A stretch of DNA of 64,000 nucleotides, taken from contig NC_049979.1 in NCBI RefSeq assembly GCF_000003815.2, forward strand, positions 1,187,979 through 1,251,978, in the 5' to 3' direction. Origin of the DNA: Branchiostoma floridae (Eukaryota; Chordata; Leptocardii; Amphioxiformes; Branchiostomatidae). Below, in pieces: positions 1-64,000 of the stretch. A model generated the notes under the pieces. It was given only the letters and a program-made list of their open reading frames with translations, searched no databases and had not been told where the DNA came from. Both the position numbers and the translations under genes were made by a program. Every line of letters begins with the position of its first letter. Positions within the stretch are counted from its first letter, which is position 1.

Positions 1-298
1 CATGCATGTAAAAAAAACCCTCCTAGTTGCATTCAGTACGAAATCTATGCGGTCAGGAAGGTTGAACAAGTGACTGACAACACAGAGTAGTCTATGGTAT
101 ACTAAATAATAGTCTTCATTTTTGTTCTTTCACATCTTTGACCTTGGAATAGACGTTGGTACTGTATAACATTAGTGTTAGCAAATATATGTGCTCAATT
201 TATAGCTTTTTTTTAATGAATTACGGTCAATATATGGTCAAAAAATTTTTCATTGGTGCGACTGTAGATGTCATCCATGTAGCCAAATACACATGGCC
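1..298. mobile_element. Partial Harbinger-like MITE (right end)
   Basis: This stretch matches, with divergence, the better preserved element at 38576-39463: the opening bases resemble its left third (the segment around 38660-38720), and positions 262-298 are a degraded copy of its terminal repeat, reading GATGTCATCCAT and ending in CATGGCC followed by TTA. The left end lies outside the window. It has no coding capacity. Assignment to a Harbinger-like superfamily rests on the GGCC terminus and the TTA flank and is tentative. Confidence 0.55.
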
Positions 299-1301
299 TT
301 AAATCTAGAATATAAATTATAAATCTACCATTTCTACAAAATCTATGTCTATAGGCTATACAGTAGCTATCATCAATACTGCTACTGCCGTCAATAATAC
401 TACCTACAACTTTTTTCTGAACTAGACTTGTATACATATCAACAACAGTTAACCATAACTAATAAAGATGATGTAGATTAATAGAAAACCAAGTTATTTG
501 GCACTATGCTACTATTGTACATGTATGCATTACATCTGTTTCTGAAGGTTTTTAAACCCACAAACACGACTCCTTCACAGAAAAAGGAGGGAGACAAGTA
601 TCAGCTATGACATCAAAAGTCTACTTGCAGAGTATGCAGACGTACACATTTCCTAACAAACTTACTAGTTATACTATCTATGTCCAAAAACACAGATCAT
701 TTCCTTAATATCATTACTGAAAGTCAGCCTGTATAAGAACATAAATAAACCATAAATCACTAACTACAACAAATCTGAAGTTACAGTTGGGGTACGTGCT
801 GCTCTTCTGTCCTATTAACATTTCAATACTTACAACACAGCTGTACAACTACAGTGGTAAACTAATCTCACTCACTCACTCACTATCCGGTTTAGCATCC
901 GTTCTTCCCTGTCTTGCAGAGGTTGGACGTGTCGTCAAGACGTTTTGGTCTATTTTTCCAAATGACTTCTTCATGCTGTAGGAAAAAGTTTTAAATCAGT
1001 TTTATATCAGACAATACTTTCGTTTAAGAGGTTCATCAGTCATGTATGACTTAGTATGAGTAATAGAATAATTCTTCAATTAGGGACTCTTGAGAACACG
1101 TAAAACACGTACCTCCAAATTTTTTATGTCTGCTCTGTACACCTTGATCACGGATGTTTTCAAGAGTCAATGATTGAATAATTGTTCTATTTACATACAA
1201 TACTTAATAGTACCATATTTCTCTGCCTTTGATGTTGCACAAATTACTTTTGACCAGTTGTAGGGTCCTTATTATCACCCACTTACATATTCCTCAAACA
1301 T
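299..1301. other. Non-coding stretch, repeat fragment at 870-975
   Basis: I see no coding exon here. Positions about 870-975 resemble 60318-60400, the non-coding end of a LINE-type fragment inside the coiled-coil gene: both carry a variant of CTATCCGGTTTAGCATCC followed by CCCTGTCTTGCAG. The rest is AT-rich and unremarkable. It lies downstream of the minus-strand zinc-finger gene and may contain its 3' UTR. Confidence 0.5.
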
Positions 1302-2642
1302 TTAAGCTTTTTTGTGACTTCGCTGGTGGGACTTCATGTTACTCAGGCTAGAGAACTTTTTGCTGCACACTTCACACGTGTAGGGTTTCTCCCCAGTGTG
1401 AGTTCGCATGTGTTCCTTCAGAGAACACAGATGTCTGAACTGCTTGCTGCACTCTTCACACTTGTAGGGTTTCTCACCCGTGTGGGTCCGCATGTGCTTC
1501 TTCAGGTCACCCAGACATCTGAACTGCTTGCTGCACTCTTCACAACAGTAGGGTTTCTCCCCAGTGTGAGTCCGCATGTGTTCCTTCAGACCATTCATAG
1601 TACTAAACTGTCTGCTACACTCCTCACACCTGTAGGGTTTCTCACCTGTGTGAGTACGCATATGAGTCTTCAGATGACTCAGCTCACTGAACTGTTTGCT
1701 GCATTCCTCACACGTGTAGGGTTTCTCCCCTGTGTGAGATCGCATGTGAGACTTCAGACTACCCAGCTCACTAAATTGTCTGCTGCACTCCTCACACCTA
1801 TATTTTTTCTCCCCTGTGTGAGTGCGCATGTGAGTACCCAGATGACCCAGCTTTCTGAACTGCATGCCACACTTATCACATTTAAAAGGTTTTTCCCCAG
1901 TGTGAGTTCGTATGTGAGCCATCAGACAGTCCAGTCGACCAAACTGCCTGCTGCATTCCTCACAGTTGAAGGGTTTCTCCCCTGTGTGGGTCCGCATGTG
2001 GGTCTTCAGACTACCTGACTGACTAAATTGCTTGCTGCACTCCTCACACTTGTACGGTTTCTCCCCTGTGTGGATACGCAAATGAATCTTCAGATGACCT
2101 GGCCTACTGAACTGTTTGCTGCACTCCTCACACTTGAACGGTTTCTCCCCTGTGTGAATGCGCATGTGCTTCTTCAGATCACTCAGCTGACTAAACTGCT
2201 TGCTGCATTCCTCACACTTAAAGGGTTTCTCCCCAGTGTGAGTATACATGTGTGACTTCAGATTACCTGGCATACTGAACTGCTTGCTGCACTCCTCACA
2301 CTTGTAGGGTTTCTCCCCTGTGTGAGTCCGCATGTGGGTCTTCAGATGATGCAGGATACTGAACTGCTTGCTGCACTCCTCACACTTGTAGGGTTTCTCC
2401 CCTGTGTGAGTACGCATGTGCTTCTTCAGATCACTCGGCTGACTAAACTGTTTGCTGCACTCCTCACACCTGTAGGGTTTCTCACCTGTGTGAGTACGCA
2501 TGTGGGCCTTCAGCTTACTTAGCGTACCAAACCGCTTGTTGCACTCCTCACACAGGTAAGATTTTGCAGCCGACTGTTTAAGGGCAACCTCTCCCTCAGC
2601 TCTCTCTCCAGCATCATCACAGCAGTTGCTATATGTCCCCAT
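1302..2642 (-). CDS. C2H2 zinc-finger protein, 15 fingers
   Basis: A 446-residue protein made almost entirely of C2H2 zinc fingers, so probably a nuclear DNA-binding regulator. Residues 1-28 are a short leader (MGTYSNCCDD...), and from residue 29 there are 15 fingers of the form CEECSKQF-x-LKxHMRTH joined by TGEKP linkers; all cysteine and histidine pairs are intact. No KRAB, SCAN or BTB domain is seen. I start at the ATG at 2642 because a good splice acceptor (TTTGTTCTTTACAG) lies 16 bases upstream, leaving a short 5' UTR remnant in the coding exon; reading on upstream would read through that acceptor. The paralogue at 34215-35411 shares leader, acceptor and finger style. Open frames on the opposite strand are by-products of the repeated fingers. 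Target and biological role cannot be told from the sequence. Confidence 0.92.
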   Translation of the reverse strand: MGTYSNCCDDAGERAEGEVALKQSAAKSYLCEECNKRFGTLSKLKAHMRTHTGEKPYRCEECSKQFSQPSDLKKHMRTHTGEKPYKCEECSKQFSILHHLKTHMRTHTGEKPYKCEECSKQFSMPGNLKSHMYTHTGEKPFKCEECSKQFSQLSDLKKHMRIHTGEKPFKCEECSKQFSRPGHLKIHLRIHTGEKPYKCEECSKQFSQSGSLKTHMRTHTGEKPFNCEECSRQFGRLDCLMAHIRTHTGEKPFKCDKCGMQFRKLGHLGTHMRTHTGEKKYRCEECSRQFSELGSLKSHMRSHTGEKPYTCEECSKQFSELSHLKTHMRTHTGEKPYRCEECSRQFSTMNGLKEHMRTHTGEKPYCCEECSKQFRCLGDLKKHMRTHTGEKPYKCEECSKQFRHLCSLKEHMRTHTGEKPYTCEVCSKKFSSLSNMKSHQRSHKKA

Positions 2643-2655
2643 GACAACAACAGTT

Positions 2656-2669
2656 CTGACCAATCTGTA
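2656..2669 (-). promoter_or_regulatory. Splice acceptor in the 5' UTR of the zinc-finger gene
   Basis: On the minus strand the pyrimidine-rich TTTGTTCTTTACAG precedes ATTGGTCAGAACTG and the start codon. The second zinc-finger gene has TTTGTCCTTTGCAG then ATTGGTGTAGGCTG at the same place, so both genes probably have a non-coding first exon upstream that I cannot locate. Confidence 0.7.
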
Positions 2670-3367
2670 AAGAACAAAATACAACATTTATTTTACTGAG
2701 TTTGTTCAATAGAACGAAAATTTAAACACTGCATGGTGAAGATGCCGACAAACATGAAACATACTGTCGTAAAAAGTTTGGTTGGTAGATCAATTGAACA
2801 AGGTCTTCTTCGTTACACAACCTCCTTTTTTTCTCAGTACGAAACATACTGGATTGGGACACTTTGAACAGTCCCAAAATTTGGGGACAGTTTTTACATG
2901 TTTGACTGACTGACTAGGTGTCAAAGATATAAAACACACGTGGGAACACAATTGCATTTTAGGACCTGTTCTTGATGCAAAAATCAAAATAGTTTCATTC
3001 GTTTTGGAAATCTGAGCCAGATTCATTTTTTGTTTTGGCGTTGCCCACAGCACCAAGACATACAGACAAAGTGGTTCCTCAAGTGGTTCCTAAATCAATC
3101 AATCAATGGTTTGTTGGATGGACCAACTACTTTCAAATTCCCTCTTTCGCGGCCCCGCCAGTTTTAGACCTCCCTTTTAGGCACCTGTTTTTGTTTGTGG
3201 TCCTCACAGAAAGCACCTTATATTTGGTAGATTGAACGAATGAAGTTGATATTCCTTTGAATGGAGCAGCATATAATCCACTCAATTATCTCGCAATAAA
3301 ATTTTGCATCAGCTATTCATTAAAATGAAATACTTAAACTTTTAAAGCATAACAAGGAAGTTAATCA

Positions 3368-3755
3368 GGGCTCGAAATATTTTTTCTGTCTACCTGCACT
3401 AACTTTTGAAGTTACCTGCACCAGAGAAAATGTTACCTGCACCATTCAAATATATCCCAAAGTGGATAAAACAACCTTTTGGACATTCTTTGTACACCTG
3501 TTCACTAACAAAGTATGTACATGTAAGGGAAAACTGACTTGCATAGAAAGTAAATAAAAAGTTACATGTTGAATGTTGATGTACTCACAATAATAACAAC
3601 CTATCAGTGATCATCATCACTGTCCTCATTGTGATCAGCTGGGTCATTTCTCATGTATAAGAGTAGGAATTACAAAGACAAGTCTCAAAAGTCTGGTGCA
3701 GGTCGACGTCAGAAATACCTGCACTAACCTGTATATGCAGGTGGTATTTCAAGCC
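3368..3755. mobile_element. MITE with GGGCTCGAAATA termini (copy 1)
   Basis: It begins GGGCTCGAAATATTTTTT and ends GGTATTTCAAGCC, which are inverted versions of each other, and its interior is full of the short motif TACCTGCAC. The same family occurs at 45507-45815 and, best preserved, at 55262-55607, in the opposite orientation. No coding capacity; superfamily unknown. Confidence 0.75.
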
Positions 3756-4251
3756 ATGTTAATGCATGTGAATATATTAGTAGGGTTTCCAATTGCAGCG
3801 CTCATATGGTACGTGTGACTGTGGCATTTTCTGTCCACCCTAGTGATATTTGACTGATCGCCGTGTAAAATTGAGGAAAGTTGGGACTTGAGTTTACCAG
3901 AATTGTAGTATGTAATATGGTGGCCGTGCCAACGTAAAAATTTTAAGCGGGGGATAAAAAACTGTTGAGATATATCCCGAGAGAAAAATGAACTGCAAGA
4001 GAGCACCGCGTTCTGGCTCGGAAAGGTTGTAAATGATAATCCCAGCCAATTTTCTTGTTCGAATTAAGTGGAGATGGGGAGGAGCATTAACTGTTAACAC
4101 GTTTCTGAAAAGATTGTCCCTCCCCGTGCCTTTGACGGGTGTGTTTTGCTGCAGATGCTAGCTGTGACCAATGATGAAACTCCTCTGTAGGCTAAACTTC
4201 TTCCCAATCTTATGATACTACCCTATGCCACAGCAAGATCTGCTTGGAGAT

Positions 4252-4426
4252 TATGGTGTGGGTACCAAATACATTGATCTGTACCGGTAGAAAACCAGGT
4301 TTTCTTATTGGATCAATTCACAAGTTTTCACAGACAATCAGGTCCAGGTTTGGGTCCAGACCGGACAATATCCTCCGGACCTGAACCGGACCTGTACTGA
4401 ATTTTCTGTACCAGTACCCACCCCTA
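4252..4426. mobile_element. Possible hAT-like MITE
   Basis: The left end reads TATGGTGTGGGTACC and the right end GTACCCACCCCTA, an imperfect inverted repeat. The interior (ACAGACAATCAGGTCCAGGT, then CGGACCTGAACCGGACCTG) is shared with about 39100-39215. The bounds are approximate and no target-site duplication was found. Confidence 0.4.
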
Positions 4427-5002
4427 GGACCCAGTGCCAACCCCTGACCTAAAACACATAGTTATTGAACAAGCCCTCTGATCAAAACAGAATACCTAGT
4501 AATGTATTTCAGTGACTGAATGAACTACACCAAACAAATGAAACAGATGTATTACATGTCATTGTACCCACACCATGACCAAACAGATCCAGTTGACAAA
4601 GAACTGCGATGTTATCAGACAAATACATATCATTTTCATTTTGGACACCAGATGTGAAAATGGCGGGAAGTTCTTGGGACGAGGCGGAGAAAGGGGTTTC
4701 AAGTATACAGAACTTACAACTAACACTGTAAAACTTTCACAATGTACATCCACTGCCACTGTGTGCAGAAAACTATAGAAAAAGACGAACTTTTAGAGTG
4801 GTAGCCGTATGCTTTCCATTCGACGTTGACTTTACAGCAAGGGCAAGATTCAGTATTTTTTAAAACCCCGAACTGACCCTCACCTCTGTTCCCTCATTCT
4901 CTNNNNNNNNNNNNNNNNNNNNNNNNNNNNNNNNNNNNNNNNNNNNNNNNNNNNNNNNNNNNNNNNNNNNNNNNNNNNNNNNNNNNNNNNNNNNNNNNNN
5001 NN
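4427..5002. other. Short intergenic stretch and assembly gap at 4903-5002
   Basis: No exon can be supported between 4427 and 4880. At 4885-4902, just before the gap, the minus strand reads GGGAACAGAG followed by GTGAGG, which could be the donor end of a KIF26 exon interrupted by the 100-base gap; this is only a suggestion. The gap removes the end of the KIF26 tail exon. Confidence 0.4.
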
Positions 5003-8000
5003 GACGTTTTGATCCGGCCAGAAGAGCTCTCGCTCATGGAGTCATGGTTGGACGACGCGCTCCCCGTGGCCTCGCTGTCTCGCATCATACTCTCGTACCC
5101 GCTGCTGGCGCCTCCGCTGGCGGAGTTGAGCACGCCGGGCTTCATGGGAGGGGGGATGTCTCCGCTGAGGATGGAGCTGGCGTCGCTGCCGTGCCCACTG
5201 CTCGAGCGGTGGGACGGTCGCGGCGCTGTGACGGTCGAGTACGGAGACACGAGGGGCTTCGGAGACTTCTCGTCCCCAATCTGGATCCCGCTGTCATTGC
5301 CGCTGTCTGAGTCCGTCGACAACCGGATTTTGGCGGGGCTCTCCTTGGACAGTTCGGACACCCTCGTGTTGTTGACCTTCGAAGCGGAGTCCTTCCGAGA
5401 GGGGAGGTTGGCAGTCCTGCTCTGCAGTGCCTGCGTCGCCTTCTGCCCAGTTCTACTGCTCGCGGCGGATGCCTTACCAGAGGAGCTGCCTGCCTTGCCA
5501 CCAGCCTGCTGGGCAGACCTGTTGGGGGGCTGGAATGACTGGAGCGAAGACTTGCTTGATGAAGACGGCAGGGGCTTTCCTGACCGGACACTGCTGGGGA
5601 CGGGCAACTTGGAACCCGCCTTGGAGGGCTTCGCAGAAACGTTTCCTGCTGAAAGTCCGTTGGTGCTGGCTGACCGCGAGGGTATTCTGTTTTTCGCGGA
5701 GACGGCCTCTCTGGCGGACGACATGCTGGTTTTCGAGGAGGCGCTTCCGGAGCGTAACCTGGCGTCGCCCAGGCTGCTGACTCGGGGAGGCTTGGGCGGC
5801 TTCTGCTCGGCTTTGGGAGCTGATTTTGCGGCAGATCTGGAGGATGAGGTAGAGCATGGAACCCACGACACCGGGCTGGACGACGGTTTGGGCAGCTGGC
5901 TCGGCTTGGGAGGGGGGCTGGGCTTACCGGGGATTTTTGACGGAGGCGTGTTCGGCCTGCTGTCCTCTCTCGCCAACCCCGCAGGGCTGGGTCTGGAGAG
6001 TTTGGTGAATTTCGTCGGAGACGCGGGGAGGGAACACGCAGATCCCTTGGGTCGCATGACAGGCCTGCTGCCTGGTAATCTCTCGCTGGCGGTGCTTCTC
6101 GCACCGTCCGAATTCGAGCCGTCGCTCGCAGTTCTTGTGAGAGCTAGCTCTCTCGTTCTGTTCGACCTTACCGACTGTTTGGACAGAGATGAGGAGGAGG
6201 GTACTCTACAGATGCTGGGCTCCGACGGTCTGACACTTCCAGAGCTTCCAGCTTGAGAACGTGACAAGGCATTCACAGACTTGGGTGTTATTCTGGAATG
6301 CACACTTATGTTTGACTTAAGTTCTGCTCGATGTGATGATGACAACTTACTACTTTGTGAGGTAGCATGGTTTCTACTGTGAGAGCTATGGCTTCCTGTA
6401 CTTCTCAAACTACTACTCGAAGATGTCCTTTTCCCAAGTCTCATGTTCTGCTTCGTATTTCCCATTTGATTTGATTTGTAACTCTTGCTAGAGGTTTCTG
6501 ATGGTCTTCTCTCTCCAAGAGAGAAACTTGCATCATCAAGAGCGTCCAGCTTTTCCTTCGTTAAGGCCGTGACGTTTGTTGGCGGCGTGTAGGTCGCTCT
6601 GAGCGATACCTGAGCGCTGGGAGGGGGTGGGGGCACGTAAAGCTCGATAGAGTCCTGACTGAGCATGCTCAGTGGGCGGGATTCCGGCAACACGACCTTG
6701 GTGGAACTGACACTGTCCTCGCTGACCCCGCTGATGGGTCTGTCCTTCTTGTCAAACTTTTGAAGGTCGTCAGCGTCTCCGAGGTCGCTGATAAGATCCG
6801 GGGGTCTAGAAGGAGCGCCGTCGAACTTTCTCCCCAAGATGTCCGTCGTAGTGTCCAGGGGAATGTCGTCCTCGAAGGGGAACCGTTCCAACTCCCCATC
6901 AGGCGACGTTCTGCCCTCGTCCTTCACATCCTCCGTACCATCCAGGAGACTGTTGATGCTGATGCTGTCCAGCGAACACCTGTCGTCTTCCAGCCTCATG
7001 GGCAGGTCAGACGACTTGAAGACGAGGTCGTGTGGGTTGGCGGGTGGGGAAGGCTTGTTGTTACGGCTGTCGACGCGTTTCGTTGACTGTGGCTCCGGCG
7101 GTACGGGGAGGTCGGGCGGTTTCGGGAAGGACAGGTCGGGCGGTCTATTCTGCAGGGTGATTGTCCTTGGTGGGGGAACTGGCTTTGGTTTGTTTGAGGT
7201 TTTTCTTGGGGAGGGTACCGGCTTAGGTGCTGACGCTTCCTCCTCTTTGGGCTGCAAACTCTCCACCATCAAATCCTCCTTAGTCAGAAACGCTTCTAGC
7301 TGGGCCAGGGTTTCTGTCAAGGAGTTCGCGTCGGAGTCAGCAGCAGCAGCTTTCTCCTTGCTTGTTGGCTGCTTTGTGAGAGGCGTGAACCCTTCGTCGT
7401 CGCTTTCGTCCTCAAACGTTGGCACGATGGAGTAGTACTGGTGCACGTTCCCGTTCAGGAGGACGGAGTTGGACTTGTACTCGCTGCCGTCGTCCAGCGA
7501 GGACAGCGTCTGCTCCCCGCTGTGCTGGGCATTTGAGATAGATTCCGAGGAGGTGAAGAGATCCTCGTTCTTCAACAGAGACTCCAGGAACTCAGTGGCT
7601 TCGCTGAGAGGCTCGGGAAGGGATGAGGTAGGCTCCGGTAGATCCAGGGGAGGCAGTTCTTCCTCAGGATTGTTCTGAGGGGCGGGCGCGGACTCTTCCG
7701 GTCTGGAGTCTCTCTCAGCGTCGGCTTCTTCGCAAACAAAGTCATAATCGCTGCCATTGTCTGTGACGGGCTCCAGGACTATGTCCTGTGGCTCCCTGGC
7801 AGGTTCCTGCTCCATTCTCTCCTCCACGGGTTTCTCGAAGACAACCTGGCTGGGTTCGTTCTCCTTGTTCTCCTCCTCGATGTACAAGTTTCTCCTGTTC
7901 TCCGAGTCGGGGCTGAACAGTGGCGACGACGACGGCGCCGCTTTGCTTTCCGTTATTTCGCAGTCCTCCTCAACGATCTGACACTCTTTTCTCTGCTGCT

Positions 8001-9019
8001 TGTAGTCCCTGCGCACGATGGGCACAGTCTCAGGGGGACCCTCGTTGTCCGTCAGCTCCCTGTCGCTCAGCACAGCTCCATTCGGGCCCACGTAGATCAC
8101 CGTGTCGCAGGACTGCTCACTGCTCGACACGTCGTCCTTGTCGCTGATACCCAGGCCCGTTGTCGTGGCAACGTCTTCCCGGACGGACTCAGAGATGAGC
8201 GGTCGGGACGGGCGGAAGTGCGGTCTTCTGATGCGACCCTCCTCACAAGAACTCTCCCCGCCAGATGAGCTGGAGTACTGCAATGCCAAAACAAAGTGTA
8301 AAACACTACCCTAAGTTGGAGAACCATGGCCAGGTTGGGCAAAATCAATTATTACCAGAAAGGTCTAGATATCAGTAGCTAGTACACACTGAAGGAATAA
8401 TAATCAGCTTGGCATACACAAAAACTAAAACGTAGTAAAAGTAAAAGGTCAAAACCAGCTTGGAAACAGATGTTGAGATGGTATTGTTTTATTGCCACGT
8501 AAACCGATAAAAAAAGACAGATTGACTTTGGCATTATCATGATTGTAAACAGTACAATACACATGGGTCACAGGTAGTGGTGCGCACCTAAACTCATACT
8601 CAGGTTCAGGCCCGGATTCAGGTCCAGCAGTTCAGGTTCAGGTCCAGATTTCAAGTCCGGACCTGAACCCATCATTGCATATTTAGAAAAAAAAGGGAAT
8701 ATAAGTGAGAGATAGCTTTTTGCAAGTCCGGACTTGGTTCCCAACATTTAGGTTTTATTGGACTTGGACCTGAACGTTTTTACAAGTCCAATATCACTTT
8801 CAGGTTTTAGGTACACACCACTAGTCACAGGCAGCGATTGCTGGTGTTGTGCTCACCTTTGCTTTCTTCTTTCTCATGCGGTGTATCCTGGAAGCCAGCT
8901 GGACTGTCTGGAGAGTCTCACTGTAGTGGGCTGCCTTGGGCGAGACGTGCGCGAGCATCGTGGTGCGGCAGTTAAGGTTCCCCAGGGACTCGCTAAGGAG
9001 CCTGGTGATCTTGCTCTCC
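5003..9019 (-). CDS. KIF26: KIF26-type kinesin, 3' part (two exons, incomplete)
   Basis: Two exons are clear. Exon 9019-8857 (163 bp; acceptor TTTTCCAACAG, donor AAAG/GTGAGC) encodes the end of a kinesin motor domain: [17 protein letters not shown], then [18 protein letters not shown] and a basic KKKAK. The next exon starts at 8277 (acceptor TTTTGGCATTGCAG) in the same phase and runs open for about 1,091 codons to the gap at 5002. It opens with [15 protein letters not shown], then [20 protein letters not shown] and TDNEGPP, blocks I recognise from vertebrate KIF26A/KIF26B, and near the gap has [17 protein letters not shown]. Most of the tail is Ser/Pro-rich and probably disordered, with proline-rich PxxP stretches. 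KIF26 proteins are atypical kinesins reported to bind microtubules without normal ATPase activity and to act in cell adhesion and signalling. The upstream motor exons and the C-terminus are missing. High GC in the tail exon creates long but meaningless antisense frames. Confidence 0.9.
8575..8823. mobile_element. hAT-type MITE with 8-bp target duplication
   Basis: The termini TAGTGGTGCGCACCTAAA and TTTTAGGTACACACCACTA are inverted repeats, and the element is flanked by the perfect 8-bp direct repeat GTCACAGG (8567-8574 and 8824-8831). Eight-base duplications and TAGxGGTG-like ends are characteristic of the hAT superfamily. The interior is a foldback of FREQUENT short motifs related to CAGGTCCGGACCTG. 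It sits in the KIF26 intron, about 24 bases from the donor site of exon 8857-9019. No coding capacity. Confidence 0.88.
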
Positions 9020-9675
9020 CTGTTGGAAAATGTCAAGACGTCTTGTGAGGAACAGGGTAGAAGTCTTTAATGTCATTCCCTCAGCCTCTAAAGCCTCAGC
9101 CTACTTAAGGTATTAAACCACTGCAGTGCACTACTGCTCTAAATGTATCAGGGTCATTTGATGGACATAAAACTATTATAATTATGGTTGAACTGGTCTC
9201 TTCAGTCCCTTTCTCAATCATTGCGGTTTGCTTTAATGTCATTCCTCCAGCCTACTTAAGGTATTAAGAGCAAATGTCTGTAAGGATCAAACAATGGTGG
9301 CAGGGGTCAAAAAATAGATTTGGCTCATATTTTGCACAGTGATAGTACTTGGTTCACAACCCCTCAAAATAGCTTTCTTTTAGATCAAAACTCCTTGTTG
9401 CCATGGTAACGGGCAAACAAAGTTTTCTGGCCAATTTCCCCAATTTTCGCATCTCAAAAACACAGAAATCAGCATATTTTACGGCACTGTCTCGGCAACA
9501 CCTTTAAACCTATCATCAAAACAAAACAAGATCTAAATAGACCAACATGGCGGCGATAGAGTGACGTGAGTCGGGCAGCTCCGAGAGTTTGTTACCTGTC
9601 CGAGCTTCTAAAGTGTGCAGGCGGTCCTCAGTTTTTGGAAACGATATTTCTGCTACGTCTAGACTTCACTGCTGA
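9020..9675. other. KIF26 intron sequence and LINE 5' region
   Basis: No exon seen. From about 9545 the sequence (ACATGGCGGCGATAGAGTG and onward) is GC-richer and leads without a break into the LINE ORF1 at 9676, so it is probably the 5' UTR of that element. Confidence 0.45.
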
Positions 9676-10563
9676 ATGGGCAAAAGGAATAGAGGGTCTA
9701 CCGGCTCCAGTGCTGGTGAAACCAGCCCGTCTCAGCAAACCCCCCCTCCCAAGACCCCGAAAATGGCGGCTAAGGAAGTCGACGCTGCTACAGTATGCGA
9801 GGTGAGTCTGAAATCCCTCTCACCAGAGCTACAGGCACTTGCTCAAATCATCCTGTCACAAGTTAAAAAGACTGTCGTAGCGGAATTCAACTCTATGGGG
9901 GACAAACTTTCGTCACAAATACGTTCTCTGGATACAAAACTGGAAAATCTGACTACCGATGTGAACGCGATGCGGGATCGGGTGCGTGAGCTGGAGTCCG
10001 CCGCGGAGTTCCAGGAGAGTGAGGTGAAGCGACTGAGTGACTCCCTTCAGGAGGAACGTCGTGAGAGAGCGAAAGCGGTTCTTTTGAGTGAGAGATACTC
10101 TATGAAAGCTGATGTGATCATAAGGGGCATCCCGTGTAGTAAAGAGGAGGACAGTTTTCAAGTATTCACAGGCTTCCTAGTCAACGAACTGGGGTTCGAT
10201 TCGAGTATTGCTATGCCTATCGTCGCCGTTCACCGGCTTGCAAAGCCATCATCTGCCAAGCCAGACCCACCTTTGCTTGTTCGTTTTGTCAGCTACCATG
10301 ACAAGGATCGTGTGTTACAAGCTGGCCGTAATATGCGTGTTAGAAACAAGTTTGTGGTGCATGAACATTTGCCGCCCCCCCTACAGGCTGCACGGTCTAA
10401 ACTGATACCAGATAGGAATGCGGAAGTGGACAAGGCCAGGCGCAGCAACATGAAAGTCAACGCTTCAATCAGGGTGCCTCCCAAAAGTACTTTCGCTGTG
10501 TTGGTAGTCAACGGGATGGAGAAGAAACGTGTGGATGCGCTAGATCTTATCCTGTCTTCGTAG
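9676..10563 (+). CDS. LINE ORF1 protein (L1/Tx1-like)
   Basis: An intact 295-residue frame of a non-LTR retrotransposon ORF1. Residues about 1-40 are basic and Pro/Thr-rich; about 75-145 have the heptad pattern of a coiled coil (trimerisation in L1 relatives); from about residue 150 comes an RRM-like domain with VIIRGIP and PPLLVRFVSYHDKDRVL, followed by a C-terminal domain (RNKFVVHEHLPPPL, ARSKLIPDR). L1 ORF1 proteins bind the element's RNA and help target-primed insertion. No ORF2 with endonuclease or reverse transcriptase follows; the sequence after the stop is non-coding up to the gap at 11051, so the copy looks truncated or internally deleted. It lies in the presumed KIF26 intron on the opposite strand. 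Confidence 0.82.
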   Translation: MGKRNRGSTGSSAGETSPSQQTPPPKTPKMAAKEVDAATVCEVSLKSLSPELQALAQIILSQVKKTVVAEFNSMGDKLSSQIRSLDTKLENLTTDVNAMRDRVRELESAAEFQESEVKRLSDSLQEERRERAKAVLLSERYSMKADVIIRGIPCSKEEDSFQVFTGFLVNELGFDSSIAMPIVAVHRLAKPSSAKPDPPLLVRFVSYHDKDRVLQAGRNMRVRNKFVVHEHLPPPLQAARSKLIPDRNAEVDKARRSNMKVNASIRVPPKSTFAVLVVNGMEKKRVDALDLILSS

Positions 10564-11050
10564 AATGAACTTGAATGACTCAACATGATTGATTTAGCCC
10601 ACCTGATGAACCATGCATGAGCAATGTCTTCTGGACGGCGGAGACGAATTTGCATTAAAATGTTGTTATCTCCACAAAGTGTGTCTGAAGAATTTTTGAC
10701 AGGTGTAAAACAGTGTTTCTTGGCCATAGGGGCTGATTTGTTATTATTGTCCTTCATTCTCATGTCACGCTGTGACTGACTTGTGACTGACTTGTGTTAA
10801 GTTATATCTTTGATTTATTTCTGTTCTGATTCTGTTCTTGTCCAATGATTCTGACATTAACATACAGGATTAAATACTTATTCTGTTTAGTTTGCATGGG
10901 AATGGAAATGATATTGTTTTTGATCCGAATAGTTATTTTTGTTGTGCTTGTTATTGACAATTTGCTCCTCTGGACTTAAAACGATTAATTATAATGGAGC
11001 GAATGCCCAGATACCACCGTAAAAGAATAAATGATCTGATACATGCGCGT
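10564..11050. other. Non-coding sequence downstream of LINE ORF1
   Basis: No frame resembling endonuclease or reverse transcriptase is seen before the gap at 11051-11150. A short direct repeat (TGACTGACTTGTG) occurs at about 10770-10796. Otherwise nothing recognised. Confidence 0.4.
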
Positions 11051-11150
11051 NNNNNNNNNNNNNNNNNNNNNNNNNNNNNNNNNNNNNNNNNNNNNNNNNN
11101 NNNNNNNNNNNNNNNNNNNNNNNNNNNNNNNNNNNNNNNNNNNNNNNNNN

Positions 11151-11399
11151 AGGCCACGGCCTCCTCGTTAGCTTCTAGTATGTCCTGGTTGGAGATGTTG
11201 GGGCCTGTTAAAACCGAGACAGGCCTTCATGAAGATTGGCAATTGTCTCTGGTCTGTTGCGAGCCGTTGTGCCCCTTCCCACCTCTGCAAGGTCTTCTTC
11301 CACTGCTTGCATACACTAGCACGATAATGTCTTGAGATTGAGCAACCCACCACATGTCTCAAAGACGTGAGACAGCTGTTGTGTTGCACTGAAGGGCGC
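11151..11399. other. Stretch with two weak exon-like pieces on the minus strand
   Basis: On the minus strand, TTTTAACAG at about 11195-11203 is followed by an open acidic run (PNISNQDILEANEEAVA) that enters the gap at 11150. A second acidic run (RLEELLKIEEEEVLESNEM) lies at about 11655-11715, next to the 36-bp array. Neither is complete enough to assign to a gene. Confidence 0.25.
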
Positions 11400-11602
11400 T
11401 ACTGTAAATGCAGAAATGTTCGCGGTGGATTAATTTTCGCGGTGACCACTTCACCGCGAATTTAAAACCACCGCGAACATTTTTCTATTATGATATTAGA
11501 TTGCAGTCTGTGGTGTTACCGCGAACTTAAATCCACCGCGAAAAGTCCTTTTTCCCGCTACCGCGAAATTAAATCCCCACGAACTTAAATACATTTACAG
11601 TA
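11400..11602. mobile_element. CGCGG foldback MITE, copy A
   Basis: It has inverted ends TACTGTAAATGCAG and CATTTACAGTA and an interior of inverted TTCGCGGTGG / CCACCGCGAA blocks, so it can fold into a nearly complete hairpin. Three relatives occur at 51869-52076, 53934-54142 and 61736-61925. TA dinucleotides flank it. No coding capacity. Confidence 0.8.
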
Positions 11603-11732
11603 TATGCAGACACAAGTATGCAGATGCAGATGGGCATTTCCGCGACTTTAGTGACTGTCGACATCTCGTTGCTCTCCAGAACTTCCTCTTCTTCGATTTT
11701 GAGCAGCTCTTCTAGTCGAGTGTGAGTCTTCG

Positions 11733-11982
11733 TGGCCAGAATCTCACATCTAAATACTGGTCAGATCTTGGCCAGAATCTCACATCTAAATACTGGTCAG
11801 ATCTTGGCCAGAATCTCACATCTAAATACTGGTCAGATCTTGGCCAGAATCTCACATCTAAATACTGGTCAGATCTTGGCCAGAATCTCACATCTAAATA
11901 CTGGTCAGATCTTGGCCAGAATCTCACATCTAAATACTGGTCAGATCTTGGCCAGAATCTCAGATCTAAATACTGGCCAGAT
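11733..11982. repeat. 36-bp tandem repeat, about 7 copies
   Basis: The unit contains GGCCAGAATCTCACATCTAA and then ATACTGGTCAGATCTT, repeated almost without change. Because 36 is a multiple of three and the unit lacks stops in several frames, it produces repeated open frames on both strands; these are artefacts, not genes. Confidence 0.93.
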
Positions 11983-12663
11983 AACGCAATTCAAATGTAG
12001 AACCTCCATTACACTAATCTCCAAGCAGATCCTACGGTGCCATAAGATAGTATCAAAGCTGGCAAAGGAGTGTAGCCGGCTAAGAGAGTCAAACGGGCAC
12101 CGGAGGGAAGTTTGATGCTATACATTACGCACCGTGGATCTGGTTGGAGATTACATTACACAGCGTCACCTGGTTGACCTACTCAACGACAAAGTTTTAG
12201 CGTCGCCAAGAAACATGTAGATGAGTACACATATTGGAACATTCTAAGGTTTGCAATGTTTACCTCCATGACAACGGAGCTATAGTTTTTGGTATGTCTG
12301 TCAGTGTGTTTGTGTTTCCGGATATTTGTGATCACCATAACTCTAGAACCTCTAGATGGATTGTAATGATATTTGGTAGGTGGGAAGGTGTTGCAAAGAC
12401 AAAGATCAGGGTCAAGTTTGGGCCCCCTGGCGTGTGACCTTGGTACTGCAGCAGAACTTTGATCTGGACATGCTATAGTCTTGTTATGTATGTCCCTGTA
12501 TTGATATTGCTTTTAGATTATTTTTACTTGTAAGTCACAGCATTTAATCCAATAAAGGCTGCTACTGTGTGCTGTGTCTTGTAACAGCGAAATAATCCGT
12601 TCGTTCGTTCTTGTATTTGTAATTAGCGGCTTTCTCCCTGGAGAGTAACCGGTTCCCAGTCGC
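11983..12663. other. Non-coding stretch before gap
   Basis: No exon or element with defined ends seen. Short phrases such as CTCCATTACACTAATCTCC recall dispersed repeats. The stretch ends in the gap at 12664-12763. Confidence 0.35.
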
Positions 12664-12763
12664 NNNNNNNNNNNNNNNNNNNNNNNNNNNNNNNNNNNNN
12701 NNNNNNNNNNNNNNNNNNNNNNNNNNNNNNNNNNNNNNNNNNNNNNNNNNNNNNNNNNNNNNN

Positions 12764-13540
12764 CTAAAGGCTCTTTAAGTCTTATATACGTGTGCATTAA
12801 GAGGATATAATGTGTGTTTAGGTGCCTTTTCAGCAGCCTAAAGTTGCCATAAATACTTATTAAAACGCCCTTAAGACATGTTTAAACTTCACGTTTATCT
12901 GATCTAAAGCCTCTTTACGTCTTATATACGTGTGCATTAAGTGGATTATAACGTGTGTTTATGTGCCTTTTCAGCAGCCTAAAGTTGCCATAAATACTTA
13001 TTAAAACGCCCTTAAGACATGTTTAAACTTCACGTTTATCTGATCTAAAGCCTCTTTACGTCTTATATACGTGTGCATTAAGTGGATTATAACGTGTGTT
13101 TATGTGCCTTTTCAGCAGCCTAAAGTTGCCATAAATACTTATTAAAACGCCCTTAAGACATGTTTAAACTTCTCGTTTATTTGATCTAAAGCCTTTTTAC
13201 GTCTCATATACGTGTGCATTAAGTGGGTTATAACGTGTGTTTAGGTGCCTTTTCAGCAGCTTAAAGTTGCCATAAATACTTATTAAAACGCCCTTAAGAC
13301 ATGTTTAAACTTCACGTTTATTTGATCTTAAGCCTATTTACGTCTCATATACGTGTGCATTAAGTGGATTATAACGTGTGTTTATGTGCCTTTTCAGCAG
13401 CTTAAAGTTGCCATAAATTCTTATTAAAACGCCCTTAAGACATGTTTAAACTTCACGTTTATTTGATCTAAAGCCTATTTACGTCTCATATACGTGTGCA
13501 TTAAGAGTCTATATTTTTCGTTTTAGCAGCTTAAAGTTGT
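12764..13540. repeat. 141-bp satellite array, 5 to 6 copies
   Basis: Unit starts (CTAAAGCCTCTTTACGTC or a variant) fall at 12764, 12904, 13045 and 13186, a spacing of 140-141 bases, and continue to about 13540, where a shortened unit begins a decayed tail that runs to about 13640. Motifs common to the units include GTTGCCATAAATACTTATTA and CCCTTAAGACATGTTTAAA. The array begins directly at an assembly gap, so its true length is unknown. Confidence 0.9.
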
Positions 13541-13757
13541 CATATATACGCACTAAAATACCCTTAAGACATGTTTAAAGTTCCCTCTGTACGTCTCATA
13601 TACGTATGCATTAAGTTGATTATAAGGTGTGGATAAGTGCCAATTTAACAGAATAATCATAAGCACGTTTCCAAGCAAGAAAATACAATGGATGACACTT
13701 TGAAATTTTATTGAATCAGGAGAAAATATTACATGGAAAAGTAATAAAAAAAAACTA

Positions 13758-14036
13758 NNNNNNNNNNNNNNNNNNNNNNNNNNNNNNNNNNNNNNNNNNN
13801 NNNNNNNNNNNNNNNNNNNNNNNNNNNNNNNNNNNNNNNNNNNNNNNNNNNNNNNNNNNNNNNNNNNNNNNNNNNNNNNNNNNNNNNNNNNNNNNNNNNN
13901 NNNNNNNNNNNNNNNNNNNNNNNNNNNNNNNNNNNNNNNNNNNNNNNNNNNNNNNNNNNNNNNNNNNNNNNNNNNNNNNNNNNNNNNNNNNNNNNNNNNN
14001 NNNNNNNNNNNNNNNNNNNNNNNNNNNNNNNNNNNN
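13758..14036. other. Assembly gap (279 N)
   Basis: Undetermined bases between the 141-bp array and the sequence at 14037. Frames reported across it are not real. Confidence 0.95.
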
Positions 14037-14599
14037 TGTTCAGCTTGCAGTCTCGGCTTCGATTAATCCGGATGGTACAAGGGTCGTGATTTCCCATTCT
14101 GTGTCGATTTCCAACAGCATCAACTTGTACAGAATGATAGCCACCTCCTCTCTTTGCGTCAAATTCCGTCAACGGGGGTCCTAAGCGGTAACAGCCACAA
14201 CTTGCGGATTAGAACAGGTCCAAACGTTCTTCAATACTTCTCTTCAAATGAACGCCTGGAAAATAACCGCTCCGTGCCAGTAAATTTGAACCCCCACTCT
14301 TTTCTGCCATTGGATACATCCTATCACATGACACAGCCCCTGTGTATGTATAGTATGCCGGCCACAGACGGAGGCGCGCCCCATGCCGCATACCCGTACG
14401 AATTAACGCTGAATAAATTTACATCTAGCCTGCCCACGCATATCACAATAACCAAAACAAAAACGAGCAACACGTGAAGACTCTGCCTGTGTACCCAGAC
14501 TGTTCTTTCTTGACTCTTGCTTGCAGATGAAGAAGTAAACATCATTCGTACATTTACTTGTAGAAATACTCGCCGTTTAATAATAAGAAAAACATAACA
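14037..14599. other. Unassigned stretch
   Basis: No recognisable protein or RNA. Base composition is more balanced than in the flanking satellites. I looked for LINE and ribosomal RNA motifs and could not support either. Confidence 0.3.
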
Positions 14600-15955
14600 G
14601 AAATACGTAACATTTCATATACGTCTTGGCAACATATTAGCTAAACGGGGGAGGTCTCCCCTAGTTCGCTTAAACTGCGCGGATTCAAAGATTAAACATG
14701 TCGTTAGCCTGATTAAATCTCGCTTATAGCAGCCCGCCCAACATCCGCCGGCCAACTGGGCCAGTTACAGCCCTGGACAGCGGAGTTTGTGTTACACAGA
14801 CTAACATGTCGTATGTTCAACAGAAATACGCAACATTTCATGTACGTCTTGGCAACATATAAGCTAAACGGGGGTGTTCTCCCCTAGTTCGCTTAAACTG
14901 CGCGGATTCAAAGATTAAACATGTCGTATGTTCAACAGAAATACGCAACATTTCATATACGTTTTGGCAACATATAAGCTAAACGGTGGAGGTCTGCCCT
15001 AGTTCGCTGAAAGTCTTAAACTGCGAAGATTCAAAGATTAAACATGTCGCATGTTCAACAGAAATACGCAACATTTCAGATACGTCTAGCAACATATAAG
15101 CTAAATGGGGGAAGTCTCCCCTAGTTCGCTTAAACTGCGCGGATTCAAAGATTAAACATGTCGTATGTTCAACAGAAATACGCAACATTTCATGTACGTT
15201 TTGGCAACATATAAGCTAAACGGGGGAGGTCTCCCCTAGTTCGCTTAAACTGCGCGGATTCAAAGATTAAACATGTCGTATGTTCCACAGAAATACGCAT
15301 TATTTCATGTACGTTTTGGCAACATATAAGCTAAACGGGGGAGGTCTCCCCTAGTTCGCTTAAAACTGCACGGATTCAATTGAAAGATTAAACATGTCGT
15401 ATGTTTGACAGAAATACGCAACATTTCATATACGTTTTGGCAACATATAAGCTAAACGGGGGAGGTCTCCCCTAGTTCGCTTAAACTGCGCGGATTCAAA
15501 GATTAAACATGTCGTATGTTCAACAGAAATACGCAACATTTCATGTACGTTTTGGCAACATATAAGCTAAACGGGGGAGGTCTCCCCTAGTTCGCTTAAA
15601 CTGCGCGGATTCAAAGATTAAACATGTCGTATGTTCAACAGAAATACGCAACATTTCATGTACGTTTTGGCAACATATAAGCTAAACGGGGGAGGTCTCC
15701 CCTAGTTCGCTTAAACTGCGCGGATTCAAAGATTAAACATGTCGTATGTTCAACAGAAATACGCAACATTTCTTGTACGTTTTGGCAACGTATAAGCTAA
15801 ATGGGAGAGGTCTCCGGGACCGTCTCCCCTAGTTCGCTTAAACTGCGCGGATTTAAAGATTAAACATGTCGTATGTTTGACAAAAAAACGCAAAATTTCA
15901 AATACGTTCTGGCAACATATAAGCTAAACGGGGGAGGTCTCCCCTAGTTCGCTTA
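14600..15955. repeat. About 115-bp satellite array, left part
   Basis: About a dozen copies of a unit containing GATTAAACATGTCGTATG, CAACAGAAATACGCAACATT, GGCAACATATAAGCTAAACG and GGTCTCCCCTAGTTCGCTTA. The marker CATGTC recurs at 14805, 14920, 15043 and 15158, so the period is usually 115 bases. One unit near 14699-14810 carries an extra block (AGCCTGATTAAATCTCGC and onward) that returns at 17128-17232, which suggests a higher-order unit. Interrupted at 15956 by a LINE fragment. Confidence 0.92.
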
Positions 15956-16986
15956 AAAGTAGCGGCCACAGCGGACATGTATGCTGATGACACATCAGCC
16001 TACATATGCGCTCCTTCTATTGAAACTATCTCACATAATCTACAGACAGAGGTAAACAACATCTGTAGCTGGGTAAGAGTGAACCGGCTTTTCTTGAACA
16101 CTTCAAAAACAAAATGTATTGTACTGGGGAGCAAGCCCAAAATGTCTGCTAAACCCAAACTCACATTAACTGCAAATGGTAAGGTTATCGAACAGGTCTC
16201 AGAGGTAAAACTACTTGGTTCGACAGTAGATGAGTGCCTTACCTGGAATACTCACACAAAATTAACATCTAAGAAAATGGCTAGATCACTGGGGATGATC
16301 AAAAGATGCGCATACCTTATGGATCAAACATTGTTAAAAATTGTAATAGAATGCCTTGTACTATCACACATCGATTATTGCAGCCCAGTTTGGTCATGCA
16401 CAACTAAAACTAACATAAACCTTCTGCAACGAATGCAGAACAAGGCAACTCGTCTGTTTCAGTCGAAGCCACAGTGGAAACCTGTGCACACGAGATTGTT
16501 AATAAACACCATGACAACATTTAAAAGGATAACACTCACAAACGAACCCATTTGTATCAGTAGGCAACTGCGTTCGGTCAACAACTTGCATAGTTACAGA
16601 ACCCGTTTTGCTGCTAAACAATCTTTTCTGTTAGAGAAACCTAGAACTAACGCACTGATGAAGTGTTTCATGTACAGGGCTGTCAGTGTGTGGAATAACC
16701 TTCCAATTGTCATGCAATCCACACAATCCCTGAGAGTGTTTAAGGATGGTTTGCACAAATACTTCCACCAGTAGTTACAAGCACTGTGCGACAGGATTGT
16801 CAATTTTTAAATTATGTATATTGTAAATATGTTATTGATTTAGATGTGTTTGTGACTTGTCTAGTTGCCAACCATGTTTGTATAATGTATTGTCTCTGTG
16901 AATGAATACCAGGAAGACTAGCGGTGGACCCTAGGGTCCACCGCTAATGGTTATTCTAATAAAGTTTCAAGTTTCAAGTTTCAAGT
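15956..16986 (+). mobile_element. 5'-truncated non-LTR retrotransposon in the 115-bp array
   Basis: The open frame starting at 15977 (265 residues) begins inside a reverse transcriptase at its catalytic motif (MYADDTSAY) and continues through the thumb (FLNTSKTKCIVLG, then VKLLGSTVDECLTWNTH) to a C-terminal region with RMQNKATRLF and RAVSVWNNLP. The 3' UTR contains AATAAAG and ends in a (TTTCAAG)n short repeat, typical of CR1/L2/Daphne-type LINE tails. Both flanks are 115-bp satellite, so the insertion happened inside the array. Everything upstream of the YADD motif is missing, as expected for 5' truncation during target-primed reverse transcription. The remaining frame has no stops, which suggests a fairly recent insertion. 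Confidence 0.88.
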
Positions 16987-17535
16987 GCGCGGATTCAAAG
17001 ATTAAACATGTCGTACATTCAACAGAAATACGCAACATTTCATATACGTCTTGGCAACATATAAGCTAAACGGGGGAGGTCTCCCCTAGTTCGCTTAAAC
17101 TGCGCGGATTCAAAGATTAAACATGTCGTTAGCCTGATTAAATCTCGCTTATAGCAGCCCGCCCAACATCCGCCGGCCAACTGGGCCAGTTACAGCCCTG
17201 GACAGCGGAGTTTGTGTTACACAGACTAACATGTCGTATGTTCAACAGAAATACGCAACATTTGATATTCGTTTTGGCAACATATAAGCTAAATGGGGGA
17301 GGTCTCCCCTAGTTCGCTTAAACTGCGCGGATTTAAAGATTAAACATGTCGTATGTTCCACAGAAATACGCAAAATTTCAACTACGCTCTGGCAACATAT
17401 AAGCTAAACGGAGGAGGTCTGCCCATGTTCGCTTAAACTGCGCGGATTCAAAGATTAAACATGTCGTATGCTCAACAGAAAAACGCAACATTTTATATAC
17501 GTCTTGGCAGCATATAAGCTAACGGGGGAGGTCTT
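16987..17535. repeat. About 115-bp satellite array, right part
   Basis: It continues the array of 14600-15955 after the LINE insertion, with about four full and several decaying units, and includes the extra AGCCTGATTAAATCTCGC block at 17128-17232. Units become divergent after about 17530. Confidence 0.88.
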
Positions 17536-19395
17536 CCTTGCGTACACGGCGGTTCGAAATAAATTATACATGGCTCATATTCAACAGAAAAACGCTACAT
17601 TTCATATGACGTAAGGGAGCGCATATAAGCCAAAAGTAAGAGGTCTTCCCTGTTCGAATTAAACCTTGCGCACAGAAAGATTGAATACGTCATATGCTTT
17701 CGGAACAAACAACACAGAAGAGTATTTCATTTGACTTTGCTGAGGTATTAACATAACATTTTGTACCGGAAAACGCAATTGTCAGTTTTGACTGTAAACC
17801 TTGCCACTGTTTTAAAACAGATGATGCAATGCTTTATCAAACACCAGACAAAGGCTTATTATATTTGACATGGCCGAGGTAAGTTTGGTAAACTAAACAT
17901 GTATTTTGTAACAGATCTAGAGAAACGGTATTTGTGAGTTTTGACAGAAAATATAACCACAAAACAGTAATACGGAATATCTTTTATAACTTTTTAAGAC
18001 ATTTAAGTTCTCTTTTCGGCATACTAAAATAGATGTAAAATTCACGTAAAGAAACACGACAGATTAAGTAACATTTACAAACGCTGAAATCTTACGTAAA
18101 GGCCAGATGTATGTTTCCGATGCCTTTAATAGATCTTAAAATCTTCTGAAATATTTCTCCGCCTTTAAGGGCTTTATACGTATCTCTGAAACTTTGCTTA
18201 AATAGTTGTTTTCGTGCTGTGTTAAAACCAAGTGTCAAAACAATTTCTCATGTATCAGCGTGGTACCTGAAACAGTAAAACAAGATGAGAGGAAGGGAAA
18301 TTAATGTAACGTTAACACTTCGCCAAAGTTTTACCTGGCATATTTATTGTACCCCACCCACATTTTTTTTACCCATCCCTTAAAAACAAGCTTAGGTCTA
18401 ATCAATGAGTATGATGCTGATACCGATAATGCAACACCTGCTTGGTTCCCAAAGGCTGCTATCTCATTTCCTGTGGGAAACCTGTCTATCTTTTTTACCT
18501 AAGAACCTAACGAGTATGCAATTCATATTTATTTAGAGCACCACATAGAATTTCAGCCAATGAAATGCTTGAATACGAGGGTGAGTCAGAAAGTGATGCA
18601 AGTGATTTTGTAACACGCTCATTTTTCAATCGAACGAGTTATAAGTTAGCACACAGGTAAAGGCAGATACCCTCTTGAGATTCAACTATCTAGATTTGAT
18701 TTTCATCATTTTAAGGGCACCTGAATTGATTTCAAAATGACCACACCCTTTGACGCTTGTCAGACGATCAATTCCTCCAAATCTGACACACTTACAGTTA
18801 CTGTAGGACGTTAAAATTACACATGAATAATAACAAATGTCTTTAGAGGTTGCATGCTAATTTGGATGCAAGGATGGAGTAAGTTGTGATATTGATATTT
18901 ATGGCCGAATTCGTGATTGTTGATTAAAAGTGTTTGTAGACTACTTTTCCAATTCCCAAAAGAAACGAACCTTGACACATTTAGTAATTATTCAGGGGCC
19001 AAGATATGCGCTCGTTTTTATTCCTCTTAGTGGAAAAATGGGCTACAGAAACTTTCAATCAACACACCACAAATTCCGTGACCCAAACGACCGCTTATAC
19101 CTCACTCTATACCAGCAATGAGCAAAGAAAAACTCATTGGATTTTAAAGAGAAATGCAGTTTACTACATGTGCAGGTTCAGTCTCATACAATAGCCAAAA
19201 ATGGGATAAGGAAATTCTTAACTGTACGTTAATTGGACCTCACTTATCTTCTGGCGTGATTCCAAGGGTGTGGTCATCTTGAAATCAGCTCAGTCAGCTT
19301 GGTAGAGCCAAATTAGGTGTTCTTTGTATCTCAGTTCCTGTTTTATATGTTCTTAAAGGCACTAAACAAACAAAAGTACTGTATTTAAAGCGGAC
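17536..19395. other. Upstream flank of the cystatin gene
   Basis: No exon seen. From about 18285 the sequence is paralogous to 26814 onward (shared GATGAGAGGAAGGGAAAT, CACCTGGCATATTTA-like and CCCTTAAAAACAAG blocks), up to the start codon. Between about 18565 and 19300 it contains a block that the second copy lacks; its edges carry an imperfect inverted repeat (GATTTCAAAATGACCACACC near 18728 and GGTGTGGTCATCTTGAAATC near 19268), consistent with an inserted MITE. Confidence 0.5.
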
Positions 19396-19446
19396 ATGAA
19401 CAGGACGTCATCCATTTCGTGTGGAAGCAGAAGTGTAACAACATGA
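19396..19446 (+). promoter_or_regulatory. Short upstream ORF overlapping the cystatin start
   Basis: An ATG at 19396 opens a 16-codon frame whose stop TGA overlaps the cystatin start as ATGA. The duplicate gene keeps the same length, start and overlap at about 27393-27443. A TATA-like TATTTAAAG lies at 19382-19390; if it is the TATA box, transcription would begin near 19412 and omit this upstream ORF, so its presence in the mRNA is uncertain. Confidence 0.4.
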
Positions 19447-22400
19447 AAGTTCTACTGTGTCTGTTGGTGAGCCTGTCCGTGGCTCTGGCCGAGAAGACGC
19501 GTGTTGGCGGGGCCGTGGAGATGACTGCGGCCGAGCTGGCCGACCCAGCCCTGCTGGAGATCGCCAACTTCGCTGTCAGCAGGATCGACGAGTGGACCAA
19601 CGGCATTTACAGGTCCAAACTGGTGCAGGTTCTGTCAGGCAAGCGACAGGTAGGGGCATCTTCTCTAGATGCAGAAGTTAGGTGTAGCAGGTCGTTCAGT
19701 GTAATATAACCAGCTGCTACCGCGCCGCCTGCCTGCGAAGTTGGTGTGTTACGCCGAAGGGCGGTTATACCGGCTATATAGATACAGATACAGATAGAAA
19801 AGGAGTCTCTATTTTCCATACATATACATCCCGACTAAAGTCATGTCCCCGGGCCAATCTAGTCGCACATCTCAGGTAGTGAACTAAATAGTTCCGTTTT
19901 GTTGGTGAGGCTAGACTGCTGTGCAGCCAGTACCGACTATGAACACAATACTAACAGATTCCCGCTACAACCAAGGCGAAAATACATGATGCCGTAGGAC
20001 TAAGATATGAATAGAAGACTCGTCTTTGACATGTCGTCCTGTGGGCTGCCATTTTTATATGCCGCGAGATTGGATCTATTTATCCAACTACCGTTACTTA
20101 TCCATGAAGTTAACATTGCATCATAGCCAAGTAGGAAAAGAAGTCACGGAATTATGTATGCCTTTATACGAGGTCACTGTGTTTTGGTCAAAGCTCTCTT
20201 GTTGAGGCAAATAGTTGGGTCTACAGCATCGTGCTGATGGTATTTGTGGCGATAAGGCTTGTGAAGAAGAATTTTATTTTTCTGAGGGTGGAAAAGGGTG
20301 CAAATGTCACCGTCAGATCAATTCAGTCACTGTATCGACAAACCTCACAGCACTGATCACAAAAACAGAGCAAATAGTTTGCAAACACAAAAAACACTGT
20401 TATCGCCTTGTTGTTCGGTATCGGGGTTCAATCTTGTAGGTACATGATGGTCATAGAAGCGTCATTTTATCACAATGCAATCATCTATCTACGCTATTTG
20501 CAAATGGTACGTCAGGAGCCAAACATATTTACTTCTGAAGACAAAAATGACGAAAGCTCTGCAAATACTTTTAGTTAATCGTATTTGCAGGGGCCTCGCG
20601 CGTAATTGCTGAGGAGATGATTATTTTATCTCTGGTCCTGCGTAAGTAGTATAAAACAACAATGCAAACATTCGACCAAAAGCTTGCTCAGCAGTTTTCT
20701 GTGCTTACTAATAGGGCCTTCACACGGAAATCGAATTAGCAGGAATCAAGCCGAACCAGCCGGAATGAAGTATTTGCAAACTTCGTGTCACATTCGGGGC
20801 CATTCGGGTGGGAATTCCAAATGGGCCTTAAATCCCCATCACACGAGAAGGAATGAGCCGGAATGCCGTCAGAATGAAAATTCTTGTCTATTCCTGTGAA
20901 TTCGCAGTGCATTCTAGACATTCTTACGGCATTCGAAATATTCTTTCGGCCACATTCTGGCAGGATTCGAGGTGGGTTGCCGTTTCGGTTCTCCATCGAA
21001 TGAGATAAGAATGTATCGAATAATGTTGGAATGCCGTAGAATGCGGTCAGACTGCAGTCAGAATAGTTAGAATACACTAAGAATCCACAACGAATGCCAT
21101 TCGATATTTCTCCACTTCGAATGCACCTCGACAGTTTTTAACATGTCAAAAACTTTCGAGCCAGCCAAAAGAACGGGGACGAATATCTCGAATGCAGTAA
21201 GAATGTTTAGAATGCAGTACGAATTGCGAGGAATTGCCACGAATAGGAAAAAAATTTCACTCGGATGGCATTCCGGCTCATTCGTGCTCTCGTGTGAAGG
21301 GGGCTTTAGTTGTTACTAGACAAATGATAACCTGGCATGGTGACGTTAAATTGAACTAACATAGGGTCCCTGTCCGACGATGATATCGTTGGAACGCCAC
21401 CAGCTCGAGAACTACTCAATGGAACGACAACTCAACACCTAACAGGCTGTGAAAACGAAGATGCGCTAAGGGTAAAAAAACGTCATAAAATGGGTAGATA
21501 ATGAGTAATACCATATCACACGGCACTGACGGCAGTGTGCAGAATTATGTGGAAGTCAGGTGTGCCTATTCGTGGTAGGGTTTACCCCCATGGATATAGG
21601 CAAATTCAATTAACTCCAGATGTGAATATTTCCCTTTCAGATTGTGGACAAGTACATCCTTGAATTGGAAAAGGCCACCACTACCTGTCCCAAGATGGGT
21701 ATGATTACATTGGAGGACTGTCCTCTGCACCCGGACTACACGGTCAGTTACATACATGTACCATATAATATATCATTTCGTCTTGGCCATGGGAAACTTT
21801 GAGAGTAATGTAGCGAAACCAACTACAAACGTTAGTGTTTGCTTTGCATACAATATTGAAATCCTAGTCCTGCTATGTGCAACAATTATGTCATTGCACA
21901 TACACAATGCCAGTATGTGGGTCCTGTATTGTTATGGGTTTGGGGTATTCCCCACCTTAATGTATCATACCGCAGCAAAGCGCATCAAATGGGGAAGGAA
22001 CTCAGAATAGGTCACGTTTTATTGATCTGATTAATAAATCAGCTTGGGTGTGTGTGTGTGGGGGGGGGGGGGTGCTTGGTTGGTAGATAAGCAACAGAAT
22101 CCCAGCAGGACAAGGGTTAACGTTAAGTATTGGAGTATCTGACATTAGATTGGTACGCTGGATCGGAAGCTACACATCTGCTTTATGACTACAATGTAAC
22201 CATGTGCAATGCGCCGATATGGAAAACTTTCTTGAAGGATTCATGTTAACGTTACCTCTAATGTTTTGAGTGACAAACCAACCAACAGTCAGATAGCTAC
22301 CTGGAACGTTGGTTGCTTACAGTGTTATGTTGACCGTTTCCCCCAGAACGAGATCTGCCACGTGGAGGTTTATGTCGTTCCGTGGACCGGAGAACGCGAA

Positions 22401-25400
22401 GTGCTGGAACAGGGCTGCAGACAGAAACCGGCCAAGCGCTTCTTCAGCGACATGATCCAGGTTGACCCTTCGGACGGTTCTGCCATGGCTGCAGCTCTCT
22501 TCGCCGTGGACCAACTCAACGCCGGGAGCGATTCCCTGTACCTCAGCAAGCTGCTGCGCGTGAACAGCGCACAGATGAGGGTAAAACCCTTGCGTGAAGA
22601 CAATCAGCACATTCTTATTTATAGCGTTAGATAGACAGATGAGTTCAGAAGATCAATATTATCAGAGGCTGCGCCTATCATTGACATGGGTCTTAATTAA
22701 ACTTATAAAGATTGATTATGACAGCAAATAAAACAATATCAATGGTGCACATCATGTATCTTTACTGTCCTCAAAATAAACAGAGTAACTGTAACAAACT
22801 GAACGTACTTCAGAATCCCCTCTGCTCCCCACATAGGGACATGAAGTATAGAATCCTCTATCTATAAAAACACAATCTTGAAAACCCTATCTTAAAACTT
22901 ACCAAGGAATGGTTTGTTAATATGCACCGAGCCACAGATAGCGCCCACTATATGACAATATATTCTATGAATCTAAATGATGTTGCTACCTACTTTGGTC
23001 TGTCTTCAGGTTGTATCAGGCATTACCTACTTTGTGCAACTGGAGATGGGCACGACTGTCTGCGCCAAGGGCGACAACCAGATCCTGGCTGACTGCGAGT
23101 TCAGCTCGAACGCACAGGTACAGTTTCCTTACATCAGAATTACAAATACTTTATATATGAGGACCAACACAACACAACACATAGCAGTGCTTCTGCATTT
23201 TCTTCATTTTAGTTTTTCCACGGTTGAAGAGGTTGACATAATGACATTACCTTTCCAGTTTTCTCTATCTATTATGCATGTGGCACGGTGATTTTGTTTT
23301 CCAGTTCCAGGCGTGCGATGTGAGTGTGTACAACAGTGGGAATAACTTTTTGAGGCTCACCAGCTCGTCCTGTAGGACCCCGCGGTCAAAGCGGCAACTG
23401 ATGCCAGGCGGTCTGAACGGAGGACATCACCCCACGGACACCAACAGCCAAAAAGTGTTGGAGATGGCAGCCTTCGCTGTGGACACCATCAACGATCAAA
23501 GCAACTCCATGTACCTCAGTAAACTGGTCCATATCCACAGTGCCAGCACTCAGGTTGGTTGTATTCAGTTCCTTCTCAAACACACACAAGTCCATATATA
23601 TATATATATATATTTGCCCTGTGTCGACGTCCGTGAAAAAATTGTCGAAAACGAAGGAAACCGTACAGAATTTTCCCAATGTAGGGACCGTCTTTCATAC
23701 AATTTTGCAACTGAAGTAGAATAAATGATTCCAATGCGCCGGACACCATGCACACTCATTTGTAATGACCTTCCTTCTTATTTATATAAAAATGAATTAA
23801 AGCACCCCACCTTTGGGTTTTCAAAGGTTGTTGCCGGTATTAACTACCACTTGGAACTGGAGATCGGTGCCACCACCTGCTCCAAGGGAGACTCCGCCAG
23901 TCTAGAGGACTGTGACCTCGACCAGAACGGACGAGTGGGTGTTGCTGCTGTTGTTGTTATATGTTCATCATCATCACTATTTACATGTTATATGTTAATG
24001 TCACATCTTGTGTATGTGTGTGTTTGTAATGGGGGGGGGGGGCAACGCTATGTCGCCAATTAAAGTTAACCAACGCCATATTCAAGATTCAAGTTAAAAT
24101 CCATTAGGTAGATGATATTCATACTGATAGCTCGTAGTCCGGTTTAGACCTCACTTCTGTATGTGTTTTGCCCCTGATGTATCCAGGTTGAGATCTGTAT
24201 GGTGACTGTGTTTGACCAATCTTGGACCGGGACCCGTGAAGTCACCTCAATGACCTGCAGCCCTAAGGTAAGGCTAGACATGCGCACACGTGCCTGCTTT
24301 CTTTGGTGCTGAAATACGCCTTTTTTGGGCCATGGGACAAAATGTTTTCGTTTTCTATTTAGCTATGTCAAGGATATGTCACAACAGGAGATACCATTTG
24401 CTGTAAAAAAAATCGCAACAATCTGCTGAAAATAATTTTTTTTGCTGTTAATTGATCAATCATGCTTACTATGTACCGCTTGCGGCACCAAAACTGGCAA
24501 AAGCATTTCCTAATGTGTTACAAAATTTACAATATTGCACTGATATCCAGGTTGCTGTAAAGCGGCAGTTCATGCCGGGAGGACTGATGCCTGCAGACAC
24601 TAACAACCAAGGCATCCAGCATCTCGCCTCGCTGTCAGTGGACCACATCAACACCATGAGGAACGCTCCCACCCTCAGTAAGCTGGTGGAGGTCACCAGC
24701 GCGCAGTATCAGGTGCGAGGAAAAAGTTGATCATGCAAGGGCCACGTTTGTACTAGCCTCCACCAGACCGTCCTATGAAGGGGTGTGGGGATCGTAGAAT
24801 TCGGTAGAAATTGGAAAATTGGCCAGGAGAGTCAGTCCACGCTTAGGTTCAGATCTCCTCACCGGAGACCAATTCCTCTGGTAGCAAAACTCCCCTGCAA
24901 AGCATTTGGTGTCCTAAAATGGCCAGCATAGTCAGTCTGGTAGAGACTACGTTTGTACTGTAAGGACAGCAATCTAGCAAGAAAAGATACCGATATCTAG
25001 CAGCTTTTTTCTTCATAACTTCAGGTTGTGGCAGGTATGAAGTACTACCTGACGATGGAGATCGGCACCACCAGCTGCTCCAGCAGCGACAGCACCGTCC
25101 TGTTGTCCGACTGCGCCGTCCTGCTCGGTGGCGGGGTTCGTAATATTAACACCCTTGGATGCTTGATTTCTTTGAAAATTTACTTCTAGAAACAAGGGCG
25201 ATCCCGGGAAGAATTCGTACCAACATAGACAACAATAAAATCGTATACGATACGTCGCTATACGATTACGAGTAAAGCAAACTTAATGCACTAGTCATGT
25301 CAGCTTTATTTGGGTCTACTCATATTGTTAATCTACTGCAGATCGAGACAATGTAAATTTATAGTGAATGTAAATCTTCATTCCTTACCAATGTTTTAAT

Positions 25401-25607
25401 TGAGATCGCTTTACTTTGGACAGCTCTACCCACCCACGTCATTACATTCTGGATTCTATTGAAAACAGTTTTACTGTAACTGACATTTCCTCCTTGTATG
25501 TGCCCCCACAGCGCGAGATGTGTGACGTAGAAGTGTTGGACCAGCCGTGGATCGGGGAGCCACAGGTCCTGAACTTCTCCTGTACGCCCAAACAGCTCTT
25601 TCCGTGA
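19443..25607 (+). CDS. Secreted four-domain cystatin, 10 exons
   Basis: Exons: 19443-19649, 21641-21742, 22347-22580, 23010-23117, 23305-23553, 23827-23934, 24187-24267, 24551-24712, 25025-25135, 25512-25607; all junctions are phase 0 and give 485 residues. Residues 1-16 (MKVLLCLLVSLSVALA) are a signal peptide. Four cystatin-like repeats follow, each with an alpha-helix segment such as LLEIANFAVSRIDEWTN, a QxVxG-type loop split by an intron (Q/IVDK, R/VVSG, Q/VVAG, Q/VVAG) and a second hairpin loop (VVPWTG, degenerate, DQSWTG, DQPWIG). Cystatins inhibit papain-type cysteine proteases through these loops and the N-terminal glycine; domains 3 and 4 look most canonical, domain 2 has lost PW. Linkers contain PAKR, RSKR and VKR. 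Cysteines paired per domain fit type-2 cystatins. One acceptor is AAG rather than CAG (exon 6). Intracellular cystatins are excluded by the signal peptide. Confidence 0.92.
19676..19795. repeat. Short dispersed repeat with GATACA tail (copy 1)
   Basis: GTTAGGTGTAGCAGG, then GAAGGGCGGTTATACCGGCT and an ATAGATACAGATA tail. A second copy is at 26484-26605. It looks like the 3' part of a SINE or similar element, just after exon 1 of the cystatin gene. Confidence 0.6.
20714..21304. mobile_element. MITE with GGGCCTTCACACG ends, in cystatin intron 1
   Basis: The left end GGGCCTTCACACG and right end CGTGTGAAGGGGGC are inverted repeats. The interior, about 590 bases in all, consists largely of permutations of GAATGC and CATTCG. 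No coding capacity; no clear target duplication was found. Confidence 0.65.
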
Positions 25608-26483
25608 GAGCATACTGGACATCACCAAGGGCCACTACAAACATGAGGAAACTGTTATTCACATATGAACATCATTGTTCCAATTGATATCGCATATATA
25701 ATATTGTTCCCACGTCACATTTTTCATGCATGATGACTCGATATATTATTTGGGTTATCTTTAATTAAGAAATGCTAGTTCTGCCAAAGATACAGTCAAG
25801 TGATGTACGGCGTCGCGTGTAGCCCTCAGTAAACTGTAAGTTATGGTGCCGTAATGTTCCTGAGTGTGTGATTCACTTGCTTTGTCATTATATCGAATAG
25901 GCCGTCGCAATGGTCGCTTTTTTACTTCCCGATGTTGTCCAATGATGACACACGCAGAAACATATCCTGGCGCTCAGCAGCAAATTAGATTACGTATCTT
26001 GTATACAGACAAGGCAATTTTCACGTACACATGCGCCATGCTCTCCTAAGTTGTGTACGTGATAATGAGGTTATAAACATTACGTCATGCAGCCTGTAGA
26101 GAAAAGTACATTTACCGACACGATAGGTCGGAGAAATCTATGATATCATCTATATCATACGGAAGGTAGATTATGAATGCTCTTTGAAAAGGAACTATGT
26201 TGACCGGTACGCGAGTAGGACTGTTTACACGTGACATCATGTGTGGCATTTACCGTTATATCCAGTCAGATATGCAGAATCCGTTTACGTGTGCTCAAAG
26301 TTTGTTTAGTTACCGCCAACGCATATATACGCAAACGCTGAAAATCATGGAACAGCTGGCAACACGACGTGCACAGAACGATCAGGGAAAATCACGCACT
26401 ATCTGATTGGCAGTATCCATTTACCGCGAGGCCCAACACACTGAGATAATCATCATAACGCAAACCTTGACCAATATACAAAA
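25608..26483. other. Intergenic stretch after the cystatin gene
   Basis: Nothing recognised apart from the expected 3' UTR of the cystatin gene. I saw no AATAAA close to the stop codon. Confidence 0.4.
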
Positions 26484-26605
26484 GTTAGGTGTGACGGGTC
26501 CTTCGGTGTAATATAACCAGCTGCTGCCGCGCTGCTTGCCTGCGAAGCTGGTGTGTTACGCTGAAGGGCGGTTATACCGGCTATATAGATACAGATACCG
26601 AAGGA
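26484..26605. repeat. Short dispersed repeat with GATACA tail (copy 2)
   Basis: Same family as 19676-19795: GTTAGGTGTGACGGG, GAAGGGCGGTTATACCGGCT and a GATACAGATAC tail. Confidence 0.6.
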
Positions 26606-26813
26606 CGTAGGTGATTTCTGAAATTTATTGCATCGATTATAAAAACAGCTACCGCGAAAAAGTGCATTATGGCGCAGCTGTGTGCAGAGGACATACCAAA
26701 CTACATATGATAGCGGCAAAGGGGAAATACAGATACAGATGCGAACACTCATCACATCGAACAAAAACAATACTCTGTCGCCGGAGGTTACTCTCCGGTC
26801 ACAGAGTAAAAGG

Positions 26814-28330
26814 ATGAGAGGAAGGGAAATCAATGTAACGTTGCCACTTCCCAAAAGTTTCACCTGGCATATTTACTGTACCCCACTAACATTTTTTTGC
26901 ACATCCCTTAAAAACAAGGTCGAATCAATGAGCTTGATGCTGATACCGATAGTGTAACACCTGTTTGGTTCCCAAAAGCGGCTGTCTTATATCCTGTGGG
27001 AATATGTCTAGCTTTTGTTCTTAGGAACTTACAGGTATAGAGTTCAAACGTAGAATAAGGGCCAGTAATTCTGCGTTTTTTTCTATATATTTAGAGCACA
27101 TAGAAGTTCAGCCAATGGCATACACGTACGTGAAAACAAATTACGTACAATTCCTTCAATACAGACGACTCTTCACTCTACGGAGGCGTCAGCTCATCAA
27201 CACCTGATTGACGAATCTCTTGACAGCATACTCTCTGCCTGGTTTTTCTTTTTTGAGATGCTAAAATGTTAATTATTCAATACAAAGCTTTTAATAGATA
27301 GAGCCAAATTTAGGTGAACTTTGTATCTCAGTTCCTGCTCGTATATGTACTTAAGACACTAAGCAAACAAAAGTGCTCTACTTAAAGCGGACATGAACAG
27401 GACGTCATCCATTACGTGTGGAAGCAGAAGTGTAACAATATGAAAGTTCTACTGTGTCTGTTGGTGAGCCTGTCCGTGGCTCTGACGGAGAAGACGCTTT
27501 ATGGCGGGGCCGAGGAGATGACTGCAGCCGAGCTGGCCGACCCAGCCCTGCTGGAGATCGCCAACTTCGCTGTCAGCAGGATCGACGAGTGGACCAACGG
27601 CATTTACAGGTCCAAGCTGGTGCAGGTTCTGTCAGGCAAGCGGCAGGTAAGCAGTCTCCTTTGTTCATACATGCATGTCCTGTCCCCGGGCCAATCTAGT
27701 CGGACATCTCAGGAAGTGAACTAAATAGTTTCGTTGTGTTGGCGACGCTAAACTGTTGCTCAGCCAGTGTTGACTATGAACACAATTGCAATTGACAGAT
27801 CCCTTGCTATAATCGGACGAAAAGACACGATGCTGTAGGACTAAGATATGAATAGAACACTAATGATCACTAATGTCTTTGACANNNNNNNNNNNNNNNN
27901 NNNNNNNNNNNNNNNNNNNNNNNNNNNNNNNNNNNNNNNNNNNNNNNNNNNNNNNNNNNNNNNNNNNNNNNNNNNNNNNNNNNNNNNNNNNNNNNNNNNN
28001 NNNNNNNNNNNNNNNNNNNNNNNNNNNNNNNNNNNNNNNNNNNNNNNNNNNNNNNNNNNNNNNNNNNNNNNNNNNNNNNNNNNNNNNNNNNNNNNNNNNN
28101 NNNNNNNNNNNNNNTTTTGGGGCGATAAGGCTTGTGAAGGAGAATACAATTTTGCCACGGGTGGAAAAGGTGCAAATGTCAGCTCAACTCCGTCACTGTA
28201 TCCACAAAACTTACAGCCCTGATGACAAAAATGGTGCAAATAGTTTGCAAACGCAAAAATACTTTTATCGCCTTGCTTCCTGTGCACCACACGACACTGA
28301 TGACTCAATGAGAACCGAGCAGCTGTGACC
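26814..28330 (+). repeat. Segmental duplicate of the cystatin gene's 5' region
   Basis: Blocks at 26814-27439 match the upstream flank of the first cystatin gene (18285-19442), exon 1 is nearly identical, and intron blocks after the gap (GGCGATAAGGCTTGTGAAG at about 28119 against 20239) continue the match. The duplicate lacks the 18565-19300 block of the first copy. A 230-base gap interrupts it. No later cystatin exons are seen before 34 kb. Confidence 0.85.
27440..27646 (+). CDS. Duplicate cystatin exon 1 (partial gene or pseudogene)
   Basis: 207 bases encoding 69 residues with the same signal peptide as the four-domain cystatin and the same donor site (CGGCAG/GTAAGC). It differs from the first copy by a few substitutions, with ALTEKTLYGGAEEMT in place of ALAEKTRVGGAVEMT. 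The frame is open and the start conserved, yet no exon 2 equivalent is visible downstream, although gaps at 27885-28114 and 28587-28686 could hide one. It may be a truncated duplicate, an alternative first exon of a gene lying further on, or an assembly fragment. Confidence 0.7.
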
Positions 28331-29538
28331 TGCCAGTCAGCATTTTCTACGAGGTCTATAGAACGCTAGGATAGAAATTGTGCTGTTCATAAACTATGAT
28401 GATATAGTCCCAGGCAAGCTCTTGCATGGCTTTCCTGAAATATCACTGCTTATATGATATTCATCATCATCATCATCATCGGTCGACGTGCTTACACACG
28501 TAGGGGCTATACCGCCCCTCATGGGATATTGTAATAATCAAAATCTGCCAAAGTCGAGACAAATACCATGACAGTATTTGGTATTCNNNNNNNNNNNNNN
28601 NNNNNNNNNNNNNNNNNNNNNNNNNNNNNNNNNNNNNNNNNNNNNNNNNNNNNNNNNNNNNNNNNNNNNNNNNNNNNNNNNNNNNNGACAATCAACTGAC
28701 TTGCCCCAGCATCTTGTCTGTATTCTTAGTAAGTATACACAAGAATGTGGGTCTGTCAAGGTCGTTCCAGATGTCAGTGTAGGTAGTACTCTTTCTCTGT
28801 GACCAAGGCCTCCTTTCTGTGACTGTGAGGTGAGTTCCTTACAATGGAGTGTGTGAGGTCGGCAGTCTTGCCCAAGGGACTGTGTTTTCCTTGGCCAAGG
28901 AGATATTTTGAGGGCCTGCGGTAATTACATTAGGGGAACTGATATCCGTGATATCCCAGGAATTTCCCATACAACCAGCCCAGGGTGAGGATCTGAGGCC
29001 CTGTGTACATAGTGAACAAGGTGAGCTTAAATCACTCCTTATCGTTCTGTCAGGAGAGAACAGGAGAGGAGAACGTAACCTTGCAGTTGGACGCTGAGGT
29101 AAGGATGTTGGATTTTGTGACTAGATGGTCTTTTGTTGAGGAATCTTGTGGAAAGATGATTTGAGGAGGGTAAACATGGGAGAAGGTCTTGACAAAACCA
29201 AGGAAGGCAATCAATTTTAGTTGCTTTGCTTCGAATTATGTGAAGGAGACTGCTTTCTCTACGAATTACGGCAAAAATACGCTGCCTACACTTTATGGAA
29301 AAGGGGGTCCTGGTCCTTATTGGAAAGGTAGTGCTAAACCTGTATATTCTAAACCTGTGTATATAAGTTAAGCTGACTTCAGGGAATGGAAGGAATCCTT
29401 AGATGTGTTTAGACTGTCAAAGAAGGCTTATAACGAGTAAGAAATTTAGGTTACATGTAAACAAGAGCTGTTTGTCATTGTTGATAAAGTCTGCCTTCCA
29501 TGTTTGGGCTAAATAGCTTTATTTATAGCCTTAGATTA
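28331..29538. other. Intergenic, gap at 28587-28686
   Basis: No exon supported. CAT/ATC microsatellite at about 28462-28482. Nothing else recognised. Confidence 0.35.
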
Positions 29539-30594
29539 GGCCACGTTGATTTGATTATATGGATGACATCCGCGCTCGCACCAATTTTCGGCCATTTCCA
29601 AAAAAAAAAAAAGTTTTCGACCACACAATAAATTGTGCAAAGCAGCTGTAAAATGAGCACAAATATTCCGTAGATTGAAAAAAAAGTACCAGAAAACAGA
29701 TAACTAATGCCATATATAGAATGCNNNNNNNNNNNNNNNNNNNNNNNNNNNNNNNNNNNNNNNNNNNNNNNNNNNNNNNNNNNNNNNNNNNNNNNNNNNN
29801 NNNNNNNNNNNNNNNNNNNNNNNNCAATGAGATGCCCGCTTGAGTAGGACAATATGAAGTGGTGACGTCATCCAAACGAGGTTGAACAAGAATCAGAAGC
29901 AGGCTTCCGTTCTGCTATTAAAAAAGTCTCATTTTTAAAGGGCGGCGTTAAATCATTTTAGCAATTACATGTATATTTTATACACTTTCTTCATGTTATT
30001 TTCTTTTCTGTCCTCGAATCGGAAATAGCTGAGCATATGCAGATATTGCATAACCATTGCCCGATAGGTTCGCTTGCGTTAGATACTAAAAGCGTTGCTC
30101 TTTGTTTACCCTAAGGCCACTGCAAGTAAATTTTAGGGATTACTTCCTCTGCAGACTCTAAATTTAAAGCGAGAGGACGAATTAAACAAGATGGGTAAAA
30201 AATCTAAATTAAAAAAAAGACACCATAAACGTTATGACAACAATTGCAGTGATAAAACATGGTATTACAATGAGACAACAAGTCTTTTATTCCTGTATTC
30301 AAGAAATGCACAAAGTGACACTTGTGTGATAGACTAGTATAATCTACCAAGTTGGCAACTACGCTCAAGGCTACCACACAAGTGTTAACTATCCAACTAG
30401 TTTTTCTTCTATAACTACAGTCATGGCTACCTCGCTAGTGTTACCGTCTACAAGTACAATCATTAGGCTATAACACAACATATTTTTTTTCTATTTTGGT
30501 ACTTTCTCGTCATGTTGACCATCTCCAAAGAAGACAAAAATCTTTTTTTTCTGAAACCAGGCGGATGTCATCCATAAAATTAAGATGCTGTGGT
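29539..30594. mobile_element. Harbinger-like MITE, diverged, with gap
   Basis: The left end is GGCC at 29539 preceded by TTA, followed by a close match to the inverse of 39290-39463 (GATTATATGGATGACATC, CGCTCGCACCAATTTTCGGC). The likely right end is the degraded GATGTCATCCATAAAATT running into GGTCTTAG near 30594. A gap at 29725-29824 removes part of it. The right bound is uncertain. Confidence 0.5.
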
Positions 30595-31238
30595 CTTAGG
30601 AAAAAATTAATGATGTCATCCATATAATACTTGCCGTGGCTATGTGTCAGTACAGCGTTTCAACTGAAGCATTACAATGTTTACAGATTAAGTTCCTTAC
30701 AAAATATTCTACAAGTCCTAGGATTGTTAGATATGGTAAGCTTTTTAGGTCAAAAATGTCAAGAATAAAAGAAAAATGTCGCGAGTCTTTTTTCTGACCT
30801 CCAGGACATTTAGACATGTTCTTGCTGTGCAGGGGTCATCGTCCATTTATACAAATATTCTCACAGTGATTTTCGGCTTTGAAAAGAGACACAAATTTTC
30901 CCACGTTGGCGCCAGAGAACCTCTGCCTCCCTACCTCTCCAACATGCGTCTGTCACGTACATATCACGCACCGGATGGGAAAATGTTTAATTATGGACCA
31001 ATCAGGGTTTGACACGTCATCTATCTACCTGTGAGTCAGGCCAGATATCACTGTTGTCCACCGCTGGAAGATCATTCCGTGAGCAGAGACGACCGTTATC
31101 GGACAGAGGCAACTTTTCGGAGACCTATCTACCAGATACAGCGAGACATCGCACTGGGTTGTGGTACCTTGCCGCCGAGCCAGTTCTCAACTCAGGTAAG
31201 ACATAAGCTTCAGACTCATTAAGTTTATATACAAAATT
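30595..31238. other. Unassigned, with an exon-like segment on the plus strand
   Basis: Positions about 31076-31195 keep one frame open (RTEATFRRPIYQIQRDIAL) and end at a strong donor-like AACTCAG/GTAAGA. I see no matching acceptor, start codon or homology, so I do not call a gene. Confidence 0.25.
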
Positions 31239-31344
31239 NNNNNNNNNNNNNNNNNNNNNNNNNNNNNNNNNNNNNNNNNNNNNNNNNNNNNNNNNNNNNN
31301 NNNNNNNNNNNNNNNNNNNNNNNNNNNNNNNNNNNNNNCGACTG

Positions 31345-31790
31345 AGACTTTTCAACACGCATCTGTCAAATTTTTAGCTATTTTCTTGTGCACAAGAGGA
31401 GAATCAAACAGTAACTGATTTCATACATGTTTCTCGCTCTGGTTTTATATTTTCAAGCGGCTGCAAGCAGAGAGCGGTTTATGCTGTGTCAGCGACAGCT
31501 TGCAAATATTTGCGAAGTGTGTAACGTTACATGTATGAAGCGTCAAATAGATTTTCCCTACAAATCTACACAAGTTCTCTACCAACATATGCTCTGTTTT
31601 CTTACCTGGATGTTCACTGATACACAGCCACCAGTTGAGCCCGTAAAAACCGTAAAAGTTGTGAAAATCTGCGAGATTGAACAGGCACCTCCGCGTTGTT
31701 CGTGTACCCACGCCGTTTTCGATCAGACAGGAAGTTGCAACGCTTGACCCGGAAGTCCTCTTTTGACCTACTTGGTTATGGAAATGAGGC
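31345..31790. repeat. Dispersed repeat, copy 1 (partner at 37610-38030)
   Basis: Shared blocks include GAGACTTTTCAACA, the GCGGCTGCA region, CGATCAGACAGGAAGT and CTCTTTTGACCTA followed by TTATGGAAAT. The two copies are colinear and in the same orientation. No coding capacity; type unknown. Confidence 0.65.
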
Positions 31791-32816
31791 CTTTATTTGC
31801 ATACCAGTAATCTAAATGTGTCAAAATTTTGTAGTGCTACCATGGAGCGCATTGGGTTAATAAAATTTCCTTATCATAATACTAGAGTACAATGTTCAAA
31901 GTATGAAAGTCATTTTATTATTATTGTAGCAAAGAAGACTATTCAATCATTTCCTTAGTCTCTACCAGACTCCTATAGGTCGCTGGGGGNNNNNNNNNNN
32001 NNNNNNNNNNNNNNNNNNNNNNNNNNNNNNNNNNNNNNNNNNNNNNNNNNNNNNNNNNNNNNNNNNNNNNNNNNNNNNNNNNNNNNNNNGGTCCAGCATA
32101 ACTTGTTATTTAGGTACTAGTATCTCGTGTTTCGCACAGGCTATGGTCAATTTCTATGTGGTAGTTGCCTCTTGTGCACAGGGAAAAGTGACATAAGTTT
32201 GGGCCCACTAGCAGCTTCCTTCGGGACTGCAGGGGCATTTTAGTCATAGATTTTGAATCAGGAGAAGCAAAGAATGCAGGAATGAAGTTTCTTATTTTTT
32301 TACCTCTCTTTGACCAAGATTCCTTGAAGACCAATGTAGCCGTAATGGTATGCAATGTAATCATAATGAAATATGCAAATAATGACTTGATTTGCACATT
32401 TGCTTAAGAAAATTTTATTCCAATTGTGCTAAATGACAGGTACTTGGTACTCACGTAACTTGAAGAAGAGAACACAGAGACAAACGTGCTAATTTGCATA
32501 ATCAATAACAAAAAAAATTGTACACTATGCTTGTTTGCAACATGGATAACTTGAACAAGTGAATAAGAACGTGAATAACACGAATGAGTGTAACAAGATG
32601 CCCAGATACCAGATAAGGCCCAATATTAGTTCTATCATTATTACAAAATGTACCACCGATACTGGTATCACTTCTTACCGTCAACTATGCAATTTTTTCC
32701 AAAATAGGTTTGTATACATGTAGATATTGACAGAAAAAGCTTAAGAGAGTTCAAGAGACTGCCTGTGCCGCGGTGGAACATGTCAGCAAGGAACAGCACA
32801 AGATTGACTCATCCTC
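31791..32816. other. Intergenic, gap at 31990-32089
   Basis: AT-rich, no exon or bounded element recognised. Confidence 0.35.
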
Positions 32817-33435
32817 CTATGCAGATAGCCTGGAATCCAGCCGTACTGTGCGTTGGTCGCTCTGCTCCTGCCAGTACGTCTGGCATTCGTTAGCATTGGA
32901 ACGATTGGCATTTGAATATTCGCACACTTTATGTGCGCGATTTCTGATTGGCTGTTGGCTCCAAGCCCCCTTCGCAAAGCACCACCAAGGTGGAAATCGA
33001 ACACACAGAATCATGTTTACAGTTCGTAATCGAACGGAACACTACTTCTATCTTTCCCGCATTAGTGACGTAAGGACCGATCTTTCCAATGCTAACGAAT
33101 GCCAGACGTGTTCGCAAGGAAGCAGAGCGACCAAAGCACAACACGGCTGGATTCCAGGCTACTATGCAGAGACATCCAACAGCCAAACTGCCTGTCTGGA
33201 TGTACCCTGCTCTTTCAACCGTCACCCTTAGTTCCTGACCACCCTGCTTATAAATATTAATGAGGTTACCCTTATACATGCGAGACAGCTTTTGAAAATG
33301 GAAAGCCTATTCTCTGATTGGCTGACAGCTGGTTTGGGGGGGGGGGCGTCCACAGGAACTAAGAGTGACGGTTGAAAGAGCAGGGTACATTCAGACAGGC
33401 AGTTTGGCTGTTAGATGTCCCTGCGTAGGAGGATA
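32817..33435. mobile_element. Compound foldback element
   Basis: Two nested inverted repeats. The first pairs about 32817-32915 (GCCTGGAATCCAGCCGT, GGCATTCGTTAGCATTGG) with about 33083-33170 (CCAATGCTAACGAATGCC, GGCTGGATTCCAGGC). The second pairs about 33166-33240 (CAGCCAAACTGCCTGTCTGG, CTTTCAACCGTCAC) with about 33352-33430. No coding capacity; a foldback (FB-like) MITE is the likely nature. Confidence 0.7.
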
Positions 33436-34214
33436 GATAGACTGGGACAATGTTACTAAGTAATGTACTTGATCATGATCCTGACTTGTTTGCAAGGAGT
33501 GTGGGGGTGGGGGGGCATCCAGATCTGCCGACAACAGAGTACATCAAACAGGGACAGAGGGCGCCACTATCTCAGACCTGTGAATGACTAAGTGGGCGCG
33601 TTGATCTCATCCATATAATCAAATCGGTGCCCTTACTGGTCTCACATTTGCCATAGTTCTCTGCCATGTTCCAACTTTACTATGCTCACTCCACTCAAAT
33701 CATGTTCCGATCCGTGTCTCCTTAGTGCTGCACTTACTGTATGGCATACATCTTGTACTGAACTGTCCCCAGTTCTTTCCTCTTTTTTCTCCATTCAACA
33801 CCTGTCCACAAATGACCAGTTTCTCCTGATGACCCAGCTATACATAAATGGCCGTCATGTTCCTCCAGGCTTTTAGCTAGGATTTTGTAATAGGGAGTCC
33901 AGACTTATTGGTGAGTCGCGGTAAGTGACTATTGTTTGTAGGGGGGGGTCTGTGGGCATCCACCTTCCATGGTGCGGAGTTTTTGATGAATTAAGTTTAA
34001 AAAGTGCATTCTTAGGTATCCCAAGAGGCAAAAATACTGTTCCAGAGGTCACAGTAGAAGACTGTGACCACAGATGACCTGGTAGCATCCCTAGTCAATC
34101 AGACTTTCATGCTTGTCAGACAATTTTCTCCCCAGTGTAAGCGCGTCCAGGGGCATCAAATTTCTTGTTATTCTGAGAAAAGTGCATTCAGATGACGCGT
34201 TGACGCATGCCTGG
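33436..34214. other. Intergenic stretch downstream of zinc-finger gene 2
   Basis: No exon seen. Contains a CTCATCCATATAATCAAATC phrase near 33608, a remnant of the Harbinger-like family. May hold the 3' UTR of the zinc-finger gene. Confidence 0.35.
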
Positions 34215-35411
34215 CTAAAAGCCTGTGTTCCTCAAACATTCAGCTTTTGTGTGAACTTGCTGGTGTCTCTTCAAAGTGTTCAGGTGACGGAACCGTTTAC
34301 TGCACAGTACACAGGTGTAGGGCTTCTCACCTGTGTGGGTACGCATGTGAGACTTTAGACTACCTGGCTCACTGAACTGCCTGCTACACTCCTTACACTT
34401 GTAAGGTTTTTCACCTGTGTGAGTGCGCACGTGCGTCTTCAGAGTTGCCCGCTCACTGAACTGCTTGCTGCACTCCTCACACTTGAAGGGTTTTTCTCCT
34501 GTGTGAGTTTTCATGTGATTCTTCAGAGCACCTGTCTGCCTGAACTGTTTGCTACACTCTTCACACTTAAAGGGTTTCTCACCTCTGTGAATTCGCATGT
34601 GGGTCTTCAGATTACCCAGCTGACTAAATTTTTTGTTACATTCCTCACACTTGTAGGGTTTCTCCCCTGTGTGAGTTTGCATGTGGAGTTTCAGATGATC
34701 CAGTGCACTGAACTGTTTGCCACACTTCTCACACATGTAGGGTTTCTCCCCTGTGTGAGTTCGCAAGTGACTCTTTAGACTACTTAGCCCACTGAACTGC
34801 CTGCTACACTCATTACACATGTACGGTTTCTCCCCTGTGTGAGTGCGCATGTGGGCATTCAGAGTATCCAGCAGTTTAAACTGTTTGCTGCACTTCTCAC
34901 ACAAGTAGGGTTTTTCACCTGTGTGACACCGCATATGTTTCTTCAGTTTACTCAGCTCAATGAACTGCTTGCTGCACTCCTCACACCTGTGGGGTTTCTC
35001 CCCTGTGTGAGTGCGCACATGACGCTTAAGACCACTCAGCTCAGAAAACTGTTTGCTGCACTCCTCACACTCGTAGGGTTTCTCCCCTGTATGAGTTCGC
35101 CTGTGTCTCTTCAGTGTAGTCAGCCTAGCAAACTGCTTACTGCACTCCTCACACCTGTAGGGTTTCTCACCTGTGTGAGTTCGCATGTGCCTTGTCAGGT
35201 CTGCCGCCCCACTGAACTGCCTGCTACACTCCTCACACTTGTAGGGTTTCTCACCTGTGTGAGTGAGCATGTGCGTTTTCAGAGTAGCCATCGTACCAAA
35301 CTGCCTGGTGCGCTCTTTGCACGGGTACAATTTTGTGGCGGACAGTTTTGTGGCGACCTCTCCCTCACCTCCGTCTTCAGCATCAGCACAACAGTTGCTA
35401 TATGTTGCCAT
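34215..35411 (-). CDS. C2H2 zinc-finger protein, 12 fingers plus one broken
   Basis: A 398-residue paralogue of the zinc-finger protein at 1302-2642. The leader MATYSNCCADAEDGG is nearly the same. The first finger is degenerate: its second cysteine is arginine (CKER at residues 31-34), so it cannot bind zinc normally. Twelve intact fingers follow with TGEKP linkers (one RGEKP), then a short tail ending TKAECLRNTGF. The start is the ATG at 35411; a splice acceptor (TTTGTCCTTTGCAG) lies just upstream, as in the paralogue, implying a non-coding first exon. The helix positions that normally contact DNA (before LK) differ from finger to finger and from the paralogue, so the two genes probably recognise different sites. 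Probable nuclear regulator; target unknown. Confidence 0.92.
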   Translation of the reverse strand: MATYSNCCADAEDGGEGEVATKLSATKLYPCKERTRQFGTMATLKTHMLTHTGEKPYKCEECSRQFSGAADLTRHMRTHTGEKPYRCEECSKQFARLTTLKRHRRTHTGEKPYECEECSKQFSELSGLKRHVRTHTGEKPHRCEECSKQFIELSKLKKHMRCHTGEKPYLCEKCSKQFKLLDTLNAHMRTHTGEKPYMCNECSRQFSGLSSLKSHLRTHTGEKPYMCEKCGKQFSALDHLKLHMQTHTGEKPYKCEECNKKFSQLGNLKTHMRIHRGEKPFKCEECSKQFRQTGALKNHMKTHTGEKPFKCEECSKQFSERATLKTHVRTHTGEKPYKCKECSRQFSEPGSLKSHMRTHTGEKPYTCVLCSKRFRHLNTLKRHQQVHTKAECLRNTGF

Positions 35412-35569
35412 GACAACAGCAGCCTACACCAATCTGCAAAGGACAAACGAAACAAAATTTCAGATTACACCATAGGTTAACCCTATCTAGACCGGAGGGG
35501 GGGGGGCTCACTTGTCACTACACTACATCCAGTAGATTTCTAGTAAAGGACATGCCCACATAACCCTCA

Positions 35570-35850
35570 AGGGGCATACCCATTGTAATGGGTAGAGTGT
35601 TCGCCTTGCATGTGAGTTCAATCCTGAGTTGTGAGTTCAATTTGGGGGACAAGTCATACCAAAGACTTTAACTTTTTCTGCTTAGCACTCAGCACTAATA
35701 GTAATAATGAGGAAGAGTATGGGCGTTAAACACACGTCACTACTACTAGCGGACTAGCTGGAGTGAGTTCACAAATGTGTGGACCCAGGGAGATGGGTGC
35801 CACCCCTAACCATCTGTTACAAATGTATGGGCAACTTTAACTTTTTTTAA
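35570..35850. mobile_element. tRNA-derived SINE, diverged copy
   Basis: Shares with 63340-63620 the tRNA-like head (TGGGTAGAGTGTTCGCCTTG), then GTCATACCAAAGACTTTAA, GTATGGGCGTTAAACACACG, GTGTGGACCC and the closing GGGCAACTTTAACTTTTTT. The B box is damaged in this copy. Confidence 0.72.
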
Positions 35851-36061
35851 CACGCCCACATAGAGTCTTTCGCATGTAAAGTAGCCAATTATCACTTGTC
35901 TGGTGGCAAGCCAGGGGCATGGAGGAACAAAGATTGTCTGTCGATTATTGAGGAAATTTTCGTCTACCTTTTTTGATAGTTTTGCAGTAAAACCTGACTT
36001 TGTTAGGTAACTTATAGTGCTAGCACTGGTAATATGTTTCTTTTACATACAGTTTTTGAAT

Positions 36062-36276
36062 TAACGCTAGTTCACCTTTATCCACGGGGTGACCTTTATC
36101 CGTTGTTTTTAAACATGGTATTTTAGGGATGTCCAGTTGTCAGATTGTGTTTTTAAATTGTAATATTTTCAAATCATGCAGTTTGAAACCGTCGTCATTC
36201 GACCTGATCCCTAGATACCCTGTCGTTAAGACCAACGGATATAGGTTACCCCGCGGATAAAGGTGAACTAGCGTTA
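36062..36276. mobile_element. MITE with 44-bp inverted repeats
   Basis: The left arm at 36062-36105 starts TAACGCTAGTTCACCTTTAT and the right arm at 36233-36276 is its reverse complement with three mismatches in 44. Interior is AT-rich and non-coding. Superfamily unknown. Confidence 0.85.
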
Positions 36277-36393
36277 CAAGGTGTGATCTTTCAGTTTAAG
36301 GGTTTACAGCAATGTTTCTTCATTTGTTTCCTGTTCACAGAGGAGTTGCAAAAACATTGTTGTAAACCACATGGTCAGAATTTAGATATGTAA

Positions 36394-36786
36394 CAGGGTT
36401 CTCCCCAGAATTTTTTAGTATAGTGGAGGGACTGGCAAAAATAACCCGAACCAACGCGCTGCAGTTTCATGAAAATGGGTTCATTTTGCAATGACAGGGG
36501 GTGTCAAATACTACAAGTATAATATATTATAGTGATTCCTTTGTTGTGAAGTGGCAAAACGACTATTGTTTTGATCATCGCCCATTCACAAGTTTTTGCA
36601 GACAATAAATGCCCACTGGAAAAGCGATGCCACTTGGCACAAAAAGCTGTGAATTTTCATTAATCTTAGCAAAACTAACCAAGAAAATAGGGAAGAAACA
36701 CACTAAATTTCAAAAGTAGTATAGTGGAGCTGGGCTAGGAGTATAGTGGAGGGCCTCTGTTATTCCATCCTCTGGGGAGGACTCTG
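36394..36786. mobile_element. hAT-like MITE with CAGGGTTCTCCCC ends
   Basis: Ends CAGGGTTCTCCCCAGA and TCTGGGGAGGACTCTG are imperfect inverted repeats, and a subterminal AGTATAGTGGAGGG occurs on both sides. Related ends appear in the coiled-coil gene near 57490. No target duplication could be confirmed. Confidence 0.6.
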
Positions 36787-38575
36787 CGTAATGTGTACTA
36801 GTACATGTGTAGTAGTATCCATTACAACTGTATTTGATTACACTGCTGCTGGGATCCCTGACACGGGTGCGCGGCAGTTGGACAGTCTTCACACCGCGCT
36901 TCCATGCGGCTGTCCAGCGGGTTCACCCGTTAGACCGCACACAAACACAAACAAACACCAATGTGACACCAATAATTTCAATTTGTAAGCTAGCCTTGTC
37001 CGTCACAGAGGACGGAATGGGCAAAATTATTTTCCGTCCCCAGCTGCAAAATTCCGTCAAAGGACGGAAGGACGGGCGCTGGCTACAACCCTGCTCCTTA
37101 CCCTATTGTCAATCGACCCCCATTGTTGTTGCGGATCTCGTTCCCAGGGTAGTTCTAGTGGTTAGTGAGTGCAATGTGTTACTGCTCTGGGCACGAGAGG
37201 AACCCCAATGGGCAACAATGGCGGGTCGATTGATGATACGAAAATAGTGGGGACAGGCCGTAAACAGTGCCGGCACAGGTAGCGCAGGGAGTTTTGGACC
37301 CGAAAAAAACAGCGGGTCAGCTATAAGCGGGAGCAAAAAAAAAAAACAGTCGCACTGCAGCTAGGGCTGTACCAAGGAGACACAATAAAATCACATCTAT
37401 GACGTCATGTTACGTCATAACGATACCAAAATTACGGGAAAGATTACATATTATCATTCTCCGCAAATTTGGTGATCGCACACGAAGCCGTTTGAAAATA
37501 ATACAAGGGGAGGGGGCTTGAATTGATTCTACAACATGGCCTTGGGTAACATTTCCGTAACCCCCAAATGACCCTCCCTTTGTTTACTCTTTCTCTATTG
37601 GTACATGTGTATGAGACTTTTCAACATGGACCTCTCAATATTTCTTGAATGCAAAGTAGGAGAATTAGACGATAACTGATTCCATAACTTGTTTCTTGCT
37701 CTAGTCTCAGCTCTAGTCTCTAAGTTTACTTTCGAGCGGCTGCAGGAGGAACAAATTTTTACGAAGTGTCAACAAGATAATTTCTCCCTTGAAATCTACA
37801 TATTTTACCGAGCGAATACAGCATTGTCTTCTTACCTGGATGTTCAGCTAATCCTATAGTGTGTTAACACTATAAAAGTTGTATTTTCTATATATATCGC
37901 AGCGAGACGGGCAAAACCACTTCAGTTCCGCGTCCCACGCCGTCTCCGATCAGACAGGAAGTACTAGAAGTCTGACGCTTAACCCAGAAGTGCTCTTTTG
38001 ACCTAGCGGATTATGGAAATTTGCATAATTTACATGTTTTAGATTTAGATTTATGTTGTTGTTGTTGCTGCTGTTGTCTGCGATTTAATGAAATTGCAGA
38101 CAATGCAAGTACATGGCAAACCCGGATAGCTTTAATAGCTGATACATGTATTTTGTGCCAACATAACTTCTCATAGAATACAGATAATGAACTTTATAAA
38201 TGGTTTGCATACTTCAAGTATTAAAAACAATAAGACTTGACACAAACCTTGAGACAGAACAACACAAGTTAAACTTGATATATAGGTTTGAATCCTATGG
38301 TCCACACGACAATGGTCTTTGGACAAATTATATGACCTCTCTGAATCTAATTTGCATAGTTAATGAGGAAATTGTCTAAAATTGTCTCAGCTCCATTATT
38401 AGAAGCGATTATTGCAAAATGCGACATTTGTAGCTGAGAAAGAGATGAATGTCAATAGATAAATATTATGCAAATAAAAATTTGCACAATTAATGAGAAA
38501 ATGTGTGTGTGTGTGACCATGATGACTATAGCGAATGCCAAGGTGGGTTGTTTGATCCTATGTTAGGCCATGTTG
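36787..38575. other. Intergenic, with dispersed-repeat copy 2 at 37610-38030
   Basis: No exon supported. Positions 37610-38030 are the second copy of the repeat at 31345-31790. The remainder contains a GTT microsatellite near 38053 and nothing else recognised. Confidence 0.4.
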
Positions 38576-39463
38576 ATTTGATTATATGGATGACATCCTC
38601 TGGGAACTCCATAACTGATGCGGGCGAGCGAATAAAAAAAAAGTTTGCCCCCCCCCCCAAAAAGTTGCCTCCAGTATGAAATCAAAGTGGCCAGGAAGGT
38701 TTAACATAGGACTAAACACACATAGTATGGTATACGAACAGTTAGGTGTATGGACCAGTACATTATACGGGTGCAAGACATTTTTTTTTCTTCTTGGACC
38801 AATCCGAAAAAAAAACAGACCTGGAAAAAAAAATCAGAGGAACAGGTTGTGCCAATTACAAAATGGACACACTATGTCGGCAGGCATTTGGGGTCTTACC
38901 GGGGACCAAGAAGACAACAAGAGGAAGTCAAGTAGAGTTTTATGGTCAATTGTACCAGGTTTTTACAGTCAAAGGAACAGAGACAGTTAGCCTTTATTAC
39001 TTGGAGATGGGATTTTTAGATGCCAGTGGGAGTCCAATAATCCACCAAACAGATTCCTTTGTAGCAAAACTGACCAATTACCATTGTTTTGAGTATTGCC
39101 AGTTCTCAAGTTTCCACAGACAATCAGGTCCAGGTTCAGATCTGGACCTGAAAATGATGCCCTGGACCTGAACGGGACCTGAATTTTCTGTACTGGTACC
39201 TTCCCATACCAACAGTAGATTTTTTTTCTTTCTGTCCTTTCACATCTTATTCTTTGACTTTAGATTTATTTTGGCATTCTATGGCATTAGACTATGATTA
39301 GTTATCTGTTTTCTGATACTTTTTTTTCAATCTACAGAATATTTTTGCTCATTTACAGCTGCTTTGCACAATTTATTGTGTGGTCGAAAACTTTTTTTTT
39401 TTTGAAACAGCCGAAAATTGGTGCGAGCGCGGATGTCATCCATATAATCAAATCAACATGGCC
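38576..39463. mobile_element. Harbinger-like MITE, 888 bp, complete
   Basis: Perfect 32-base terminal inverted repeats (GGCCATGTTGATTTGATTAT and onward at the left, inverse at the right), flanked on both sides by TTA, which fits the 3-base duplication of PIF/Harbinger elements. Internal poly-A/poly-C tracts and no coding capacity. Relatives: 1-298, 29539-30594 and 45863-46035. The section about 39100-39215 also carries the CAGGTCCAGG motif cluster found at 4310-4420, possibly a nested insertion. Confidence 0.82.
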
Positions 39464-40620
39464 TTAGTAGATATTTATGACATTGGAATATCGATGAGGT
39501 TTTGGGCCCCCCCCTAGCGACTGGTTATGGTAGTGCAGCAGAACTTAATTCTAGGTTTGACATCTTGTGTTCTGGACATGCTATGGTCATGATTTCTGAG
39601 TGGTATGTCCAAATGTACAGATGCTCATGGGAAGTCCATCTGTACATTTGGCCCCCTAGTGGCTTTGTTTGGAACTGCAGGGCCCAATTTTGTTTCAGAT
39701 TTTAAAAAAGAGAAAAACTCAAGACAAATTGATGTTAGCATTACTCATTCAGGTTTAATGTTTGTATCCCACCTGAACACAAACTTATTTATTTTCAAAC
39801 ATTGTTCTCTTCCCCATTCCAACAAATTGTACAGAATTCAAATTGTACAAAACCCACAGTGATATTCACATACACAGATTTATCACTTAACAGCAGCACC
39901 ATCATCTTCATTAACCTTGTCACCACAAAAGTAGAATCTCTGGAAAACTTCAAAAGTTGTCAGAGGATATTGTTGTGCAGAAGTTCCTTACAGTTGTAAA
40001 GAGGCTATGAAACATACAGAAGTACAGCCTGAAGATGCCAATTTCTGACATGTAAGGCCACACTTACTTCATTTTATCAATGACATCTGTGCATGTATTG
40101 ATTTTAGTCTGTTTACAAAAAAAAAAAAAAAAGAAGAAAAGAAAATGGCCAAATGTAACCCAACAGCATCCCTGGTAAATCAGAATTCTCTGTGTCACTT
40201 ACAGTCTTACATGTACAAATACATGGTCAACATAAGACAAATCAAGGCTGGGAAAGAATGGGCTAGATGTGGTTTGGCAGCATTTTGTTTTGCTTGATTT
40301 TTCTTTCTTCTTTTGCCCTTGTGCATTAGTTTCGGGGTCTGCAGAGGATGTCATCCATAGAATTAAGTCAGCGTGATGGACTGTGGTTACACTCTTATGT
40401 TTCAATACCCCTACGACTATGTTCTGACACCCCCTAACCCGAATCTATCATTTACAGGCATCATAGTCTGATGCATAGCAGCTACAGACATTGACAATAA
40501 ACCTATAACCCTGTCCCTAATCCCAACATAGCCCAACCCCAACATATGGGAGTCAGAACATAGCGTGTTGGCGCATAGAGGTGTTGCAACACAGGGCAGG
40601 CCCCATGGAATCTAGCTGTG
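39464..40620. other. Intergenic, downstream of the JmjC gene
   Basis: Holds repeat remnants (GATGTCATCCATAGAATTAA near 40347 is a decayed Harbinger-like end) and a poly-A tract at 40119-40134. No exon seen. Confidence 0.4.
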
Positions 40621-43600
40621 CTACGGAACATAGTCTGACTTAATCTGTGCCAGTTTTTCAAAGTCCCGTTTGTAGAGTTTGTTGAGCAGCTGTGGAAGCT
40701 CGATAACGCATCCCCTATCCTCGAACTCGTGACAGTAGTCCAGGATGTAACGGACGCACCGCGGCGTCGCGTCATCCTCCATGCACGGGGCGTAGGAACA
40801 CGGGCACTTTGGGTTCTTGTCGTCAAATACGCACCTTTCACCTTCCTACAGAAAGAAGATAAATTAAACAAATGTAGTTACTTTTGCCAAGAGGTTTATG
40901 TTCTCAGTAGCATTCTTGTGTGTGTTTTCTGATGGACAGTGTAACTCTATAATCGGGCTGAATCGGGCTACCCAGGAGTCCGAAAATACCAATAAACAAT
41001 AATAAATAATAATAGAGTACCTTAACTAATGGATCAATTGTATTGACATTTGCTATGGGTGTAGATCTAGACGAGATTTTGAGATGATTACATTTTTTCC
41101 CCAAGGGCTTATTTCGGTATTGCAGCAAAACTTCTGGATTTGATGTCTCGAGTTCTACACATGCTATTGTCATCCTTTTTTTAGTGGTAGATTATAAGCT
41201 CTTGGGGAGAGAGTACATGTAAGTGGTGTAGGTTTGGACCCTCTATTCTAACTGCAGGAGCCACTTAGTTTCAGACTTTGAAAGAGAAATAACCAAGAGG
41301 GCATTGGCTGATTGTTATGTTTTTTTTACATGTACATAATTGAAGTGATGATAATTGTTGGGCTCCCTTGGAAATAAGATTTTTGTTAAAGATTAATAAA
41401 TGAATAAATGCTTATTTCACCTATATTTGCAGGGACATAATTTTGCAGTAAGAAGGAAAAGGTGGTTTTCAGCATCAACACATGTTACAGAGTTAAATGT
41501 TTTACATTGGAAGCACATATTTTCAGTGTCATGAATTAAAACTGTGTACAAGTACAGTACACATTGAGCAACTATCCATGTAGTAAAGCCACTACCTCAG
41601 AGTAGTCAGGTCCATTGAACTCTTCCAGATCTTCCTTCATGGTCTCGAACTTGTAGAGGCTCATGGGACTGTTCTGACTGGTGCAGGTAATCCTGGGAAT
41701 GGAGCTGCTCACGTTCTGGACCCAGAGCTCGTGCGCAGCCAGCCACTGTCCGTAGGAATACTTCCTATCTGGGTTTCCTACACAAAAAAACACCAAACAT
41801 CACACACTTGTGACATTCTGGACCCAGAGCTCGTGCGCAGCCAGCCACTGTCCGTAGGAATACTTCCTATCTGGGTTTCCTACACAAAAAAACACCAAAC
41901 ATCACACACTTGTGACATTCTGGACCCAGAGCTCGTGCGCAGCCAGCCACTGTCCGTAGGAATACTTTCTGTCTGGATTTCCTGTACATAAAATATCAGA
42001 TACATCATCAATTTCTTATGTTCTGGACCCAGAGCTTGCACACAGCCAGTCACAACCCGTAGGACCGTACTTTCTATCTGGGTTTCCTAAACATGAAATA
42101 CATGTATCAGAAACATGGTCAGCAGCCAACACTGTCCGTAGGAATACTTCCTATCTGGGTTTCCTGTACATAAAAACACCAAACATTGGACGCTTGTGAC
42201 ATTCTGAACCCAGAGCTCGTACGCAGCCAACCACTGTCCGTAGGAATACTTCCTATCTGGGTTTCCTGAACATAAAAACACCAAATATCAAACTCCAAAC
42301 ATCAGACACTTGTGACATTCTGGACCTAGAGCTCGTAGGCAGCCAGCCACTGTCCGTAGGAATACTTCCTATCTGGGTTTCCTGTACACAAAGTATCAGA
42401 TACATCATCAATTTCTTATGTTCTGGACCAGGAGCTTGCACACAGCCAGTCACAAACTGTAGGAATACTTTCTATCTGGGTTTCCTGTACATAAAAACAC
42501 AAAACATCAGACACTTGTGACATTCTGGACCCAGAGCTTGTAGACTGCCAGCCACTGTCCGTAGGAATACTTCCTATCTGGGTTTCCTAAACATAAAAAC
42601 ACCAAACATCAAACTCCAAAGATTGGACACTTGTGACATTGTGGACCCACAGCTCATACGCAGCCAAACACTGTCCGAAGGAATACTTTCTATCTGGGTT
42701 TCCTAAACATAAAAACACCAAACATTGGACGCTTGTGACATTCTGGACCTAGAGCTCGTAGGCAGCCAGCCACTGTCCGTAGGAATACTTCCTATCTGGG
42801 TTTCCTGTACACAAAATATCAGATACATCATCAATTTCTTATGTTCTGGACCCAGAGCTTGCATACAGCCAGTCACAAACTGTAGAAGTACTTTCTATCT
42901 GGGTTTCCTACACAAAAAACACCAAACATCAGACACTTGTGACATTCTGGACCCAGAGCTCGTGTGCAACCAGCCACTGTCCGTAGGAATACTTCCTATC
43001 TGGGTTTCCTAAACAGAAGAACACCAAACATCAGACACTTGTGACATTCTGGACCCACAGCTCATGTGCAGCCAGCCACTGTCCGTAGGAATACTTCCTA
43101 TCTGGGTTTCCTGTACATAAAAACAACAAATATCAAACTCCAAACATTTGACACTTATGACATTCTGGACCCAGAGCTCGTATGCAGCCAGCCACTATCC
43201 GTACGAATACTTCCTATCTGGGTTTCCTGTACACAAAATATCAGATATATCATCAATTTCTTATGTTCTGGACCCTGAGAGCTTGCACGCAGCCAGTCAC
43301 AAACTGTAGAGGTACTTTCTATCTGGGTTTCCTACACAAAAAACACCAAACATCAGACACTTGTGACTTTTTGGACCCAGAGCTCGTAGACTGCCAGCCA
43401 CTGTCCGTAGGAATACAAAGTCTCTATCTGGGTTTCCTCAACATGAAATACATGTATCAGAAACGTGGTCAGAAGCCAACAATGGCCATAGGAATACTTT
43501 CTATCTGGATTTCCTACAAAAACCCCAAATATCAGCCACTTGTGACGTTCTGGACCCAAAGCTCGTACGCAGCCAGCCACTGTCCGTAGGAATACTTCCT

Positions 43601-46600
43601 ATCTGGGTTTCCTAAACATAAAAACACCAAAAATCAAACACCAAACATCAGACTCTTGTGACATTCTGGACCCAGAGCTCATGTGCAGCCAACACTGTCC
43701 GTAGGAATACTTTCTATCTGGGTTTCCTGTACAAAAAACACCAAACTCCAAACATTGGACACTTGTGACACTCTGGACCCAGAGCTCTTATGCAGCCAAC
43801 ACTGTCCGTAGGAATACTTTCTATCTGGGTTTCCTAAACATAAAAACACCAAACATCAAACTCCAAACATCACACACTTGTGACATTCTGGACCCAGAGC
43901 TCGTGTGCAGCCAACACTGTCCGTAGGAATACTTTCTATCTGGGTTTCCTGTACATAAAACACCAAACTCCAAACATTGGACACTTGTGACACTCTGGAC
44001 CCAGAGCTCTTATGCAGCCAACACTGTCCGTAGGAATACTTTCTATCTGGATTTCCTGTACATAAAAACACCAAACATCACACACTTGTGACACTCTGGA
44101 CCCACAGCTCCTAGGCAGCCAGCCACTGTCCGTAGGAATACTTTCTATCTGGGTTTCCTGTACAAAAAAACACCAAACTCCAAAGATTGGACACTTGTGA
44201 CATTTTGGACCCAGAGCTCGAGTGCAGCCAGCCACTGTCCGTAGGAATACTTCCTATCTGGGTTTCCTACACAAAAAAACACCAAACATCAGACACTTGT
44301 GACTTTTTGGACCCAGAGCTCGTAGGTAGGCAACCGCTGTCCGTAGGAATACTTCCTATCTGGGTTTCCTGTACACAAAATATCAGATACATCATCAATT
44401 TCTTATGTTCTGGACCCAGAGCTTGCACACAGCCAGTCACAACCCGTAGGACCGTACTTTCTATCTGGGTTTCCTAAACATGAAATACATGTATCAGAAA
44501 CATGGTCAGCAGCCAACACTGTCCATAGGAATACTTTCTATCTGGGTTTCCTAAACATAAGAACACCAAACATCACACACTTGTGACATTCCAGACACAG
44601 AGCTTGTATGCAGTCAACTACTGCCCGTAGAAATATACTTTTTCTTTGGTTACCAAAACCAAACATCATGAACTTTCCAAAGCAAACGTCACGAACATCC
44701 ATCCGTGAGTCCATCCATCCATCAATCTATCCATCATACGTTAGCCCACCTGCAGTTTTGAGTTCCTGTGAAAGTAGACTCTGCTCCTGTGGCTGTTCCT
44801 TTGTGCCCTGTGCCTGTTTGTTTGTGTCCTGTGCCTGTTTGCTTCCCTCCTGTGCCTGTTTGTTTGTGTCCTGTGCCTGTTTGCTGGCAGGCTTCGAGCT
44901 CCATCTGATGCTCACAGCCTGCTGCCTGCCTGGGTCAGGCCTGACCTGTCTCCACCACAGCTGTGGGACGTACAGCAGGTCACCTTCCTCCAGCTCTGCC
45001 TGCTGGTACTGCACATCGGCCACTCTGGGGAGACACAGGGAACACAAACTTCAGAACAGGTAATACAAACATCAGAACAGGTAATACAGCTATCAGAACA
45101 GGCAATACAGACATCAGAACAGGTAATGCAGACTTCAGAACAGGCAATAGAAATAGGTAATGCTTTCCAAGCAGAGGTTCCGTTCTGATTATTTTTTAAA
45201 AATCTGCATTTAGGCACAACGTTGGTGGCATATTCAGCCAAGGACCTCGTGGTTATGGGCCAACCTCCATGACGTTATGGCACACAACCCCACCATCAGG
45301 CATAGCTATGTGTGACCCTAATCTGACCTTGGATACTTGTCCATATCCACAGAGTTGACATCCACAGGAGAGACTCCGAGCACCTCTGCCTCATCTGCAT
45401 ACACGTCGTTAGAATGTAGCGGTGACACCAGAAGTACCGTCCGGGGCCCACGCAGGACTACTAACAGGTTCTACATGTGTACAAACGAGTGTCATCATCA
45501 CAAGCAGGGCTCGAAATACCACCTGCATATGCAGGTAAAATTAGAGCTGTGCAGGTATTTCTGGTGTCTACCTGCACCTAACCTGCACTGGCTCATGTAC
45601 TGGGTTTTATACATAAATGTTCTATGATGTAGACGAATGGATTGTTATTAGCTGCATTGACTGTTACCACCTATTAAGTATGAAATAAAAAAAATAGCAA
45701 TGGTTCCTCAACAATTCTAGTATTCTTCCTAAATTCAGAGTGGTGCAGGTAAAATTTGTCTGGTGCAGGTAATTTTCTGTGCAGGTATGTAGAAAAAAGT
45801 ATTTCCAGTGCTGACAAGGCAATGGCATTTATTTCAGCACCAAGGACATGTCCTTCTACAAAGGCCATGTTGTATTGATTATATGGATGACATCTCGGCA
45901 TGCATCAATTTTCACCAGGTTAAAGAAATGTTTTGACTTAATTATTCATAGTATAAAGAAACAGTTGTAAAATTAGCACATATATGCTGTAAATTGAAAA
46001 AAAAATATTGGAAAACAGATACGACACCATGACTTGCATCTTCAATGTACAAAATGCACATGTATTTGTAATGTACTAGTACTACACATTTGTTTCAACT
46101 GCAAACATCAAACAACCTAAAAACTTCTTTCCTCTTCCTACAAAATGGAAAAAGGATCGAAGTAAAGGGTTCCTTTCTCCAGTGCTGAAGTTACGTCAGC
46201 ATTGGCTGTCCGATGGTCAGACGACTTCAGCATTGGTAAACTCTGAATCAGCACTAGAAACCGAGAGCTGAGAGCACCTTCTGCACTGGAAAAATATCCT
46301 ACCTCTTGGGTGTCAATGTGCAGTCTGTCCTCCCCACTGTCTGTATGGAGCTGACCTACCTCCTGTGTGTCTATGTGCAGTCTGTCCTCCCCACTGCCTG
46401 TATGGAGCTGACCTACCTCCTGTGTGTCTATGTGCAGTCTGTCCTCCCCAGTGCCTGTATGGAGCTGACCTACCTCCTGTGTGTCTATGTGCAGTCTGTC
46501 CTCCCCACTGTCTGTATGGAGCTGACCTACCTCCTGTGTGTCTATGTGCAGTCTGTCCTCCCCACTGCCCATATGGAGCTGACCTACCTCCTGTGTGTCT

Positions 46601-48767
46601 ATGTGCAGTTTGTCCTCCCCACTACCTGTATGGAGCTGACCTACCTCCTGTGTGTCTATGTGCAGTCTGTCCTCCCCACTGCCTGTATGGAGCTGACCTA
46701 CCTCCTGTGTGTCTATGTGCAGTCTGCCCTCCCCACTGCCCATATGGAGCTGACCTACCTCCTGTGTGTCTATGTGCAGTCTGTCCTCCCCAGTGCCTGT
46801 ATGGAGCTGAGTGGTGAAAGACTGGGAGAACATCTCCTCACAGCGCAGACACGTGGGCAGCATCACATCCTCTGGAGCAGGGAGGACACAAATGGGATTG
46901 TCACAGGAAACAGTCAAGTTTCATCAAGTTGGCAGAATAAAAGATATAAGATATTGAAGATTTCTTTTCACACAACCAGTAAATTCTTGCATTATCGCCA
47001 CAAAAAGGTGCCACCTACATCAGCTACATTTGCGATGAGAAGCAATTAACTTCAGTTAGAAGCTCAGACTGAAGAAGGTGTCTGAGAGACATTGAAACAT
47101 ATTTACTGGTTGTACAAAAAGAATCTTCAATATCCAGTAAAACTTGCTCTGACAACATGTTAGTTAGCTAAAATCCTTCCCATACATTTTGTTCTTTTGA
47201 GGCTGTGCTCATTGCTGATTCTGTAGGCCACAAGGACATTACTTTTACAAGAATGTGTTCCTCACTCATGATCTTTCTCATAAGGGCTGAGTGCTTAGCA
47301 GAGAATGTATTTTGTTAAAGTCTTAAACTTGAGTATTTCAACTTGAGTATGAACTGTTCAAGGTTAAACGTTTAACCCCCAACCTACCAAATACAGTACA
47401 AGGCAAATGCTTAGATCAACCTTACTGCCCATTGCACTGATCAGTTTTGTTGTAGCCCTGTGAAATGCTGTCCCCTAGCAGTTTAAGAGAAAACTGCAAT
47501 TGCTTCATCACAAAAAAAAAAAAAAAAAACAGATGACAAAACCTACTCTTCATGTCAGGATTCAGTTCTTTGGCCTTGTTCTGGTTTCCGTCCTGTTGTG
47601 TGTTGAAATGTTGCTTTAGATACTCTTCATCCCACAGCGTGAGGGCGGGCCAGTGTTTTGCCCCACCTGGAAGTAGAACATGTCACACATAACAAGGAGT
47701 GAATTTCTGCAAAACTATCAATTCTCACTCAGAAAAGTTTTTGTCCTAACAGGTGTAACATCAACAGATACTAATAATGGAAATGAGGCTAATTTGAATA
47801 ATTGATGCCTGTTTAATACCTTCCAGAAATGTAACATCTGATTGGTAATACATTTGTACCAGCCAAATGAAACAAGACAGTGTGCAAACCTATGCAAAAG
47901 TTAATCTCCAAGCAGATGTAAGGAGGATCCAGCTAATCACCAGTGTTCTATAACACATAAACTGTTAAATGTTTTTGAAACATTTAGTACTGTTATTGCA
48001 GTATTTTTGAAAGGTTTATAGTCACTCAATCCAGGTGAAAATTCCTTAGGCTAGCAATTACAGCTTGATCATTGAAATGTACAAATCCCTAAGCTTAATA
48101 GCTTAATTGAATACATGTACTAATTATTGGACCAATTAAAACGATGGACCAATAATCTAAGCAGATGACACATTCGATAAAACGTTTGATATTACAAGAC
48201 AGCACATAAACGTTGATGACAATCGTTTTTTTTTTATTACATTGCAGGCAACAAGTATTGTAAAACTACTAAAAGCAATCAACAGGGAATCTCCAAGGAG
48301 ATGTAGAATGGCAAAATCGTAACTTTTCTCGGCTCAACATCCTGGGTGACCTTACACAACTACAGACCGTCTTTTCTGAGGGACAGGGTTACTTGGATAC
48401 TTGGAGACTAAGTACGATCCCCTGCAGTACGTCTAGTCGTACCTTTAAACAGCAGTGGTCTGTGCTTCGCCACGAAGTGCTGGTGGAAGTCCTGCGGGGA
48501 GATCATGTAGGGAAGGGCCGTCACGGCTCCGGCGGGCTCGCGGTGAGACCCGAACGGGCGCCCGTGCCCTCGTCCCCGCCGCCGCTCGGGCGTTTCCTCG
48601 TCTCCTGGCACCACAGCGCTTCCGCGGGGACAGTCACCCTTCGTGCAGAATTCTGCACCCTCTTCTGACGGTGAACTTTGTGTGTTGCCGTCATTGTTCT
48701 CGCCACCAGACACCTTCAAGTACAGCAGAGGTGCGAGCACAACTAACAGAAAATATCTCGGCAACAT
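40621..48767 (-). CDS. Secretory-pathway JmjC (cupin_8) protein, 7 exons
   Basis: Exons (minus): 48767-48443, 47666-47547, 46871-46759, 45470-45328, 45024-44750, 41777-41596, 40845-40621; all phases agree and give 460 residues. Residues 1-20 (MLPRYFLLVVLAPLLYLKVS) form a signal peptide. JmjC/cupin_8 signatures follow: RPLLFKGGAKHWPALTLWDE across exons 1-2, NPDMKKDVMLPTCLRC across 2-3, the HxD motif in LHIDTQENLLVVLRG across 3-4 (H181, D183), and LEEGDLLYVPQLWWRQV in exon 5. In active JmjC oxygenases the second W is followed by the distal iron-binding histidine; here it is R259. Exon 5 also has KQAQDTN/KQAQEGS repeats. The C-terminus is cysteine-rich (CVFDDKNPKCPC). JmjC proteins are usually Fe(II)/2-oxoglutarate oxygenases; the signal peptide argues for an ER or secreted role. 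Orthology not determined. Two internal tandem arrays duplicate splice junctions. Confidence 0.88.
41717..44645 (-). repeat. Array of about 27 copies of a splice acceptor plus exon start
   Basis: The first part of JmjC exon 6 (GNPDRKYSYGQWLAAHELWV), together with the intron end before it (read on the minus strand, GTTTTTATGTACAG or GTGTAG), is repeated about 27 times upstream of the real exon with a period near 105 bases. Most copies keep an AG followed by GAAACCCAGATAGG. Two subtypes alternate irregularly. Copies lack the second half of the exon and its donor; instead the frame runs into TCACAAGTGT and usually a stop. Confidence 0.93.
45045..45160. repeat. 21-bp tandem repeat in a JmjC intron
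   Basis: About five copies of a unit like ACATCAGAACAGGTAATACAG, in the intron just upstream of exon 5. Likely simple expansion. Confidence 0.85.
45507..45815. mobile_element. MITE with GGGCTCGAAATAC termini (copy 2)
   Basis: Starts GGGCTCGAAATACCACCTGC and ends near AAAAAAGTATTTCCAGTGCT, the right terminus being eroded. Same orientation and interior as 55262-55607. Lies in the JmjC intron immediately upstream of exon 4. Confidence 0.72.
45863..46035. mobile_element. Fragment of Harbinger-like MITE
   Basis: Begins GGCCATGTTGTATTGATTAT and continues through ATGGATGACATC to a region matching 29600-29700 (TTGTAAAATTAGCAC, GGAAAACAGATA). The other end was not found, so it may be truncated. Confidence 0.6.
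46300..46812 (-). repeat. 57-bp coding minisatellite with HxD motif and splice donor, 9 copies
   Basis: The unit is the 3' end of JmjC exon 3 plus the start of its intron. Read on the minus strand each copy encodes QLHTGSGEDRLHIDTQE and then GTAGGT, a consensus 5' splice site. There are nine copies, eight with GAG/GTAGGT and the most distal with GAG/GTAGGA. Since 57 is a multiple of three and the unit has no stop in this frame, use of any of the nine donors keeps the downstream frame. The frame beyond the array stays open to 46138 but has no recognisable sequence. Confidence 0.92.
46940..47145. mobile_element. Small Penelope-like (pLTR-type) remnant
   Basis: An inverted repeat flanks it: ATATTGAAGATTTCTTTTCA and CACAACCAGTAAAT at the left, ATTTACTGGTTGTACAAAAA and GAATCTTCAATAT at the right. 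Next to the right arm, CTGAAGA at 47069-47075, a GTGTCT/AGACAT stem and GAAAC at 47094-47098 form a hammerhead-like core. The same plan occurs at 49230-50111. No coding sequence. Confidence 0.5.
47146..47546. other. JmjC intron 2 sequence
   Basis: Nothing beyond a poly-A run at 47512-47529 was recognised. Confidence 0.4.
47700..48440. other. JmjC intron 1 sequence
   Basis: No exon or bounded repeat seen. A poly-T tract lies at about 48226-48236. Confidence 0.4.
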
Positions 48768-49085
48768 CGTAGAGTAGTCTTCTGATCAAATAACACGTTG
48801 TGCTGCAGAAAGCTGACGAACCAGTTCACCAGTCCATGATCCAGTTTACTTTAATTACATACGGCCCGAGCGCCTGTTGTGTGTCACAGTTTGAAGAATC
48901 CAACAGGAAGTAAAAAGTTGTGTCATCGAATCTCAGGCTGGACGAATTGCGCACTATGGTCTGCCTCGATCCGAATCACAGATCGAACGAATGTCGTGCT
49001 AATTTCTGTCCCGATATTGTCAATAAACAAAATGGCGGAGGGTTGAAATGATTTTGTGGAGTTTTGTCGGCGTTCGGGCGAGAAA
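48768..49085. promoter_or_regulatory. Likely bidirectional promoter
   Basis: The 318 bases between the start codons of the JmjC gene (minus) and the coiled-coil gene (plus) must contain both 5' UTRs and at least the core promoters. No TATA box is obvious on either side. The segment AAAATGGCGG at about 49029 resembles a YY1-type initiator site of TATA-less genes. Shared control is inferred from spacing only. Confidence 0.5.
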
Positions 49086-51406
49086 ATGTCGCTTTTCCAG
49101 GGGATGAAGGTCAGCAGGGCAGACCAAAAGGGTGGAGAAGGCGGACAGAAGTCCCTGTTTTCGTTTATAACCTCAAACACTGCAGGTAAACGAGTAAATA
49201 CCGATATAATATAGTTGTCAGGACTAGTACGTCGATGTAGGTTAGACATCCAGGTAATAAGATACGCCAAAAATAGTTACTCAAGCAACTGGATATGGTT
49301 TTGAAACGGTCACCAAACTCAGACGGATCTTCCAAAACTTCAACATCGCCACTAACTTCAAACCTCACTCAACCCTCCGACACAAACTGGTACATCCAAA
49401 AGACAAACCACAGAAAGGTACTAAGGCCAATGTAATCTACAGACTCAAATGCGAGGAACCCAACTGTAACAACACATACATTGGTGAGACTAGTCGTCCA
49501 CTAAAAGCAAGATACCAAGAACATTGCAAACCGAAGGCCAACGGCAACTCTTCTGCTATTTTCAACCACCTACAACACAACCAAGGACATTCCTTCAACC
49601 TCCAATCTACCGACATCCTAGACCGCGAAGCCCGCTGGTTTGAACGGAGAGTTAGAGAGGCCATATATGAGAGAATATACAATCCCACACTCAACAGAAA
49701 AGGGGGGCTACGTATGGAACTTTCCGGCACTTGGGACATAGCACTCCCCCCCCCCCCCCCCCGCCAAAAAAACTTTTAGCTCCTGTAACTAAAACAACAG
49801 GAGCTAATTGACTCATTTGCATTAACTGTGTCTTAGCCTTGATATCCTTTGAAATCCAAATTGTCTTCAGCTTGACTTTGGCTTAGCTTTGTTTTCTTTG
49901 GAATCCAAATTGTCTTCAGTCTGAATTGTCTTACAACCTTTCCTATTGGACATCTGAAATTGTCTTCATTCATAGTTAGAGTATAAAAGACCTGTTTCTT
50001 GCAGATCACTTCAGTGTCACTGACGAAGGAAAGTGGATTCTTTCCGAAACGTCAAAAAATTTCTGACCGTTTCAAAACCATATCCAGTTGCTTGAGTAAC
50101 TATTTTTGGCGTGTCAGGACTAGTAGTAGTATTTGGGGGAAGGGCGGAGCCCGGAGGGCAACTTTGGCTGGTCGGCCCCCGGTATAAAACTTCAAAACTC
50201 TTGCTTTTATGGATAGAATGGTATTATATCTGGCTCATCCACGTTCAAAATTATGTTTAAGTTAAGCTTGCTTCAGCCAGTGTGCGTCATTTTGTATCCG
50301 CCGCGCCGTGTGCTAAATATAAACAATTTGTTTATGTGCAAATATTCACCGACTGTAGTGTTTTGTTTTAATGCAAACAAATATAAACCGCAATTCATTT
50401 GGTTTCAGCGCAGAATGCATTAACGACTGATAGAAAATTCCACTGTTTTAGACTTGCATGAATTAAGGGTAACAGCATCAATCATAATATATATGAATAA
50501 ATGTTTTCTTCCCTCCATGATATTGTGTAGAATTGTTAAGTACTGGCTTAGAGAAATCACCCAAGTAAAAGATAGAAATAAATGATAGATAAAGTGTAAG
50601 TCTGGGGCTGCAATTTATATTTTGGAACAATGATATAAATGCATGAAATTCATATCCCATGTGCCAGGGTAAAAAAAAGATTAATTTTAGTAAGTTGTCA
50701 TCTTTCCTCAATGTTGTTGTTGTTGTTGTCCCTGCTTAACGTCTATTTCTTCGCTAGACGTGAGCTCCAGGTACTATTTCCATCTAGGTGCTTCTCATGT
50801 GGTTGTTGCTCATTGGTGCTTGAACTCTGGTGCTTTGCACATTCGTGTATAGTAAGTTGGTGACCTATTAGTCCTCCCCGGCAAATCTCCCTGTGTCTTC
50901 TATATACTTTGAGAATGCCTTGTACATCATTTTGTTTGTTTCTTCTCCCAGATCTTCTCTCATCCCTGCTAGCGTCACTATGTCCAGCCTTCTCTCTTTC
51001 TCCCGTGTACTGAGTTCTTGGTATATGTTGTCCACCTCGTTATACATTCTGTGTCTGCTGCTCTCATACCTTGGGCAGTAGTACAGGAAGTGCTCTGTGC
51101 TTTCTCTCTCCCCACAGGCTTCACAGTTGGGTGACTCTGTGTCGTCTATCCAGTTTCTGTAGGCGTTGAGTGAGGTGTGCCCACTTACCAGCTGGTTTAT
51201 TGCAATTTTCCTCAAACACAGGTCCTCCAGTTGACCATGTCCAGTTCAGTGAAAGTGGCATTACCGAGACAACAGCAATGACAACAACCTCAACAACAAC
51301 AACAACAACAACAACAACAAGCAGTGTAGCTTCACCGTCAAACAGTTTCAGCACAACAACAACAACAACAAGAAGCAGTGTGGCTTCGCCGTCAAACGGT
51401 GTCAGC

Positions 51407-51449
<43 letters not shown>

Positions 51450-54400
51450 GCAGTGTGGCTTCACTGTCAAACAGTGTCAGCACTACAAAAGTACCGGCCA
51501 CTTCTCCACCATACACTTTCCCTTTTGGTCTATCAGCCAGTGGGGCCACCTCAGGTTTGTTTGTTTGTTTGTTTGTTTTGCATAACTCAGTCTTAAGGTA
51601 AGGTGTACGTAACACACCAGTTTTGTTGAGTACGAGCTGCCTAAGACCAGACTGTAAGATTTGAAAACTTTCCAGTCACACTGTGATGGACCCAAAGACT
51701 TTTTAGTAAATGTGATAGATAAATAAACAGATATGGTAGGATCTTTAACAAGAGGTGTGGCTCTTCCTAAACATAGGGTCTCTGGCTTTATCATGTCCCA
51801 TCCAAGAGGACTTCCCTATTTATTAATTTTCAGGGAAGAAGTGTTAAACACCTTTCCCAAGGGCACAATACTGTTAAATGCAGAAACTTTCGTGGTAGTT
51901 AAATGTTTGCGGTTTTCATGGTGGTCACTTTACCACGAACTTAAAACCACCGCGAACATTTTTCCATGGCAGTAAGAGACTACAGTGCATGGTGTTACCG
52001 CAAACTTAAAACCACCACGAAAAGTCCTTTCTCACGCTACCGCGAAATTAAATCCTAGCGAACTTAAATCTAGTACTAGTAGAAGCTTTAGATTCTAACC
52101 TCTATGTCAACAAGCCAGACCACAAGACCACCTTACCTCCTCACAGGTTACAGCAGTGAGTCTTCCAGTACCGCGTCTTCCCCTCGCTCTGTCGCTTTTC
52201 CTGCCTTGTCAGGTGACGCAGCGACAAGCGGTCCTTTCGTCGTGAAACTTGCCGGTGCAAAAAATGCCAGGAAGAAAAGACATGGTTGTCTCATTCGGCC
52301 TGGATATGCAAGACAAGATGCATCTGCAGAGGGGCCGAAGACCAATCCTGATGCTCAAGACTCTCCAGCATTGAAATCAACTCTGATAGAAGAACCAGAA
52401 AGATGTCTCGACCTGGACGAACCTGCAGCTAGTATAAACAGACTTTCCCTGGAAAAATCCAAAGTGTCAGCTCCAAATCCCTCTGCACAAGAAAGAGCTG
52501 ATGTCTTGAGACCAGACGAAAGAACTCCAACTTCAAGTTTAAGTGAGCTTCCAAAGGATTGCCAATCTGCAAAACAGGACAGAGCCATTTTGCCTCCTTT
52601 GAACAATCAAACTCAAGCAGAAGAAAATCTAGACAAGGAGAAATCGTCTTCACCCAATCCCTTTGAATCCATAACCCTTGACGTTGCAGGTAGTGAAGGT
52701 GTGAGAGAAACCACGACTGTGCCCGAGCTTGAATCGCTCAGTCTGGATCTCAGTTTTGACTTGGATTTTGACCTGGACCTGGATGTCGCCATGCCAGGTG
52801 GTACAGGCCCTGTCAACACACAGTGCAATAGTAGTGACACAGAGACGGGACTGCTGGATGGTTTGGAGCTGGACTCTTTAGATCTAAAACCTGAACTTCT
52901 CACGGACATGGGCGCAATTAACTCAGGAGCTGACGGTGGGGAATCTAATGCTAGAAGTGTGCAAAATACAGCAGCAGTGAAGTCGCCTTTTACATTTTTA
53001 CAATCAGATGATGTAGCCAAATCTGAAGAGGATAGTGATGACGTTGGTCTTGAGGTTGAATCATGCAGTACAGAGACGATCGAGCCTAGTTACCAACCTG
53101 TAGCTGTAGGAGAGTCAGAAGCAGTGAAAGATGAAAAGGCAGCTGTAGAGGACTTCTCAAAGGAAACAGATTTAAGAGATCGGGTGATGGATCTCGGCAG
53201 TGGTGATGGTGAGAACAGCTCCTTGGCGGTGTCAGATATCACCACAGGAAAAGACGAGGAACTCGTGACGACAGATTCCAAAGTGGAAGATGTCCAGGAG
53301 AGCAGCAGACTGGATGAAGTCAGGTACGGCTAGTTTATTCACATACCAATCTCCAAGCAGATATTCCAATGGCAAGATGCACAAATGTAGTCCATGGGTT
53401 GAACAGTATCTGAGTCCGGTTGGATACTGACCTGCCACTGGAAGATCTGCTTGGAAGTTGGAGATTAGCTAAATATGCCATTACAATATTCGAAAGAAAC
53501 TGTAATATAAGAAACTGTTTATCCGAATGAAAGCTCATCTGTGTTGGTAAATTCCATATTGAAAAAATTTTTTCAATAAGAAACTGTTTACATACCAAGT
53601 TTTTATCTGGACCCAACATCAGTAGTATGGTGTCCTCATAATGACATTAAGAAGAGCGTTACATTTCTTAATGATAATTATGCCAGCTATGATGAAATGG
53701 AAATTATGTATTTTTATAACATGACATGTTAGATGTTTTTAATGTTAATCGTTTGTGTTTCCTCCCCGGCCGGCAGGGAGAGGTTTTCCCATCTTAAGCA
53801 GCGTCACCAGAACCTGCTCCAGACACGTGTCAAGCTGTGCTGCACACAGGTCAAGGTGGGACACAGATTGTTTTAACACTGCAATGTTCCCTTCTTATTC
53901 AGATAAGGCCTAGTCAATTTATTTCTTAGCTGACACTGTAAAATGTAGAAATTTTTGCGGTGGTTTTATGTTTGCGGTTTTTACGTTGCAAGTTTACCGT
54001 GAACCTAAAACCACCACGAACATTTTTCCATGGCAGTAAGAGACTACAGTGCATGGTGCTACCGCGAACTTAAAACCACCGCAAACAGTCCTTTTCCTGT
54101 TATCGCGAAATTAAATCCCCACAAACTTAAATGCATTTACTGTCAGTAGTCAAATGAAAGTTAGTGGCCAACGTAAAAGCAGAGAGCTGGGAGGAAAACT
54201 TGGATCTGACTGTATCTCTCATCACAACTTTGTGTACATGTACATGTACCATGTAAAAAACATGGCCATCAGGCTCTGTCTTATGTATAATGTCCAGTTT
54301 AGCATTCCTTTTTTTTCTCTAATCCTGAGAAGTATCAAATTAAATTGACGTGGCATAAGCAACCCCTGACGCTGACCTGAATACTTGATGACAAAATTTT

Positions 54401-57400
54401 CTTTTTTTATTAATTGTTTTCCAAACTTAATTTGTAGACCACAGTGACTTCTATTCTGTATTGAAACTTATCACTTATCTTACTATACAGAAGAGACAAG
54501 AACTCAGCAGAATCAAGACAGAGCAGGACCTGGCTGTGCAGAATGAGGACTATGACAAAGGTACCAGTAGTTTGGATGATACATGGGTGTGTGTTGACTG
54601 CCATAGTTTATGCTACATTTTACATGATGTAGAGTCAACAGTATGGGTGTAACAGATGGCAGGATACAATGCCACTTACATCAATAATCACACACAGACA
54701 CAGTACATTTTTCAATGACACATGCTTCGTAACACAACATGTGTCAGTTTGTACAAATGTTGATACATTATACTTCTGGCAACATTGTGCTCATACACTC
54801 ACAAAGCACAAACACTCACTGACATGAAAACATTACCCATGCATGATCGTACCAAAGAAAAAGCTGTATCATAACATCAGTAACAAATGGAAGCAGGGAT
54901 ACTAGTGTAGAAAAAAAATTGAAAACAAGGTTAAGTTTTTTTCAATTAATATTGAATAAATTTATTAGTTGACAAACATTTTCACCTGTATTTTCTCCTT
55001 ACCGTCCGTAGCGGAAGCCTTCAACAGACAACTCCAGTCTCTCACAGCCGACCTGCAGGTCATGACCTTTGACCTCCCATCATCAGAGCCATCCTCAGCA
55101 TCACTGCTGGAGGAGATGAGGCAGGTGATGCAGGAGGAGGTTGCCATGGTAACAGAGGAGGCAGAGAGGTATGCTGCCATGAAAGCCAAGGAGGAAGAGT
55201 GCTTAAAGGAGCTTAGAATGACAAAACAGGAGGAGCTGAACAGGTAAGTGGAGTGGGATCAGGGCTCGAAATACCACCTGCATATGCAGGTTAGTGCAGG
55301 TTAAATTGGAGCTGTGCAGGTATTTCTGATGTCTACCTGCACCTAACCTGCACTGGTCCATGTACTGAGTTTTATACATATACGTCCTGTGATGCATGTG
55401 AACATTGTATGTGGATTGTTATTAGCTGCATTGACTGTTAGTTACCATCTACTGAGTATAAAAGAAAAAATTGCAATGGTTCCTTAGCAATTTAGTATGA
55501 TCCATACTTCCTAAATTGAGAAGGTGCAGGTAAAATTTGTCTGGTGCAGGTTATTTTCAATGTTACTTGCACCAGTGCAGGTATGCAGAAAAAAGTATTT
55601 TGAGCCCTGGAGATAAAACAGACTTCAAAGTTGTTAAAAGTCAATTGTAGAATTACCCTTCGGAAATTGAGTATGTGATATTTTCTGTTAAATACAAATT
55701 ACAATCATGGTTCTTTGATTTGCTTTGACTTGATGTATTGAGATTGCGACAAGACAATACACACAGGACACAGGCTGCTATTACTGGTGTTGTTATGTGT
55801 TGTGATATATCCATTGATTTTCACTTTACTTTCACTTTATTTATTTAACCAGGAATAATACAGCTAAGGTCAACCTAGATGACTTAGTGTTGTGATGTTG
55901 CATACTAAGTTTTATATTTTCTCCCAGGGAGAAGCAGAAGCTCACCACGCTTCAAGATCAGCTGGCCATGGCAGCAAGGTACAACTGACTTTGATCAGTC
56001 AGAGATATCACTTACTTGTTGTGCATGTACAAAATGTAAGTTGCAGTTAGAGAGTGCTGATTTAAGCCTAAATGAAAATTTTTAAAAGACTCTTCCTTTG
56101 ATATGGTCAGAATGTTAAATACACTGTAAATGTGTTACTATATGTACAATACTTAGAAGTCACTTTGCTTCTCTTGTCAGTTGAATAGGTAGTATACTGA
56201 TCCTGTGAAACGATTGTGACTCAGGAATTATATGTGCCCCCACTTGAGTCACTTCTTTTATGTTCTTTTGTCATGTTTTTGACTTTGTAATTATTTGTGC
56301 CACAGCCACCTGTCGCTTGACCGTGAGCACCTGCAGAAGTCGAAGGCGCAGCTGTCGAGTCAGGTGGAGGAGAGGACAGCTGAGTTTCACACTGCCAGGG
56401 AACAGCTGGTGGAGAGGAGACAGGACATACAGGTCTGCAAAAATTCCTTGTTTTTCTTCCGTACTGACTGACTGACTGAGTGACTGACTGACTGAGTGAC
56501 TGACTGACTGACTGACTGACTGACTACTGACTGACTGACTGACTGACTGACTCACTCACACACTCACTCACTCACTCACTCACTGACTCACTCTCACTCA
56601 CTCACTCACTCACTCACTCACTCACTCACTCACTCACTGACTCACTCTCACTCACTCACTCACTCACTCACTCACTCACTCACTCACTCACTCACTCACT
56701 CACTCACTCACTCACTCACTCACTCACTCACCCAATCAATCAATCAATCACACCCTTGAGTGGGACCATGAAGCCAGCTAAAAGGGAAGTGACCGGTAGG
56801 AATATGCCCTGCTACAGAAACATTGATGAAACTTGCCAACCTACATTTATGTACAACTAGACACTACAAGGTGAACAATAACTCAAACAACAACATCTGA
56901 GTTTCACACTGCCAGGGAACAGCTGGTGGAGAGGAGACAGGACATACAGGTCTGTAAAAAGTTCAATTTTTTTGTTCCACACTGACTTATTGACTGACTG
57001 ACTCACCGACACACTCAGGCAATGGCCTGTTTTTCAGTTGTACTTGGACTCAAAGCACAAAACAACATAACTGTAGGCTATTCCAATGGCCCGCATGACC
57101 ATGCTTTTTTCCCGTGTTCAAAACACAAGCCAAAAAGGCCTATTTTACCAGGATTTCTTGTCAGTTATTATAAAAAATTGAGGTCGCCACACCCTGACAT
57201 GGTCATGTTTGGCAAAATGCAGCCAGGACACTTTTAGCAAGTGGATTAATGCTTGTGTCTACGGGGAACAATCTTGGGACTGCCAAACCAGTCGTCTTGA
57301 GGTGACGGTGGTATTGTGGAGGTAGTCGTTACAACAAGTTTGACTGTACATCTCTATTTCTCCAGGATGAGATCTCTGCCCTGGAGGCCCAGCTGGCGGT

Positions 57401-60400
57401 GCTGAGGCGGCAGGAGGAGTCCATCTCCATGGAGATCCAGCTGCAGGAGGACAGCATCAGCAGGTGGGTGTACTGTGGTTTACAGTCAGTGTTCTCCCCA
57501 GGCTTTTGGTGACAATACTGTGTAAGGGCATCTTAGTGTAGTGGAGGAGGACAGCATCAGCAGGTGGGGCATGCTCTGGTCTCAGGCTGTGTACCATGGT
57601 TTACAGTCAGTGTTCTCCCCAGGCTTTTGGTGACAATACTGTGTAAGGGCATCTTAGTGTAGTGGAGGAGGACAGCATCAGCAGGTGGGGCATGCTCTGG
57701 TCTCAGGCTGTGTACCATGGTTTACAGTCAGTGTTCTCCCCAGGCTTTTGGTGACAATACTGTGTAAGGGCATCTTAGTGTAGTGCAGGAGGACAGCATC
57801 AGCAGGTGGGGCCATGCTCTGGTCTCAGGCTTACAGTGTTCTCACCAGGATTTTCTCAATGTGTAGGGGCCCAAATCACAGCATAGGGGCCCAAATCACA
57901 GCATAGGGGCTCAAATCACAGCATAGGGGCTCAAATCACAGCCTAGGGGCCCAAATCACAGCATAGGGGCCCAAATCACAGCATCGGGGCCCAAATCACA
58001 GCATCGGGGCCCAAATCACAGCATCGGGGCCCAAATCACAGCATAGGGGCCCAAATCACAGCATAGGGGCCCAAATCACAGCATAGGGGCCCAAATCACA
58101 GTGTAGGGGCCCAAATCACAGTGTAGGGGCCCAAATCACAGCCTAGGGGCCCAAATCACAGCCTAGGGGCCCAAATCACAGTGTAGGGGCCCAAATCACA
58201 GCATAGGGGCCCAAATCACAGCATAGGGGCCCAAATCACAGCGTAGGGGCCTAAATCACAGCATAGGGGCCCAAATCATAGCGTAGGGGCCCAAATCACA
58301 GTGTAGGGGCCCAAATCACAGCATAGGGGCCCAAATCACAGCATAGGGGCCAAAATCACAGCATAGGGGCCCAAATCACAGCATAGGGGCCTAAATCACA
58401 GCATAGGGGCCCAAATCACAGCATAGGGGCCCAAATCACAGCATAGGGGCCCAAATCACAGCATAGGGGCCTAAATCACAGCATAGGGGCCCAAATCACA
58501 GCATAGGGGCCTAAATCACAGCATAGGGGACCAAATCACAGCATACGGGCCCAAATCACAGCATAGGGGGCCAAATCCCAGTGTAGGGGCCCAAACACAG
58601 CATTCTCAGGGGCCCAAATCCCAGTGTAGGGGCCCAAATCACAGCCTAGGGGCCCAAATCACAGTGTAGGGGCCCAAATCACAGCATAGGGGCCCAAATC
58701 ACAGCATAGGGGCCCAAATCACAGCACAGGGGCCCAAATCACAGTGTAGGGGCCCAAATCACAGTGTAGGGGCCCAAATCACAGCATAGGGGCCCAAATC
58801 ACAGCGTAGGGGCGGCCCAAATCACAGCATAGGGGCCCAAATCACAGCATAGGGGCCCAAATCACAGCATAGGGGCCCAAATCACAGTGTAGGGGCCCAA
58901 ATCACAGAATAGGGGCCCAAATCACAGCATAGGGGCCCAAATCACAGTGTAGGGGCCCAAATCACAGAATAAGGAATCCAGATCACCGTGTAGGGGCAGC
59001 AGTATAATCAAATAATGGATATTACTACTACTATTAATATGTGTACGACTGTTACTAAAACTACATTAACTATTACATTAATCATTACATACTCTGTGCT
59101 GCAGGGTCGAGCAGCAGTTCTCTGCAGAGCGGGCTCAGCTGGAGGAGGAGAGGAGGACCATCGACAGGAAGCAGGCAGAGCTGGAGGCCCAGGCTGGGGA
59201 GGCCACACAGGAGGAGCTCATGCTCAGGGGCAGGGAGGGGGAGATACAGGGGGAGGAGAAGAGGTAAACTTTGGCATAACTTAGTAGAAACTTCTTACTA
59301 ATAGTATCAGTAAGTTAGGAGAGGAGGAGTATCGACAGGAAGCAGGCAGAGCTGGAGACCCAGGCTAGGGAGGCCACACAGGAGGAATTCATGCTCAGGG
59401 GCAGGGAGGGGGAGATACAGGGGGAGGAGAAGAGGTAAACTTTGGCATAACTTAGTAGAACTTCTCAGTAAGTTAGGAGAGGAGGACAATCGACAGGAAG
59501 CAGGCAGAGCTGGAGGCCCAGGCTGGGGAGGCCACACAGGAGGGACTTACACTCAGGGGCAGGGAGGGGGAGATACAGGGGGAGGGGAAGAGGTAAACTT
59601 TAGCATAACTTCTTACTAATAGTATCAGTAAGTTAGGAGAGGAGGGGCATCAAAAGGAAGCAGGTAAGGTGGGAGGAGCACACTCTCAGAAACAGGGATG
59701 GGGTACACATGAAGTAGAAGAGGATTATTTTGCAGGGTTTTGGCTGTCCCAATATTGTTTTACTGGCCATTCTGCCGCTTTCTGGTCAAGGTTGAGAAAT
59801 TAAATTCTTTTTGTACAGACTAACTTCAGTAAGTCTAGCATTATAGGCTTGACCACACATGGAAAAGTGAAGATGGCCCAGTTAGCTCCTTAACTAGCCT
59901 AGGCCATCAAAGTTGTCCGATTCTGCTCTGAACTGCTGAATCTTATTAATTAGTTAAGAGAAGGCTCTCGTATTTGCAAACAAGGTAATCTCTTTATCAG
60001 TGTTAAATTTTCTGTGTGAACAAATGCATGGAAGCTATCATGTCGGCATAATTTCAATTTAAGTAAGCCTATTAGTAAAAAATTTGGAGGTACGTGTGTT
60101 AACCTTTAAAAAGTAGTCACTGCTTGATGAAAATTCGATTAACTGAGGGGTACATTTGTGTTTCAGACTGCAGGACAGGCTCCAGTCCATACAGGAGAAA
60201 GTGTCCCACATGACATGCCAGGCCCAGGAGCTGTGCAGCAGAGCAGAGGACATGGCGGCTCTGCCAGTCTGCACAGGAACCATTCACACTCACAACCAGC
60301 AGCTCACAAGGTCAGCAGGGCAACTGAATCACTTACTATCTGGTTTACCATCCGTTGTTCCCTGTCTTGCAGGCTAGGGGTTGGATGTTTCGTCAAGTTG

Positions 60401-63400
60401 TTTTGGTCTAATTGCTGCCCTCCATCCGCCACTGTCAAGGGGGTTGGCCTTTTGCAAGTCCAGTTTTCAGTCTTCATTGACACTGTCAACCCATCTCCTC
60501 TTGGGGTGCCCACGTGGGTTCTGGCCAACTCCAAACAAGTTAAAGACCTTTCTCAGCCAGTTGTCATGGGTCATTCTTTGCACGTGGCCATAACAGCGGA
60601 GTCTGTTGTAGCGCAAGATGTCATGGAGGCTGTGTAAACCTTGCCTACACCTAAGCTGTTCAGATGGCACTCTTTCTGCCAGCAACTGTGAGGTTCATGG
60701 TCAGGTAGATCTATGAGTAGCATGCTGTGATATGGGAATGGCTGTAGGGTTCAATCTCAAGTTCAAAATTTTGCTGGTGATCTAGCATTCAGCAGATAGG
60801 AGTCACTTGAAATCTGGGAACCATATACTGTAATTCACTTTATCTTCACGGTACCAAATTTTCACGGTCTGAGAAAATTGAACTTGTTCTCGGAACTAAA
60901 TGTTCACTGTTGAGGCAAGTGCGGATGAAAAAAGTCTGTGAATTATTTTTTATCGGTAATGATAAGTTCACGCTACAGTCGTCACCGTGAAAACCGTGAA
61001 CATAACATTACAGTGAAAAAATCAGGAATTACAGTAGTCTCTTATTGCTATTTTTTTGTCATCAGTAATTGAGCATGATTTTCTTTTGCTTTGCAGACTG
61101 AAGGAACAACAGCAGGAAAGGCAGAAAGAGGTGCAAGAACTGACCACACAGGTAATATGCTGTAAATTCATTTTTTCATGGAGATTTACTCTTTGGCAGT
61201 AGGGGAAAGATTTTTTTCACTGTTTAAAGGTATCAGCCAAATGATCATGTAGTAGTACTATAATCACGCATTTGCAGTGTCATGAAAACCTTGAAATTAA
61301 AACCATGCATACATTTCAACTTCAAGATTTATAGTAGTCTGTCTTTATTGATGTGTTGTTTTTCCAATCTTATATCCATATCAAGATTGCTTAAGCCATT
61401 CTTGACCATGGAAATGTTTTTTTTAAGACTTTGCATGATGTTATGTCAATGGTAAATGTACAAGTTGGGGTTGCAATATTTCTACCCATCATCCCTTTCC
61501 AGGTCCTGAGGTATCAGACCAGAGTTACAGACTTGAACAAACAGCTGGGTGAGACCACAGCCCAGGTGCCAGTACTGCAGGAGGCTAAGAAGCTGGCTGT
61601 GTCAGGTCAGCATTCCTCTTACTTTGATCATAACGCTGGCCACTGTTTCCGTGAATCATCTCATCAGGTTGATAGACCACTACATTGTAGATAACAAAGT
61701 TGGATGAAGGAGGCTATATGGATCAGACCATGTAGCACTGTAAATGCATTTAAGTTCGCGGTGATTTCACGGTAGCGGGAAAATAGACTTTTCGCGGTAG
61801 CACCATGCACTGTAGTCTCTTACTGTTATGGAAAAATTTTCGCGGTGGTTTTAAATTCGTGGTGAAGCGGCCGCCGCGAAAACCGCGAACATTAATCCAC
61901 CGCGAAAATTTCTGCATTTACAGTACTCCAGTCATGACGTTTTTTCTTTTTGTATTGACCGGGTGGTTCAGGGGAATCAGTCACAATTGGACCAATTCTT
62001 CACCCCGCAGCAGCTACACCTAGCTGCAGTGGGAAGTAAAACCAGTTAGTATTAGCCTGAGGAAGGTGACATACATTTTTCCCGTGACCCATCCCTTCCA
62101 CTGGACCTCTGGGAAGAACGACTAATGCCGACAGGGCATTCCAGTTTAAATAAAGGTCATTGATTAATTGATACATGTACGATCTCCAAAATATTGGCGG
62201 GTGTCATGGCCACTATTTTTTTGCATAATTTTCTGTCCCCTTTCTGAAATTGTGTCACAATGTATGAAGTTATGTTACCTGATTAGAGACTCCAGATTCT
62301 TTAATAATTGTATATCTAAGGATATAACAGGTCGGCAAAATTGCAGAAAGGGGAGAGATGTCATAAAATGCATTGTGAGTCTGATTAAGGTCAAACCGTA
62401 GAAGTTTAAGAACTATTTTCCCTCCACTGCCCCACAGGTTATAACTTTTCTGAAGCCAAACGTCTTGCCGATGAGATCAGAACCTTGGAGGAGAAGAGGG
62501 TTGCCAAAGAGAGGGAGCTGGTGAAGGCTCAAGGAGATATGGAGCAGCTGACAGAAGACTTAGAGACGTCTAAGAAAGTGTTAAAGGAAGTCCAAGAGGA
62601 GCTGAAATTGAAGGAGGAAGAACATGGTACTAGTACATTGTCTTCAGTTTTGTTCAAACTGAATTGGATCAACTTGAAATGTTTTTCGTTCTGCTGTAGA
62701 TTGATGTATCTTTTTAATACTCTAAAAGCAAAAGGGTTGCCTGTTTTTTCCTCTTAAACTTAAGATTGTCTTGCTTCTTTATGTGTATTTTTTAAGCCTT
62801 TTAGGTTATACTAACTTGTTCTACGTGATCAACTTTTCAGATGTTGCCAGAAAAGATGAAGCCTTTGAACTCTACCAAGAACTAGAATTACAATTAGAAA
62901 GGTGCGTAACTATCTTTAATTGTGCCTTTTTTTAAAGGCAATATTGTTAATGCACATATTTTATTTCATAATTTTGTACACATTTGTGGAAGGATTGACA
63001 TAACAGGTGACTATCACCTTTTCAAGATGTCAATCCAGAGACCAGACTGTAAGGTTTCGAACCACTCACACAGGAATGACCTCTTTGATAAGTGTTGGAG
63101 GGTTCATCTTTAATATGCAAGAGATGTGGCTCCCCTCAAACATGGGACCTCTTTATGTCCCATTCGAGAGGACATCCCTAGCCAAAGCTTGGTGCTCACT
63201 TTCATCTGAGTCAGTGGAGAGATAAGTGTAAAGTGCCTTTCCCAAGGGCACGACTTTGGGGGCTGTGAGTGATTCGAGCTCAGAACCTTGAGATTCTAAG
63301 TCAACAACCCTAAATATAACTTTGCCACCAAAATTACTGGTGCAATGGCTGAGTGGGTAGAGTGCTCACCTTGCATTTGGTAGATCGTCAGTTCGATCCC

Positions 63401-63869
63401 GACTGAGTCATACCAAAGACTTTAAAAATGGTACATGCTGCTTTCTCTGCTTAGCATCCAACATTTGGGACAGAGTATGGGAGTTAAACACACATCACTA
63501 CCAGCGGACCAGCCCCCTGCTGTAGTGACTTGCACAAATGTGTGGCCCAAGACCTACTCGAAATGGAGATGGGCGCCACCCCTATGCATCTGCACAGATG
63601 TACGGGCAACTTTAAGTTTTTTTTCAATGTTATGTCCCCCCAGATGTACCGATGATGTCATCAGAAGCGTGCTCCAGGCGGACATGACCGCCTGCCAGCT
63701 GTGGATTCAGGACATCTGTGAGAAGCACCACCTACCTTTGCCCCAGGAACTGCAGGCCCTGGACCTGCACAGCCTCTTGGGGGAAGATGATGACAACATG
63801 GTTACCATGGCTACCTCTTGTGTTGAAGACAGTGGAAAATCAAAGGCTTCAAGTGTGGATAGCGAGGAG
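49086..63869 (+). CDS. Long coiled-coil protein, exons 1-16 (continues past window)
   Basis: Exons: 49086-49185, 51222-51554, 52147-53323, 53777-53849, 54491-54560, 55012-55243, 55928-55978, 56306-56432, 57366-57463, 59105-59263, 60167-60310, 61097-61151, 61503-61605, 62438-62626, 62841-62901, 63644-63869; every junction is phase-consistent, giving 1,066 codons. The start MSLFQGMKVSRAD and KSLFSFI are followed by a Thr-rich repeat (exon 2), an acidic, Ser-rich, probably disordered region (exon 3, with a basic ARKKRHG patch), then long coiled coils. HLKQRHQNLLQTRVKLCC leads to QNEDYDKAEAFNRQLQSL, a UVR-like helical hairpin; later RYQTRVTDLNKQLGE and FELYQELELQLERC. The last exon seen ends SSVDSEE. 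I do not recognise the family with confidence; a cytoskeletal, centrosomal or Golgi-type scaffold would fit. Repeats fill the introns. Confidence 0.87.
49216..49229. repeat. Target-site duplication, left copy (14 bp)
   Basis: TGTCAGGACTAGTA, repeated exactly at 50112-50125 on the far side of the Penelope-like element. Confidence 0.85.
49230..50111 (+). mobile_element. Truncated Penelope-like retroelement with GIY-YIG endonuclease
   Basis: The plus-strand frame at about 49305-49740 reads TKLRRIFQNFNIATNF, HSTLRHKLVHPKDKP, then VIYRLKC and NNTYIGETSRPLKARYQEHC, the linker and GIY-YIG endonuclease of a Penelope-like element; the reverse transcriptase is missing. An inverted repeat of about 45 bases (CGCCAAAAATAGTTACTCAA at 49265 and its complement ending at 50111) brackets the frame, as in pLTR-bearing Penelope elements. 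Near the right arm, CTGACGA (50020-50026), a GGAAAG/CTTTCC stem and GAAAC (50046-50050) make a hammerhead-like core. Perfect 14-base direct repeats flank the whole, marking a recent insertion into intron 1 of the coiled-coil gene. Confidence 0.87.
50126..50867. other. Intron 1 sequence
   Basis: AT-rich intronic sequence with no bounded element seen. A short TGTTGT microsatellite is at 50714-50727. Confidence 0.4.
50868..51221 (-). mobile_element. LINE 3' coding fragment
   Basis: The minus-strand frame encodes RKIAINQLVSGHTSLNAYRN, a zinc-knuckle-like CEACGERESTEHFLYYCPRY and a short tail to a stop, the C-terminus typical of several non-LTR reverse transcriptases. The first readable codon comes within about six bases of exon 2 of the coiled-coil gene, which lies on the other strand. 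Confidence 0.75.
51650..51865. repeat. Dispersed repeat ending in CCTTTCCCAAGGGCAC, copy 1
   Basis: Shares with 63045-63310 the blocks GAGGTGTGGCTC-like, TGTCCCATCCAAGAGGACTT and CACCTTTCCCAAGGGCACAA. SINE-like, no coding. Confidence 0.55.
51869..52076. mobile_element. CGCGG foldback MITE, copy B
   Basis: Starts TACTGTTAAATGCAG and carries the CCACCGCGAACATTTTT and CTACCGCGAAATTAAATCC blocks of the family; the right terminus is eroded. In intron 2, 70 bases before exon 3. Confidence 0.75.
53934..54142. mobile_element. CGCGG foldback MITE, copy C
   Basis: CACTGTAAAATGTAG at the left, ATGCATTTACTGTC at the right, with the same inner blocks as copies A, B and D. In intron 4. Confidence 0.77.
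55262..55607. mobile_element. MITE with GGGCTCGAAATAC termini (copy 3, best preserved)
   Basis: Left end GGGCTCGAAATAC and right end GTATTTTGAGCCC are inverted repeats with one mismatch in 13. The interior has the palindrome ACCTGCATATGCAGGT and several GTGCAGGT motifs. In intron 6, 18 bases after the donor of exon 6. Confidence 0.85.
56460..56755. repeat. CTGA / CTCA / CAAT microsatellite
   Basis: About 300 bases of CTGA repeats changing to CTCA and finally CAAT repeats in intron 8. It lies between exon 8 and a partial duplicate of exon 8. Confidence 0.95.
56897..56950 (+). repeat. Partial duplicate of exon 8 with its donor
   Basis: Repeats the last 54 bases of exon 8 (from GAGTTTCACACTGCCAGG to GACATACAG) without change, and its donor GTCTGT, with similar intron sequence after it. 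There is no acceptor copy, so it cannot be a normal internal exon. Confidence 0.85.
57464..57860 (+). repeat. About 118-bp tandem repeat containing exon 9 end and donor
   Basis: The last 17 bases of exon 9 (GAGGACAGCATCAGCAG) plus donor GTGGG and about 100 intron bases are present four times in all (donors near 57464, 57565, 57684 and 57806). The intron part carries GTTCTCCCCAGGCTTTTGG, a relative of the MITE end at 36394. Confidence 0.88.
57861..58985. repeat. 20-bp minisatellite, about 56 copies
   Basis: Unit GCATAGGGGCCCAAATCACA with variants GTGT, CCTA and GCGT at the variable position, kept in perfect 20-base register over most of its length. It fills intron 9. Confidence 0.96.
59310..59660 (+). 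repeat. Tandem copies of exon 10 end with donor
   Basis: The later part of exon 10 (from GAGAGGAGGA to GAAGAG) and donor GTAAAC plus about 45 intron bases recur at 59319-59434 and about 59476-59595, with a decayed start of a third copy from 59636. The copies stay open in the exon frame. A TTAG precedes each copy, but using it as acceptor would not preserve the phase from exon 9 or 10. Confidence 0.88.
60311..60700 (-). mobile_element. LINE-type C-terminal fragment
   Basis: The minus-strand frame reads LHSLHDILRYNRLRCYGHVQ, then RMTHDNWLRKVF and GHPKRRWVDSVNED, a pattern found at the C-terminus of many endonuclease-reverse transcriptase LINE proteins. Its downstream non-coding part also occurs at 870-975. 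In intron 11. Confidence 0.78.
60826..61036. mobile_element. MITE with TACTGTAATTC termini
   Basis: TACTGTAATTC at the left and GAATTACAGTA at the right are perfect inverted repeats. Interior has inverted TTTTCACGGTC / ACCGTGAAAAC blocks, a plan like the CGCGG foldback family but with different sequence. In intron 11. Confidence 0.8.
61736..61925. mobile_element. CGCGG foldback MITE, copy D
   Basis: CACTGTAAATGCATTTAAG at the left and CTGCATTTACAGTA at the right with inner GCGGTAGC, CCACCGCGAAAATTT and GGCCGCCGCG blocks. Best-preserved copy; orientation opposite to copy A. In intron 13. Confidence 0.82.
63045..63310. repeat. Dispersed repeat with CCTTTCCCAAGGGCAC, copy 2
   Basis: Partner of 51650-51865: AGATGTGGCTCCCCTC, GTCCCATTCGAGAGGACAT and GTGCCTTTCCCAAGGGCACG. 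No coding capacity. Confidence 0.55.
63340..63620 (+). mobile_element. tRNA-derived SINE, good copy
   Basis: The head has RNA polymerase III promoter boxes: A box TGGCTGAGTGG at 63346-63356 and B box AGTTCGATCC at 63390-63399, followed by a tRNA-unrelated body shared with 35570-35850 and an end GGGCAACTTTAAGTTTTTTT. It sits in intron 15, ending about 20 bases before the acceptor of exon 16. Confidence 0.8.
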
Positions 63870-64000
63870 GTATGCTAAAATGCTATCAAAGTGTGAATTC
63901 ATTTTGTTTGGAGTTGAAAGTGATGGAGTGATTCTTGATTCAGCAGAAGTGTTTTGATATAGCCTGGACCGGCTCAGTATCGCGGCCCTCCGCTTCTTTT

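Follow-up and report, generated by a model that had tools for sequence, protein, structure and literature searches.

Where exon 3 meets intron 3 in a JmjC-type gene of Branchiostoma floridae, the boundary is present nine times in tandem, every copy carrying both the end of the exon and a splice donor. This arrangement raises the question of which donor is used, that is, whether the nine sites yield a graded series of in-frame isoforms or whether one of them is spliced regularly and the surplus copies are discarded with the intron. The first-pass annotation had named both outcomes. We followed the question through the window, by which we mean the whole stretch of 64,000 nucleotides that was analysed, and through homologous loci and proteins. 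The array is a case of an established amphioxus phenomenon, the mirage, and its kind is already known; the interest of the locus lies in what a single gene combines, namely two mirages, an annotated isoform that is truncated and an intron that was probably gained.

The host gene and its nine-unit array

The exons of the host gene were assembled by reading frame, canonical AG/GT sites and homology, and the resulting frame of 460 codons is unbroken (Table 1). The predicted protein matches Cupin_8 with 97.8 bits against a Pfam cut-off of 27.4 (E 1.2e-27) and JmjC_2 with 20.7 bits, under the cut-off of 22. The nearest solved structures by sequence are those of human JMJD5/KDM8, and with the Cupin_8 match this upholds the earlier assignment to a JmjC-type gene. 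Of 17 database proteins, the four that match best all come from Branchiostoma, namely P0001 (B. floridae x B. japonicum hybrid), P0002 (B. floridae), P0003 (B. lanceolatum) and P0004 (B. belcheri), and the name of P0002 identifies the host organism as a cephalochordate. Deposited names of the homologs differ (KDM8, JMJD5-like, Jmjd7-like). The database is clustered at 90% identity, and the clusters of P0001 and P0002 have two and three members, respectively. P0002, a JMJD5-like isoform X1 of 337 aa, is most likely the public model of the present DNA. At the KQAQ minisatellite of exon 5 it is 14 residues shorter than the local frame, despite its placement on the same contig; the shortfall is possibly an expressed shorter allele.

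Table 1. Positions of the features discussed; unless a locus is named, coordinates are those of the window.
Feature	Position	Strand	Basis
Host gene, Cupin_8/JmjC, 7 coding exons, 460 aa	40621..48767	-	Frame, canonical AG/GT, homology
Coding exons of the host gene	48767-48443, 47666-47547, 46871-46759, 45470-45328, 45024-44750, 41777-41596, 40845-40621	-	
Exon 3, 113 nt, with unit 1 and donor 1 at its end (intron starts at 46758)	46759..46871	-	Canonical AG/GT, frame, homologs
Donor mirage, nine 57-bp units, each exon 3 end + GTAGG	46298..46810	-	TRF
Units 2-9, intronic if the first donor is used; unit 9 most divergent	46297..46752	-	Distance table
Intron 3, 1288 nt, under the first-donor model	45471..46758	-	Exon boundaries
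Dispersed repeat inside intron 3	45505..45808	-	77-88% identical to further places
Exon 5 with coding 21-bp minisatellite (KQAQ repeats)	44750..45024; TRF 44785-44883	-	
Acceptor mirage, 27 intronic copies of the exon 6 start and the true one	41778..44551	-	TRF, pattern search
Third mirage-like array, other gene of coiled-coil appearance	59148..59664	+	TRF, donor sites
Donor mirage of paralog L021, at the exon encoding YHLANMEEGDMLYLPQMWWHQ	L021:4105-4430		

According to TRF, the array has a period of 57 bp, 9.0 copies, 94% matches and 0% indels, and a nine-fold array 94% alike is not chance. It overlaps exon 3 by 51-52 nt: each unit consists of the last 51-52 nt of the exon and the first 5-6 nt of the intron, and the unit starts inside exon 3 at ACT|CAG. 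On the minus strand the exon frame reads HIDTQE in each of the nine units, GAG|GTAGG is present in each, and all nine translate as QLH-(T/M)-(G/D)-(S/T)-GE-(D/G)-(R/K)-LHIDTQE-VG. Both the nine tandem copies of LHIDTQE and the growth of a minisatellite from this boundary, as first described, are thus borne out; the GTAGGT said to follow each unit is found in eight of the nine, the ninth reading GTAGGA. The last exon bases of the nine possible donors are 46759, 46702, 46645, 46588, 46531, 46474, 46417, 46360 and 46303, and the first intron base after donor 1 agrees with the donor position originally given, 46758. Around the splice site, donors 1-8 show no difference in any of the bases compared. 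The assembly holds no second haplotype copy of the array, all nine matches lying at a single locus on C1.

Joined to exon 4, every one of the nine donors gives an open frame, as had been claimed, with products of 460, 479, ... 612 aa that carry one to nine HIDTQE motifs. An in-frame, open unit of 57 bp is unsurprising in itself because it has a chance of about 15%, the product of 1/3 for a period divisible by three and 0.45 for openness, the latter being the share of 20000 shuffled units that were open in a given frame. The read-through frame 46138-46920 also returned matches to Ribosomal_L19e (E 3.5e-08, above the cut-off, best stretch 18 residues) and to DUF2807 and DUF6470 (under the Pfam cut-offs), all of which were taken as spurious.

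The first-pass annotation had credited each unit with a metal-binding motif. The HxD is indeed present (H181-I-D183, aligned with the HxD of JMJD5), but the distal position, YWHYV in JMJD5, reads WWRQV or WWRHV throughout the four Branchiostoma orthologs, with Arg in place of the metal-ligand His; with the distal His missing, the case for nine metal sites is weak and was rejected. The replaced residue is number 259 of the 460-aa protein and lies in exon 5. At the same position the other 12 rows of alignment A1 have His (10 rows) or Gln (2 rows, one from the coral Orbicella). The four orthologs also lack a 27-residue stretch, which has the same length in 11 of the 12 other rows and is 30 residues long in the twelfth. 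Because of the exchange of the distal His and the missing stretch, the host protein is more likely a degenerate or repurposed member, possibly a pseudoenzyme, than an active oxygenase. Seemingly without part of the metal site, it may tolerate change.

The host protein shares the JmjC fold and HxD with JMJD5/KDM8 (PDB 6avs, 6f4m and others), which provide the top fold matches at 25-27% identity (best E 6.6e-15, for the P0001 model). It differs from them in the distal Arg and, as read from the sequence, in a hydrophobic, signal-peptide-like N terminus and a cysteine-rich C-terminal region. In the AlphaFold model of P0001 (mean pLDDT 62, pTM 0.53) the unit corresponds to strands 168-173 and 180-182, which adjoin strand 186-193.

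Further boundary arrays in the window and beyond

Intron 5 of the same gene is mostly filled by copies of the start of exon 6 at a spacing of 77-116 bp. The copies share 50 to 68 of 70 exonic positions, and AG is kept in all 28 found with a pattern that allowed five substitutions and would miss more divergent copies. Entry at any of the 27 intronic acceptors in the phase of exon 6 runs into a stop 10 to 66 codons further on, short of exon 6. P0002 ends in ...GNPDRKYSYGQWLAAHELWVQNVTSV (tail ...QNVTSV), which within intron 5 occurs only at copies 43111, 41982 and 41880; since the tail of X1 matches intronic acceptor copies, the annotation, at least, uses a mirage acceptor.

The nearest paralog, L021 on C2, has seven exons and a donor mirage of its own, in which 105 bp are repeated 3.1 times across HQ|GTGAGT. 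A third mirage-like array lies in another gene of the window; its donors read GAAGAG|GTAAAC, and their last exon bases are 59263, 59434 and 59592 (spacing 171 and 158 bp). Directly upstream of it are two arrays at 57468-57831 (121 bp x 3) and 57864-58971 (20 bp x 55).

As a frequency control we used 51 exon-sized matches, comprising 30 p450 loci of 118 matches and 21 ABC loci of 21. An array with a period of at least 30 was present within 100 bp of the match in two of the 51 (L050 and L057); both loci were read, and the tally of duplicated splice sites is 0 of 51. Of the 14 exons of the two JmjC genes, 3 have an array that runs at least 10 bp across a boundary, a count to be set only roughly beside the control, whose rules differ (the end of a match is not a splice site, the exons of p450 genes are long and some loci share a gene). 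Given 0/51 against 3/14, mirages recur but do not occur at every exon. At one p450 match (L050:1447-1563) we observed an exact 58-bp x 2 duplication that shifts the reading frame.

Choice among the nine donors

We read the array as an amphioxus mirage of which the first, exon-proximal donor (46759/46758) is likely used while units 2-9 are likely removed as intron, and assign this reading a probability of about 0.86 from the sequence evidence. P0002 carries FTTQLHTGTGEDRLHIDTQENLLVV, in which FTT precedes unit 1 and exon 4, beginning with NLLVV, follows (FTT-QLHTGTGEDRLHIDTQE-NLLVV); no other donor than the first gives this sequence, so this model uses donor 1. All four Branchiostoma ortholog models contain a single LHIDTQE unit, and no multi-unit protein was found, the four close ortholog models among the 17 hits in the 90%-clustered database having at most one unit each. 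Use of mainly the first donor, which the first-pass annotation had offered as its alternative, agrees with both observations. Further support for the reading comes from the arrays of similar kind that lie in intron 5, in L021 and in a different gene of the window.

Among the nine units 11 columns vary. Two pairs match exactly (units 1 and 7, units 3 and 8); units 1-8 show 0-5 differences among themselves, whereas unit 9 shows 4-8 to the others, being an edge copy that escapes homogenisation as in mirage arrays. Five or six of the seven variable columns of units 1-8 change the amino acid, with 78% of possible changes expected to be non-synonymous and 22% synonymous at random. The pattern appears close to random change, without any trace of protein constraint, and fits copies that are not translated. 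In unit 9 the three private exonic changes are without exception synonymous (P = 0.011 if random, from small numbers and a test chosen after the data were seen). The exon copy may have been under constraint and then have overwritten the inner units, leaving unit 9 behind at the far edge. In P0003 and P0004 the unit is two residues longer (GEAGSK/GEASSR as compared with GEDR), as in the paralogs. Since these two residues are absent from all nine local units and from P0001, the array arose, or was last homogenised, after their deletion.

Up to nine isoforms, as originally proposed, would result if the nine donors were used alternatively, giving proteins with one to nine 19-residue units. The array would permit this, as nine donors are intact, the period is 19 codons, no unit contains a stop and every isoform stays open to its end. 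We nevertheless regard graded isoforms as quite improbable and have rejected nine functional isoforms as the main reading: the ortholog models have one unit in four of four cases, P0002 needs donor 1, the inner copies (units 1-8) show no protein constraint and an open frame would be kept by accident in about 15% of cases. Extra units would, moreover, repeat the core barrel strands 168-173 and 180-182 in the P0001 model, whose mean pLDDT is only 62, and published mirages splice regularly according to the passages on splicing in PMC3087553 and PMC3902484. That all copies are exonic, with the last donor (46303) as the main one and a nine-unit protein as the product, accords with the open frame through the whole array and with the synonymous-only private exonic changes of unit 9; it is extremely improbable, as the four ortholog models contain at most one unit each and the inner-unit substitutions mostly change the amino acid. 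Tandem arrays are often miscounted in assemblies, and with the array at a single place a misassembly of one or two units might have inflated the copy number. Simple stutter would not give units that differ at 11 columns with identical pairs that are non-adjacent, however, and comparable arrays exist both in L021 and in a different gene, which makes an assembly artefact very improbable.

Some observations count against use of the first donor. With donors 1-8 alike, the local sequence gives donor 1 no advantage; a multi-unit model could hide inside the P0001 or P0002 cluster owing to the 90% clustering; P0002 itself ends in an intronic acceptor copy, so that the annotation admits mirage splice sites in this gene; and the purely synonymous private changes of unit 9 could mean constraint on that unit. 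A refinement compatible with the preferred reading holds that donor 1 is dominant, that downstream donors are used at a low level and without regulation, and that the acceptor mirage of intron 5 yields a real, truncated minor isoform. This is possible at somewhat less than even odds: it would account for the tail of X1, which in intron 5 lies only at the three intronic copies, and the globin paper, where it discusses splicing, allows cryptic use of mirage sites (PMC3087553), but X1 is a computed model.

On the preferred reading, the array would have grown from the exon end by unequal crossing-over or replication slippage. Judging from the two array edges, the exon end was probably once joined directly to the GTAGGATATTTT start that now follows unit 9. 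The array would be tolerated: every choice of copy leaves LHIDTQE|NLLVV at the junction, and copies past the first donor would stay untranslated. Homogenisation within the array (1 = 7, 3 = 8) likely keeps the spare donors intact, and if a downstream donor were used now and then, the protein would gain 19 in-frame residues for each unit.

Origin of intron 3 and comparison with known mirages

Intron 3 (E186|N187) is absent from all seven fetched paralogs that cover the position (L021, L022, L023, L024, L025, L026 and L027); L023-L026 are uninterrupted over most of the domain and carry little weight, and weak matches that do not cover E186|N187 were left out. The host gene and L021 agree, exactly or nearly so, in the positions of introns 1, 5 and 6 and differ in those of introns 2, 3 and 4. 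The introns LG|VSP and HQ|V, present in L021 and in L022 (where they were judged by match ends and nearby GT/AG), are missing from the host gene. Given its absence from the seven covering paralogs, intron 3 was, by parsimony, probably gained in the host gene. It contains a dispersed repeat with at least 40 further places (40 scored of 3248 first-look candidates). Also in intron 3, adjoining the array edge, 13-nt inverted arms (TTTCCAGTGCTGA and TCTGCACTGGAAA) stand 465 nt apart (45802-46292) and are perhaps a small transposon.

A bolder reading would take the array as the mark of a young, lineage-specific intron 3, and hence the locus as live mirage-driven intron turnover in a chordate, with a donor mirage on a newborn intron and an intron 5 mirage already leaking a truncated isoform; we advance it tentatively and hold it to be rather unlikely in this full form. 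So far mirages are on record for a few amphioxus genes, and it has been proposed that new introns can arise through them. The present gene offers a clean and unusually testable case, with one mirage at a donor and another at an acceptor, the former in frame and on an intron absent from the paralogs. New here are the acceptor mirage of intron 5, the donor mirage of L021, the third array of the window and the probable gain of intron 3. No title on this gene appeared in the literature searched; JmjC was not among the terms, so that this says little about print at large.

The passages on mirages in PMC3087553 (BMC Evol Biol 2010) describe them as minisatellites that duplicate an exon-intron boundary, with the globin genes BflGb6 and BflGb9 as examples. 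They affect both 5' and 3' boundaries, with AG/GT on many, though not all, repeats. In BflGb6 the units measure 150-160 bp, and two haplotypes have 6 and 3 units; in BflGb9 a 157-bp unit is present as a duplicate. The edges of the globin arrays escape homogenisation. Adh3 data and globin RT-PCR are given there as suggesting regular splicing, with cryptic use possible, and new introns are proposed to originate from mirages. For Adh3 of B. floridae and B. lanceolatum, the same paper cites mirages that have units of 10-72 bp over the exon-intron boundary and are unstable in length, also somatically. According to the section on lancelet splice-site repeats in PMC3902484, PGBD5 and troponin C (TnC) extend the list, again with regular splicing undisturbed. 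In human duplicated genes, variable internal tandem repeats are described at exon-intron boundaries, where they may form a new intron; for segmental duplications, the relevant passage reports that for 66% of such intron changes transcripts also support the form in which the repeat is retained (PMC2812944).

Five mirage features are found in the present array: tandem repetition, a boundary-spanning unit, AG/GT copies, a cephalochordate host and an edge copy that is not homogenised. It resembles the globin mirages, as far as these are described in PMC3087553, in the tandem duplication of a boundary, the AG/GT copies and the unhomogenised edge, and differs from them in its nine in-frame, open units of 57 bp and in the second, 27-copy acceptor mirage of the same gene. 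The annotation of X1 at a mirage acceptor is likewise unlike the cases set out in those parts of PMC3087553 and PMC3902484. With the Adh3 mirages the array shares a boundary-spanning unit, in another gene. The repeats of PGBD5 are characterised as imperfect (3 x 108 bp, PMC3902484), whereas the nine copies here are 94% alike. With the human repeats outlined in PMC2812944 the array has in common a minisatellite at a gene boundary, the human case being one of segmental duplications.
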